Assembly: GCA_016758965.1 (NCBI GenBank)
Contig: JAEPRB010000023.1
Coordinates: 62,001 to 126,000, forward strand
Direction of reading: 5' to 3'
Origin: Circinella minor
Taxonomy: Eukaryota > Mucoromycota > Mucoromycetes > Mucorales > Lichtheimiaceae
Length of the DNA: 64,000 nt
The notes beneath the pieces were generated by a model. It was not told the origin of the DNA. It did not search any database and saw only the letters and a list, made by a program, of their open reading frames with translations. The position numbers and the translations under genes were made by a program. Positions 1 through 64,000 of this stretch are shown piece by piece. Position 1 is the first letter of the stretch, and every line of letters starts with the position of its first letter.

Positions 1-844
1 TCATTCAATGGTTAATCTTCAATTTTGACAGACGGTTAAACTAAAATCTAATTTAACCTGCACCTGCAGGCTTGTGGTCACTTCCTTGTGGTACATTGTG
101 AATGGAAAGAGTATAAAGAGGAAGAGTGAGTGTATTAACTGATAAAAACCCAAAGAGGAAAAAGTTAAGCTGGTGAAAAATCAATAAAAGAAAAAAAAAG
201 AAAGTGTAGAAAAGGAGTAAGCTGGAATGATGGAATCAAAGTAGGTTAAGAGAAAAGTGATACACTAGATAACTTGTTGGAAATGAAGGGGGAGAGGTGA
301 AGCGGGTGCATAATTGGGATTTGGTTCATTTTCATGAAAGTCATCGTCAGGATGACTTAACTTAATAGGCGGTTATATGTTTATAACACAACAGAAATTT
401 TTATAGAAAATATCAATCTCCTTTTAACAATACCACATCTGGTCGACTGACAATGCAGAACGCTACTTTGTATATTTATCATAAAGACTCAGCTGCTTCA
501 AGCCACCACTGTTTTATGTTATAAAATTGAAGAACAAATAATTATACAAGAAAAAGTATCCACATAGTACAGTATTACGAGAAAGGGAATGGGGTAATTA
601 TGGCTTTAACACTTTTTTTCTCGCAACCTGCATCCTCTTGTTGCCATAATGAGATTAGTTTAGTTATCCAATTGACCGTGTTTCCACGGACGTGGAGTGA
701 AAAAGAGGTTTAAGAACACAGAAAACACAGCGTTATAACCAGCCATAAATTAGTTTTATATTCATAAAGGCCGTTTTTATCTCAAAAAAGAAAAATGGAG
801 AAAAAGTATAACATGAGGTATCTTGTCGGCAAGTAGTAGTGCTG

Positions 845-883
<39 letters not shown>

Positions 884-3403
884 ACACATATATATATATA
901 TGAGATACACAGTATTATCTACGTAATCAAAGCAGATCCACCATGGTGTAACTGCAGCCTGGTATTTAAAACTGCGGAAGGAATCGTATCCACTGAACCA
1001 GATTGTGCGTCAGGACGTTACACTATATTGTCGTCCAAGCAACTCATCAAAACGTCATAGAAGATGTTCATTAACCCTGACAACAAACATTGAAGATTGT
1101 ATGAAAGCAGCAGTGACCACCCGTCCTTTTCTTTTTAGGCGTTCTATATTGAGCTTGAAAAAACGCTTTTTGAATTTGTTTTGTCTGGTTCAAACTTAAT
1201 ATTTTTTATATAACTGTTCTGATATATAAAATAATAATAGCTTCAAAAAAGCGTGTTGTGCTTCGCATATTTTTCAAAGCTAGGTGTGAGTGAGAAGATA
1301 TAAAGAAAAGACCCATATTTTAGAGGGGGGAAATAAAGTAGGATGAAGAGGAAAGACTGGTTGAGAGTAGAGATTGAGCTGGATAATACGTAGAGGTAGG
1401 TAGTAGTGAACAAAGGGGAACAGACGATGGTGGAATTACTTAGATGGTTAGTCTTTTTTTTAACAAAAAAAATAGATGAGAATAGATAAGCTACTAATAT
1501 AATGATAACATTAGTGAAGTTATTGAATCTACATCCCTAGTATTCGGGTTTTTATGTTCTAAGCAAAGTAAAAAATCATTGGATATCGTTTGTTGATAAT
1601 CGATGGGTCGTTGCCATGACAAAGTGCATCAATATAGAAAATGAGTAAATTCGTTTGCTCCATAAATTAATCCAGTAATATCTTTTATATGGGTTGTGAG
1701 GTCGTTTTTAGTAATGCATTCAATTTAAAGAATATATAATCGAGAATTATATAAGAAACACTGAGTCGTACATGAGTATGGAGGCAAAATTATATGACAT
1801 GCTGGTGTGAAAGGTGATTGACTATTGCAGTACTATTACAGTTATTACAAGTAATGTCGGATCGACCATTTGACATCCATCCAAGTCACCATCGGAGCAG
1901 TAGACTTCGTTGATATTATGTCATGGGCAAGAAAACGATTGGGTCAATACCTCAGGTATCTCAGCAGCCACAGAGTATTTTTGCTTTGGTGTTGTTTTGG
2001 GTATGAGTAAGTGTCGTATCATACATGCTATTAATGGTAAATTTAAGCTGTTTTTTGTCGTATGGTTCATTTTGACTTGACAAACTTTTCCATAGTTTTG
2101 TTTTCTGAGGGTGTTTATATATAGCCTTTTATAATGAGTACTAGTGGGTTGTGATAGGCGTTGTTTAATTAAGGGATCATCGGGTAACCACCAATGAATA
2201 CGATTTAAGAACTTGGTTTGTAACACTGAGCCGCGTAAGGATACTGTTGAGAGATCGATGAGGTCTTGGATTACTGTGCTTGATGAGGCAGAAGTCTATC
2301 AGTTTGTTGGTCATGGTTTTCGGAAATATGATAGCCCGCATAAATTCAATTATTTGATTAAGTTTAATAAAAATAAAAGACCCTGTTGCTTTGGGTACTA
2401 AAAAAAGGTACTATTAAAAAAAAACCTTAAAATGTGCTTTAGCAAAATAAAAGAATCTCTTCCTTTTTTACATAGCAACAAATTATTTTATTAGATAATA
2501 ATTAAGTAACTGTGATGGACGAACTTTGTGAGCGAAAAAAAAAAAAAAAATTCGAACTATAGAACACCTCCATATGTTTTGGCTAGTCATCCATGATGAA
2601 TACCCGCTTCTCTGCGTAAAGATAGAAAAAAAAAAGAAAATGGGATACTTGTAGACAAATAACAGTACGTAGGCACATGAAAAATATATTTAATACTTGA
2701 TCACCCGACCTAAAAAATATACTGTGGTGTTGAATAATTATCTTGTCTTCAATAAAAATGGTTACATTCAATGGTTGTTGACAGCTGAAAAATATATATC
2801 ATCTCGACAATAAATAAAACTTGCCTTGATCATTAAGTGTTCTAGTACAAAAGGTAGAGATGAAAAGATTAATCTTTTGTTTTGATGTGATGGAATATAG
2901 AAAAAAAATATTGTGCTTGTTTACATCGTTCAACCGTTGCAATTGATTAAAGTCATGAAATAGACCATACATTCTAATTAAATACCCCGTAAATGAAAAA
3001 AAAAAAACTCAGCGCCAAATGAAAAGGAACATCCTGTATATTGTGGTTACATCAATTGCGACATCAGGTTGTAATATTCTGCGACCATTAATGAATGATA
3101 CTTCACTATTGTAGTTTTGTTATATAGACAAAAAAAAGTCTGTGCTCAACTGCTTTCCTTTTTAATGTAACTGTCAAAAAAAAAAAAAAATCAAACGCAA
3201 GCTAAAGGCGCAACGATAATATCGATGGCGTCATTTATTTATATGAATAAAAATAAAGTGATTAAACCATCGCTTAAAAATCATATTTTTTATAGTTTGG
3301 ATTCCTTTTTTTTTTTATTCTTGGTTCTTTCTTTTTCGTTTTTTTTTTCTTTTTTCTTCTCACCCCTAGGATTTAGATATCCTAATTTTTTTAAAAAAAA
3401 AAA
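1..3403. other. Gene-poor AT-rich region
   Basis: No reading frame here looks like a protein. The open frames are short (at most about 100 codons), of low complexity, and none joins to a neighbour through plausible splice sites. The stretch has many A/T homopolymer runs. The last few hundred bases before 3404 must hold the promoter and 5' leader of the MFS transporter, including a T-rich then A-rich run directly before its ATG. Nothing else is recognised. Confidence 0.6.
846..902. repeat. (CA)n/(TA)n microsatellite
   Basis: A run of CA dinucleotides (about 846-888, with one GA interruption) passes directly into a short TA run ending near 902. This is a compound dinucleotide microsatellite in non-coding DNA. 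A 73-codon open frame across it encodes only Thr-His repeats and is not a gene. Confidence 0.95.
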
Positions 3404-5574
3404 ATGGCACAAGTATCGCAACCATTACTTGTAAAACCTGATCAAATTTATCGTGATCGTTTAAAAGAAAGTGGTATCGGTCTTGGATTAATCACATCCT
3501 GGTAATAAAGTTATTTAAAATGGAAATAAGGATACAAACTAATTATACATTTATTGCAAGTCTCTGTACAGGCTCATTTCTTGCAGCAGCGGATGGCACT
3601 ATTGTGAATACCATTTTTACTGAAATTGGATCCGAGTTCAAGAGGTAATTTATTACATTATTTGGTCTTCTTATATATTTTACTTATCATTCATTGACTC
3701 ATTATAAAAAATACACCCCTATTTTATTGATTATATTTATAGTTACAACCTAACTGCGTGGATTTTTACTTCATATCTACTCAGCTCATCAGCATTACAG
3801 CCTTTATGTAAGTGTGGTTCAATGAGGGAAAAAAAGGAGTAATCAAAGGACTACTAGAAGTAGAAAAGAAAAAGAAGGAAAACATATAGTATTGTCTTAA
3901 TACAAATGGACTGGGAAAAAAGGAGGGGGTGGGTAAAAAAAAAAAAAATTAAAACTAGATGTGAATCACATATAGATGCAAAGTTGTCAGATGTTTTTGG
4001 TCGCAGGAATATTCTTATCGTCGTCAATTTATTCTTCTTTATTGGGTCCACTGCATGTGGTGCAGCTCAAAATATGCTTCAACTTTCGATAGCACGCGCT
4101 ATTGCAGGTCTAGGAGGTGGAGGATTAATGTGCTTAGCATCTGTGATTATTCATGACCTTGTCCCAACCCGCCAACGGGGCAAGTATCAATCCTATGTTA
4201 ACATGACTCAAACGGTAAATATTTCTACTCTTTTTTTTTTATAATTATTGTTATATAATTTAATCTATCAAAATGATATAAAATATTTAAGCAATATTAT
4301 TAATTTAGGTCGGGGCTGCTATTGGAGCATTCCTTGGAGGTTTTATCAATGATACATTTGGCTGGCGTGCGTGTTTTTATATTAACTTACCTCCTGGGTT
4401 ATTTTCCCTCTGGGTCTATTATCGGCGTTTGCCCAACTATAACACTTTGACCAAAGGTAAATTGTTGGAACAAATTGATATCTATGGTGCTGCGATTTTG
4501 TTGGTTGCAAACTCTTGCTTTGTGGTCGCCACATCCTCGGGAGGCAATACACGAGAGTGGAGCGATCCCTGGATCGTGGCCCTTTTAAGTAGCTCCGTAA
4601 TCGCATTTGCACTATTTTTCATATATGAGCTCACTTGCGCTAAAAACCCGTTGATGTCTCCCAAAATGTTCAAGAATCGCAATGTGTTGGGTTCGTGCGC
4701 AAGCAATTTCTTTTTATGGGGAACTAGCATGGCAATCGGTTATTTACTCCCTCAATTCTTTATGGTGAGAAATAATTATACATTTATAGTTTATGTTGTG
4801 TGAGAAAAGCTGTATAATATTGCTCACATGTAATAATATTGCTTTTATTAATGTTTTATAGGGTATCCTGGGGTATAACCCATCCTCAGCTGGCATGTGG
4901 ACTGTACCACGTACTATTGCTGTAGCTAGTGGATGTTGGTGTGTTGGTAAATACATTGGCACCACTGGACGTTATAAAAAATACTTGATAATTGTGATGA
5001 TATTCGATATGTGCGCCTGCTTTGGTATGGTCTGGTGGGCACCTACCAAAGAAGATTTGTTTTTCAAGTTTGTATGTATGCTCGTAGAAGGATTTAGTAT
5101 GGGTTCTGTTATTGTAGGGACTATGGTTTCGCTAGTCAGTGATATCGAACATGAAGGTACGTAAAATAATTATAATTTTTCCTTATTATATAATTAGACA
5201 CTAAACAGTGAAGCTGGGGGAGTGATACTGACAAGGAACTATGATATTTATTAGATACTTCCTCTGCCACATCTATGATCTTTTTATTCCGCTCAACTGG
5301 TCTTGTTTGCGGTAGTTCCATAAGTGCAGCCATTGTTCAAGCTAGTTTCAAAGCTTTGTTGGAAAAAAATATTGAAGGACCTGATGCTGCTCAAATTATT
5401 GACTTTATCAGATCGTCTATTAGTGAAATTTGGAAATTGTCACCTGAAATCCAACAAATAGCACTTGATGCTTTATACCAATCTCTCAGAAGAGGTTTTG
5501 TTTATGGATTTGTCATGTCTGTTGTTGCCTTTTTTGCAGTAGTAGCTATGAAAAATTGTTATTTACATAAGTAA
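3404..5574 (+). CDS. MFS multidrug/basic amino acid transporter, DHA2 (14-TMS) type
   Basis: Seven exons: 3404-3501, 3561-3644, 3743-3807, 3976-4214, 4309-4764, 4862-5156 and 5255-5574, giving 518 residues with all phases consistent. The product is a polytopic membrane permease, probably a proton antiporter of the DHA2 family (vacuolar basic amino acid transporters and drug exporters). Visible marks are the motif-A loop YAKLSDVFGRR after the second membrane segment, ARAIAGLGGGG, and a motif-C-like GAAIGAFLGGFIND followed by GWRACFYINLPPG, which is typical of 14-segment members. The length fits the family. The substrate cannot be told from sequence. The ATG lies directly after an A-run, and an upstream ATG at 3225 is in a T-rich leader without homology. 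The family is sure, the substrate unknown. Confidence 0.9.
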
Positions 5575-5996
5575 ATGTATATAGAACACCCCCTATGCGT
5601 GAAATAGAAATAATTCCTCTCTGTATATAAAATATATAATCCAATATTTTTTTTTTTTGCATATAAATAAAATAAGCAAGTACCATATAGCATTTTTTTC
5701 CTTAATATATAAAAGTAGCATGGATAGTAGTTGCTTATTGGTTTTAATAAAGGTACATAAACGCCAACTATGACAAGATATCATACGCAATAGTCCCGTG
5801 CAATTAGCTATACTTGCACTACCATCCCAAAGCACAGAAATTGTTTTTTCTATGACAAAACAAAAATGAAATAATAAGTTATATAATGGCGGTGAATAGA
5901 TATATAAACAGAAGACATGACACCCTTGTTTGCTAAAATATATAATTTTTTTCCGGATATACAATGACTTTTATATTATAATTATAATAACAATAT
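5575..5996. other. Convergent intergenic spacer
   Basis: This 422-base AT-rich spacer lies between the 3' ends of the MFS transporter (plus) and the auxilin-like gene (minus). It should hold both 3' UTRs and poly(A) sites. A minus-strand open frame here (5593-5964) has no family features. Confidence 0.6.
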
Positions 5997-8914
5997 CTAA
6001 ATTTGAGCTTTAAACGAATCCCAGGCTTCGTTTAATGTACTAAAAATAGCACTGGCTAACATACGCTGTTCAACAGTAACAGATGAAGGTAGCTAATCGA
6101 TGAAAAAAATAAAAAAAATAAAGATTTGTTTTACGCACAAAAGTTAATCAGTAATCTTTCTATATGATTTAACATTTCCCATTTTGGTTCTCCTTTCTTT
6201 CTTTCTTTTTTTTTTTTTACCTTATCAGGGTGTACTTTGGAAATAGCTTTGAGATAAGTTATCTTGCATCGCTTTGGATCAATAAGTTCACTCATTTGAG
6301 CACCAGGCCATCGTGCACCAGGCCACAATATGGTATCCAAGGTCGCCAATAATGCACGTAAATTTTGTTCCTTTCCCTTTTTCCAATTCTGTATCCGTGC
6401 ATTCACATCATCAGTACGTGCCAATCGTTCAGCATCTTCGGCTTCTTGTTGTGCTGCTTGTGCCCGCATATTTGCCACTGCTTTACTCTTTTCCACATTA
6501 GCTGGTTTCGATGGTCTAGGAGATGACGATGAAACAGGTACACTGCCTACTCTTGGTCCTCCACCACCGAAACCAAGCAAATCATCGGCTGGAGAAGATG
6601 CTGCTGACGGTTTTGATAGAGTAGTAGGGTTCAATGCTTTACGGCATCTTGACATGGCTTGATTGATTTTATGATTACCCGAACCTTCCAACTTTACCAA
6701 TTCCTGATAGGTCTTAATAGCATCATCATACTTTTCAGAGCTTTCAAGCGCATCTCCTTTACGATGTAAAGCCTTAATTAATTGTTCACGCCATCGAATC
6801 ATGACACCTTCACATTCAATACTTTCACCACTTTTCCTTGCCATTTCGATAACAATTCCACAATCTTCAATACAGCGTTTATATTCACCAATCTTGAGTC
6901 TTGCAGCAGCACGATTATTGCTCAATAGTACAATATGATCATGGCCTGGAGGTAATGCACCAAGTGCTTGACCGTATGCGGATTCTGCTTCACCAAATTG
7001 GCCCAGTTTGAAATATTCGTTACCACGTTGACGAGCTTCATTTACACGTGCCATGATGTGAGGAGAAGCAGTGATAATCGGACGTTGTCGTTGGGGCTTG
7101 GGCTGTGGAGGAGGGGGGGTCGGTGCTGATGCTTTTGTAGATGGTGATGTGATACGCGGGGAAGCACGACTGGATGCTCGACTTGTAGTTGGCGTAGCTC
7201 TTCGTCTCGACGGTGAAACGTACACTTCTTCCGTCTCTTTTTGTTGCCGTGCACGTTCCTCTTCTTGTTGACGTTTTCGCATTTGTGCCACATATTGTCG
7301 CTTTTTCTCCTCTTGCTCTCGTTTCCACTCCATTTCCCGTTGTTTTTCCAACGCAGGATCCTCATCTGAACTATCAGTATCATCAACAAACTTTTCTATA
7401 TATGGCTCTTCCCCCCTTTGTTGTGGCTGGTTTGTTGATGATGCTCGTGCTGCTGCTAATGCATTATTTTGACGTGTTATTTTATCTACTTCTTCGTCTG
7501 CTACGTCTTCTGTCATCCATCGTGGCCGTCCATGTTCTCGATTGAGTCGTTCATGACGTTGTTGCTCTTGCCAATCTTCTACAGCTTTTGTAACACGCTC
7601 CCGCCCAGTTTTTACAAACATACTTGCATTTTTGTATAGAAATCCTCCCAGTTCAGTTGCCTGTGAAACAATTTTTTCCTTTTGCTGCTGAAATCCGGGT
7701 CCTCCATTATTATCATCATTGTTACTAGTTGATGGAGATGATGATTCACCTCGTTGAATACGTTCCTCTTGTCGTCGCCGTTGTTGTTGCTGTTGTTGTG
7801 GTCGTTTTCTCTCTGTCGTGGGGAGTTGCTCTTCATCAGTAAAATCATCACTAAATAATACATCTCTTGCTCGTGCTGTATTTGATGTTGATCTTTTCAT
7901 TTGTTGTTGTTGTTGTTGTTGTTGTCTTTGCTGCTGTTGCATAACTCGTGTATTATTAACTAGTAAATCCACTGCATCCTGTATGTCTCGACCTCCCGTA
8001 GCTTCTAATGCCACTTGTGCTTGTTCTGCTTCAAAACCCATATCAACCATTTGTGCAATTAACATATCTAGCGATCCTCGTCGCTTTTGTTTTGATGGCA
8101 AAAAATCATCATCGAAATTATCTCGGTATCCAACAGCTGGACTAGAATCATTTGTGTTTGTATGAAGAACAGAAGATGGAGGAGGCGATGGAGAAACAGA
8201 TGGTTCTGGTTTAGTTTTGACAGGAGGCATAGATAATATACCCAAAGGGTTATCATCATCCATATCAATAGATTGTTGTGATTGAACAATAGGTGTTGTT
8301 CGTGATGCCAAGGATGCTATATCAAATGGGTCTGCACTTGGCTAAAATAAATATTTAGTATATAAAAAATTAATTACCTGAGATAATAATTAAAGTTTTG
8401 TGAAGTGAATAGAATAATATATTACCGTTGAGTTTTGCGAATTATCCAAAAGGTCTAAATTCCATTGCGATGAAGTTAATGATGAATATTGTTCATTTTT
8501 TGAATGTTTTCTACATTATATTTCAAAATGAATAACTAAATCTTTCACATAATAAATAACACCTGCTCTCTCTCACTCTCTTTTTTTTTCTCTGGCTCAC
8601 GCACTTCCGGCGGTTTCCATATACATCAGAACTTACAGAGCATTCAAAGACTGTGAAGATGATTCCTTTTTTGACTTTCCAAAAGGATCAAGCAATGTAT
8701 CAAATGAGCTCAAGTTATTATTATTCTTATTTGAGGAACTGGATGGTGGTGTATGAGTTACGGCTGGTCGTTGAGGAGAAGTAGGTTTAGCGTCGAAGTT
8801 CAATAAATCGCCAAAAGCATCGGGTTGCTTCTTATTGCCTTGAAGATAACTCGGTTTATGAGGTTTTGGCGGTGGTGATTTACCCGACCAATCCAGATCC
8901 AATAAATCATCCAT
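5997..8914 (-). CDS. SWA2: Auxilin/Swa2-like clathrin-uncoating J-protein (UBA-TPR-J)
   Basis: Four exons on the minus strand: 8914-8637, 8510-8426, 8341-6221 and 6092-5997, giving 859 residues. Auxilins recruit Hsp70 to clathrin coats and drive uncoating of vesicles. The N-terminus carries clathrin-box-like LLDLD and LLNFD and the adaptor-type motifs LLDPF and ADPFD. A UBA domain follows at about residues 207-250 (QMVDMGFEAEQAQVALEATGG). The middle is Gln/Arg-rich and disordered. Three TPR-like units lie at about 546-680 (ARQRGNEYFKLGQFGEAESAY). The C-terminal J-like domain has HPDK split by the last intron and ends with the auxilin-typical FSTLNEAWDSFKAQI. This UBA-TPR-J order matches yeast Swa2. 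Without the last intron the frame would run into a Lys-rich tail, which supports the splice. Confidence 0.9.
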
Positions 8915-9766
8915 AATGGCGACCTCTTTTTTTTTTCTTATGTAAAGAAGGAAAGAAAACGGAAAAAGAAAGAATAAAAACTTATTGAAAGAGTGAAAAA
9001 GAAAAAACTCCTCTGCTTTTCATATATTACACCTCTCTCTTTTTTTTATAATGCGCTATTTCAAAATGCGTTTGATGAAAAAAAAAAACAACAAAATGCA
9101 TAAAACAGGATTGATTCGCAGTGATTATTATTATTATTATTACTTCCCAAAAGGAAGACGAGATGATAGTGTTTAAACTATTTGGAAGTTGTATAGAAGC
9201 TCGTATATATAAATTCAAAATGATCGGAAATTGTGCTTCATGAGTAGTAAATACACTCAACACATCATTGACAATTATTACACTTGAAGATACTATCTTT
9301 AAAGTATACTTTTGTTGTTCTAAACTTATGTTCAACTGTTATTATTTTCAGGAAAGAGATAATGCTTTAATTACTTTTATACGACCATGGTATTGAATAT
9401 GTGTATACAAAAAAATGAAGTGCTTGTCTTACTATACAGATTATATTAAAATGAACTTGTCATATAAGATGGTAACATTGTGAGATATGTCGGTAGAGTC
9501 ATTGTTATGATTCCGGCTGTCATGGTAGTATATCACCCCTCTGTAAACTTATCAGAGCCGTATTGTGCTTTGTTGACGACAATTCAAATAATAACAATAA
9601 TATAAAAATACGCTATATTTTAAATTAAAGAATATACGTTAAAGGATTTAAAAAACAAGACAACAAAATATACATACAAAAAAAATCTATCTTCCCATTC
9701 TTTTGGGTGAATATGTAAAAAGAAGGCGGGGTAAAATTATACTTCTCGATCAGTTGCATTTTTATT
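8915..9766. other. Intergenic region, auxilin promoter side
   Basis: An 852-base AT-rich stretch between the auxilin 5' end and the 3' end of the phosphodiesterase gene. A T/C-rich tract lies just upstream of the auxilin ATG (about 8918-8940 on the plus strand, A/G-rich in the sense of the gene). No coding or RNA gene features are seen. Confidence 0.5.
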
Positions 9767-11915
9767 TTATCTTTGTTGAAATATACCATGTAAGGTACCA
9801 TTATTTGGAGCTTCATTTAAACTTAATAAACGCGCTAGAAAGCCATACACTTCTACATTAAAGAATGGAGATACAACTGTACCAGCTTGAGGATACATCA
9901 TTTCAATTTTAGGTCCTCTTGCCATAAAAATGGCACGCATTTCCGGAGCCAAATTATCGTAACCATGGATACCACGCGGTCGATAATCTAGTCCAGAATC
10001 AATCTTATAATCCTTGTGAGAAATGATGGAATAACCAACATCTGGGATAGCGACAATGGGGGCGATCCTTTCATTTTTACTATAATGGAATCTTTCGGGT
10101 ACATTTTCACGTAAATAAACTTGAAAGTGTGCATTTCCATCAGGATGGAGTTCGGACTGTTGGGTATAATTATAAAGCTCTTCGTATATTTGTTGCACAA
10201 TTCCTTCAGGTGCATTGTCGATAGGTCGGAGATTTAAAAGTGGCCATGCCTCACGTTCCCGCAGGAATGATAAGGATTTGTTTGATAGAATATCCTCATA
10301 GAATATTAATCGCGATTTGTCTGTTTGTGCCATTCCGTGATCACTAACCTATATACCAGAGGATAGGCGTGTGTTGGATCCAGTTAGAATTTTGCTACTC
10401 ATCCTTTTTTCTAGTACTTTTTGTAAACAAAAACAAACTTACAATGACAACATTGACATGTTTATCTAAATTACGTTCTTCAAGACCTTGCAGTAAATGC
10501 CCAACTGCATCATCCATCTTGGTTAATACACTGTTTAACTATATATTTAGCAATTACATGTAAGTATACAGGGGTACACCATTGTAAATGTTTTCTAATT
10601 GTTCTTACCTGTTTGCCTTGAGGACCCCCGCCATGACCTTTTTGATCTACTTGTGGTATATAAATAGAAATCATCTGTGGTCTTTCCTCTAACGGTTTAT
10701 CAAACCATTGTAATGCCATATCCATTTTTTGTTCAGCCGTGACCTCACGTTCATAATCAATAAGATAGTCTGGTAAAGTACTGGGTACAGCTGAGCCTGG
10801 CCACATGATCACTCCCGACTTTCGTCCTTGTTTGCTACTCGTTGTCCAAATCTATTATCACGAATAATTAACTTTTGCTTCTCCTTTTTCTCACTATTTT
10901 CTATCATGTCAAATTAGGGGAAACTTACAGGTTCGCCAGACCACCATTCTGGTTGCATGCTAATCTCGGGTTTTTTATGGATAAACATTTTACGCTTTTC
11001 TGGATCATAAAATTCATTACCGACAATGCCATGAGCTTCTGGATAAAGACCTGTGGCTAATGTCCAATGATTTGGAAAAGTGATTGACTAGATAATTTAA
11101 CAATTTTAACTTATTATCGTTGTCTTTTTTAAATGTCATAAATACACTCATTATAGATCAATCAAAAAACTTACAGGAAATGATGGATTCATATATTCCG
11201 CACTTACACCTTCCGAAGCTATATATCATATAATAATAATAATAATAATAATCCAATTTAATTTAATTAGTTGTTTAACAATATACAAAAACCACACTCC
11301 CTAAAACACTACTAAAATTGTTTCACTTACCAAACTTTGCTAGATTGGGCGTAACACCGCGATCTAAATAATCATCTCGAAATCCATCAAGCGAAATATA
11401 CATGACTGTGGGTGCAAACAAATGTGATCCGTTATTGTATAGATTTTGAGCTGGAGGATCCATATCGTGGTGTCCTTTGCCATGTGCGTATGTCATAAGT
11501 AAAATTTTAAATATAAGAAAAGAAAATCCAACACCAGCTGCGACTGCAATATATCGCCATAGATATGAATGTCCCTAAACATTAATTTCTTATCAGTTTT
11601 ATTTTTGTTCTTTCCACATGTAATAAAGTTTATCTGACAGAAAAAATATTGGTTGTTGTTGTTTATTACATTTTTTAATCGTATCCGTTCTTCTTCTTCG
11701 TCGTAGTCGTCTTCTTCATAATCGAAATCTTCTTCGACATCCCAAAAACTTTTCCGCCGACTGACATGTGATTGTTCTCTGCTTGGAAATTCTTCTTGCT
11801 GATTAAGAGCATCGGCCTCGAGTAAACGTTGTTCTTCTTCCTCGTATTGCATGCTGCGTCGATTATTATTGCGTTGTGATAAAGAATGACTAGAAGCAAA
11901 ACCAAATGGTGCCAT
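9767..11915 (-). CDS. Ectonucleotide pyrophosphatase/phosphodiesterase (NPP family), type II membrane protein
   Basis: Seven minus-strand exons: 11915-11670, 11574-11331, 11218-11175, 11087-10929, 10851-10609, 10538-10443 and 10348-9767, giving 537 residues. NPPs hydrolyse phosphodiester and pyrophosphate bonds of nucleotides outside the cell or in the secretory pathway. The first 82 residues are acidic and cytosolic-looking. One membrane anchor follows at about 85-107 (YIAVAAGVGFSFLIFKILL). The catalytic domain shows SLDGFRDDYL (metal Asp), SITFPNHWTL with the nucleophile Thr, GNEFYDP, DQKGHGGGP, VSDHGM and a late IHGYDN His, so all metal-site elements are present. The exon carrying the Asn-Pro-Ser-Phe-Pro part is only 44 nt. 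It resembles yeast Npp1/Npp2 and looks intact. Confidence 0.92.
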
Positions 11916-12276
11916 GTATATATGTAAAAAAAAAAAAAAAAAAAAGGAAAGGGTGACCCGTTAAATAGTAGTAAGAAAGAGAAGCCGAGATAAGTTTGAG
12001 AAGGGGGGTTTGTGAATAAGGAGAACAAAATTAAAAATGACTAGAAGTTGAATGGAGAGAGTGAGAGGAAGAAATAATCTAGTAACTGTATCTTATAAAC
12101 ACACTTCAGTCTAGTGGATCCTTTTTTAAAAACTGCTGTTCTGACTTTTATTATTATAGTAAATATTCCATATGCGGTGTTGATCTACATTCCGCATGGT
12201 TGAAAAAGTTGGCTATACTTGTTCTTTCAGGTAGCACATACTATTTGTAGATACTACCAAATACACTTAAAAAATT
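11916..12276. other. Shared divergent promoter region
   Basis: A 361-base spacer between two divergent start codons, the phosphodiesterase (minus) and a small protein gene (plus). It has poly-A/T tracts and no coding features. Both promoters must lie here. Confidence 0.5.
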
Positions 12277-12768
12277 ATGTTGAGTAAACCGAGATCTATT
12301 CTTCATTTGCGGATTACACAATCAACAGTATGTACATTAATATACTTTACAAGTTATGATAAAAAAAAACTTACATAACATTGGAATATTACAGGTAGTC
12401 CGCGTTATTGTCAATGTTCATCAAAATAAGATCGATTGGTATAATGAAAACGAACTGCACTCATTGATACTCAAAGCATTACAACCTATCATTTTAGAAC
12501 ATTTGGTGAATGGCAAGAACACTGGTGAAAAACGAAAAAAAGATCTTGAAGTAGCGCGTATGCAAAAACATGGCGAGTACTGTCTTTTCTTTTTATTATA
12601 TGTATAATTTCTGGCTAAAGGAAAGGTTTTAATCTCAAATTCTTTATGAATGATTTAGCCAAGTTTCGACTTGCATATAAATTCATATCAAAAGATCACA
12701 CTCATGAATCCATGTTACTAAGGGTATATATAGCACAATTATTACAAAAAGCGACAATAATTTATTGA
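12277..12768 (+). CDS. Unrecognised small protein with mitochondrial-like N-terminus
   Basis: Proposed exons are 12277-12327, 12395-12572 and 12659-12768 (112 residues). I do not recognise the family. The first exon encodes a short basic, acid-free leader (MLSKPRSILHLRITQST) that resembles a mitochondrial presequence. The body is mixed charged and amphipathic (VVRVIVNVHQNKIDWYNENE, later KFRLAYKFISKDHTHES). Intron 1 is ordinary GT-AG (gtatgt to acag) in phase 0. Intron 2 reads best as a rare GC-AG intron (CATG|GCGAGT to TTTAG|CCAAG); the GT alternative two bases on gives a poor, early-ending frame. A further exon after 12723 is possible, because GTATAT follows AGG. A gene is likely, the exact 3' end is not. 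Confidence 0.5.
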
Positions 12769-12930
12769 TATTATTAATATTAATGATAATGATGATGTGG
12801 ATGGGGGTGATGAAATATACAACAAAAAAAATATATTAGGGTCATTCAAATTATCGAGCCATTCGCGTTTATCCATATCATCTTAGTATCTTCGTTGATG
12901 AGCCACGCGCAGACTTTAGCTCTTGGTTTG

Positions 12931-12965
<35 letters not shown>
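12931..12965. repeat. (CTA)n trinucleotide microsatellite
   Basis: About twelve perfect CTA units lie just beyond the stop codon of the minus-strand Tma17-like gene, so probably in its 3' UTR. It is not part of a recognised coding frame. Confidence 0.95.
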
Positions 12966-12994
12966 GATGCTACTAGTACATGATGATGATGAAC

Positions 12995-13363
12995 TTATAA
13001 AAATACTCCTTCTTCTATCGCCTTGTCTTTTTCTTCTTCCTTTTTTGCTGTCGTCACCCCAGTTGGATATTCTTTTCGAAATGCGTCGACGTTACTTTTA
13101 ACTTCAAAAAACGCTGCTTCACCAAGGCGTTCTTTTATTATACGCAACGTCACATCGATCCGGATTTCATGTCGGCGCATTAATTCAATGTTTTCTTCAA
13201 CAGCTTCAATTAAATCTCGATCTTTTCCTTCGGGATCATATTCTCTCATTTCATCATTCGACTTTAATAAATGCTTAATGGAATTCTGTATTTCAGGGAT
13301 TTCCGTAAGGAGTGTATCAGCTGGAAGTTGTCGTAATGCGTTTTCAAGACGTGGCATATCCAT
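12995..13363 (-). CDS. Tma17/Adc17-like proteasome assembly chaperone (tentative)
   Basis: Single-exon frame of 122 residues starting MDMPRLENALRQLP. It is an all-helical, acidic protein with the segment TEIPEIQNSIKHLLKSN followed by EYDPEGKDRDLIEAVEENIELM. The pattern EI..I.NSI.HL.RSN.E, a short loop, then an EAIEEN-type helix, is what I know of the fungal Tma17/Adc17 family, a chaperone that helps Rpt6-Rpt3 pairing in proteasome base assembly. The C-terminus is Lys/Glu-rich and unstructured. The length fits the family (about 120-150). Assignment rests on this motif alone and could be wrong; another small prefoldin-like helical protein is the alternative. The next in-frame Met is two codons in. 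Confidence 0.55.
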   Translation of the reverse strand: MDMPRLENALRQLPADTLLTEIPEIQNSIKHLLKSNDEMREYDPEGKDRDLIEAVEENIELMRRHEIRIDVTLRIIKERLGEAAFFEVKSNVDAFRKEYPTGVTTAKKEEEKDKAIEEGVFL

Positions 13364-13903
13364 TATTATTATATTTATATTTGCGCTGGTGCTTGTGTGT
13401 TTGTTATATTGGTGTTTATAATGTTAGTGTGGTTTGATGTAGAAAAACGGTTCTGAGGACGAAAATGAGATAGTGCATTTCAGATTCTCTTTGTTTTTTT
13501 TAAGTGCAGCTGTAATTTGTTTTCTGCATGCAATAACAAGACTCCTGAATATATTTATACATTATATTTATTTTAAGCTATCCCATTTATTGCTTGGCTT
13601 TCTAATCAACGTACACATTTAATAAAAGGAGGGAACTAAATAGTAAATAATAACAATGAATTACGTTTGTTAAGATGCTTTTGATCATCTTTTTTTTACG
13701 CTTAAAATTACAGATAAATGAAGGGAAAGGAGATACTGCAATATTACAAACTAGAATTCAGGGGGGAAATTTCTTTCTATGCTACTTATATAAATGTGTC
13801 AAATAAAAATATATAAAAGAATAGTATCATAATCTTTATTGGTTATTTCTTCTTACATTATTACTTTCATTTATTACTAGCACTTTAAGTAATAATAATA
13901 ATA
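13364..13903. other. Divergent promoter region
   Basis: A 540-base spacer between the Tma17-like gene (minus) and the aspartic protease (plus). It is AT-rich with a short ATAATAATA run directly before the protease ATG. No RNA gene or repeat was recognised. Confidence 0.5.
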
Positions 13904-15748
13904 ATGAAATCAGTATTAACGATAAGCTCTGTAGTTGTTGCCATCAGTTCAGCAGTAACTATAGCAAATGGAACAATTGTTCCTTCGCCGGCAGCACCAT
14001 CAACAGGCGGTATTTTACTTGATATGACTCGTGAACGTCCACCTTCGTCATTACTGGACTTCGTTCAAGAATCAGTAATTGATACTCTCGATGAGACAGT
14101 ATCTTCGCTATTATTACCACACAAATGGTCATACCGTGGTCCCCGAATGTCTGATTTGAAAAGTCATAATGGAGAAGAACCGAACAAACATATTAATGAA
14201 GGTGATGGTCCTAAGCAATTGGCGGCAATGAAATTATCATCATCATCATCAGTATCTTCTTACCCTCCTACTAACAATAGCCCATCCATCAAGACATCAT
14301 CCAATTTGGCCAATACTTTGTGGAGTGTAGGTGTGCTAAACAATCTTATAGAATATAAAAAACAGAACTTGTCTTAACTTTTGAATTTCTTGCCACATTT
14401 TATAAATGTATATATTTTTTAGTACGTTATTGAAATAGGAGTGTAAGTACCCTTGTATGTAGAAACATTACTATAATGAGTAAATCAGAACATTGAGTGC
14501 TAAAATTGACATATACTTTATATTGAATAATAGTGGAACACCTGAACAAAAATTTAAAGTTATATTTGATACTGGTTCCCCGATTGTCTGGATACCATCG
14601 GATGATTGCAACGAGAAATGTCCAGGAGCAACGACTACTTTTGAAGCGGAAAAATCATCCACTTGCATATTAGAGGAGGATAATTCCATTATTGTTCATT
14701 ATGGTTCAGGCTCTGTAAAGGGTCATATTGCACATGATGTTGTTTCATTGCAAGATGTTCGGGTATCCAACCAGTCCATTGGGGTGGCGAACAGTATTGT
14801 CGCTAATCTGCTTTCCGATGGTATCAGTAAGTATATACGATATATATACTATCTGTCCAACTTTTTTTTTAACTACACAATTCTCTCTCTGACAATTCTC
14901 CTATTTTTACACGTTGTTGTCTAGATGGTATTATTGGTTTCGCACCTAGCAAAGGAACATCTGATTTTAATTACAGTAAGTTATCATCATTAGTTAACTT
15001 ATTATAAATATTATATAGGAGTGTTCACAAAGTCATGATTAATTTAATATTTATAGAAAGTGAAAGGCTGCCTACTCCTATGGAAAACTTGGTACATCAA
15101 AAAGCCGTCGAGCGTAACATGTTTAGTGTCTATTTCCAACCTCTTCGAGATCATATGGATATTGATACCGCCGGCGGTAAATTAGCATTGGGTGGATTAT
15201 TGCCTCAAGATTCGTACCAAGGAGAAATCCAATGGATTTCGCAAGTTGTTGATGAAAACTATGGAGACTATTGGGCGATTGGATTAGAAAGTATTCAAGT
15301 AGGCGATACAGTCATTCAAAATGATAATGGTGAAACGGGTTCGAAACAAAAACAAGCTGTTGGCATTATAGATACCGGTACTACCATGATTATTATTAAA
15401 CCTACCATTGCAGAAAATGTCATCAAGAGCATGCAACATGTCAAATACAATGAAACATTAGAGCTTTACACTGTATCTTGTAATCAAGTCAAATCGTTAC
15501 CTACATTGGATTTCCACTTTACAGAAGGGGTAAAACTTAGTTTATCTCCAGAACAATATACAGTACCAGAGTGGCAGCTTGTATATTGGGGCGCATCGGA
15601 CTGTCCTATCTATATCGTGAGCGAAACGTTGAGTGAAGAAGACGAAAGTGGTTTAGATTTTATTATTGGTCAAAAGTTTTTAGAAAATTATGTATCAATT
15701 TATGATGGCGATGAACATCGTGTTGGGTTTGCAACCGCACGACACTAA
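13904..15748 (+). CDS. Secreted pepsin-type aspartic protease (A1 family)
   Basis: Proposed exons are 13904-14326, 14423-14442, 14534-14826, 14925-14975 and 15057-15748 (492 residues). A signal peptide of about 23 residues (MKSVLTISSVVVAISSAVTIANG) is followed by a Ser-rich propeptide of about 120. The protease has the first catalytic DTGS in KVIFDTGSPIVWIP, the flap Tyr in VHYGSGSVKG, and the second active-site DTGT in GIIDTGTTMII, so it looks active. Exon 2 is only 20 nt; it supplies YVIEIG and joins to GTPEQKF, restoring the strand that precedes DTGS in A1 proteases. Without it the reading frame stops at 14375. The exon 1 donor could instead be at 14333 (GGT|GTGCTA). The enzyme is expected to be secreted and self-activated at acid pH. 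Confidence 0.88.
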
Positions 15749-16264
15749 AAAAAAAACCTGTCAAAATCAATCTTTATGTTAAATTAATGTTGTATCATAA
15801 AATATAATAGCAATAAATTATAAAGGAGTAAATTCCATGCACGCTTTACCTGATAGAATACTGAATTTTGATCTGGAATACGCAGTTGTATATATAAAAA
15901 TGTTATATTATATATAGTTACAATAACTTGGGTAATGTTATCCAGTCCCTCAAACATTAGAACTAATGAAGTTTAACTTGTATAAGAGCAACTTCCGATA
16001 ATGTCGAAAGGTTTCAAAGATATGACGATCTGTTCTTTGAATACCAGATACTACAAGTTATTAAAAATAAAATAAAACAAATGTTGCATAGTTATAATGA
16101 CTGTATTTTACAATAATATTTATATAGATTGCACAGACACTTTACGTTTTATTATTATTGCAACACACTGACACTTCTATATGTGCAGATATATTTCCTA
16201 GATAACGTCGGCATCTTTTATTTTATTCTTTCTCATATATACACACATTTTTCTTAGCTGTAAT
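15749..16264. other. Intergenic region
   Basis: A 516-base AT-rich stretch between the protease stop and the TatD-like start. It should contain the protease 3' UTR and the TatD promoter. No open frame or repeat of note. Confidence 0.5.
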
Positions 16265-17275
16265 ATGGATAGCAGCAAATTATGTGATGCACACTGCCAT
16301 CCTCATGATGACATCAAACACCTTGACATGATTCCAAAATTAAAAACCGGACATATTACAATCATGGGTGTTCGTCAAGATGATTGGGATCGTGTTGCTC
16401 AAGTAACCACACAATGCGCTCCTGGACGCTGTATTCCTGCATTCGGTAAAAAAACGTTTATTGACAAAAAAAAACAATAAAAGTACCGTAATACTCAATT
16501 GTAGAATAATTTAGGCATTCATCCGTGGTTCCTTCATCAGCTCATGATAAACGATGATGTTGATTCAGAAACACATTATGATCAAATCTTAACAGCAAAA
16601 GTCATGTCCGAGAAACAAGACATGATTCAAGCTCTCGATCCCCCATTTCCTCGGGACGAATGGGTAAACAACTTGAAACAGCGACTTATAGATCATCCAC
16701 AAGCACTGGTGGGTGAAGTTGGTTTGGATAGAGCAGCAAGATTATTACCTGGTGGAGCCATTGAATGGCATGGGGTCAAGCCTACTTCGGTTCAAACAAC
16801 TATTGAACATCAAATGAATGTATTACGTATTCAGCTCGAAATAGCACGCGAATTTCAACGCGCTGTTAGCGTTCACTGTGTTCAAGCATCCGGCCATCTT
16901 TTGCAACTGCTTCAAGAGATGGTACCTAAGAAAAAAAAGAAAGAGGCAGGGCCTCCGGTACGGCTTTGTGTGCATTCATTTGTTGGCTCACCTGGTTCAA
17001 TTCCTCAATTTCTTAAACTCGACAAAGGTTTTACTGTTTATGTCTCATTTTCCGTGGCTATCTGTAGTCGACTCGAAAAGAAAAAATTGTTTGACCTTAT
17101 CAATGCTATTCCACAAGATCGATTATTGATTGAATCCGATTTAAATACATCTCTTGGACAAGATGATGCTATGGAAGAAATCGCGAAACTGGTTGCTGAA
17201 GCGCGACAATGGTCTATTGAACAAACTATTGAAAGAACACATAAAAATTGGCATGAATTTGTTGGTCTACAATAG
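16265..17275 (+). CDS. TatD-family metal-dependent hydrolase (Scn1-like)
   Basis: Two exons, 16265-16445 and 16515-17275, encode 313 residues. TatD proteins are TIM-barrel metallohydrolases with DNase activity in some members; the fission yeast relative Scn1 was named for interaction with Cut9. Metal-site elements appear in order: DAHCHPHDD near the N-terminus, GIHPWF at the exon junction, GEVGLDR (Glu ligand), VHCVQASG and VHSF (His), and IESDLNT with the late Asp. A Lys-rich insert (KKKKKEA) sits in a loop before the second His motif. The splice restores GIHPWF, which confirms it. The physiological substrate is not predictable. The gene converges on the tau-like gene, with only 124 bases between the stop codons. 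Confidence 0.88.
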
Positions 17276-17399
17276 ATACTTGTTATTTCTGTTATAATTC
17301 TTTATTATAAGATAAATCCTATTTTTTTGTCGATTTTTTTTTCTCTTTTTGAAAACAATTAAGATTAATATATATCCGATACAACAATAATAGATGTTA

Positions 17400-19442
17400 C
17401 TACTTCTGCTCTCCTTCTTCCTTCTTTTTGGCCCTAATTATTTGAAATAATGTCAATCATGTGCCATATTTAACATAAGTCTGACGCACGTATGAAGTAA
17501 CTATAAACAACTTACCTTTGCATTTCTGGCTGGATGTTTTCATCAAACCGTAATGGTTCATCATATAATTGATTATTCTCACCATCAGGTTCGTGTTTGA
17601 TATTATCAAGTGATCCAACCTTAGGTTGCGCCTCATCATATGAAATATTTTCATGAAAAATTTTTCCAGTTCCACCGCCTGGTTTGTGCTTGATATTATC
17701 CTTGGAGCCAACTTTGGATTGTGCTGCAGCACTATAGTCAACCTTTTCTTCATAAAGCTCGACATCGCCACCACCTGGTTTATGTTTAATGTTATCCTTA
17801 GAACCAACTTTCGACTTAGTAGCACTATAGTCTACTTTTTCCTCGAACAATTCGACATCCCCACCACCAGGCTTATGTTTAATATTGTCCTTGGAACCAA
17901 CCTTGGATTTGGCATGGTCATAAGACGTTTCTTCATGGAAAATCTTTTCAGTACCGCCTCCTGGCTTATGTTTAATGTTATCTTTGGATCCGACTTTTGA
18001 TTTTGCTGTAGCACCATAATCAATCTTTTCCTCAAATAATTCAACTTTACCACCACCAGGTTTATGTTTTGCATTATCAAGCGATCCAACTTTAGACTTT
18101 GCAGTTGCCTTGTAATTCTTCTTTTCCTCGAAAAGTTCGACATTGCCACCACCAGGCTTATGCTTGATGTTGTCTTTGGATCCGACTTTGGATTTGGCTG
18201 TTGCACTGTAATCCTTTTTTTCTTCAAATAATTTGACAGCACCACCACCAGGTTTATGTTTAGCATTATCGAGGGATCCAACTTTTGATTTGGCAGTTGC
18301 CTTGTAGTCCTTCTTTTCATCATACAATTGAACATTGCCACCACCAGCCTTGTGCTTGATATTATCCTTGGAACCAACCTTGGATCTTGCTGTGGTGCTG
18401 AAGCTGAGCTTTGCTTCATATAGCTTGACATTTCCACCTCCGGGTTTATGTTTAACATTATCGAGGGATCCAACTTTTGATTTTGCCGTTGCCTTGTAGT
18501 CCTTCTTTTCTTCATACAACTGAACATTGCCACCACCAGCCTTGTGCTTGATATTATCCTTGGAACCAACTTTGGACCTTGCTGTGGCACTGAAACTAAG
18601 TTTTTCTTCATATAACTTGACATTACCACCTCCAGGTTTATGTTTAGCATTATCTAATGACCCGACCTTGGATTTCACCTTACTATCATCATTATCACCC
18701 ACCAAAGAAGAATTTGAAGAAGAAGAAGAAGAAGAAGACTTTCCAAACTGAGATTTGCTTGTTTTCTTTTCACCTTTATTATTGTAACTATAATATTTTT
18801 TTTTTCATGAATTTTATCTGATAATTTTAATCATGTGTAATCTAACCTGTAATCTGGTAATTTTCTTCGGCGTGTTGGTTCGGATAACGAAGAAGTGGAT
18901 GATGGACATCTAGTACCGCTACTGTTACGCGATGGACTTCTTAGTGCTACATTATATTCTTCAATTCGAGTAGTACCTTTAGTTTAATTAAAAAAAATAT
19001 AAAACGCGTAAATTTTTTTTTTGGATTGCAATGACCTTGTTAGTTCGAAATTTGTGTAACATTTTATAATTATATTACTATTATTTTTTTGCTCCACAAA
19101 CTACAAAAACCTATTAATTATAAATAAAAAATGGTTATCGTTTTTACCTCCGCCTGGCTTATGCTTTATATTATCTTTACTGCCGACTTTACTTTTAATA
19201 TGACTATACTTTGGTAAAGATCCTGAATATATTGTTGTTCCATTACTTGATGTACTCGTTCGGCGACTACTAGATCCTGAAGAAGTGGTAGTTGACGCAC
19301 CTGAGGATGATTGTATAGTACTCTGTTTTATAGAAGTTGTTGTATTTTTCAGATAAGTTGTTGGAATCGGAGGAACAGGCGGTGCTGCTATCCTGCTGGA
19401 TCGTTTCGTTGTAGTATCGGAACGTGATGTTGTGAGCGACAT
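17400..19442 (-). CDS. Tau/MAP2-type microtubule-binding repeat protein, 13 repeats
   Basis: Four minus-strand exons: 19442-19148, 18976-18847, 18787-17516 and 17433-17400, giving 576 residues. The N-terminal 80 residues are basic and Ser/Thr/Pro-rich, as in the projection region of MAPs. Then comes one repeat (SKVGSKDNIKHKPGGG) whose GGG is split by intron 1, a linker of about 60 residues with a Ser run, and twelve tandem units of 31-32 residues in the third exon. Each unit has the form SKVGSxDNxKHKPGGGxVxLYEEKxxY. This matches tau/MAP2/MAP4 repeats in period, in the KxGS and PGGG signatures, and in the acidic-aromatic stretch between. KDN and LDN versions alternate over the first seven units; units 2 and 4 have KAGGG and the last is degenerate. 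Microtubule binding is inferred from family. The small last exon (AKKKEEGEQK) is less certain. Confidence 0.85.
17560..18690 (-). repeat. Coding tandem array, about 96 bp period, 12 units
   Basis: Twelve direct repeats of 93-96 bp make up the third exon of the tau-like gene. Units are similar in protein but differ at many synonymous sites, so the array is old enough to have diverged and is under protein-level constraint. No intron interrupts it. Neighbouring units alternate between two types, which suggests growth by duplication of two-unit blocks. Confidence 0.9.
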
Positions 19443-21019
19443 ATTTTATGATTCTTTATTGTTGCTATTGGTTGGTATGCACGTTTAAGCAAAAACAGCG
19501 CGCTTTAGCGTATTGTCAAATGATGAAAAGGATCTGATATATATTATATATATATGTAACTTTATATATAGAACAGAAAGTAAAACAATAAAAAAGGGTG
19601 AAAGAAAAAGAAAAAGAGAAGAAGTTTGCTATCTGAGGCTAAAGGGTAATTTATTTTTTTAAGCATTAGAATAGAGAGAGTTCTCGACCCTTTTGAATAC
19701 AATGATCAGCAGCCAGACTCCGATGCTAATTCTACAATAGAGTTGGGTCACACGAAAAAAAAAACCACGAAGCTTTTTCCTTGTGTTATTGTCACTATTA
19801 CCTTTTATTATTGTTGTAATAAATATAGCTGATCACGATGGATCCTTTGTGGAATATTATTATTATTTTCTTTTTCTGATAAATTGGAGAGTAATCATTT
19901 ATAATAAATAAAAGATTTCATATGCATATATTATTATTATATAATATCCACCTTAAAAACTCTTTTTTTTTACTTCTCCTGAATTTTGATGTTTGGTAAC
20001 TATGCAAGTGCCACATTATGGCAATCTTCGACACATCATCAAACTAGTTTATATCCTTCAAAAACTAACAACAAAACAAACGAATTAGGGAGAGAAGTTT
20101 GAATTAAGGATTATTCATTAATGTTTCATGTGGCGTCCTCAATTTATATAATTACAAAAATAACAAGCGACTTATATTCTTCTCCTCAATACAAAATATT
20201 TGTGTTCTTGTCTCTTTTTCTTCTTCTTTCATATATCCCCTTTGTATTAAAAAAAAAAAAAAGAAAGGGGACAGAATGGAATTGAATTAGTTGCTGTGGC
20301 AAAAAAAAAAAGCGAAGGGATGATTTATTTTTGTATCAATAATACATTTAAGGATCACAGTCCTCTTTACAGATATCAATAATAATATTTAAAACTGCAA
20401 TGCAAGTTTAGAATGATATGTGTTTTTTTGTTACTTAAGAATGCATCCCTATTTTTGCGTTAATTCTTTTTCTAACTGCATCAAAATGGGAGCTATGTGT
20501 GGGTAGATGAGTACATTATGCCAAGCATGATATATATTGTACAAGAAATCACAAATATGTAGAACCCATGTGGCCTGTTGAGAGAGAAAGTGGTAATTGA
20601 CGAAAAATGCATAAGCGACTAATATGGAACGCGCGGTGGGAAAACTATACTAGGTCACATCTCTTTATATGATCACCCACTCCTTTTTTTTCCCTTCTTT
20701 TGAAAAATGTTATCAATGTCCACAATGAGTAAGCATGTCAGATCATTTCAAACGAATTAGAAAAAGTAGTTATGTATGTGTTGTTATGGCACTCCATTGC
20801 TACAATAGATAATTGTGGAAGAAGGAAAAAACACACTCACACTACTTGTGTACGGGTGAATAAAATAAGAAGTAGTTTCTTTTTTTTTTTTTTCGCAAGA
20901 AAAAATATATATTTTTTTATTTTATAAGCAAGAAGGAAAAAAAAAGAATTATTTCAATAAAAAAAACAGGTATGCTTTTTTTAGTGGTTGTCATTTTTTG
21001 TAATGTAGGTCTCCCAATT
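19443..21019. other. Long intergenic region upstream of tau-like gene
   Basis: About 1.6 kb between the start of the tau-like gene and the stop of EF-2, both on the minus strand. It is AT-rich with many A/T homopolymers and short TATATA runs. No open frame above 60 codons, RNA gene or repeat was recognised. The tau-like promoter and EF-2 3' UTR must lie here. Confidence 0.5.
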
Positions 21020-21901
21020 TTACAATTTATCATAGTACTTGTCAAGACCAGGGATGTCCTCAACAAGACCTTTTCTCTTGCGGACGGTGCGGATGATATC
21101 GTATACTAATATATAGAAAACCCACACATAACAAATCAATCGCTTTGTCTAATATACCCCATACATTTTAAATGCATCCAGTCCACCATACATAAATATT
21201 TTTATTTTTTGAAAATAAAATTAACTTACCCTTGTTTCCAGGTTCCAATGGGTCACCAGTCATTTGTTGCCAGTGATCAAAGACACACCTATTTGTTATA
21301 AAAAAAACAAAAGAGAAATCAAAATAGTTCAGGGTATAAGTATAATGACGATTTCTTAAAAGTAAAAAATAAAAATAAAAAAGTAACCAAGACGTACTGT
21401 GGGAAGGCAGTTCCACCTGTAGCAGCACGCAAATCTGCGGTGAAACCGAACGATTCGTTCACAGGAAGATATGCCTTGATGGTCATCATTGGGGTACCCG
21501 GTCGTTGTTCTTCGTGGAAGACTATGCCACGGCGCTTGTTAAGTACGTTATAAATACCACCAATAGCAGTTTCAGGACATTGAATTTCACAAAGATAGAC
21601 GGGTTCTTGAATGGATGGAACAGCAGTTAAAACGGAAGCATAGACGACACGTCGAGCTGTTGGAATAATTTGACCACCACCACGATGGATAGCATCAGCA
21701 TGCAATGTTACATCCATAACATTGAATCGACAACCACGTAAGTTCTCTTCGGCAAGAGGACCTTCTTTAGTTGCCCATTGAAAGGCAGCGACCATGGAAT
21801 CCTTGATTTCGTTCAAGTATTGAACAGCCTTTGTGGAATCTACTAACTGTAGTATATAATAATCATTATATATTAGTTAAATGAATAAAAGAGAAATTCA
21901 C

Positions 21902-21940
<39 letters not shown>

Positions 21941-24682
21941 TAAAAGCGTAAGTGAATTAATTTACCAAGTTGGGACCTGTACCATCAGGTCCAAAGCACC
22001 AAATTTTACGTGCATCTGCAAGTTCCCACCCGTACTTATCGGTCATTTCACGAGCACGCGACTTAAAGTCGTCTTTAGCACTAATCTTGCCTTCATCAAT
22101 AGCCTGAGACAAATCATCTTCAATTGGTTGTGCTCGCATATGAATACGATTATGTTTGTTCGGAGACTTGGACATACAGTCAATAGAAGAAAGTGCGGTC
22201 ACAGTTTCACAATAAGGTACAACAGGATCACCAGTCTTGAGAGGAACTTGAGCATGGTCTTCTTCCAAATCCTTGAGAATAATTTCTAAATGTAATTCAC
22301 CAGCACCAGCAACGATATGTTCACCAGAATCGGAAGTGAATGTCAAAACACAAGGGTCAGACTTGGCTAATCGCTTCAAACCTTCAACAAGCTTGGGTAA
22401 GTCGTTGGCATTCTTAACCTCAACAGCAACTTGTACTACAGGAGACACAGAGAATTTCATGACCTTCATGTTGTGTGCAGCCTCAGAAGTAGTGATGGTT
22501 CCAGATTTGACCAAGAACTGGTCAACACCAACAAGACCAACAATGTTACCAGCTGGACAGTCATCAATGGCTTCAATATATCGACCCATCATCAAAACAG
22601 TACGCTGGATAGACTTGATTGACAAATCATTCTTAGAGCCGGGGGTATAATTAGGACCCATAATACGGACCTTAAGACCAGCACGAACCGTACCAGAAAA
22701 GACACGACCAAAGGCATAGAAACGGCCCTTATCAGAAGTAGGCACCATCTTGGAGACATAAAGCATCAAGGGAGCATTAGGATCACAGTTGCGAATACCA
22801 GTAGCACATTCATCATCGTTGGGTCCTTCGTATAAGTTGGGGACACGGTATCTTTGGGCAGTGATTGGGGAAGGCAAATGAATACAGATCATTTCCAAAA
22901 GCGCGTCACCACATGGCAAAAATTTGCGCATGACAACTTTCATTAATTGTTTGCCTTCTAAGTCTTCTTCATCAGCCTTGAGTTGAATATCAAGTTTTTC
23001 CAATAAGACTTTGGTTTGATCCTTCTTAAAGTTCATAACAGAGTCGAAGATCTTGTAAATAGGGTCTAGTACAAACATGTTGAATGCACGTTCTAATTGT
23101 TTGCCATCAGTACCAGTACTCTTAGTACTCCATTTTTTTGTCTTGGGATTGAAGTAGTTTTCACCCCAAAGACGCTGCATCATCTTTTCCTTGTCAACAC
23201 CAAACTTTTTAGAGTATCGGATAGCAAATTGCCGTAAAGTGAATCCCCAACCGTGCAAACCGGAAGCGAAGGCAACAGTACCCTTGTCAGGATAGACTTG
23301 GACATCACCGAGAGCATCGTCAAGGTATGTAGAAATAATTACATTGACTGATTCAATAGTACGTGAAAATGTCTAAAAGTTATTATAAAAATGAAAAAAA
23401 AAAACATAATAAGTAAATGAATAGAGTAGTAATACGTAATGAAGGGTTTGGGCTATTTTAGGGATTATTGTTATTATGTGGTAATAATAACAGTCAGGGT
23501 GAAAAAAAAATTGTTGTTTTGTAAAAAAAAAGAAACAATTTTTTGGGCCATGGGAAAAAAAAGAGAAAGTAGAATGAGAAGGAATAATAATAATTCCACA
23601 TACACTGTAAAGCTCTTCCTTATCAAGCTGAAGTTCTAATAAAGCACGGTCGATTTTGTTAATAACAAGGACAGGTTTGATACGTTCCGTTAAGGCCTGA
23701 CGCAATACAGTCTCAGTTTGGACACAGACACCCTCGATACAATCAACGACAACAAGGGCGCCATCGGTGACACGCAATGCAGCAGTGACCTCAGATGAAA
23801 AGTCAACGTGCCCAGGAGAATCAATCAAGTTGATCAAGAATTCATGGCCTAAAGAGAGTATAAACGAGAAAAAAATAAGTGGGAGTAAGCATACACGTAA
23901 TTGGTTTAACGCAGAATAAAAAGAACATATATTCATGTACACACAGCGATAAATATCTACATACAACCACACCGCAACTCCAGAGAAAACTAAAAAGAGT
24001 ATGTATGTTTACCTTCAGTTTTTTGAAACTTGATTTCCTTGATATCATCAGGTTGTGACAGTTGGAAGTACATGGAAATGGCGGTAGACTTGATGGTAAT
24101 ACCACGGTCTTGCTCATCTTGACGAGTGTCCGTAAACCGCATATCACCAGCACGGCCAGCAGAGATAATACCAGCCTTGGATACCAACGAGTCAGTTAGA
24201 GTAGACTTACCATGGTCCACATGAGCAATCACCGACATGTTGCGCACATTGGTGGTGCGATTCTAATAGATGAAAAATAATAATCGAAATAATTGCGCGT
24301 GATCAGCTTTTCTCACACGCCTTTGAATCATTTTTTTTCTCTTTTTTCGACTTTTTTGCACACGTAAACACACTTCTTGTTATATAAAAAGAAAAAAGAA
24401 GACTTACCATCAGAGAACGGATTTCTTCAATAGTAAAGTTCTGTTTACATTAGAAAAAAATGCAGTTAGTTAGAAGGGGTTGAAAATAGGGTTTTCAAAT
24501 GTCTTTTTTTAGTATAAAATAAGAAGCACTGACCACTAGAAGAGGTTAAAATCGCCGGTTTGGTAGCATAACGATTGCCAGTAAGATTTTTACCCCCGCG
24601 GTGCAACATAAAATTTCGATTAGATTATAAACTTTCTTTTTAAAGCAGCATGAATAGCAATAAAGAAGTTTGACTTACCCAT
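21020..24682 (-). CDS. EFT1: Translation elongation factor 2
   Basis: EF-2 is the GTPase that drives ribosomal translocation. Minus-strand exons: 24682-24679 (ATGG), 24535-24534 (TG), 24440-24408, 24262-24013, 23848-23604, 23372-21966, 21846-21398, 21288-21230 and 21105-21020, giving 844 residues, the usual length. G1 is AHVDHGKST, the switch region RGITIKS, G3 [13 protein letters not shown]4 NKIDR. The diphthamide loop ([14 protein letters not shown]) is complete, and the C-terminus is YYDKL. Introns crowd the 5' part, as usual for highly expressed fungal genes. The N-terminal [13 protein letters not shown] can only be made if a 2-nt exon TG joins ATGG to AACTTT; without it the exons do not sum to a multiple of three. 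The rest of the model is secure. Confidence 0.95.
21897..21940. repeat. (ACATAC)n microsatellite in EF-2 intron
   Basis: About seven hexamer units of the CACATA type lie within the intron between 21966 and 21846 of the EF-2 gene. It is simple sequence with no coding consequence. Confidence 0.9.
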
Positions 24683-25061
24683 CTTGTGCTGCTTTCCGTT
24701 TGAAAATTTAAAAAAAAGGAGAAAGGTTTATTAGTTTTTTGTTAAAGAAGAGAGAGAAAGTGTGAAAAGCGAAAAAAAGAAAGGTAAAGAAATGGTATGA
24801 GAAATACGCGTCCTATTTATTTTACCCAGGTCCTTCAAATAACAGCACATCATGAGAGTTACCTGTAGAAAAACATATTTTATGATTATACATACTACTC
24901 AATACACACACCCAGTTCAAAAATGGGAATCTTTCTTTTTTTTTTACTGTGTATGTTATGTGTGTGTGTCACTCTTCTCATATCCTTCTCTCATATATTT
25001 CATTCTTTAAACAGGTTTGTTCCCACCACTAAAAAAAACAAGGTAAATACTGCGGGAAAAG
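24683..25061. other. EF-2 promoter region
   Basis: A 379-base region upstream of the EF-2 ATG with T/C-rich and A/G-rich tracts (for example about 24710-24790) of the kind found before strongly expressed fungal genes. If the small frame at 25062 is real, this is a shared divergent promoter. Confidence 0.45.
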
Positions 25062-25333
25062 ATGCATCCTTGGTTTATTAGTTGGATTACCATGTCACGC
25101 GCGCTCATGCTTTTGTGCTCATTTGTACTGTTGGTTATTTTTTTTTCATCTAATTCGAGTTCTACTGCGGTAAATTATTCATTTTTATATGTAAAATAAT
25201 GATAAATTTTGTGATATGATACCATCAGCATCTTGTCACGATCATCAGTGCTGCGGTAGCTGCTTTATTTAGGCGAAATAATATAATTATAGTATTACCT
25301 TTTTTTTACATTATTGTCGGAAGTTGTCAGTGA
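25062..25333 (+). CDS. Possible small two-helix membrane protein
   Basis: Two candidate exons, 25062-25169 and 25229-25333, join in phase 0 to give 70 residues. The first exon reads MHPWFISWITMSRALMLLCS and continues hydrophobic, the second has HLVTIISAAVAALF and then a second hydrophobic stretch after an RR pair. Two membrane segments would result. The intron has gtaaat and an acceptor at accatcag. I know no family for it. The frame stays open across both exons and the hydrophobicity pattern is regular, but in AT-rich DNA such a frame can arise by chance, so this is a weak call. It would be divergent from EF-2. Confidence 0.3.
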
Positions 25334-26605
25334 TCATTTTGATTGCATTATTCCTGTGCAACATTACTTCTTTATCCGAAACCCTCGAATTTCTCTCTTG
25401 TTGGTGCCCGGCCCATAAATCCATTTCTTTCTTTTCATGCAACAGCAAGGAATATACTATTATACGCTGTCAAGTTATAAATTTTTTAACAGGTGACAAC
25501 TCTTTATTATTATTTTGATTTGGTAAAGTCGCCTGACCTTGTCAACCGGGAAGTAGTTTTTTTTTTTTAAAAAAAAAGTAGTGTAAGATCGGACGAAGAA
25601 AGATAAAAACATATTTATACTACAGTGGTATTTCATCATAACTACGTTAGCATTAGTTTTCTTCATAAGCGTGGTGCGTACTATATATGTATATGGTTTA
25701 CGCAAGAGTAAGGTGACCCGGGCCATCATTATAATCAACATTATCTTCGTCTTTTTATTATATTTGCGTTTTTATTTTATATATTTATATATTATTTTGT
25801 TGTGATGATATAAAAAAAAATACATTGCTTCTGCAGGAGGAAGGGAAGAAAGTTATATGTTTACTTCTCTGGTTTTGACAGAGAACGATTATCATCTTAA
25901 AATCAAATTATGAATGGGTGGGAAAGTTATAATATAACTATAATCTGATGACTTTTTTCTCCGTCATATATATTATATGTAACCTTGTTTTCTAAATAAA
26001 CATCATCAATTTAAATGTGTATTAATGGACTGTAAGAAAACCGTGGGTAACAAATAATTTTCCGTGTTCGTTTCTTATGCAACCTTTCTTTTCAACATTT
26101 AATGTTTAAGCAAAATTAAATTCAATCAATAGAAAAGCTTTATTACCATTGTTACTATATACGTATATCTTTATTTAGTCAACAATAACATAAGATGAAA
26201 CAATAAAAAATTTCTTACGTACTTCATTGTATTTATATATTTATATATTATATATGTAGATTAATAAGTATATTTTTATAAATGATAAATGATAAAACAA
26301 AAACCATTGGATTTCTTTAAATGAATAACTTGTGATTGCTTTAGTTTATATTAGTTACCATGGTAGTTGATCATAATAATTCATTTGACATAAAAAAAAA
26401 AGTTTTTGGAGCATTTCTCATGCAAAAAAATAATTAAGAAAAAAAATACAGTGGCTGATTAACCAATAGAGTATTGTTTTTCGGTTACACAATATTATCT
26501 AGCGGACCCATAATGAAAACTTTTTTTGGACAGTTCGACATAAACCCGAACCGATCTTTTTATAACTTGCTTGTTCTTTCACTTCAAACCAATACACAGA
26601 ATCAC
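25334..26605. other. AT-rich intergenic region
   Basis: About 1.27 kb before NSA2. Open frames here (25475-25741 minus; a plus-strand frame from 26474) are of low complexity; the latter overlaps the NSA2 introns in the wrong phase. No RNA gene or mobile element was recognised. The NSA2 promoter should lie in the last few hundred bases. Confidence 0.5.
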
Positions 26606-27699
26606 ATGGTACTTGTCAACATTCAACTTTCGATCTTTTTATCATTTTATATTAAAGAGCTCCTTACTAATTTTAAGATCGTTTTAATTAGCCTCAAAAC
26701 GAGCATATTGAAGAACACATTAAGCGTCATGGTCGACGTTTCGATCATGAGGAGCGCACGTAAGCAGAAAAATAAAAACAATAATAATGTCGATAACAAC
26801 AAACGAACGATCATTTCGATTAAAGAGAGAAAAACAGAAGGATTTTTAATTAATTATATAAACTTATTTATTTTACTCATTTTAGGCGAAAACGTCAAGC
26901 TCGTCAGGCACATAAAGATTCTCAATTTGCACAAAAGGTTCATGGTCTTAAGGCCAAATTATACAACAAGAAGCGTCATGCTGAAAAGATTCAAATGAAG
27001 AAGACCATTAAACAACACGAAGAAAAGAATGCCAAACAGAAGTCAGCCGATGCTGTACCCGAAGGTGCTGTTCCAGCATATCTTTTAGATCGTGAAGGTC
27101 AAGATCGTGCAAAGATCTTGAGTAATATGGTGAAGCAAAAGCGAAAAGAAAAGGCAGGTAAATGGTCTGTACCATTACCTGCTGTACGTGGTATGGCCGA
27201 AGATGAAATGTTCAAGGTTGTCAAAACGGGTAAATCCAAGAGCAAGGCATGGAAACGTATGATTACCAAAGCAACCTTTGTTGGTGATGGATTTACTCGT
27301 AAACCACCGAAATATGAACGTTTCGTTCGACCTATGGCTATGCGATACAAAAAGGCTCATGTCACTCATCCAGAATTGAAAGCTACCTTTCAATTACCTA
27401 TTATTGGTGTTAAAAAGAATCCACAGTCGCCTTTGTATACCCAACTTGGTGTCATTACCAAGGGTACAGTCTTGGAAGTCAATGTCTCGGAATTAGGTTT
27501 GGTGACTACTGGTGGTAAGGTTGTTTGGGGTAAATATGCTCAAGTAACCAACAATCCAGGTAAACTATTCTTATTTATATAATTTATTTTTTATATCTAT
27601 GAAAGGAAAGAAAAAAATATGATGGATATTAACAATTTTATTATATATTGTTATTTTATAGAAAACGATGGCTGTATCAATGCTGTTCTTCTTGTTTAA
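26606..27699 (+). CDS. NSA2: Ribosome biogenesis protein NSA2 (60S pre-ribosome)
   Basis: Exons 26606-26608 (ATG only), 26692-26759, 26886-27559 and 27662-27699 give 260 residues, the family length. NSA2 joins nuclear pre-60S particles and is needed for 27S rRNA processing. The N-terminus [21 protein letters not shown], the basic helix [40 protein letters not shown], and the eS8-like core ending [22 protein letters not shown] are diagnostic. The second exon begins with Pro-2, so the start codon must come from an upstream ATG followed by a GT donor; 26606 (ATG|gtactt) fits with an 83-base intron. Other early ATGs do not splice in frame. The start is an inference, the rest is secure. Confidence 0.92.
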
Positions 27700-27814
27700 A
27701 AAAAATATTATTTTATTCGCATATTTTCCCCCTCTTCCATATTTCGCTTGCCATCATTTTTCTTTTCCATCTGTTTCACATAATATTATTGTATAATTAA
27801 ATTTGTTTGTTTCT

Positions 27815-29714
27815 TTATTTTTTGCATCTCACTATTTTATATTTGTACCAGTTCTTGATACGTCTTAATAATCTGGATTTTCTATGATAATGATGATGGT
27901 GATGGTGGTGATGATAATGTTGGTTACGGTATTGATTAATGGATGGCGATGATTGATCTTCTTGTTGATCAACTTGACGACGTTCTTCTTCGTGTCGTGG
28001 TTGCTGTTCTTGAGTTGGTGTGTCGAACACCAGTTGCAACCCAACAGCTGATTCAATGATTGGGAAGTTAATAGAGGAAGCTATGGAATGATTATCTTGA
28101 TTGGTTCTATAGGATCCATGTTCAGTATCTTCTTCTTCTTCTTCTTCTTCCTGTTGTTCACCAAAACTGGATATACTATCGTTTTCAATTAAAAACTGAT
28201 CTAGAAAAGTTGTACGGTCTTGATAAAGATGATAAAATAGTACAAATGGATGTTGGGGATTATTCGACAAAGTATCCTTACTCTGGATTATAGCTGTCAA
28301 TTTTTTTGCAATTTGCTGTGGCGAGCCGATGGTACGGAATGCACGTGCCATCGATTGTATGACAAGTGGATCAAGTGGTGGTTTTAACGGTTTTTCCCTT
28401 TGAATTATATCACTGGTTGGAAATGTACTGCGAAACCATGGGTGCTGTGCCACTTGGGCCAGAGAGATCCGTTGTCGTGGATTAGTAACCAACATAGATT
28501 GGATCAAATGGCGGCACTCGGGACTGAGTCTATCCGGATATTGCACATGGTATTCTTCATCATCTTCATTCGGTAGAATACGTCGACTGACTTGTTCTGG
28601 TGAGTAACCTTCAAAGGGCATTTCACCAGTTACCATAATATAAATCAAAACACCAAAATTCCATACGTCTACCGGTGGTCCTTCGAATGTTTCACTCGTT
28701 GGATCCAAAAGTTCCGGGGCGGTATAATGGATGGATCGACAAAGATGCTGTCGCTTATAAAGTACGTTTCCTTTTTGGTTTATATAGGGTGATGCGGTAC
28801 TGAAGTCCAGAAGTTTGACCCGGTCTTCATTTTGTTCAAGGAGCAAGTTGTCAATTCGAACATCAAGATGAACAATAGCATGACCATGAAGATAGTCGAG
28901 GATTCGCCAAACTTGAAGAGCATACTTTCGTGCATATTTTTCTGATAAATACTCTTGCTGGATCACCTTGAATAAAAGTGGGACGCCGTTAATGTGTTCC
29001 ATAACAAGATAATAGTGATCAGCTGTTGTAATAAATTCGTAAACTTGTGGAATACAGGGATGTCGCAGCAACAATATAATTTGAGCTTCACGATAAGCAT
29101 GTTCGTCACGCAATCTTTCGAGTGCACTTGTTTCTCTGTTCTTGTTCTCATCTTTGTCTTCAACATCACTTGAAATGTCTAAAAAAGCATATTTATTTGC
29201 ACGCGGTGTAATCTTCACAGCAATCTAAAAAATATATTGTGATTTGATATAAATATTGTTAACTAACACATTATTTTACGTAGTGAAGAACTTTATAAAA
29301 GAATTTCAAAATACAAACTTTTTCGTGGGTTATCCGATGCTCTGCCAACTTGATCTGCGCATTACTTCCTTGGTGTAAAGCATTCAGAAAATAATAATCA
29401 CCAATGGATTGGAGTGTAGACATACTATTGCTCCCATTTGCAAGCGGTTTGTTCATACCCTTTCTGACCCGTTTTACCATGTCAAGCTCCCTGATTCCTG
29501 CAGATCCAAAAGATTGAAACGATACCGTCGATGATGAGGATGAAAAGGACAAAAGACTACCGCTTGAATTCATGCTCAAACCACCATCCGGTGATGCTAA
29601 TCGCAGCGAATCGAATGTTTTTCCAGTACATAGGTTACACTGGCACGTATTTATGATCGTCGTCATTACTGTATTGGTATTTGCTTCTTGTTCTGATTCT
29701 TGTGTAATGATCAT
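27815..29714 (-). CDS. MARK/KIN1-like Ser/Thr protein kinase with altered motifs
   Basis: Two minus-strand exons, 29714-29319 and 29224-27815, encode 601 residues. A Ser-rich N-terminal region of about 105 residues precedes the kinase domain. Its layout (IGDYYFLNALHQGSNAQIKLAEHR, later AVKI with the ATP Lys, APELLDP, DVWNFGVLIYIMVTGEMPFEG, HPWF) is that of CAMKL kinases such as MARK/PAR-1/KIN1. Several signatures are changed: the Gly loop has one Gly, HRD is HLD (HLDVRIDNLLL), and DFG is DFS (LLDFSTAS). The catalytic Asp, the following Asn and the metal Asp remain, so activity is possible. The C-terminus has a Glu run, a Gln-rich part and a His-rich stretch. Its stop codon converges on NSA2 with 115 bases between. 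Confidence 0.85.
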
Positions 29715-30656
29715 TTCTTATCAAAGCGAAATAATAGTTTAAAAGTATAAGTTTATTTTCACATAACTAGAGGAAAAAAAAAAGAATATTATCATTTGTT
29801 TTTGGTACGTAAATTCCTTTTCTCATGAAAAAGTTGGTCAACTCCCATGTACTTCTTGAAAGGGTTCATTATCAGGTTCTTCGAATCTCAGGTCGGTGAA
29901 ACAACAAACAAGCAAGTTAACAGGGGTACTGTATAATTATTATTTTTTATTGTTTGTTTATGATTTTTGAAACAAAGTTACCAAACACCAAAGTTATAAG
30001 TTCTAGAACTTTATTGTTACCTAGCGAAGAAAGCAGATCAGCGTTATTCAACATCTCATAAGCAATTATGGAGTCCAACAATCACCGATTGGCAGAACTT
30101 TGTTGAATTCATGTACGGTAACTATCATCTCATCATCGATATTCTATTTTTTTTTATAAAGAGGAAAAAGACGGTAGATCTGCAAATAATTATAAAAGTA
30201 GTTTGAATTACTTTCTTTAATATGACATCTGTCGTTGACAATAGTAAAAACGTGGAGATACTTGCATAATGTATTTAGAAATTGACTTTTATATCAAATG
30301 ATGATCTATGATTTTCATCCGAACCAAGCTTGACAACTATGAAAAATAATACATATAACCCTCAAAATTTTATTAAACATTAAAGAAAGACAACAGAAGC
30401 AGGTAAACTCATAAACATCCCATTCTCTTTTCTCCATTTAACATAATCATTACTCGATTTCTTTTAATATACCGTGTGATATGGGTTATTTTTTGTACTA
30501 TGTGGAGTATTTATTGGAAAATAATACCTGTACAAGAGTAAGCGGAATTCACAAAAAATAATAATCTATTATTTTCTGGCAAAATAATTCTCTTTTTCTT
30601 CGATACTTTTTTTTCTTACTATTGTACATTGTATACTCTATCTCTACTCAAATATA
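29715..30656. other. Divergent promoter region
   Basis: A 942-base AT-rich spacer between the kinase gene (minus) and the MBOAT gene (plus). No open frame of note, no repeats beyond homopolymers. Confidence 0.5.
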
Positions 30657-32244
30657 ATGGACCATTTCTTCGAATCAGTGGCAGCGCGTATGGGTGATCA
30701 AATTAGCGGGGATCATCTCAAGCTTGTCATCTGCGTTATAACATCACTTCCTTTGGCCGTTGTTTATCGAACATTACCACCAAAAAGTCCTACTATAAGA
30801 CATTTATTTTCTATATTTCATGCAATAACCACAATGGTATTTGTTCTCAAATTTTACACGGATGCTTTACACATTGGCCTTACTGGGTTATTCACTTATG
30901 TCTTCATGAAATATTACCGAGGGAAACGCATTGCTTATATCAATTTTATATTCGTGATGATAAGTTTATCGATATGGTAAGAAAGAAAGAAAATGAAAGG
31001 GTAGAAAAGATAGATTGAGGATCATCTGATAGTGCGTATCACTATTTATGATTCCCCAAAAATAGATCTTATGTTTGTACACCATTATGCTCAGCCCCTC
31101 CTATTAATTACATTTCTGCACAAATAAAAAATGAGTTATAGTCATCTTGACCGAAAAATTAATGGACTTGAAGGTTCGAGTAAACTAGATTATTCTGCAC
31201 CCTTAATGGTTGCTATTATCAAGTTTTCTTCTTTTGGATTCAATGTGACAGATGGTCGTAAAACTGCAACATCAGGTACTACAACGATAAATGCATATAA
31301 CGAACGTATGAAAATTGCCAAGTATCCGAGCCTAATCGAATATTTTGGCTGGATTTGTTTTTTTGGCGGATTCTTCATGGTTGGGCCGACGAGTGAATAT
31401 ATGGATTATTATCGATTTACAAACACCTTTTCCTTTTCAAAAGAAAAGTATATGTCTCCGTATATTCCTGCTCTTCGACATATCATTGTCGGTATTGGTT
31501 CTGCTGCTATTGTGGTGCTTGTTGGCGACAAATTCAGTTATACTCGCATGCTGGAAGATTCTTTTTTAAATTTACAATAATAGGCTTTTGTTCCTGAATG
31601 TTGTTGGGTTTGTAACACGTTGTAAATTTACCTGCATTTGACTGCTGGCAGAAGGTGGATGTATTCTTTCAGGATTTGGTTATACTGGGACAAAGGAAGA
31701 CAGATTTCGACTTCGGAATGTCGATTGGTTTGCCTGTGGGACTTCACAATCTCTTAAATATCTTTCGAATAGTTGGAACCTGAGCACAAATAATTGGCTA
31801 CGACATTACGTCTATAATCGAGTGGCATCGCCTGATGAAAAACCAACATCACAGACGCTGGTGGTCACTTATCTCACATCAGCCATATGGCATGGATTCT
31901 ACACTGGCTATTACGCCCTTTTTATTCCGTTCGGCATATTACAAGGTTTAAGCAGACATATTCGCCGTGTTATCCGACCGTTACTCGTTGCAGACAATGA
32001 TTCTTTATCTTTTCTTTCTCAACAAACATCGTCATTGTTATCAATATTACTACGCATAGTGTGCAAGAAGCTTTATGACATTATGGGATACATTATATCT
32101 ATGACATTACTTGCGATACTAACGGTCCCGTTCGATCTTTTGCATGTCTTTAAAATTTTAAAAGTCTGGAGCAGCATTTACTATATCCATATTTGGGCAC
32201 TTCAGAAAAAACGTCCAAAAAAAAGTAGCTACATATTGATATAA
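30657..32244 (+). pseudogene. Broken ALE1/LPCAT-type MBOAT lysophospholipid acyltransferase
   Basis: MBOAT enzymes of this type re-acylate lysophospholipids in the ER membrane. Exon 1 is 30657-30976, and exon 2 starts at 31136 after an unusual ATGAG acceptor. Family marks are the multi-pass N-terminus, IKFSSFGFNVTDGRK, SLIEYFGWICFFGGFFMVGP, later SGFGYTG, the Asn motif SWNLSTNNWLRHYVY, and the catalytic His in SAIWHGFYTGYY. Between them the gene is damaged: frame 1 ends at TAA 31578, while the conserved FLNVVGFVTRCKFTCI continues one base out of frame, then meets TGA at 31639 where the family has Trp before LLAEGGC. No GT-AG intron removes both lesions and keeps the conserved residues. Downstream the frame is open for 200 codons. 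Sequence errors or a recent pseudogene are both possible. Confidence 0.7.
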
Positions 32245-33039
32245 AGTTGAAACAAAAAACATTATAATAATAAATAAACATATACACAAATCTGCGTGGA
32301 TTTCTTTTCTCCGAGCTTCCTAAAAATACTTGAATGATATGAACTATATTATTATATAGAGATAGACTCCTTTTATACTAGAAGCTATGGTCTGGATACC
32401 TAAGGTGAATTGGGTATTACGTATTAAAAAAAATTTATTGACGATGCGTATTCAAAAAGATATTATTTTAGCTAAGCTTCTCGTTACATACATACGGTAC
32501 TGTTCTCAAGGGTTTATGCTCAGGGAACATTGTCAACTGTATTATTATTTTTGTAACTTTAGGACTTATAATATAAAATCGATTAGTCTTGATTACTCTA
32601 GTAGCTTGGTTATTGATGTTTTATAAGTAGGATAAATGCGCTTGCTTTTTACCTGCCGCACCAACATGCTTTTACACTTGGATATAATTTACTCATCTAG
32701 ATATTTATATGTTCTACTGTTCTAGTACTCTGGCTATTATTAAAACATCATAAAAAATATATATAGTAGTATAGTACGAGAAGATACTTACCTACTAGTA
32801 TATACATAAGGTTTTAGGTAGCAACTGTGTAGCCTATGAGTAGTTGGATTTTCTATATTGCTGCAAATTAAAAGTTTCACAGCAACTATTGACATCTTTA
32901 CTTTCAGTTTTTTATCAAATTGTAAGCCTGAAATGCATAATAAAACCCACAGCAAAATAAAATAAAAAAAAACAGAAAAGTCGTACAAAATTCAAATAAA
33001 ATTATGCATGCAAAAATAAAATAAAATATAATGTGTTTA
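32245..33039. other. Convergent intergenic region
   Basis: A 795-base AT-rich spacer between the MBOAT gene and DPM2 3' ends. A 79-codon plus-strand frame at 32387-32626 has no recognisable features and unusual composition, and was not called. Confidence 0.5.
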
Positions 33040-33490
33040 TTATTTTGCTTTTTTAGTTTGTGAATTTTTGCTTTTGGCCATTGCCAAACCCAGGAACGTA
33101 AAAATGACAGTGAGACCAACGATAAGTAAAATAAGAGGTATACGGATAGCATATTCCCAAGGTGGAAAGTAATTTTGTAGTGGGTGATCTTCGTCAACGA
33201 ATGGCTATAATTTTTAATAAACTCAGTGTTAGTTTTTAGCTCTTCTTGTTGATGATATATATGTAAATGTTTATGTGTGATATGCGTGTATCTATCAAAA
33301 AAGAAATATCTGTGTTTTACCATAACAAGAGACCACAACGTGTAATATATAAATATTGCTACTGCACTAAAAAATGCAACTGCTCCAACAGCTTTATCTG
33401 TGCCTGTACTCTATAAATTATAATGTTAGTTATATAATTACATTAATAATTAGGTTTTCATCATTTCAAAAATTGATCTGTCTGTACCAT
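33040..33490 (-). CDS. DPM2: Dolichol-phosphate mannose synthase regulatory subunit DPM2
   Basis: Minus-strand exons 33490-33488 (ATG only), 33410-33321 and 33204-33040 encode 85 residues, the family size. DPM2 is a small ER membrane protein that stabilises the Dpm1 catalytic subunit and supports GPI anchor and N-glycan synthesis. Two membrane segments are seen: AVGAVAFFSAVAIFIYYTLW and, after the conserved PFVDEDHPLQNYFPPWEYAI, IPLILLIVGLTVIFTFLG, ending in a basic tail. The phase-0 splice between LVM and PFVD is well supported. The start codon is inferred from an ATG followed at once by a GT donor (ATG|gtacag), which makes the N-terminus MSTGTDKAVG. Confidence 0.88.
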
Positions 33491-33932
33491 GATGTTTAAG
33501 AAAAATAGGTGTAAAAAAAAGAACGCGAACAAATTCAATTGGCAAAAATATCGCAGATTAAAAAAGAGCTTGTTACTCTGTAAAAGGTAATATTTCAATT
33601 GAATATTTTTTTAAAATATAGCTTTTTTGATATGTCATATAAAGAAAGTTTGTGCATTAAAAATGCTACAATCAATTATAATTCTTAATGTAATTTAATT
33701 CATTTTAAAATATGTATTTTTACTTTATTAAGTACCTATCCCTTTGATATTAAGTTGTATTTATATATATTACAATCAATAAAACATCCACAGACTAATC
33801 TCTCAACAATTCCACAACCAATTCATACTTTAATAATATCAACAGTTACACACATAATTATATGCTTTTTAAATAAGGGTTTTTATTTTTTATTTTTGGA
33901 TTGACCAAAAAACAAAAGAGAAAAAAAAACCT
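33491..33932. other. Intergenic region upstream of DPM2
   Basis: A 442-base very AT-rich spacer between the DPM2 start codon and the RPS17 stop codon, both genes on the minus strand. Nothing coding recognised. Confidence 0.5.
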
Positions 33933-34798
33933 TTATTCTTGACGACGGGGAGCGTTATTGCGACGAGGACGACGAACGTCAGTTTGAGCAGAAGCAGCAA
34001 TGGGTGCGGTAACCTTGACATTTTGAAGACCACCAAAGTTGATAGACTTGAGTAATTCCTAAATGTTGTCAAGTATCGTATATATACGATTATAATAATT
34101 AATAACTTTTGCGCTGGATTGGATCTTGACACCGATAAAAAAAAAACAAATCATAGTATTGAATGGCCATCGAAAGATCCAACCGGCGTTCAACTAATTA
34201 AATTTGTTTGAATGATAATAATAAGAAAATTACATACCTCAGTTTCAGGGTCAATTTCAATAGCAGAGGTATCCAAAGCAGATTGTTCGGGAACGTAGTT
34301 ATCACGACGTTCACGTTCTTCTTCTTGCAACTTGAAGGAGATACCACGAACAGGACCGCGCGAAATACGCTTCATCAAATGGGTGGTGAAACCAGCAATC
34401 TTGTTGCGAAGACGCTTGGAAGAGATGATAGCAACTTCATCACAGATCTTCTTGTTGGTTTGGAAATCCAAAGTAAGACGAGGATAGTACTTTTCGATCA
34501 AGACACGAGAAGCCTTCTTGACAGTCTTAGTTCTATATAAAAATATTGTTACAAAATTAGTATTTCTCGTTCATTTTTCATTTTTCTTAGTAAATTGTAT
34601 ATTTTTGCTGTTGAATATATATACCTAACGCGACCCTATATGAAGAAAATCGATTGAATCTGTTAGATTTTGTCTTCCAAATCATCCATCCATTTATTCA
34701 TCCTGTTCATCCATCAATATCTTCATTAAATCCAACTTTCTATCTTTTCTCTCTTATCATTATCTTCCATTTCATTTCTCCCCTTTTATACATACCAT
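33933..34798 (-). CDS. RPS17: 40S ribosomal protein S17 (eS17)
   Basis: Minus-strand exons 34798-34796 (ATG only), 34635-34625 (11 nt), 34532-34238 and 34058-33933 give 144 residues. eS17 is a component of the small subunit head. The sequence [20 protein letters not shown], then [34 protein letters not shown] and [11 protein letters not shown] are diagnostic. The C-terminal tail is basic with RRPRRNN. The 11-nt exon (GGTCGCGTTAG) supplies Gly-Arg-Val and the start of Arg. An intron directly behind the start codon is also known for RPS17 in budding yeast, which supports the ATG-only exon. The promoter is shared with or close to that of BRX1. Confidence 0.95.
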
Positions 34799-35725
34799 AT
34801 TTGATATTCGTTAAAAAGGAGGAACTGAATTTCCATATTAGTCTTGCATTTTTGATTGTTCCCAGAAATTCCGACCGATGCATTAATTATCATCCATAAT
34901 ATTTGGTATAATAATAAGTAAATCTGAGGTGGTGTGTAAACTTGAATTTTTATATTTTAGTATATAAGTAAAAAAGAACTTGGTGGACTACTATTATTAA
35001 TAAACAATGAATACTGTATAATTAACTGTTTCAAAGATAAAATAATAATTGTTGAGAGATTTCTTTATACACAAAAAAAATATATATTTAAGACTTTTGT
35101 TATTGAAACATTTGATAATATCAAAAATAGAAATAATAATAATAACATAGATAGCTCTTATAAAAGTAAAAGAGTCATAAGATCAACCTATTTTCTATTA
35201 CTACGCATTGGAAGCGAAATACAAATAATATTATTTATTTTCATTTTTATATACTAAAAGTGATAAATCAATTTGTAGTAAAGAATTTGTGATATAAACT
35301 GAGTGTTTTAGAATATAAAGCATATACCATTATTTATTGTCATGTAATAAATAACTTTCTTTAAAGAAAAAAAAAGTGGTAGTACATACTATGTTTTGCT
35401 TGCATAATATTATAAATTTAGTTATATGATATATGTAGTCCTATCTACATTTTTCTTTTATATATATATAATACGCCAGATAGTATCTATTTTATATATA
35501 ATTATGTAATATTAGCACAGTCTTTTCTTTCTTTTTAAACATGTCTTTCTTATTTTATAGTTTGACAATTCAGCATATAATGCCATCTTTTACGTTACAC
35601 TAATTACCATATTTAGATCGCTCGTGATGGCTTAGCGAACTTTTTTGCGAAACTTACTAACAAGTTCCGACTTTTTTTTTTGACGCTTTTACAACCTATA
35701 CACATATATATAATATAATATTAAA
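34799..35725. other. Divergent promoter region, RPS17/BRX1
   Basis: A 927-base AT-rich spacer between two divergent genes of ribosome production, RPS17 (minus) and BRX1 (plus). Coordinate expression from this region is plausible. No known ribosomal-gene box could be assigned with confidence, and no other gene is seen. Confidence 0.5.
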
Positions 35726-36972
35726 ATGGCCACCGTGTTCAAGACTGCCGAAAAAGCCAAAGGATCGTCCGAGAATAAAGTTAAAGATAGACGAATTAAT
35801 AAGCAACGAGTAATGTTGCTTGCTTCTCGAGGCATTGTATTCCGGTAAGTTTAAATATTTATTATTTCTTCGAGAGAGTTTTTTTTTTTTCAGGATTGTA
35901 GTTGATCTGATCTAATCTATTTCTATCTTTCTTTTATAGTTACCGTCATTTACTTACTGATCTCGAAGGCATCTTACCTCATTCCAAAAAAGATTCTAAA
36001 CTCGACACAAAGGACAATTTGTTTGTTTTAAATGAACTTGCCGATTTGAATAACTGTAATAACTGTATCTTTTTCGAAGTACGTAAACGACAAGATCTTT
36101 ACATGTGGATGGCAAAGACTCCCAATGGACCTTCTGTTAAATTTCACGTTCAAAACTGTAAGTTTCTTTATTATTTACTTTATTATATATATATATATAT
36201 ACAATGTAATTTATTAATTTGCATATATACATATCAAAAACTTAGTGCATACATTGGATGAATTGAAAATGACTGGTAACTGTCTCAAGGGTTCACGTCA
36301 TATTCTCTCATTCGATCAAACATTCGATTCTGCACCACACTGGCAATTATTAAAAGAATTGTTATCTCAAGTATTCAATGTTCCCAAGGGTTCCCGTCGA
36401 TCAAAACCTTTTATCGATCACGTTTTAACTTTCTCTATTGCTGACAACAAAATTTGGTTTAGAAACTATCAGGTAACCAAGTGAAAAAGAAAAAGGAAAT
36501 AGAATAGAATGGGATTTAAAGTTAACACATACGTGGAATTGGGGTTTTTTATTATTATTATTAGATCGTTGAAAAGAACAAAGAAAATACACCTGGTTTT
36601 ACTACAAAGGAAAAAGGAGATGTATCACTAGTTGAAATTGGTCCTCGATTCTGTTTAACGACAATCCGTATATTTGAAGGTTCATTCGGTGGGCCAACTG
36701 TATTTGAAAACCCAGAATTTGTACACCCTAACTTTGTAAGTTAAAGAAATCATGCGAATTTTTTTTTTAAAAAAAAGAATATGATATAGATATATTTTAT
36801 TCACGATATATAATTTATTTGGTATTTGTTTGATTAGGTTCGTTCTGCTATGTTGAAGGAAAAGAAGGAAAAATACCAAAAACGTCAACAAGCTATGGGT
36901 GAACGTAAGGTCAGAATTAAAGAATCTGAAGGTCAAGAGTCTGAATTGAGTAATAAGAATGTTTTCCAATAA
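35726..36972 (+). CDS. BRX1: Ribosome biogenesis protein BRX1 (Brix domain)
   Basis: Five exons, 35726-35844, 35940-36157, 36246-36472, 36565-36735 and 36838-36972, encode 289 residues, near the yeast Brx1 size. Brx1 is a nucleolar factor of early pre-60S particles, working with Ebp2. The Brix domain is complete: RVMLLASRGIVFRYRHLLTD, CNNCIFFEVRKRQDLYMWMA, GNCLKGSRHILSFDQTFD, HVLTFSIADNKIWFRNYQ, VEIGPRFCLTTIRIFEGSFG and the C-terminal region FVHPNFVRSAML. The Lys/Glu-rich tail ends in NVFQ. All splice phases agree. Confidence 0.95.
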
Positions 36973-37268
36973 ATAAAATATACTTCTTTATTTCTTTTTT
37001 TTTAAAAATATATATATATATATTTATATATATATTATTATACTCTAAAATTACATCCTATTCACTCCTATTCACATATAAGGAGATAACGAAAGAAAAA
37101 AAGAGAGAGAGAGAAAATATTTTTATGTGATCATCATCCAAATTAAGTAACAAAATTTCGCTCTTTATAAGTTGGCTGATTTAGTGGAGAATTATGTGGT
37201 TGTTTTCGGGACACCCGTTTCCGTTTTACCTTTTGAGCCTATTACAAGATATTGAATATATTATTTTT

Positions 37269-40200
37269 ATGAGTGAAAATAGCATAAACGGCAACGATAC
37301 AAACCAGCAGCGACAAAGGCGCGAACAGCTTGAAATGGTTGCCAACGCCAATGCACACATTATGCAACAAGCTAAAACACCTATACACTCATTTGACCCT
37401 GACGCCGCTCCCAAAGTAAAAAGGGAAGAAGCTGAACGTAATATCCCCAAAGACCTACTGCCTGACTTTCGTAATTTTGGCAATAAGCGAGGTGGTTTAC
37501 AGACTGAATTAGGTACCAGCGATGTGGAACAAATCAAACAAGCATTGTCAGCAGCACAAAAAAAACCGATTGCGCCTGTCAAAACAACGGGTCATAAACG
37601 TTTATCAAGTGGGCCACGTACCCCTCGAACCCCACGTACCCCCTCGGGAACAACAGCAGCAGCATTACCAGATTCTTTACAATCACGTATACCCGAATGG
37701 TATCGGGTTGGTTGGACAGCATTCTCAACTCGACCTAACCCAGGTGGACCTATTCAACTTGCAGCAGCTGAAAACAAAGCAGAAGATCCATTAGAAAACA
37801 TGGTTTCCTTTCTCTTTTTTAGTGAATGGTGGGGGCAAGGAGGAGCAGTGTTTACTATTGGCATCATCTTTTGGTTGCTAGGAACTTTGGGTGGTGGTTT
37901 CATTACATTTGCTATTGGCTGTTTATTTGTATTGACTTATTCACAAATCACTCAACGTCGATTTGAAAGATTGGCTCGTGACGATATTGACCGTGGATTA
38001 ACGTATCTCCAATTCTTAGAACAAGATAAAGAATCGGTTGAATGGTTGAATAGTTTTTTACAAAAATTTTGGGTTATCTTTGAACCCGTCCTAAGTGCCT
38101 ATGTTATTGATAATATCGACACTTATTTGGTGGATTATTTACCTGGTTTTCTCGATTCTGTGCGTTTGACCACTTTTACATTGGGAACGAAACCATTTCG
38201 GGTAGAGAGTGTTCGCATGCTACAACAACAAGAAGCAGATACTGTGGTAACATTATAATACTTTTATTTATTTTCGTACCTGTTTTGGAAGGGTGCCATT
38301 CTCGCTTTTTTTTTTCTTTTTTTTTTTTTTTGTTCTTTGGATAGCAAATATTCTTAATTATTGTTATATTTTTTTATATAGTCCATGGATTGGATCGTCA
38401 GTTTCAAACCAAATGACCTTTCAGATATGACAAAGAAACAATTAGAGAATAAAGTGAATCCTAAAGTGATGCTTACAATTCGATTGGGTAAAGGTATGGT
38501 TGGAGCTGGTATTCCCGTACTTGTTGAAGATATGAGTTTCCAAGGTGCCATGCGTATTAAACTCAAGTTTATGAGTAAATTTCCACACGTCAGAATGGTG
38601 GAAGCTTGCTTTTTGAAAAAGCCTCACTTCGATTATGTACTTAAACCTATTGGAGGTGAAACCTTTGGTCTTGACGTAACCAATGTAAGTATTATAGCTC
38701 AATATATATTTGTTATTTTCCCTCCCAGTTTTATTTAATTGAATAATTTTATTATTTAGATACCAGGTCTGCAAAGTTTTGTCCGTGATCAAGTGCACGC
38801 TATTCTTGGACCTATGATGTATTATCCTAATGTGTTCTCTTTTGATGTTGAAAAGTTTTTCTCTGGAGAATTAGATATCAGTAAGTTGTGCAACTATATT
38901 AATTTTTGTTTATACATAATTGACAACTTTATTTTGTTTATTTTTATGCAGCACAAGCCAATGGTGTTCTTGCTATTACTGTCTACTCAACCTCGACAAT
39001 TACTGCTAGTGATATATCTGGGGAAGTTAATCCATATATTCGATTTTATTTGGATAAAGCTCAAGAATTGGGTCGTACTTCTGTTCAAGAAAATACCTTG
39101 GATCCTCGTTGGAATGAAACTCACTTTTTGATGTTGAACAATTTGACTTCCACGTTATCACTTGAATTACGAAATCAATCGAGTAGTTCCAAAGATCGAC
39201 GTATTGCTCGTGCTCATTTTGATCTTAAGGAACTTGAAAATGATAATGACTATAGTCTTACAGATACGTAAGTATTTATCTATATAAACAAGAAAAAATA
39301 AGGGAAAGAAAAAATATATTAACCGAGTTGGCATATTGAACACAATGGGAATAGGGAGCTTGATTTGCGTCATAATGGTAAACCTGTTGGTCAAGTCAAG
39401 GTGGATATGCGTTACATGCCTGTTTCAAAACCTATACCAAGAGACGATGGCACTGTCGAACCAGCTGCAGAATCAAGTATGTATATACATATATATATAT
39501 TATTTTTAGATCATAGCAGTATTCCATAAGTATGTTAAGTATAACCAATTTTTTTTTTTTGCTTATAATATTAATAGATTCTGGTATCCTACGCTTTACT
39601 GTACATGAATGTCGAAAACTCGGTTCGATGCGTCTAAATCCATATGTGCGTGTCATGATCAATGGTGCAGAACGAATCAATACACCTATCTTCAAAAGAA
39701 ATCCAAATCCAAAATTCGAACGTTCTGGTGAAGTAGTTGTACTGGATCAAACAGCAGTTTTTATTCGTGTTGAAGTCAAAGATAGTATTAGTCTTGCAGA
39801 AGACCCAGTTATTGGTGTCTGGCGTAGTTATCTTGTCGATATGATCCAGGAGTTGGATAATACTACTGATGGTTGGTGGGATCTTGCTTTGGATAACGGT
39901 GATAAAGCACAAGGACGTATTCGTTTAGGATTTCAATGGAAACCTGTACTTATGACAGGTCTTTCAGAAGCCATGGGTGGCCTTGGATTATACAGTATGT
40001 CTTCCTCTTTTTTTTTACTCAATTGAACTTATACTAATTATGATAATTATTCTGGTTTTTTTCTTCTTCAGGGCCTCCGATTGGTGTTGTTCGTTTAACA
40101 TTTTGGAGAGCTCGAGACCTCAAGAATGTTGATGGTGTTGGTGGTAAATCGGATCCATACGTACGTGTTTTATCCGGATCCCAAATCCGTACACGTACAG

Positions 40201-42617
40201 AAGTCATTGATAATAATTTGGATCCCGAATGGGGCGAAACACAATATGTACCCGTTCATTCTAACAAGGAAGATCTCAAACTTGAAGTGATGGATTGGAA
40301 TGCAAAGACAAAGGATAAATCCCTTGGTTTTACTACATTACGTATGGCCGACCTTGTAAAACAATATACTGGTAGTCAAGAAAAAAATCCAGACAAGTGG
40401 TATGAATATGTGGGTAAACCTATTGATGGGTAGGTAGTATCTTGATTGATTTTTTTAAAAAAAATAACTATTAAACATGGGAATATGACATAAATAAATA
40501 ACAATCTATTATTAGATGGGTAGTATTGAAATCATCCGATCGTAGTACTGCAAAGGGGGAATTACAATATACGGCAGAATTCTATCCAACTCTGGCAGTA
40601 CCAAAGACGGAAGAGGAAGAAAAAGAAACAGATGCTGTACCCGACGAACATGGAAATGGGATAATCGAGGAAGAAGATAGTAATTTCAAAACAACAGACA
40701 AAGAGACAAAACAAGTCGAACTACCAACACATGATTTACACGGCGTACCAATCCGTTATACACCTGATGATATTGTCGACCTTCCCACTTATAACTCTGG
40801 CGTATTAACAGTCAAGATTCACGAAGTTAAGATGCCCACTGTCTCTAATGCCTATTGTCAACTATTGGTAGATGCCTTGATGCCACAATTCCAAACTCAA
40901 AAAATGAAGGGTCGTACATTGGCATTCAACGAAACTGGAGATGCATTTGTCAAGGAAGCTGACTTTTCACGTGTGGCTATTGAAATCAAACCGGCAGATG
41001 CAGATGACAAAGATGATTTGAAACTTGGTTACTGGGTAGATCAAGTAACTAATATCATTCGACGTATCCAATCCAACACACGTAACGACAAGGAAGAGGA
41101 AGAAGGTGAGTGGTTCCAATTGCTTGGTACAACGGTACCTGGAGGATGGATCCGCCTTAGTTTTGATTATACTCCTTTGATCAATTTCACTCTCAACCCA
41201 GATGAAAGTCTGGACAACCAAGGTCAATTGACGGTGACATTACTTGATGCAAAAGAACTTATGGCAGCAGACAAATCTGGAACCAGTGATCCTTATGTTG
41301 TATTTACTGTAAATGGTGAGCGTGTACACAAGAGCGCAACGATTAAAAAGTCATTAAATCCATCATGGAAAAATGAAACATTTACAGTGCCGATCGTAAG
41401 TCGTCTCATTTTGGATTTTTTTTTTTTTGCGGGAGAAGGGAAAATGGTGTGGTGGTCTGTGTTGTTATGCAAGAAAGGAAATTTAATGATGAATTATTTA
41501 AAAAAAACTATTGTGTAACCGTAGCAATCACGGGTCACAGCAAGTTTTCGAATTGAGGTATTTGATTGGAATCAATTTCTTGGTGATATACCTCTTGGTT
41601 CGGGTGGTATATCCATTCGTGGTGATTTCGTTGAAAGTTTTGTTGCCCGACAAGTTAAAATTCCTTTGGATGGTATTGCTGGGGTGAGTGGACATGTTCG
41701 TGTACGGTTTCTATGGCAACCCCAATTGCTTATTCGAAAGAAAACACATACTTCTATTCTTGGGACTACAAGTGTAAATATGACAACTTCGGCAACTGCA
41801 ACAAACAGTAATATGCTATCTCCTTCAGCTGCAGCAAACATGCGAACTCCTACACTAAGACCTCCAGGACCACAAGCACCACCACCACCACCATCTGTCT
41901 CTCGCTCAGCAACACTGACCCCTGCTTCTGCAGCAACAGCAGCACTACCATCAATAGCAGGAACACCCGTATCACCATCACGCAATGGCACTAATGCAAG
42001 CATCACAAGTTCGCATGTCCGCTCCCCATCACAAGCCTCGTCGATTGTATCTATGCAGGACCGAAGGAGTATTGATACGATGTCGATAAATGATGATGGA
42101 TTACAACATGGTGATGATTCAGCCGTCGGTATGAATGGAACAGTGACGATTAAAATAATCGAAGCACGTAATTTGCGGGGAGTAGATCGCTCTGGAACAA
42201 GTGATCCATTTGTCCGACTACGTGTGGGAAACAAACAAGTCCACAAAACAAAGCATATGAAGAAAACACTCACACCCAAATGGTAAATATATCTCAAATA
42301 TGTAAACAGGTTGCATATACATTCTTTGTCATTAAAATTAATTCACTTGGATCGTTTTCATGTATAAAATTTATAAATATATATATATATATAGGAATGA
42401 AACCTTTCAATGCCCTATCTCTTCACAACCAACATCTTTAAATATCAAGGTGAAAGATTATAATCGATTTAGCACATCGATTGAACTTGGACAATGTCAA
42501 TGGAACATATGGGATCTAATACGACCACAAGATCAACTGAAAAGTATCGATCGTTGGTTACCACTTTATCCTACTGGACAAGGAGAAATTCATATTGCTA
42601 TCGATTTTTCAGGATAA
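37269..42617 (+). CDS. Tricalbin/extended synaptotagmin-like ER-plasma membrane tether
   Basis: Ten exons, 37269-38246, 38382-38684, 38760-38880, 38952-39267, 39355-39476, 39578-39994, 40072-40429, 40516-41395, 41525-42282 and 42395-42617, encode 1491 residues. Tricalbins hold cortical ER at the plasma membrane and carry lipid through an SMP domain. A basic Pro/Thr-rich N-terminus is followed by a hairpin membrane anchor at about 190-225, then the SMP domain at about 250-465. Six C2-like modules follow. The third (WRARDLKNVDGVGGKSDPYV), fifth (DAKELMAADKSGTSDPYV) and last (EARNLRGVDRSGTSDPFV) keep Asp-rich calcium loops; the others look degenerate. A Ser/Pro/Ala-rich disordered insert lies before the last C2. 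An upstream in-frame ATG at 37194 would add 25 hydrophobic residues; 37269 was preferred. Confidence 0.93.
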
Positions 42618-43447
42618 AAATAAAATAAAAATAAATAAAACTTTCTTTTAATCTCCATTAAACTGATTATTAGCGAAAAAAATAAATAAGTAAAAAAAAA
42701 GGGAGAACCCATTGGATCATTTCGCTAAACTCCACTTTTTTAATTTGTACAAAGCCTCGGATTTGTTCTCGTCTCGGAGATAGCAATAAGAACATCCGAA
42801 GTAAATTTATATACCAAACGTTTTAATAGCCCGACAATAACGCCTCAATATTCAGATCAACATTCATTTCAAGCTTAATTGTTCATGAGCTGTATAAAAA
42901 ATAATATATACAGAAGCAACAAAGTGTAAAGAGGTATACACGGTAAAGAAAATAGAAATATACTTTATATACATATATACATATATATATATATATTATA
43001 TCGAGTTTATTCTATCTAAAAAGTAACAGAAAAGAGAGGTCCCGCGATTGCTTTTCTGTTTAAAGAGTGTTCGGATCAAAGTCCGCAAAACAGCAACGCA
43101 TTAGAAAAAAAAGAGGCTGTTGTTACTGGAAACAGTCGAAAAGAAAAAAACTCTAAACTTTCTCTTCTTTTCTCCCCCCATTCATAAAGAAACGTTCAAA
43201 TTTGCACTGTCTTTTTACCTGTCTAAGATATTTTCCTCTTATTCATATTTCTTCTTGTAATTTCCCTTTTGACTTAATATACCCCACCAACCGCCTTTCT
43301 CCTTTGAAATACTCGTACCTGTCAAAAAAAGAGTACATACTGTACACACTAATACGAAAACTAAATTAACTCAAGTTTCACACACGCACGTATACCTCTT
43401 ATTCTTTTAAAATCAAATCACATTACTTTATTCAAAATTTATGTATA
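42618..43447. other. Intergenic region upstream of PHD protein
   Basis: An 830-base spacer with TATA-type dinucleotide runs near 42960-42995 and C/T-rich tracts near 43150-43320 that look like a promoter and 5' leader. No coding features. Confidence 0.5.
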
Positions 43448-45374
43448 ATGAGTAAGTGACTTGAAATACCTGTCGAGTTTTTGGAAACATGGAACGAAAA
43501 AAAAAAAAAGAAAACTAATGACATTTTTTGTATTTTGAAGCACCAGCGCGTCGTAGTGTACGAACTCAAGCTGCCAATGCCAGAAAACCAACAACACGAT
43601 CCGTAACCATGCCACAACAACGTCATGACACTTCACCACCTTCTCCGCGTCAAATACGAACAGAAAGTGCAGTGGAAGACGAAGAAGAGGAGGACGAAGA
43701 AGAAGACGAAGATGAAGAGGAGGAAGAAAGTTCGGATGGTGCTTCTGTTACTCGCTGTCTTTGTGGTCAACAAAGTAAGCTATATAATCGAGAATATCCT
43801 GTTTTTTTTTTTCGCGTATCATCGATAAGTTATGCTTATTAATTATGGGATGAATAGATAATTCGGGTCTCATGGTTCAATGCGACAAATGTGAAGTATG
43901 GCAACATTGTGATTGTGTTGGACTGACAGAACAAGAAATTCCTGAACTTTATTACTGTGATGAGTGTCAACCAAATAATCATGTTGTTTTAAAAACCCAC
44001 GGACGGTAAGTATTATTAAACGAAAAGTTGGGGCGAGTGTGCGCAGCATAAAAAGACTAGGGGAGAAAAGGAATGTATTTTTTTTTAATTCTTATCAAAA
44101 TTTGGATCTGGATAGATTTAAGCGGGCATATAATCCAAACGGAGGCGAGAACACGGAAGATAATCAACGTAAGTTTAAAAAAAAGACGGAACAAATTTTG
44201 TGGCGACTTGCATGGATTTTTTTTTTTTTTTGCTTATATTCTCTTTTTTTATTATTAAATAGAAAATAATGACGATACACTAGAAAAACAAGTAGATGAA
44301 TCCGAAGCTCGTGCAGCCAAGAGACGGAAACGGGAAACCAATGGTACCCGAAAAACTACAAACACTAATAATAAGGTGTCTCGACGGCAACCCACTACTT
44401 CTACCCCGATGGCGACACGTACACAAAAGAACGGAATTGAAAAACATGAAGCAACAACAGATACAACATATACTCAAGGTAAAGACAGCACATTACCTCC
44501 TGACCAAACAAAGCATAATAATAAACATGACGAACAACAACAATCACAACAACAAATTCAGCAATTACAACAATCAACACCACGAAGGACACGTAGAAAG
44601 AGTGGGGATGATAATAACAATAATGGCAACAATAATTTGGATTCATCGCCACCTTCTGAAGAACCATTAGCATCACCACCTGTATCTCGCGGCCGCAAGC
44701 AAACTAAATCGGGAGTACGGCGGAATAATCAGCAGCACAGATCACCACAACGTCAGACCAACGGTAGACACAAGGAATCACCGAGAGCATCTACTCCGCT
44801 CATAAATCAAGATGATGCATCAAATAATGGCACTGGTGCTCCTGGTATTCCATCAACACCTACTCTACAACTCTATTGGGATGAAGATGGTTTACCTGCT
44901 AGAGAATCTTCACCTCCAGCTAAAGTCAAATATCCAAATCCGAAAATGTCATTTGCTGATATGAATAAACGTGTAAAACAAATCATGGATTATGTCAACA
45001 AAATGCAAGCAGAGCTTCCAAAAAAACAACCCAAACCAGAATGTGGTGTCAAGCGACAACGTACACGTTCAGATTCAACCTCTTCTTCATCTTCAACATT
45101 AAGTAGCGCATCTACTTTACCTTTGTTGGAAGATGATGAACATCATCCGAACTATCATCATCAGCAACAAAAATATTCGCATTTTGGCTCCATGACAAGT
45201 CCGACAACACCTATTCCCATCGTTGAAGTTCAACAAGAAACAGCAAAGGATATGGCAGATCGCATTACTTATGATTTATTACAATTTAAGAGAAAGTTTG
45301 GTGGATCATTAGTTGCTTCATCTGATGCTATGGTGTCATCCCCGCGCGCCAAAAAATTTTATCATCGTCATTAA
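43448..45374 (+). CDS. Cti6-like PHD-finger protein (Rpd3L-type histone deacetylase complex)
   Basis: Exons 43448-43451 (ATGA), 43541-43774, 43858-44005, 44116-44168 and 44263-45374 encode 516 residues. A long acidic run (about residues 50-70) is followed by one PHD finger, CLCGQQNNSGLMVQCDKCEV, then WQHCDCVG and YYCDECQP, with the Cys4-His-Cys3 ligands visible; VQCDKC and the aromatic cage fit a histone H3K4me reader. The rest is Gln/Asn/Ser-rich with basic stretches, and near the C-terminus a helical part (MSFADMNKRVKQIMDYVNKM) recalls fungal Cti6, a subunit of the Rpd3L complex. The four-base first exon is inferred because the second exon has no good start of its own and ATGA|gtaagt fits the phase. 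The PHD call is firm; the complex membership is inferred. Confidence 0.85.
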
Positions 45375-48300
45375 AAGTATGACAACCACACTCAAAAATC
45401 TCCTATTCTGTTTCATATCTTATATACCTTTGCTATTCTACTTATACATGATTCAACATACAACACACATACATCCATACAATAGCTCTTGTTTTTATAC
45501 ATCACCCATACATTGCACTTATATAACAACAATTCTTCTCCCTCTCTTATTAGCTCACTCAATCTCGCTTACTCAATCTCGCAACACTTTGTAGGTAAAA
45601 AATTCTTCTCTGTTCTTAAATTCGACCTCTGCCTTTTTTTTTCACGAATATATATATATACATCCTGCGGTTTTCCGATATAACAACTTTTTTCAGTTTT
45701 ATTCAAGCGTTTTTCCAAATTTTCTCGATCTGCAGGAAACTTAATAAAAAATATTATCACACCCCTTGGAGAAAAATTATCATTAATAAAACAAGCAACT
45801 TTATCTCTTTTTAGTAAATATTTATAGCAATGATCTTGATTTGAGACACTATCGACCCGAACTTCCGTACATCACTTTACATTTTTGCATAACAATTCAA
45901 TGGGGTTCTTCGATTTGGAAAAGTTTATTTCTTATATTACGTATCCTAATGTAAATATCTAATTTACTGCAGATGCTATCAAAGGTACTAATAGCAGCAA
46001 AACCAAATATCTACTCAAGAATGTAATTGATGTCATATATATGTATAATTTAAATGGTTTTTATCGGACAAATGAAATGTTGCTGTTGGGAATTAACCTT
46101 CGTGAATGAAGACTCGTTCAAGCACGTGCACGGTATTACTTATGAAATCTTTATATGTTATGAAATGGGGAAGACTAATTTTAATAAGTATTAGTAATGT
46201 GCCACACATCAATTTTGTGGGAAACACATTCATAGTATTTATTTATAAACTAGTAGGAAGAAAAGCTTAGCTATTTGAAGAGAAAAGAAAGGGCAGAAAA
46301 ACTGAAGTAGAAATCCGGTAACGGTTTATCGAGAAAGCTCGTTATTTCGAGTATGTACCCAAAGGAAGACGAGATAAATTGCGAAAAAAGTAAGCATTAG
46401 ACTGCTACACACCAAACGTTTTTTTTTTCTGATTTAAAGATGTAACGATATTAGTGAGAGATTGGAAAAGAAGGAAAAGAAGGAAAAAATATGGTTGAGA
46501 AAGAACTGGTTGAGGAAATTTTAGTGCGTGGTCATTATATACTACTACTGTCACGTTGCTGGGAAAACTAAAAATTTTCTATATTAATTTCTTACATCAT
46601 ATGTAACAGTATCGCGTTGAGATGACGGTATTGACAAATATGTATATTGAGATAAAGGAACTAATAATTTTCGATTTACGTGCTAGAATGCAGTGATGTT
46701 TCTAGAATCTATTACGTATCTACAATTTGATCCATGAATGATTATAATTCCGTGTTAAATTTATTACGCGCCTTCCTTGTATAATACAAAAGTTTTGCTT
46801 TATGGTGAGGAAATACTGTTTATATCATAATTCTGAATATAGTCTAAGAATATTGATAATATAATTAAATGAAGTCTGTTGACATTTGGATTTCTTCTAT
46901 AAGCAATAACTACATATTAATGCTGAGTTAAGTCACATGTGAAACATTATCATAATCGAACTTTTCCCTTTCTTCTCTTTTAATAAAGATCAGCCATCAC
47001 TCTCGTCTTTTTATTAAATTTTTGGCTTTTCCTAATAATACGTGACCGAATTATTTTTCACTTTGCATGATCTGTAATTTTATGTTTGCACTTGATTATT
47101 TTCAGCTTCCTGGAAATCTTTGTATTTTAGTACTATAAACAGTCCAAAATTTAAATAGCCAAGTGCAAACATGAAATTACAGCACACGCAAAATGAAACT
47201 AATGCGGCCGCGTTTTATTAGAAAAAAACTAATACATACGTGTCTGAAAAAAGTCAATTAATAATAGACATAAATGTAGTCATATCAAAACGGAATGGAC
47301 GCTATGTACAACGTTTATTCTTACTTATTTTCATACATCGTTGACTAATTTTTATTTATATTACATGTTTATTTTATTTTTAAAAAAAAGCAATTTTCAT
47401 AATAATAATAATAATAAATATTATTTTACAGAAAAAAATTAAACGTGAGTACTGTAAGCATGCGTGCCAAGACCTTTAATGTGCTAAATATCGTCATTTA
47501 TGAATCTAATATCAATTAGCTCTAACCGATTACAGTTAATTTCACTCAAAATTATGTGTTACGACATATTTGGAACTTGTAACATGGTGAAATAAAGTAT
47601 AATCATATTTTTGTGTAACAATTGTGCTTTTTTCTTTCCCGCCTTAAATTACTTGTTTTATTCTGGGTCGACGCCACTTGGTAATTTTTGCAGATCATCT
47701 AAAAAAACCCGCCGGCTGTATTTGGTTTTCATTGTGTAAAATAAGGGACTCATAACAGAATAAAGAAAAACTACATCAAATTTAATTTCTGTAAGACATA
47801 TATTTTCTTAAATATGATTTCAAACACTTACGCATATGGAATAATTATCAGTAGGCCTTATTTAGAAAATAATATACAGAAGTTTTCTTTTGACCCCAAC
47901 AGAGCATTGATAATTAACTAATAAAATTACCATTTAATATGTTATTAGTTTTATTGATTAATAGCTAAACTGTTGTGTGAACTTCAAACTATTTCCAAAT
48001 CGCTTTATTTCCTCTGGTACTTATTATCAGCATCATCAAGGGTCATCATCATATTTTAATATCGTTTCTCATCTATTGATTCCAGCCTACGCTTTTCTAC
48101 ACAATATTTTAGACTGTGACTAAATAAAAGGTAATAATGATGTAAATAAGCCTCGACTATTTGACGCCACAATCTCCAGGCCTTTTAGATTCGTGATACA
48201 TCCATATATGTGATGCATTTATAACTGAGTGCGGAAAAAAAGTTCTTTACTTTTCCGAAGACATCGGACTAAGCAGTGCGCATAAAAGCTATCTCGGAAA

Positions 48301-51300
48301 AATGAAAGTAATTACTATGAATAACAATTGATATATGTTGAGCCACAAACCGGCCAATTCAATAATAGTTATCGATAAATATGTATCTGGAGCAATGACC
48401 CCGTCCAATACATTGACTCCTGTAAAAGTGCAGCAAAGGAGAGTAGTACAACCAAGTAAACTTAAGCGGCTTAGAAACTGTAAAAGTAAAAATCAATTAT
48501 CCGTTCTATATTTAACACAGTACTCATTGCTTCAATCTTTTTATATTTTAGAATGCGACTTTTTATTTTTGTGATGAAAAATAATATAACAAAAAAAGAT
48601 AGTTTTAATGGTTATGTACGGACAGACATACAAACACAATCACTACAAGAATTCATTTTGAAAAGTGCACTTGTGTACTTCATTGTGGCATCCTAATTTT
48701 TTAGAGCTAAACTGTGTTAGTTTAAAAGAACAAAATATAATATATTACTTCGTGGGGGGCACTGTAATATTACTAATTTATTAAACAGTTTTCAATTTGC
48801 TTTGTAATATAGTACTCCTTCTTTGTAACAACAATGATATTGTTATTTTATAAATAATATTCTTATTATAAAAAGAAGGAGTTTGTTTAATCATACATAT
48901 ACACAAGAAAAAAAAAGGCCTAAATTTGGATTATTTTTCTTCATCAGTTTATATGAGTATAAAAATTTCACTGTATTACATTCTCTCTTTTTTATAAATA
49001 CATGCCTATGATAAATAATACGTAATAATAATAATAGAACTGATTAAGGTTCTGGACGATTAATTTGATAGACAACATATACCTTTTTTCAAATTATTTA
49101 TTATTAGTTTTTTTTGTATACATAATGATTCAAGGGATTAATAAAACTGAAACCATTAGAGATGCTTATATTTTACACCAAAATATAGCAGGCAACGATA
49201 TCAATGGCAACGTTGTCGAAGAGCTTAGTAACTGGATGAAAAAGTAAGAAGAATAAAATAATATATCATCATTACTTCCAAGACCATTCAGCATGTTAAC
49301 AGTAAATCAAATTGTTAAAATTTGTTCTTCTTTTCCATTTTAACCAAAACAATATATAATATAAGTGTGCAATTTTATTTATTTTACTCGTGTTTCTGCT
49401 TCATTGAAATAAACTCCTTCCTTGAGCAACATGAGTCGAGACATGCAGTTAAATTTAGGCTTTCTTTTTTCTTTGTTAAATGTCCGCACTCAACAACAAC
49501 ATAATTGAATGATATACCGATATATTTTTAGTTGTTTTCCTGGATACTTATCCAACAAACCACTGTTACTAACTAGGTCCCATATTTTTGATACATGGTT
49601 TACTTACTAATAAAAGCGTTATTAATCATTATGAAGTGGGTTTTTTTTCCCTTTGATAAATAAATGTTAATTAGATATTTTTTTTCAAAATAATTTATTT
49701 TAAAGAAAGTACAATGAGAATCAGTATGTTATTATGACAGATCAATATAGTTTTGTGTTTGATAAGAGCCAATGAGTTTCTGATAATGCGTAAATAGCGA
49801 AAGCTTATTTTCAAATCGTTAATATTTGCTATGTATCGATCAATATGTTTGAAAACAAATGTGAGCGGGGGAGAGAGAACCAAAATAGAGAAGCACTGTT
49901 TTGTTTAGAAAGCACTTCACTGTAGAATTCAGTACCAAAGTGAAGCCTCCTACTCCATAATCAGATCTAAAATATAGTAGTATCTTAACAATAAAAAAGA
50001 TTGCTCGATTTATATATAGAAAAAGGGCTATAGTGTCAACGTCTAAAAAGTAGTTCGTGCTTTAGTTAGGCTTTTTTTTATGAAAACATTTATTTTTATT
50101 TGTATTTTCATTCATAGCGATTTGAGGCTAGTGTTTTCCAGAATTTTTAGTGTATATAGAAAAACAGTTCGTCACGCAAAAGAAAAGATAAATAGATCAT
50201 CGAATTATGTATATGTCAGATGAAAAATACCTTTTTTTTGCATCTCATATAATTCTAAATACCATGTTGATTAAGAAATAATTATATTAATATACACTGA
50301 CATACTTTTATCTTCAGTTCAAGTCTTTAACTTGTTTGGTTTTAGTGATTCAAAAAATTTTATATGTATACAAAAATATATCACGGACTCATCTGAATAG
50401 GTTATAAACTCATCTCCTCCCCCACATACTTACTTCCCGAGATACAAAATGTACAAATAACCCACAAACAACTGTATAAACAATTATTCTTTTCATGTGG
50501 CGATCCCCCGAGCCGATTTCCAATTTCGAAAGCTGAACATGTGCCGCGCATGCTGGTTTGGTCACACACGTCACCATGGCAACTGATCATGACGATCTTA
50601 TTCAAGTGCCTAAGTAATACCAGATAAATGCAAAAAATTTTCCCCGAAGCATTTTTAGTCTGGACCCGCGAATTAAGCAAAAATATTGATAAAAAAAGAA
50701 AATATGCACTTTTTGGTCCGCCCAGCGCGCTTTGTTTTATTATCATTTATTATTTTTACCAGTTTTATACAAAATAAAAATCCGAATTTATAAAAGAAAA
50801 AAGGTATTTTTAACTTATATCTTTAATTTTTGTTTTACTTTAAAAGTTCTATTTTGAATGCCCGAATAATGAGGCATGCAAGTTTCTTTGTATAGAACTT
50901 TTTTGGGGGGAAAGTCGAAAGAGAAGTAGTACTATTTGTTATTCTATTATGAATTTTAACATATTTTATATAGTGTGAAAAAAACACGTTGAAAAAACTA
51001 AACTTTTTACTCGAAAAAGTCAGGGCTGATTAGCAGAGAATATAGCGCGTTTTCTTCTATACTCATAATAAGCATCGAAGGAAAATGAAAATGTCAGCTT
51101 GAATTTCTAATTTTAGGCGGAGGACCATCGTAATGGCGCTAGAACAATTGTTTTTGTTGCTTTTTGTTTCGATTCGGGTGTACAAAAAATTTAAGTCCCT
51201 GGAAGACAAGAAAAAAAAGATCCCAATAAACCAAAATAAGCTGATTTTTAACTGGAAAATACGCAGTAGTATTTTACCCAGATATAGACAGAAGATCCTC

Positions 51301-51694
51301 ATGGAGTTTGAAAGTCGGCTCGTTCAAACTTGCTTAATCTGGTTCTTTTTTATTTTTAAGCTCTGTGCACCATCGGGGGGAGCGAAGGGTGGGGGGTGAG
51401 GATGAGAGGGAAAAAAAAAAGAGTGTGTAAACGAAAAGTAGAGGTTGGGGGACGGAAAGGAAAAGGTTACTATATATATTAGTTTGATGGGCCTAATGAA
51501 TTCAACCCTCCCCCTTTTTTTTCGTTACTTTTAGTCGCCTCTTTTTTTATACTCTCGTTATTTTTATTTTTTTTATTTTCTCTAGATCCTTTTTTCTCTT
51601 TTTCTTTTTACTTTTCAAAGTATCCACCGTTTACACTCCTTTACAACCCCTTACGACTCGTTTTCATACATACTCTCTCTATACTTTATTCAAC
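45375..51694. other. 6.3 kb region without recognisable genes
   Basis: This is the largest gap in the window. Open frames are few and short. The longest, 114 codons at 50402-50746 minus, has no family features. Small plus-strand frames at 48335-48574 and 49065-49247 have more ordinary amino-acid composition and possible donors (for example AACT|gtaaaag near 48479; AAAAAG|taag near 49244), but cannot be joined into a gene. AAT/ATA runs occur near 47400. The last kilobase, which has a more GC-balanced patch at about 50490-50720, must contain the chitin deacetylase promoter. No tRNA B-box, TIR pair or LTR was recognised. Confidence 0.55.
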
Positions 51695-53130
51695 ATGGCT
51701 TCTTGGAAAGTAGCAATCGCTACGGCTGCCGCCTTCGTGGGTGCGCAAGCCGCAACCACCAACTACACCAGTTCAACAGATCCTACAAAGATCACCCTTC
51801 CTGATATTCCTCAAACATCTTCATATGATGTCAACACTGAATGTCAGTATTATGAATCGGAATTCTCGAACTACGATAAGACCTTGTGGCCCAACAGCTG
51901 GGAAATTGCTACTTCTAATAACATGAACACCAGTAAGGAGTTTACTGACTTGTACAATTCGATCGACTGGTCAAAGGCTCCTAACGTTCAACCTAGTACA
52001 TTGGGTCCTGATGGTGGTCTTGTTATGACAAGCTATAACACTGCAGAAGATCCTAACTGCTGGTGGTCAGCAAGTGGATGTGTTACTCCCAAGGGAGAAG
52101 GTATCAATGCTGATATTTACGAATGTCCTGAACCTGAAACTCTCGGTCTTGTGAGTCTCATTTAAATTCTTATTTTATTTTTCTTTCTGAAATTTTCATG
52201 TTATCTTTCTTTTTTCGGTGCTAATTAAACTGTGGTTATCGCTTTTTTTTTCATTTAGACTTTTGATGATGGTCCCAACTGTTCGCACAATGCTTTCTAT
52301 GATTTCCTTGAAGAAAATAAGCAAAAGGCATCCATGTTCTATATCGGCTCTAACGTCATGGCTTGGCCCTATGGTGCTCTTCGTGGTGTTAAGGATGGTC
52401 ATCACATCGCTGGCCACACTTGGTCCCATCAACTTATGACTACTTTGAGTAACCAAGAAGTTCTTGCCGAGCTTTACTTCACTACCAAGGCCATCAAGTA
52501 CGTTACTGGCTTGACTCCCCTCTACTGGAGACCTGTAAGTAGTCTAATTTTATTTGTGCAACTTTTTCATTTTAATTTCAAAGAAATTTATAACTAACGA
52601 TATTTGAACAATCTATAACTTTTTAGGCTCAAGGTGATTTGGATGATCGTGTCCGATGGATTGCTACTCAACTTAACTTGACTGCTATTATCTGGAACAT
52701 TGATACTGACGACTGGGCTGCTGGTAGCATGCCTGGTATTACTGCTGATACTGTTCAACAAAACTACAAGAACTTTGTTGAAATGGGCAAGAATGGTACT
52801 TTTGCCAATAGCGGTGCTCTTATCCTTTCTCACGAAATTAATAACCAAACCATGGATTTCGCTATCGAAAATTACAAGGCTCTTTCTGAAGCTTATGATC
52901 ACATTATTGATGTAGCTACTTGTATGAATATCTCGAACCCTTATGTTGAAGAAAGTATCACTTTCCCTACTTTTGAACAATATGCCAAGGATGGTGCTAG
53001 TAGTGCCACTGGTTCTGGTGCCTCCCCTGCTGGTACGAATGGTGCTGACAGCGGTGCTTTCTCCATCCATTCGCTTGCAAATGGTTCTTTGTTCATTGCT
53101 GCTTTGTTCGCTGTTCTTCTCCTTGCCTAA
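51695..53130 (+). CDS. Chitin deacetylase (carbohydrate esterase family 4), GPI-type
   Basis: Exons 51695-52150, 52259-52534 and 52627-53130 encode 411 residues. The enzyme converts nascent chitin to chitosan, the main wall polymer of mucoralean fungi. A signal peptide (MASWKVAIATAAAFVGAQA) starts the protein. The NodB domain shows all five motifs: TFDDGPN (catalytic base and metal Asp), HTWSH (two metal His), the YWRP Arg motif, the WNIDTDDW motif and LSHE with the catalytic His. Several N-glycosylation sequons are present. The C-terminus is a Gly/Ser-rich linker (SSATGSGASPAGTNGADSG) and a hydrophobic tail ending LFAVLLLA, a probable GPI signal, so the enzyme should sit at the cell surface. 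Introns fall just before TFDDGP and just after WRP. Confidence 0.96.
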
Positions 53131-53847
53131 TTGTATCTTTTATATATGTCTTAGTATAACACATTCTCCTTTTTATCTTTTTTACCATCATACAAAAGAA
53201 AACAACTATTTTCTCTCCCTATTTCTCTCACATCTATAACCTTTTATTTTCCCGCTTAACTCTTTCTTGTTTTCTCTTCAATTACACATCTTTGTTTTAT
53301 ATATATTGTTTTGCATCTCTTTTTTTTATTGATTTTTAAATTATTTACGCATATACATATACATTACAAAATGATGGTTATCGGAAGAACAAACAAACAA
53401 GAAAGAATAATAATTTTGAGAGATAAAAATCATAATATTCTTTCTTTATAGAGTGCATAGCCAAAAATCATTATTCCTTTTTTTTTGAATTTTTTTATAA
53501 AATATTAAAAAAATAATAAGCATATTAGATAAAAAAAAACTTCTTGTAAAATACTGTTATCTATTTTTTTATTAGAGTTGAGTTTGGTGATCTTGAAACT
53601 TTCTATTATTATCATACTTTACCCCCTTCAATAATAAACCCCTTCTCACTTTTATGCTAAAGAAGATATACAGCTGTAAAAGAATATAGTGATTTCACAA
53701 CATGGGAATATATGATTGGTTGAATCAAATAAGATAATTTTCCTGCCCCGCCTTTTGATAATGGTGTGGGTAGCTAAACGCGTTCAGCACATTTTCCAGC
53801 TTTACCCCAAGCCTTGTGTTTTTTTTTGTTTTATTGTCTCTATTGCC
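53131..53847. other. Intergenic region upstream of SEC61
   Basis: A 717-base spacer; the first part is T/C-rich (likely the chitin deacetylase 3' UTR), and the part near 53740-53847 leads into the SEC61 start. No separate gene is seen. Confidence 0.5.
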
Positions 53848-55729
53848 ATGGGTTGTAAGTATATTTACGTAACCATGGAAATTGTAACTAGAGTAACCGT
53901 ATTTTATATGTACTGACCAATATATATTAGTCAGGGCTCTGCATCTCGTCCGGCCATTTTTGGCTCTTCTCCCCGAAATTGATTCTCCCGTTTACAAGGT
54001 AAAAAAAAAAAAGAATATCATATTATATTATATGATATATACATGGCTTATGGTCATTTCTTTTTCTCCCAACGAGATTATTTACAAACATAAGGTATTA
54101 ATGGATCATCTATAGGTTCCATTCAATGAAAGACTTATTTGGACCATCGGATCGCTCATCATCTTTATGGTCATGTCGCAAGTACCACTTTATGGTATTG
54201 TTTCGTCAGACTCGTCCGATCCTCTGTACTGGATGCGTGCTATTTTAGCTTCCAACCGTGGAACTCTTATGGAACTTGGTATTACACCCATTGTTACTTC
54301 TGGTATGATTATGCAATTGTTATCTGGTGCCCGTATCTTGAACGTTGATTATAGTTTGAAGGAAGATCGAGCTCTTTTCAGTGGTGCTCAAAAATGTATG
54401 TTTGTCTTTTTATTTATATTATTATCATTATCACAGGAGGGGATTTAAAGTTATAATTGAAACAAAAAATTGGAGATCAATTGTAAAACTTCGGCTTAAA
54501 AAAAAGAGAAAGAAGAGTAAAAGAAAAAGATCCTAATTGCCTAATTGCTGGATAATTATTACACTTTATTATTTTTAGTGTTTGCAATTGTAATTGCTGT
54601 GTTCCATGCTACAGTTACTGTGCTCAATGGTTTATATGGTAATCCCAAGGAAATCGGTACCACTGGATGCGCCTTGCTTATCGGTCAAATTGTCACCGCT
54701 TCGATTGTTACTATGCTTTTGGACGAAATTTTGCAGAAGGGATATGGATTCGGTTCAGGTATCAATTTGTTTACTGCTGTTAGCACTGCAGTGACAATTT
54801 TCTGGAAGATCTTGTCCCCCACTACCGTTGATATCGGTCGTGGCCCCGAATCCGAAGGTGCTCTTATTGCTCTTTTCCAATTGCTTACCAAGCGTCATGA
54901 TAAGGCTCGTGCTTTAATCGATGCCTTTTATCGTCCCCACTTGCCCAATGTCATGGGTGTATTGAGTACTCTTGTTGTTTTTGCCATCATCGTCTATCTT
55001 CAAGGTTTCCGTATTGAATTAAACATTAAGTCCAACCGTATGCGTGGCCAACGTGCTGTTTATCCTATCCGTCTTCTTTACACCTCCAGCATGCCCATTA
55101 TGCTTTTCACTACCATGACATCTAACATCTTGATGATTTCGCACATGTTGTATCAACGTTTCAGCACTAACCCTATCGTTAAATTTTTGGGTGTTTGGGA
55201 ACCATTGGAAGGTTCTAACCAATTGTTTGCCAAGGGTGGTCTTGTCTATTACCTTTCTCCACCGCGTTCTATTGGTGAAGCTGTTCTTGATCCTATTCAT
55301 ACAATTGTGTACGCTTTCATCATTATAACTGTCTGTGCATTGTTATCCAAGACTTGGATGGAAATCTCTGGCTCGTCTGTACGTGATGTGGCCAATGAAC
55401 TTAAGGAGAACCAATTGGTTATTGTTGGATATCGTGAATCGTCCATGTATAAAGAATTGAAGCGTGTAATTCCAGTTGCTGCATCGTTTGGTGGTGCTAT
55501 TTTGGGTGCTGTTTCTGTTATCGCTGATGTTTCTGGTGCTGTTGGTTCTGGTACTGGCATTCTCTTGTGTGTCTGCATTATCTACCAGGTAAGACTATAA
55601 TATGATTAAAATGTAGGGTAAATACTAATTTATGCTTTTAATTTCTTGTAGTACTTTGAAATGATCGTACGTGAGCAAATGGAATCAGGCCAAAGTCTTG
55701 ATTCTATGATGTCTGGCAAGCTTCAATAA
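53848..55729 (+). CDS. SEC61: Protein translocation channel subunit Sec61 alpha
   Basis: Five exons, 53848-53854 (ATGGGTT), 53931-53998, 54116-54395, 54579-55588 and 55652-55729, encode 480 residues, the normal length. Sec61 alpha forms the ER translocon pore. The N-terminus [20 protein letters not shown], the plug and TM2 region ([20 protein letters not shown]), [19 protein letters not shown], the loop 8 arginine region ([20 protein letters not shown]) and the C-terminal [12 protein letters not shown] are all as in the family. The first exon is only 7 nt, so the start was fixed by the conserved N-terminus and the phase. Confidence 0.96.
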
Positions 55730-56207
55730 ATAAAAACAAAACAAACAAAAAGAGAAAGAGACACACTGGGATTTGATTTTTAATTTTTAATTTTTAGTAT
55801 GTGTAATGTGATTGTGTCCCTTCTTTGATGTATTTAAAAAAAGCATTCTTGTGTATAGTAGATATGTTTATCTGTTCCTTTTTTCTTATAATAAATAAAT
55901 CAAATAATCTTTAATCATAGTCTACTTATTTTTGGCTTGACTGACACAGGCAAAGTTGTTTATTTAAGTCTTATTGGAGGGTTGGTTTGAGTCCTGCAAA
56001 TTTTCTAACGGGACAATTTGTATTTACAGTAAAGGCCTCATTCTTAAATATAGGTAACATATAACTTCATTATAGGAATAAGAGAAAGAGATAACATCAA
56101 CCACAAGAAAAGTAAACTGCTGGAAGTCACTTGAAGTATACGTTTCGTAGGTTCTGGACAGAGAAAATATACTCCTGTTCAACTACATTATTTCTCATGA
56201 ATTATTA
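55730..56207. other. Intergenic region left of the TIR element
   Basis: About 480 bases with SEC61 3' UTR sequence and AT-rich DNA; no gene recognised. Confidence 0.5.
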
Positions 56208-56931
56208 TACCATCACCGCTCGTTATAACGATACCCCCGTGAGACCAAAAGAGCATCGTTATATCGAATTATCGCTATAACGAATTCTTGATCTGAGCTA
56301 TAATGGTCGGGTAAACCCCTATCCATATGTACTTGGCCTTATTTGTATCGATATGTCTTGCAAAAAGAAGAACGCTCTAGAATATTATATTGTTCATATT
56401 GTAAATAAGCTATAATAATATGGTGATTGTTTTTTCTCTTTGCATAGTTTCTTTTTATTAAATGTGTCTTTTCGTATTAGTTTTAATTGAATTAGAACCA
56501 GCTCATCACATATAATTAATGCTGATGGCCTATAGGGAAAAAATGCGCGTACTTACTAAGACCCAAAAACTGCTTATTCTTTATAAAGCCATGCCGGATA
56601 GCATGTGGTGGGTTGGTTTCCCAGAGTGAACGAAAAGCTAAGCTGGATTGTCATAAGGAACGGTTTAAGATAAATTAAATGTTCAGATCAATAAACTCTT
56701 GACAAATAAAATTAAAAAATGTCCAGCAACTACTACGTATTGTTTACTTTTCGAAAATGTAACTATATTCTTTGTTCGCTCGATATAACGATATTTTTGC
56801 TGAAACCCTATCGGATATCACTATAGAAAGTTAGCGATATTTCCCTGCTTAATCCGTCTTGGGCCCTAAAACCCTATCGTTATATCGAAATATCGTTATA
56901 TCGAATATCGTTATAGCGAGCGGTGACGGTA
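56208..56931. mobile_element. Non-autonomous DNA transposon (MITE) with about 27-bp TIRs
   Basis: The left end reads TACCATCACCGCTCGTTATA and the right end is its inverted copy, extending over about 27 bases with two mismatches. Each end is flanked by TA, as expected for a TA target duplication of the Tc1-mariner/pogo superfamily. The ends are followed inside by several copies of a TCGTTATATCGAA-type motif in both orientations (about 56260-56290, 56780-56840, 56870-56920). The 724-bp interior has no open frame of note, so a transposase elsewhere would be needed. Repeated TATAACGA blocks at both ends recall Tigger/pogo-type elements, but the family is an inference. Confidence 0.75.
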
Positions 56932-57726
56932 TACGCTAATGTGCTGGTTTAGAGAATACAATACAATGTATATACGGTTAACTACACATGAGAGACTCAA
57001 TTAAGCCGAGTCATTACTATTTCGTCACAAAATCATCTCACCGTCCTTTTTTCAACTTCTCATGCTAAACCCAAAGTGATACTAATATTAGTGACTCAAG
57101 TCAAATTGCATGTATTAAAATTAAAGCGCTATATAGGAATTATTCCAATTATATGTCACGGAGGGTAATAGATACGTAAAAAAAACGAACCAACCAACCA
57201 ACCAACCAACATGAAAATAATGGATACTTATTGAATAAAGTTTTTAAATATCTCTTTTTGCAAGCGTGGAAGGTCTACCCAAAGACAAAGAACTATTCAA
57301 TCTATTAATTTTTTAGGTGCTGATTGCGTGATTGAAACAATTCTTGGTTATATTACTTGTATCAAGATTTAAAAAAAAATCATTTTGGTAGCATCCTCAA
57401 GGTAGAAGGTATTCCACGTGGCTTGAAGATGTTGGAATTTTTAGTCAAGCTTGAGTTAAACATTCTTTAAAAGTTTGGATAATAATAACGATCGAAAGTG
57501 AGAAAAGAAAAGCTAGCAAACTTTGTGAATAAAATATTTATGATATATTCCACTCTACTACATTATTGCTGAATAATAATAAAAAAACATCGAAAAGCAA
57601 TATGAAAGACATATTTGCAGCGCAGCAAATTTGATGGTCAGTTGGCTCTAAACGGACTTTTTTACAGCTTGGATTTCCCTTGTTTGAGACACTTCGCTTT
57701 TACTTTTTACTTTTTCTGTCGAAATA
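56932..57726. other. Intergenic region upstream of HAT-repeat gene
   Basis: About 800 bases of AT-rich DNA with a (CCAA)n microsatellite at 57187-57210. A possible coding remnant near 57310-57450 was not supported. The promoter of the downstream gene lies in the last part, with a T/C-rich stretch before the ATG. Confidence 0.5.
57187..57210. repeat. (CCAA)n tetranucleotide microsatellite
   Basis: Five to six CCAA units in intergenic DNA just right of the TIR element. Confidence 0.9.
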
Positions 57727-59799
57727 ATGGAACCTGAAAAGGATCAAATGTCTGTCGAGAAAGAAAAACAAAAGTCTTCACCACAGAAAGACACAGAGAT
57801 GGAGGAAATGAAAGACAATGCTGCACCAGGTGCTTGGGAAGTAACCAAAGGATCGCGCGATCCCAAAAGTGAATCTGTCGAGATATCAGAAGAGCAACGA
57901 AACGAACAAGCTTTAGAAGCTTTAGACGAAATCACAAAAACAATGGAGCAGGTATAAAAATATTAATTTATGATAAAGGAAATTATTTTATATATATTGA
58001 AACGATCGAGTTCATGTCATTAAAATAGAACAATGCTTTTCTTTTTTAATCTATTCAATAATAATAAAAACAGCTTGCAGAAGATAATACTCGATATGAT
58101 CTACACGTACAATTGATTGAACTACTTCAACAAATCGGTATCATGGAGGACGAACTTGAACGAGCTCGTGAACAAATGCATGAGATATATCCTTTGACCG
58201 AAGGTAATATGATATGATTTTTCTTTGTTGTTTTTGGTGGAGAAGAAATATATGTAATTATTTACTAAAATAACTTATTGTTAATAATAATAATATTAGC
58301 CATGTGGCTCGCTTGGATCAATGACGCTAAAAAGAAAGCAGACACTAAAGAAGGAGATGAAAAGCTACGGGAATTATATGATGAAGCTATTCGCGATTAT
58401 TTTTGTAAGTAACTAGCAGGAATATAATACTTCATTATTCAATTTAACAACGATAATAATTTATTTTAGCAATTTCAATTTGGAATTCTTTTGTTGACTA
58501 TGTTCTCCAAAAATTCGATAATCAATGGGATAACGAGGAAAAGGTGAAAAGTACGCGTGAAGCATTGACAAGAGCTGTTCGATCTACTGAACATCATATT
58601 TCTGAAGTACAGGAAATTTTCTTCTTCTTTTGATGTTATTATTACCATACCATGATTGCATGAATTCTAACCATCTTATTCTATGCTTAGAGCCAACAAA
58701 TTTGGAAAAAATTTATCGATTTTGAAATGCATATTTTACAGGTAAAGTTCATTATGTTCAAATTTAAATAATAATTAATTGGTTAAACTAATTCTTCGTT
58801 ATCATTATGCGACATAATGACATTCGATATTAGCCAAACGATAGGTAAATGTTATAATTATAATTAAAATACAGAGAAAAAATAATTCGAGTAATTGATA
58901 ATTAATCGTTCAAATTTATCTAGTGATGAAAATATGCAACGTGATCTTGATCCAAAACAAATTGAAAGAATCAAGCAGCTTTATCGCGATCGTTTAGATA
59001 CGCTTCATACATGTAAATACAAATAACATTGATACGATACACAACAGAAAGGAAAGGAATTATCATTATTGATACTTTATTAAATTTTGAATATATATAT
59101 ATAGCTTCTGAAGAAACGTTCAATAACTATTCAACATTCAACACCAACTTCGATAATCAAAACTATGAAGAGAGTATGCTCAAGGCGAATAAACTCTATT
59201 CAAAAATCAAAGCAGCTGCTGAAGTCCGAGATCAATTTGAATTGCAATTGGTAAATTATATTTAGGAAAAAGAATAAAAAAGAATTGAGGTTTGTTACTA
59301 ACTAGATGTCTTTCACTCTTACCATCTTCTTTTTTAGAAACAATCGAATAACGCATTGGAAGATTTCTACGCATATATTGGCTACGAAAAGTCGGCTTGG
59401 GATAAATATTCATTGAACCACACCCGGAATCTTTACGAACGAGCAGTGACCATATATTGTACAGATGTAGGGTTATGGGATAATTATATCACCTTTTTGG
59501 TAAGCTATAAAAATGAGGAAAGTGACTGAACAAAATACCAAACATCTCATATCTAATCATCATATTGAACAACAGCTGGAACATGTACGACTTCCCGCGT
59601 TCTTGCAATCTATTGAGTATCGTGCTATACGAAACTGCCCTTGGTCTGGTATCTTATGGGCACATTATGCACGAGGTCTTGTAAGTAATTAAATTAGATA
59701 AATCAAATGGAGAGAGAGAATTATATAGAGAAGCTAATCAATAAATTTAGGAAGCGAATAATGCTGATAAAGAAGTTGTCATTGGTAAATAGATCTATT

Positions 59800-59835
<36 letters not shown>

Positions 59836-61521
59836 GGTTCCTCCACATTTGAGCATATGAAAATAACATAATTTCTTTTATTTTTTTAAATAGGTTGCTT
59901 CGATACAGCATTAAGTAATAAAAATCTTTTATCTAGTCTGGAAGATATGGTGATTTTGCTCCGCGCAAAATGTGATTATCTACGCCGTCTTATAGATTGG
60001 TCTGATCGTAAGTGTGTTATACTAAGGCTAAAATAACTATTCATCTAGTAGTGACAACAAATATGCTAATAATCATTTTAATTAATTCGACAGCTTCAGA
60101 AGAGTATATCACTGATTTACGTATTGCTTTTGAAGAAGCACTTATGTACTTAAATGAACGTAAATATAACATATCTCCTCCCGTTATTTAATTGTCGAAT
60201 TTTTAACATTATTTTTTTATTATTGCTCTTGGCTTGTATAGGATTTCCTCGAACACCGGATCCTTATTATCGAATTGAACGTTATTATGCTTTTGTCGAA
60301 GTAAGTATTCGTGTAGAGTTATAAAGTATATATATATATATATTCATCACATATTTGAACAAAAAAAGAATACTAGGTTTTCTAATAATGCTTAAATATA
60401 GCACCAATTGTTGGATAATGAAGAGAAGGCGCGAGAAATTTGGGAAGAACGAGTTAATAAACGATTAGGTCGTAGTACAGATGCTTGGCTATCGTATATT
60501 GAATTTGAACGGTAAATAGTAATAGTATTATTGGAGACTCTGTTGAAAAAAAAAGCAACCATTCAACTTTAGAAAAATTAAAGTTCATAAAACTAAACAT
60601 CAACGATAATAATTATTTTATTAGCTCTTGTGGAAATATTCAAAAGTGTCAATCCCTTTATAAACAGGCAATTATCAAGAATCTTGATGATCCCCAACGT
60701 TTGACTAATGTATGGCTTAATATGGTGCATGAGATCGGAACTATGGATATGTTACAAGATGCACTTGTAAAAGTAAAACAAAAGGAAAATGCTCTTCTTC
60801 ACCAATGGCAGGTAAAATAAAATATTTATCAAGTTAATCAAATTAATGTATCAATACATTACATACACACATATATATACAATATATATTAATCTTACAA
60901 TAACTAATAATATATAGGAACAAGCTGCAGTGATAGAAACAAAAAAGATGAAAGATGATGAGAAGATTATAAAGCAAAAGGTGATGATGATAAAAAAAGG
61001 AGTTGGATAATAAAAAGCTGGCATTATAGTATTGACTGATAAGCTCATTTTTTTGTTCTATTCTATAGAAACAAAAAGCACAACGTCGGATCCAAGCAAA
61101 AGAAAAAGCAAAGGAACGTCGCGCGCAAGAATATGTAGAATCGAAACAAGAGAATCAAAAAGATAGTGATGGGTTCAAGATACCGATTCAACCGAGAAAA
61201 CGACGTGCAAGTGGAGATCTTACAGAATCATCCGAAACGAAAAAACCCAAAACTGATGAAGAGCATAAAACTGAAGATCAGCTAGATGAAGGCGCAGGAA
61301 AAACAAGTGGTCGAGGTCGACCACTTGGCGGTCGTGGAGGTCGAGGACGAGCGAAATTAGGTCTTGGTTATAACTCTAGAAAAGGAGCCATTTTAGAAAG
61401 TTCTAGTAAAGAACAACAAAAACAAAACACTACAAAAGAAGAAGCTGGGCCAAGTCTACCGACTGAATCAAAACCAAAAACCCAATCGGATTTCCGTGCT
61501 ATGTTATTGGGTAAAAAGTAG
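57727..61521 (+). CDS. SART3/Prp24-like HAT-repeat splicing protein lacking RRMs
   Basis: Eighteen exons are proposed, all in phase: 57727-57951, 58074-58203, 58300-58404, 58470-58606, 58691-58741, 58834-58844 (11 nt), 58924-59012, 59105-59250, 59338-59499, 59576-59680, 59751-59784, 59894-60007, 60094-60159, 60242-60300, 60402-60511, 60625-60811, 60918-60980 and 61069-61521, giving 748 residues. Residues about 80-580 are HAT repeats (AMWLAWINDAKKK, SIWNSFVDYVLQKF, LWDNYITFLLEHV, ILWAHYARGL, AWLSYIEFERS), as in SART3, the U4/U6 recycling factor. A Lys/Arg-rich coil, an RG-rich part (SGRGRGRPLGGRGGRGRAKL) and the tail SDFRAMLLGKK follow; the tail resembles the C-terminal Lsm-binding motif of SART3/Prp24. 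The two RRMs expected between are absent. A fungus-specific form or an unrelated HAT protein are alternatives. Confidence 0.8.
59801..59832. repeat. Poly(A) homopolymer, 32 bases, in intron
   Basis: A run of 32 A residues lies in the intron between 59784 and 59894 of the HAT-repeat gene. It has no coding effect and its length is likely to vary between sequencing runs. Confidence 0.9.
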
Positions 61522-61623
61522 TGATAGCTAATTGTTTAATAATAATAAATCCATAATAATAAGAATAAAAGAGATGGTTTTTTTATACAAAATAAATAAA
61601 TATTATGTTGTTATTCTTGTTGT

Positions 61624-61884
61624 TTAAAAGTGTTTGGAAGCTGAGTCGTCATAATTGCCATAACACAAATTCTTACTGCAGCCAGTGCCACAATCACCTA
61701 AACCAGCGATTCTTCTACAATACGTCCTCGTCTTGTGAGCATTTCTACATCTGTCATAATCATAAAGGGCTTGCTTGTAACAACGACAGTTACATCTGAA
61801 TGATCCAGCCGCTTCAACTTGGGGTGTTATAACAAAGATCAAGGCGACAAGCGAGAGAGCCAAAAGGACCAAATTGTACTTCAT
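61624..61884 (-). CDS. Small cysteine-rich secreted peptide (8 Cys)
   Basis: Single-exon frame of 86 residues. Residues 1-25 form a clear signal peptide (MKYNLVLLALSLVALIFVIT then PQVEA). The mature part of about 61 residues has eight cysteines with spacing C-x-C-x-C, then three at wider intervals (YDRC, TYC, GDC), then GC and LC, enough for four disulfides. It is basic in the first half and acidic at the end. I do not recognise a family; defensin-like, antifungal or small effector-type proteins share this general layout. It lies tail to tail with the HAT-repeat gene, about 100 bases between stops. A frame this well ordered is unlikely by chance. Confidence 0.75.
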   Translation of the reverse strand: MKYNLVLLALSLVALIFVITPQVEAAGSFRCNCRCYKQALYDYDRCRNAHKTRTYCRRIAGLGDCGTGCSKNLCYGNYDDSASKHF

Positions 61885-63664
61885 ATTTGGGAGTTTTTTT
61901 TGTTGGTAGATGGTAGTCCAGGAACCAGGGTTATGCAGATTTTTGTTTGCTTTTTCATTTACTCTTTATTTATACTTTTTTTTTCTTGAGTCACGCAACA
62001 AAGCCTCAAATTCATTAAATATCCTTTTATAACTTGCTACATAAGTCTTTTCTTTGATCTAACCACATTCTGTGAATATAACGCGGGTGAGAAAAAAACC
62101 ATGGTAGGACACACTACTTTACCTAGCCAACAAGAAGTCCCCGAGATGGAAAAATATGGTAATAAACAATAGCTTCGCCACAGTATAACTGTCACCTGAT
62201 GCTCTATTTCGACCTTTCAATGTTTTCTTTTTTTACCTCTAGTTTTGTTTCCTTTTTGTGCTCTTTTTATATAATAACATCACTGTGTCTTCCATTTGAC
62301 CATGTGGGGAATCATTTGTCATGCTTAATATGAAGCTCAATGAAGAATCAACGAAGTAAGGAGTAAAATCAATATTATTATATAGGGCATGTGCATAGCA
62401 GTTGATAGTTTAACGACTTATTATTTATTTTACAGTGATTCCAACAAGCGATGTCGCACACAGTCAAAATTGATGTTTGTTGTTTAACATCAATTTGGCA
62501 CGGCTAAAGTAAATGAGGCAGTGAAAACCAATAAAAAAAGACTATGACGTTTGGATTTAGCCAATCAATTTTAACTATGACATGTTGCTGAGAGTTAAAC
62601 AGGTAGGATAAAGCATAAGAGAGAAGAAAGCTCATACATTATTACTTTATTAGCGTCAATATTAAAAAACATTATTGCTGTCATGGACTGCATCAATAGT
62701 GTCACATTGTCATTTAACTTTAATAATAAAAAGACGTGGGAGAACAACAGAAGGAAGGAATCCTAATGCCAGGAGAAAATCTAATGGAACAAAAACATTA
62801 TCTAATGGAGAGTTCATGATTGCGTGTGGAGATGAAAATTCTACTGATGTCAGTGATTCCAAAAACATTGTCGACAAACCGAACCATTAATAAGGAATCT
62901 ACCATTAGTCTAACTACTGCCATTGATTTCAGCGCTATGGAATCGAGCTTATATGAAGCGATAAGTACGTCTCCAAAAGCGTTAATTGTAGTTGTAGCAT
63001 AACTTAGTAGTAACAGATCCAAATTCTATTATAGCACTTCAAATATTTACAGATAGCAGCAAGCAGCAGCAGCAATAATAATAATCTGCTTAAAGACATC
63101 CATAAAAAAAATTAAGGACATGTTCAATATGTGGCAGCATTGAATGTAAAGGAAACAACAAGAAAGCAAAGTACAATAATCTCTGTGACAAAATCGATTG
63201 TAGAAAAAAAAAGTGACAGAGCAAAATGCATATCGAACAATAATATTTAATTACTTTAACAATATAAATGACACAGTACTATGACAAATAGATAGCTATT
63301 ATAATCATGCCTTTTTTAAAATAGTAATATATTTCAATCCATATATAAAATATAATTATCATTTTACAATAAAAGAATCTCTCTTTCGCTTCCTAGGGGC
63401 ATTTCCTAATTGGGAACAATTAATTCTGTACCTCATACATGGTATCCGGGCCAAGAAATTGATTATTGATGCCCAAGTGGATCTCCTCGTCATGACCAAG
63501 ACTATGGGAGCTACCAAAGCAGCTGTGGTGCGTAGTATTGCAAATCTATAGGTATTGCATAGATTTGAGAGAGGAGAGGAAAAAGAATAGAAAAGCAAGG
63601 AACTACGCTGACTTCATTTTCTGTACTCACCTTTCAACATAGTGTAGTCATACTCCCAACGTGA
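61885..63664. other. Mostly non-coding region
   Basis: About 1.8 kb. The first part is the promoter side of the cysteine-rich peptide. An open plus-strand stretch at about 63390-63551 (reading FLGAFPNWEQLILYLIHGIR...) has sensible composition but no start and no known family, and may be an exon or a remnant. A CAG-rich short run occurs near 63055-63080. Nothing else is recognised. Confidence 0.45.
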
Positions 63665-63964
63665 GAAATTGTTGATTTAGATTCTCTTCGAGAAACTAAA
63701 TTGCATTCAACCTACTTTGATCTTGTATTGGGATCTTTAGTCTCGAACCCTTAACAAAACGTTGTCTTGCGCTGGGCAAACAAAAATGAAGAAGTGTCCA
63801 ATATCCGCCCTGACGCAGTTATTTCTACCATCATCCAATCGAAGTATGGTCGCCCTTTGGGCTTTGGCGAAGTGAATCCAAGGAACTCTTTAACAAACAA
63901 GCACACACTTTGCATGGACACCCTTCGCGTAGCAATATTATTCAAAGACCAAGCTACATTGTAA
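63665..63964 (+). pseudogene. Decayed fragment of a repeated mucoralean protein family
   Basis: A single frame reads DSLRETKLHSTYFDLVLGSL, then VSNP, a TAA stop (63752-63754), QNVVLRWANKNEEV, IRPDAVISTI, YGRPLGFGEVNP, LCMDTLRVAILFKDQATL and a final stop at 63962. The pattern Y-F-D..L..L..NP..N...RW.N, RPDA.IS, then G.S/LG.GE.K and a DLLR-L-x-x-x-K ending is one I associate with a protein family found in many copies in mucoralean genomes. The internal stop and the missing 5' part suggest a non-functional copy, although an unseen intron could remove the stop. The family link is from memory and is moderate. Confidence 0.45.
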
Positions 63965-64000
63965 TAAAATCATAATATGGTGCAGCTCAACTTAAATAAC

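What the first reader, a model, noticed from the sequence alone, without database searches (positions are those of the whole stretch)
17400..19442. Fungal protein with 13 tau/MAP2-type microtubule-binding repeats
Twelve tandem 31-32-residue units plus one separate unit carry the KxGS and PGGG signatures with the same spacing and period as repeats of animal tau, MAP2 and MAP4, which have three to five. A basic Ser/Pro-rich N-terminal part precedes them, as in those MAPs. This family is generally regarded as animal. A 13-repeat version in a fungus would be either an ancient opisthokont MAP or a transferred or convergent one. Thirteen KVGS sites would allow dense regulation by KIN1/MARK kinases.
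Basis: partly seen in the sequence, partly recalled or inferred. Interest (0 to 1): 0.92.

Follow-up and report, generated by a model that had tools for sequence, protein, structure and literature searches.

The report
Fungal tau-family protein with 13 repeats
A mould genome carries an intact gene for a protein built from thirteen copies of the microtubule-gripping repeat best known from the brain protein tau; related fungi have the family too, and one such fungal relative was already named in print, so this is an unusually long member of a little-noticed branch rather than a new kind of protein.

Summary
On the minus strand, 19442..17400, a four-exon gene model (three GT..AG introns) encodes 576 residues with 13 KVGS units: one alone, then 12 in tandem at 31-32 residues. 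All 13 single-unit matches in the genome lie here and pass the Pfam PF00418 cut-off. Tau is the best solved-structure match (E 1.3e-38). Differences between unit cores are mostly synonymous (pS 0.76, pN 0.10; pN lower in 78 of 78 pairs), so the protein is maintained.

It is a real tau/MAP2/MAP4-repeat protein, but the family is not animal-only: seven named fungi have it, a 2016 paper lists a Rhizopus delemar homologue, and a tunicate has 11 units. Ten of 12 window units compared are closest to Syncephalastrum units (two tie with a starfish); a tree with fungal and animal units apart is not rejected. Whether the fungal branch is ancient or one old transfer is open: 31 columns decide little. Microtubule binding and expression are inferred. 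New here: the 13-unit array, the longest among 282 proteins counted.

The parts
17400..19442 (-). whole gene, start codon to stop codon, 4 exons, 576 aa
   Evidence: gene model with GT..AG introns; PF00418
19148..19442 (-). exon 1: Ser/Thr-rich basic N-terminus (net +8 over residues 1-78) and unit 1
18847..18976 (-). exon 2: part of the spacer between unit 1 and the array
   Evidence: frame and splice sites; this exon was not scanned alone against Pfam
17516..18787 (-). exon 3: end of the spacer, 12 tandem tubulin-binding units, start of the tail
17581..18684 (-). span of the 12 single-unit PF00418 matches of the array (genome coordinates minus 62000)
17965..18654 (-). two-unit (192-base) higher-order repeat, 3.6 copies, 83% matches
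   Evidence: the second and fourth array units are 97% identical in DNA
17403..17433 (-). exon 4: last codons, ending in ...AKKKEEGEQK; stop codon at 17402-17400

Best explanation
The gene encodes a structural microtubule-associated protein of the tau/MAP2/MAP4 repeat superfamily in a fungus, probably of or near the Mucorales (an inference: its units are closest to those of Syncephalastrum). Shown: an intact gene model, 13 PF00418 units in the animal register with KxGS, N and H kept, and strong constraint on protein sequence between units. Inferred: the protein is disordered in solution and the 12-unit array lies lengthwise along a protofilament ridge, each unit gripping one tubulin dimer (so about 12 dimers, near 100 nm; one unit per dimer is recalled from the tau cryo-EM work, which I could not open). 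The separate unit 1, held by a flexible basic spacer, could reach a neighbouring site or microtubule and so bundle. High valency should give slow release and strong stabilisation of the long microtubules of hyphae; phosphorylation of the KVGS serines by KA1-type kinases would weaken the grip unit by unit. Origin: a repeat protein already present in the ancestor of Mucorales and Glomeromycotina, perhaps of the opisthokonts, whose array grew in this lineage by duplication of single units and of two-unit blocks.
For: PF00418 over cut-off in 13 of 13 units; tau is the best solved-structure match, and a tau chain aligns gap-free over 126 residues, about four units; pN below pS in 78 of 78 core pairs; splice sites and frame intact; the neighbouring eEF2 exon scores highest with chains that include the one labelled yeast eEF2; homologues in seven named fungi; 10 of 12 window units compared are closer to a fungal than to any animal unit, 2 tie; tubulin and KA1 exons in the genome. 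Tau binds along single protofilaments and KxGS is the MARK motif, according to passages of the review PMC6468450.
Against: No expression or binding data. The linkers are more acidic than in animals (E in 66% and 83% of window units at unit positions 6 and 7, where animals most often have S and K), which could weaken binding to acidic tubulin, although net charge per unit is similar (+2.08 against +2.57). Outside the repeats the protein shares nothing detectable with seven other fungal members, so its tie to them rests on the repeats. In the single-sequence search 37 rows, all but one named as animals, rank above the first fungal hit. Window units are on average closer to starfish and vertebrate units (0.50-0.53) than to Glomeromycotina units (0.40-0.43). 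In the free unit tree the starred branches force at least two changes between fungi and animals.
Confidence: 0.83

Rival explanations
1. The family came into these fungi by one old horizontal transfer (or more than one) from an animal and then spread by descent.
For: Among the listed rows named fungi were only from Mucorales and Glomeromycotina, beside animals (five of seven placements recalled). Window and Helicostylum-type units resemble starfish and vertebrate units more than Glomeromycotina units do, as measured from the window's units. In the free tree one starred set of 10 units mixes 8 fungal and 2 animal units, and starred branches force at least two changes.
Against: The best tree found with all 50 fungal units on one side is 10.57 log units better than the free quick tree (p-AU 0.616); 10 of 12 window units are closest to a fungal unit and 2 tie. 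Faster change in Glomeromycotina would explain the similarity table. The lists stop at 120 rows, so other fungi and protists could not be seen.
Confidence: 0.18
2. The repeats arose independently in fungi (convergence).
For: Short, simple units amplify easily; the window's flanks match no other fungal member examined.
Against: 496 bits to PF00418, E 1.3e-38 to tau with a gap-free alignment over 126 residues to one tau chain; 31 shared columns.
Confidence: 0.02
3. The gene is real but its repeats serve another ligand (actin, RNA, polyanion or chaperone) and microtubule binding is minor or lost.
For: Acidic linkers and no similarity of the flanks; tau's repeat region also interacts with F-actin according to the review PMC6468450 (passages).
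Against: The positions that define the tubulin-binding repeat are the ones under strongest constraint.
Confidence: 0.08
4. Artefact: a foreign contig, a decayed gene, or a wrong repeat number caused by assembly.
For: The assembly has 619 contigs and the array is repetitive; one pair of units is 97% identical in DNA, so one two-unit block more or less cannot be excluded.
Against: The contig is 303,571 bases long, eEF2 and other fungal-like genes lie around the gene, G+C is even; open frame and purifying selection; apart from that pair the array units are 53-82% identical in DNA, which assembly can tell apart.
Confidence: 0.03

Closest known systems
Animal tau / MAP2 / MAP4 (PF00418 tubulin-binding repeat proteins)
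   Same: 31-32-residue units with K-x-G-S, N, H and PGGG in register; flexible basic part before the repeats; all units over the Pfam cut-off
   Different: 13 units (3 or 4 in tau/MAP2/MAP4 according to PMC4815063; up to 11 in the animals counted); no Cys in any of the 13 units against 0.38 per animal unit; Y/F-E-E linker positions in place of VQIINK/VQIVYK-type ones (hexapeptides recalled); N-terminus without acidic residues save one D
Mucoralean homologues (Syncephalastrum racemosum P0038, Helicostylum pulchrum P0065, Pilobolus umbonatus P0159, Benjaminiella poitrasii P0222)
   Same: same repeat; by eye a Ser/Thr-rich N-terminal part; Syncephalastrum also has isolated units before its array
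   Different: 9, 7, 6 and 4 units (Pfam gives 8, 7 and 6 for the first three); 30- or 34-residue spacing; no flank similarity to the window protein
Glomeromycotina homologues (Rhizophagus clarus P0164, Gigaspora margarita P0181, Cetraspora pellucida P0190)
   Same: PF00418 units, mostly at 31-residue spacing
   Different: 8, 9 and 8 units (Pfam gives 7 and 8 for the first two); KGG in place of GGG common; a C-terminal extension shared by the three that the window protein lacks
Rhizopus delemar MAP homologue of Suendermann et al. 2016 (PMC4815063)
   Same: fungal member of the same superfamily, among their non-vertebrate homologues
   Different: its sequence and unit number were not available to me; the passage says only that its architecture is 'distinct'
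Tunicate multi-repeat MAPs (Clavelina P0139, Ciona savignyi P0049)
   Same: long arrays, 11 and 9 units
   Different: long N-terminal part, Cys-containing units, animal

Membership tests
PF00418 tubulin-binding repeat superfamily | repeat profile over curated cut-off | tested here: met
   13 of 13 units, 41.3-55.8 bits against 27; exon-3 frame 496.1 bits
PF00418 tubulin-binding repeat superfamily | tandem units at about 31 residues with KxGS and PGGG | tested here: met
   two units have AGGG and the last has PDGE
PF00418 tubulin-binding repeat superfamily | binds and stabilises microtubules | not testable with these tools
   needs co-sedimentation or imaging
tau/MAP2/MAP4 (vertebrate subfamilies) | N-terminal region rich in acidic residues | tested here: not met
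   residues 1-78 have net +8, one D and no E; the acidic feature is as stated for tau40 and MAP2c in PMC6468450 (passage)
tau/MAP2/MAP4 (vertebrate subfamilies) | Cys in repeats 2-3 (KCGS) and PHF6-type hexapeptides | tested here: not met
   KVGS in all 13 units, linkers such as VKLYEE/VELFEE; Cys in repeats 2 and 3 according to PMC4815063 (passage); hexapeptide letters recalled
tau/MAP2/MAP4 (vertebrate subfamilies) | descent from the vertebrate MAP4/MAP2/MAPT duplications | tested here: inconclusive
   tree of 132 units: fungi apart from animals is not rejected but the tree is poorly resolved
Mucoromycota tau-repeat family | homology outside the repeats | tested here: not met
   no BLASTP match at E <= 1 between repeat-masked window protein and the 7 others; Syncephalastrum also has none
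MARK/KIN1 substrate | KxGS sites phosphorylated by a KA1-domain kinase | tested here: inconclusive
   13 sites present; 5 KA1 exons in the genome, kinase domain found beside 2 of 4 examined; phosphorylation not testable

The most novel reading that the evidence does not exclude
Tau-type microtubule binding predates animals and nerve cells: a multi-repeat MAP existed in the common ancestor of fungi and animals, was kept in fungi of the Mucorales and Glomeromycotina, and in this species was enlarged to 13 units as a very slowly releasing stabiliser or bundler of hyphal microtubules.
Probability: 0.4. Interest if true: 0.65.

Novelty: new member of a known kind. Interest (0 to 1): 0.5.

Why it matters
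Tau is known mainly as a nerve-cell and disease protein. Genuine family members in moulds and mycorrhizal fungi show that the repeat is not tied to neurons, and the fungal series from 4 to 13 units, without cysteines in the window's units and with altered linkers, would let one test how unit number sets microtubule affinity, bundling and aggregation. The fungal branch seems hardly studied: in ten full-text searches the only mention of a fungal homologue that I saw was one sentence in PMC4815063; I looked inside five of the listed papers only, at passages.

Tried and rejected
Contamination was considered and rejected: the contig is 303,571 bases long, the neighbours are fungal-like, the eEF2 exon scores highest with chains that include yeast eEF2, and G+C is even. 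Convergence was rejected on the profile scores. A phylogeny of units failed for lack of columns: of 127 inner branches 6 were starred and 76 open, and the free quick tree needed 5 changes of the fungus/animal label, of which starred branches force at least 2. The companion test of Mucorales as one clade did not finish and is not used. Flank similarity among fungal members was sought; it was found among the three Glomeromycotina and among Helicostylum, Pilobolus and Benjaminiella, not for the window protein or Syncephalastrum. A TPTTIR-like motif in three Mucorales and two tunicate proteins was seen and left as possibly chance. No structure was predicted, since a repeat protein expected to be disordered would give no useful model. 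Absence from Dikarya (yeasts, Aspergillus) is recalled, not tested: the search lists show 120 rows of 4475, 4975 and 2412 hits. Related genomes could not be searched: only the window's own was available. One literature search was set too wide and gave nothing of use.

Rows dropped: the unit tree and the column and identity tables used 132 units of 22 proteins that I chose out of 282 (12 of the window's 13 units), because units covering less of the profile were left out. One search built the tree but stopped on a naming error of mine, so it was rerun. The unit counts use a profile that I built and a cut of 8 bits, on proteins that are best-scoring hits with many isoforms of one gene; the simple pattern finds fewer units in several proteins (Clavelina 8 against 11).

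Full report
1. What is there. The minus strand at 19442..17400 carries a four-exon gene model. Exon borders are 19442-19148, 18976-18847, 18787-17516 and 17433-17403, followed by a TAG stop at 17402-17400; all three introns begin GT and end AG, and the frame runs through to 576 residues (calculated pI 9.7). There are 13 KVGS sites. The first (residue 85) is followed 97 residues later by 12 tandem units spaced 32 (seven times), 31, 31, 32 and 31 residues apart. Two units have AGGG and the last is degenerate (KHEPDGE).

2. More than chance. Pfam PF00418 (tubulin-binding repeat) scores 496.1 bits on the exon-3 frame (E 9.4e-153, 12 stretches) and 39.1 bits on the exon-1 frame, cut-off 27. In the whole genome (46.6 Mb, 619 contigs) there are 13 matches out of 15 candidates scored, all over the cut-off and all at this one place. 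Shuffling the protein 2000 times gave at most 2 KVGS. phmmer against the PDB puts a tau repeat construct first (6cvn, E 1.3e-38), then other tau entries; one of these aligns gap-free over 126 residues.

3. The gene is kept by selection. Between the 13 unit cores (16 codons) the mean proportion of synonymous differences is 0.763 and of non-synonymous 0.103; pN is below pS in 78 of 78 pairs. In the linkers (first 13 codons of 11 linkers) the values are 0.709 and 0.319, pN below pS in 54 of 55. So most units are old duplicates, far diverged at silent sites, with the binding core held and the linkers freer. One pair (second and fourth units of the array) is 97% identical in DNA; the other array pairs are 53-82% identical. 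Tandem Repeats Finder sees a 192-base, two-unit higher period (3.6 copies, 83% matches): part of the array grew more recently by copying two-unit blocks.

4. The setting is fungal. The window lies on a 303,571-base contig. On one side is a TatD-type nuclease, convergent, its stop about 125 bases from that of this gene; on the other side lies eEF2, whose largest exon scores highest with chains that include the one labelled yeast eEF2. Elsewhere in the window are a tricalbin-like C2 protein, a MUG190-like SMP protein and a SecY-family protein. G+C per 4 kb runs from 0.29 to 0.39, and is 0.353 in the stretch with the gene. That it is of or near the Mucorales is an inference from the similarity of its units to those of Syncephalastrum.

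5. Relatives. Three protein searches gave 4475, 4975 and 2412 hits, of which 120 are listed each time. Most listed rows are fish tau (judged by eye). In the single-sequence search the first fungal row is the 38th. Named fungi among the listed rows: Syncephalastrum racemosum and Helicostylum pulchrum, Pilobolus umbonatus, Benjaminiella poitrasii, Rhizophagus clarus and Gigaspora margarita, Cetraspora pellucida: seven in all. Helicostylum is placed in Mucorales and Gigaspora in Glomeromycotina by the taxonomy look-ups; the placement of the other five is recalled. The Gigaspora protein is already named 'microtubule-associated protein tau-like isoform X1' by its source. With a profile I built, the eight fungal proteins have 13 (window), 9, 7, 6, 4, 8, 9 and 8 units, and the window's 13 is the highest of 282 proteins; Clavelina and two unnamed proteins (P0002, P0115) have 11. 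Pfam gives 11 for Clavelina and P0002, and 8, 7, 6, 7 and 8 for the five fungal proteins scanned.

6. Already in print. Suendermann et al. 2016 (PMC4815063; I saw the abstract and the passages returned by word searches) include 'fungus Rhizopus delemar' among the non-vertebrate homologues of MAPT/MAP2/MAP4 and call its architecture distinct. In ten full-text searches I saw no other mention of a fungal member. I looked at passages of five papers (PMC8909800, PMC4815063, PMC6759874, PMC6468450, PMC10232483); most subscription journals are not in that library.

7. Descent, transfer or convergence. Over 31 shared columns (six more are sparsely filled) the unit agrees between fungi and animals: the S of KxGS is 100% in fungi and 93% in animals, N at position 23 is 100% and 84%, H at 26 is 96% and 91% (50 fungal and 82 animal units). 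Of the 12 window units compared, 10 are closer to a fungal unit (Syncephalastrum) than to any animal unit and 2 tie with a starfish unit; mean identity is 0.60 with Syncephalastrum, 0.54 with Helicostylum, 0.52-0.53 with the two starfish, 0.50-0.51 with the three vertebrates, but only 0.40-0.43 with the three Glomeromycotina. The unit tree (132 units, 22 proteins) is poorly resolved; its starred branches force at least two changes between fungi and animals, and one starred set of 10 units mixes 8 fungal with 2 animal ones. Yet the best tree found with all 50 fungal units on one side is 10.57 log units better than that free quick tree and is not rejected (p-AU 0.616). This does not prove a clade. 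Presence in two fungal groups with divergent flanks speaks for age; the low similarity to Glomeromycotina may be their faster change, or a separate history. One old transfer remains possible. Outside the repeats the window protein matches none of the seven other fungal proteins at E <= 1.

8. How it most likely works. Passages of a review (PMC6468450) state that tau was found to bind the outer surface of microtubules along individual protofilaments (it also mentions a rival model with binding inside), that MARK phosphorylation inhibits stabilisation by tau and MAP2, and that KxGS is the MARK motif. By homology the 12-unit array should lie along a protofilament. If one unit covers one tubulin dimer (recalled), it would span about 12 dimers, near 100 nm. 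Unit 1, tethered by a basic 79-residue spacer (net +6), could hold a second site. For MAP4 fragments bundling differs with the number of repeats, though straightness did not (PMC10232483, passages). The predicted role is long-lived stabilisation or bundling of hyphal microtubules; this step is inference. The genome holds tubulin-family genes (12 exon matches) and five KA1 exons; a protein kinase domain lies in the ORF next to KA1 in two (L015, L016) of four examined, and none was found in the ORFs of 150 aa or more on that strand in the other two fetched stretches (L013, L014). Whether these are KIN1/MARK kinases was not established.

9. Differences from tau. No cysteine in any of the 13 window units, against 0.38 per animal unit; net charge per unit +2.08 against +2.57; linker positions 5-7 are Y/F-E-E where animals most often have E, S and K. 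The VQIINK/VQIVYK-type hexapeptides (recalled) are replaced by VKLYEE, VELFEE and the like. The N-terminal part is basic (+8 over 78 residues, no E, one D), whereas the review describes the N-terminal regions of tau40 and MAP2c as rich in acidic and hydrophobic residues. So this is a member of the repeat superfamily that in all likelihood works like tau, but it is not shown to be a tau, MAP2 or MAP4 orthologue in the strict sense.

10. Verdict. Observation confirmed; interpretation partly supported; a long-array member of a known but barely studied fungal branch. Interest 0.5: many specialists would be surprised to meet a 13-repeat tau relative in a mould, yet the branch is in databases and in one published tree.

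Noticed in passing
P0065 18, P0159 12, P0222 22, P0139 407, P0049 309 (residue positions): A short motif T[PNT]T[ST]IR lies near the N-terminus of three Mucorales members and before the repeats of two tunicate members (5 of 282 proteins scanned); it is not in the window protein and may be chance in Thr-rich sequence.
   Followed up: partly
P0164, P0181, P0190 C-terminal ends: The three Glomeromycotina members share a long C-terminal extension ending in YD(E/A/S)SW(I/L), not seen in the window protein or the four Mucorales members (and the printed sequences).
   Followed up: partly
17965..18654: Two-unit (192-base) higher-order repeat; units with SLDN and SKDN alternate in the first eight array units, which points to block duplication.
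   Followed up: yes
16265..17275: TatD-type nuclease gene (Pfam match in the frame 16505..17275), apparently with a short intron before it, convergent with this gene and about 125 bases from its stop codon.
   Followed up: no
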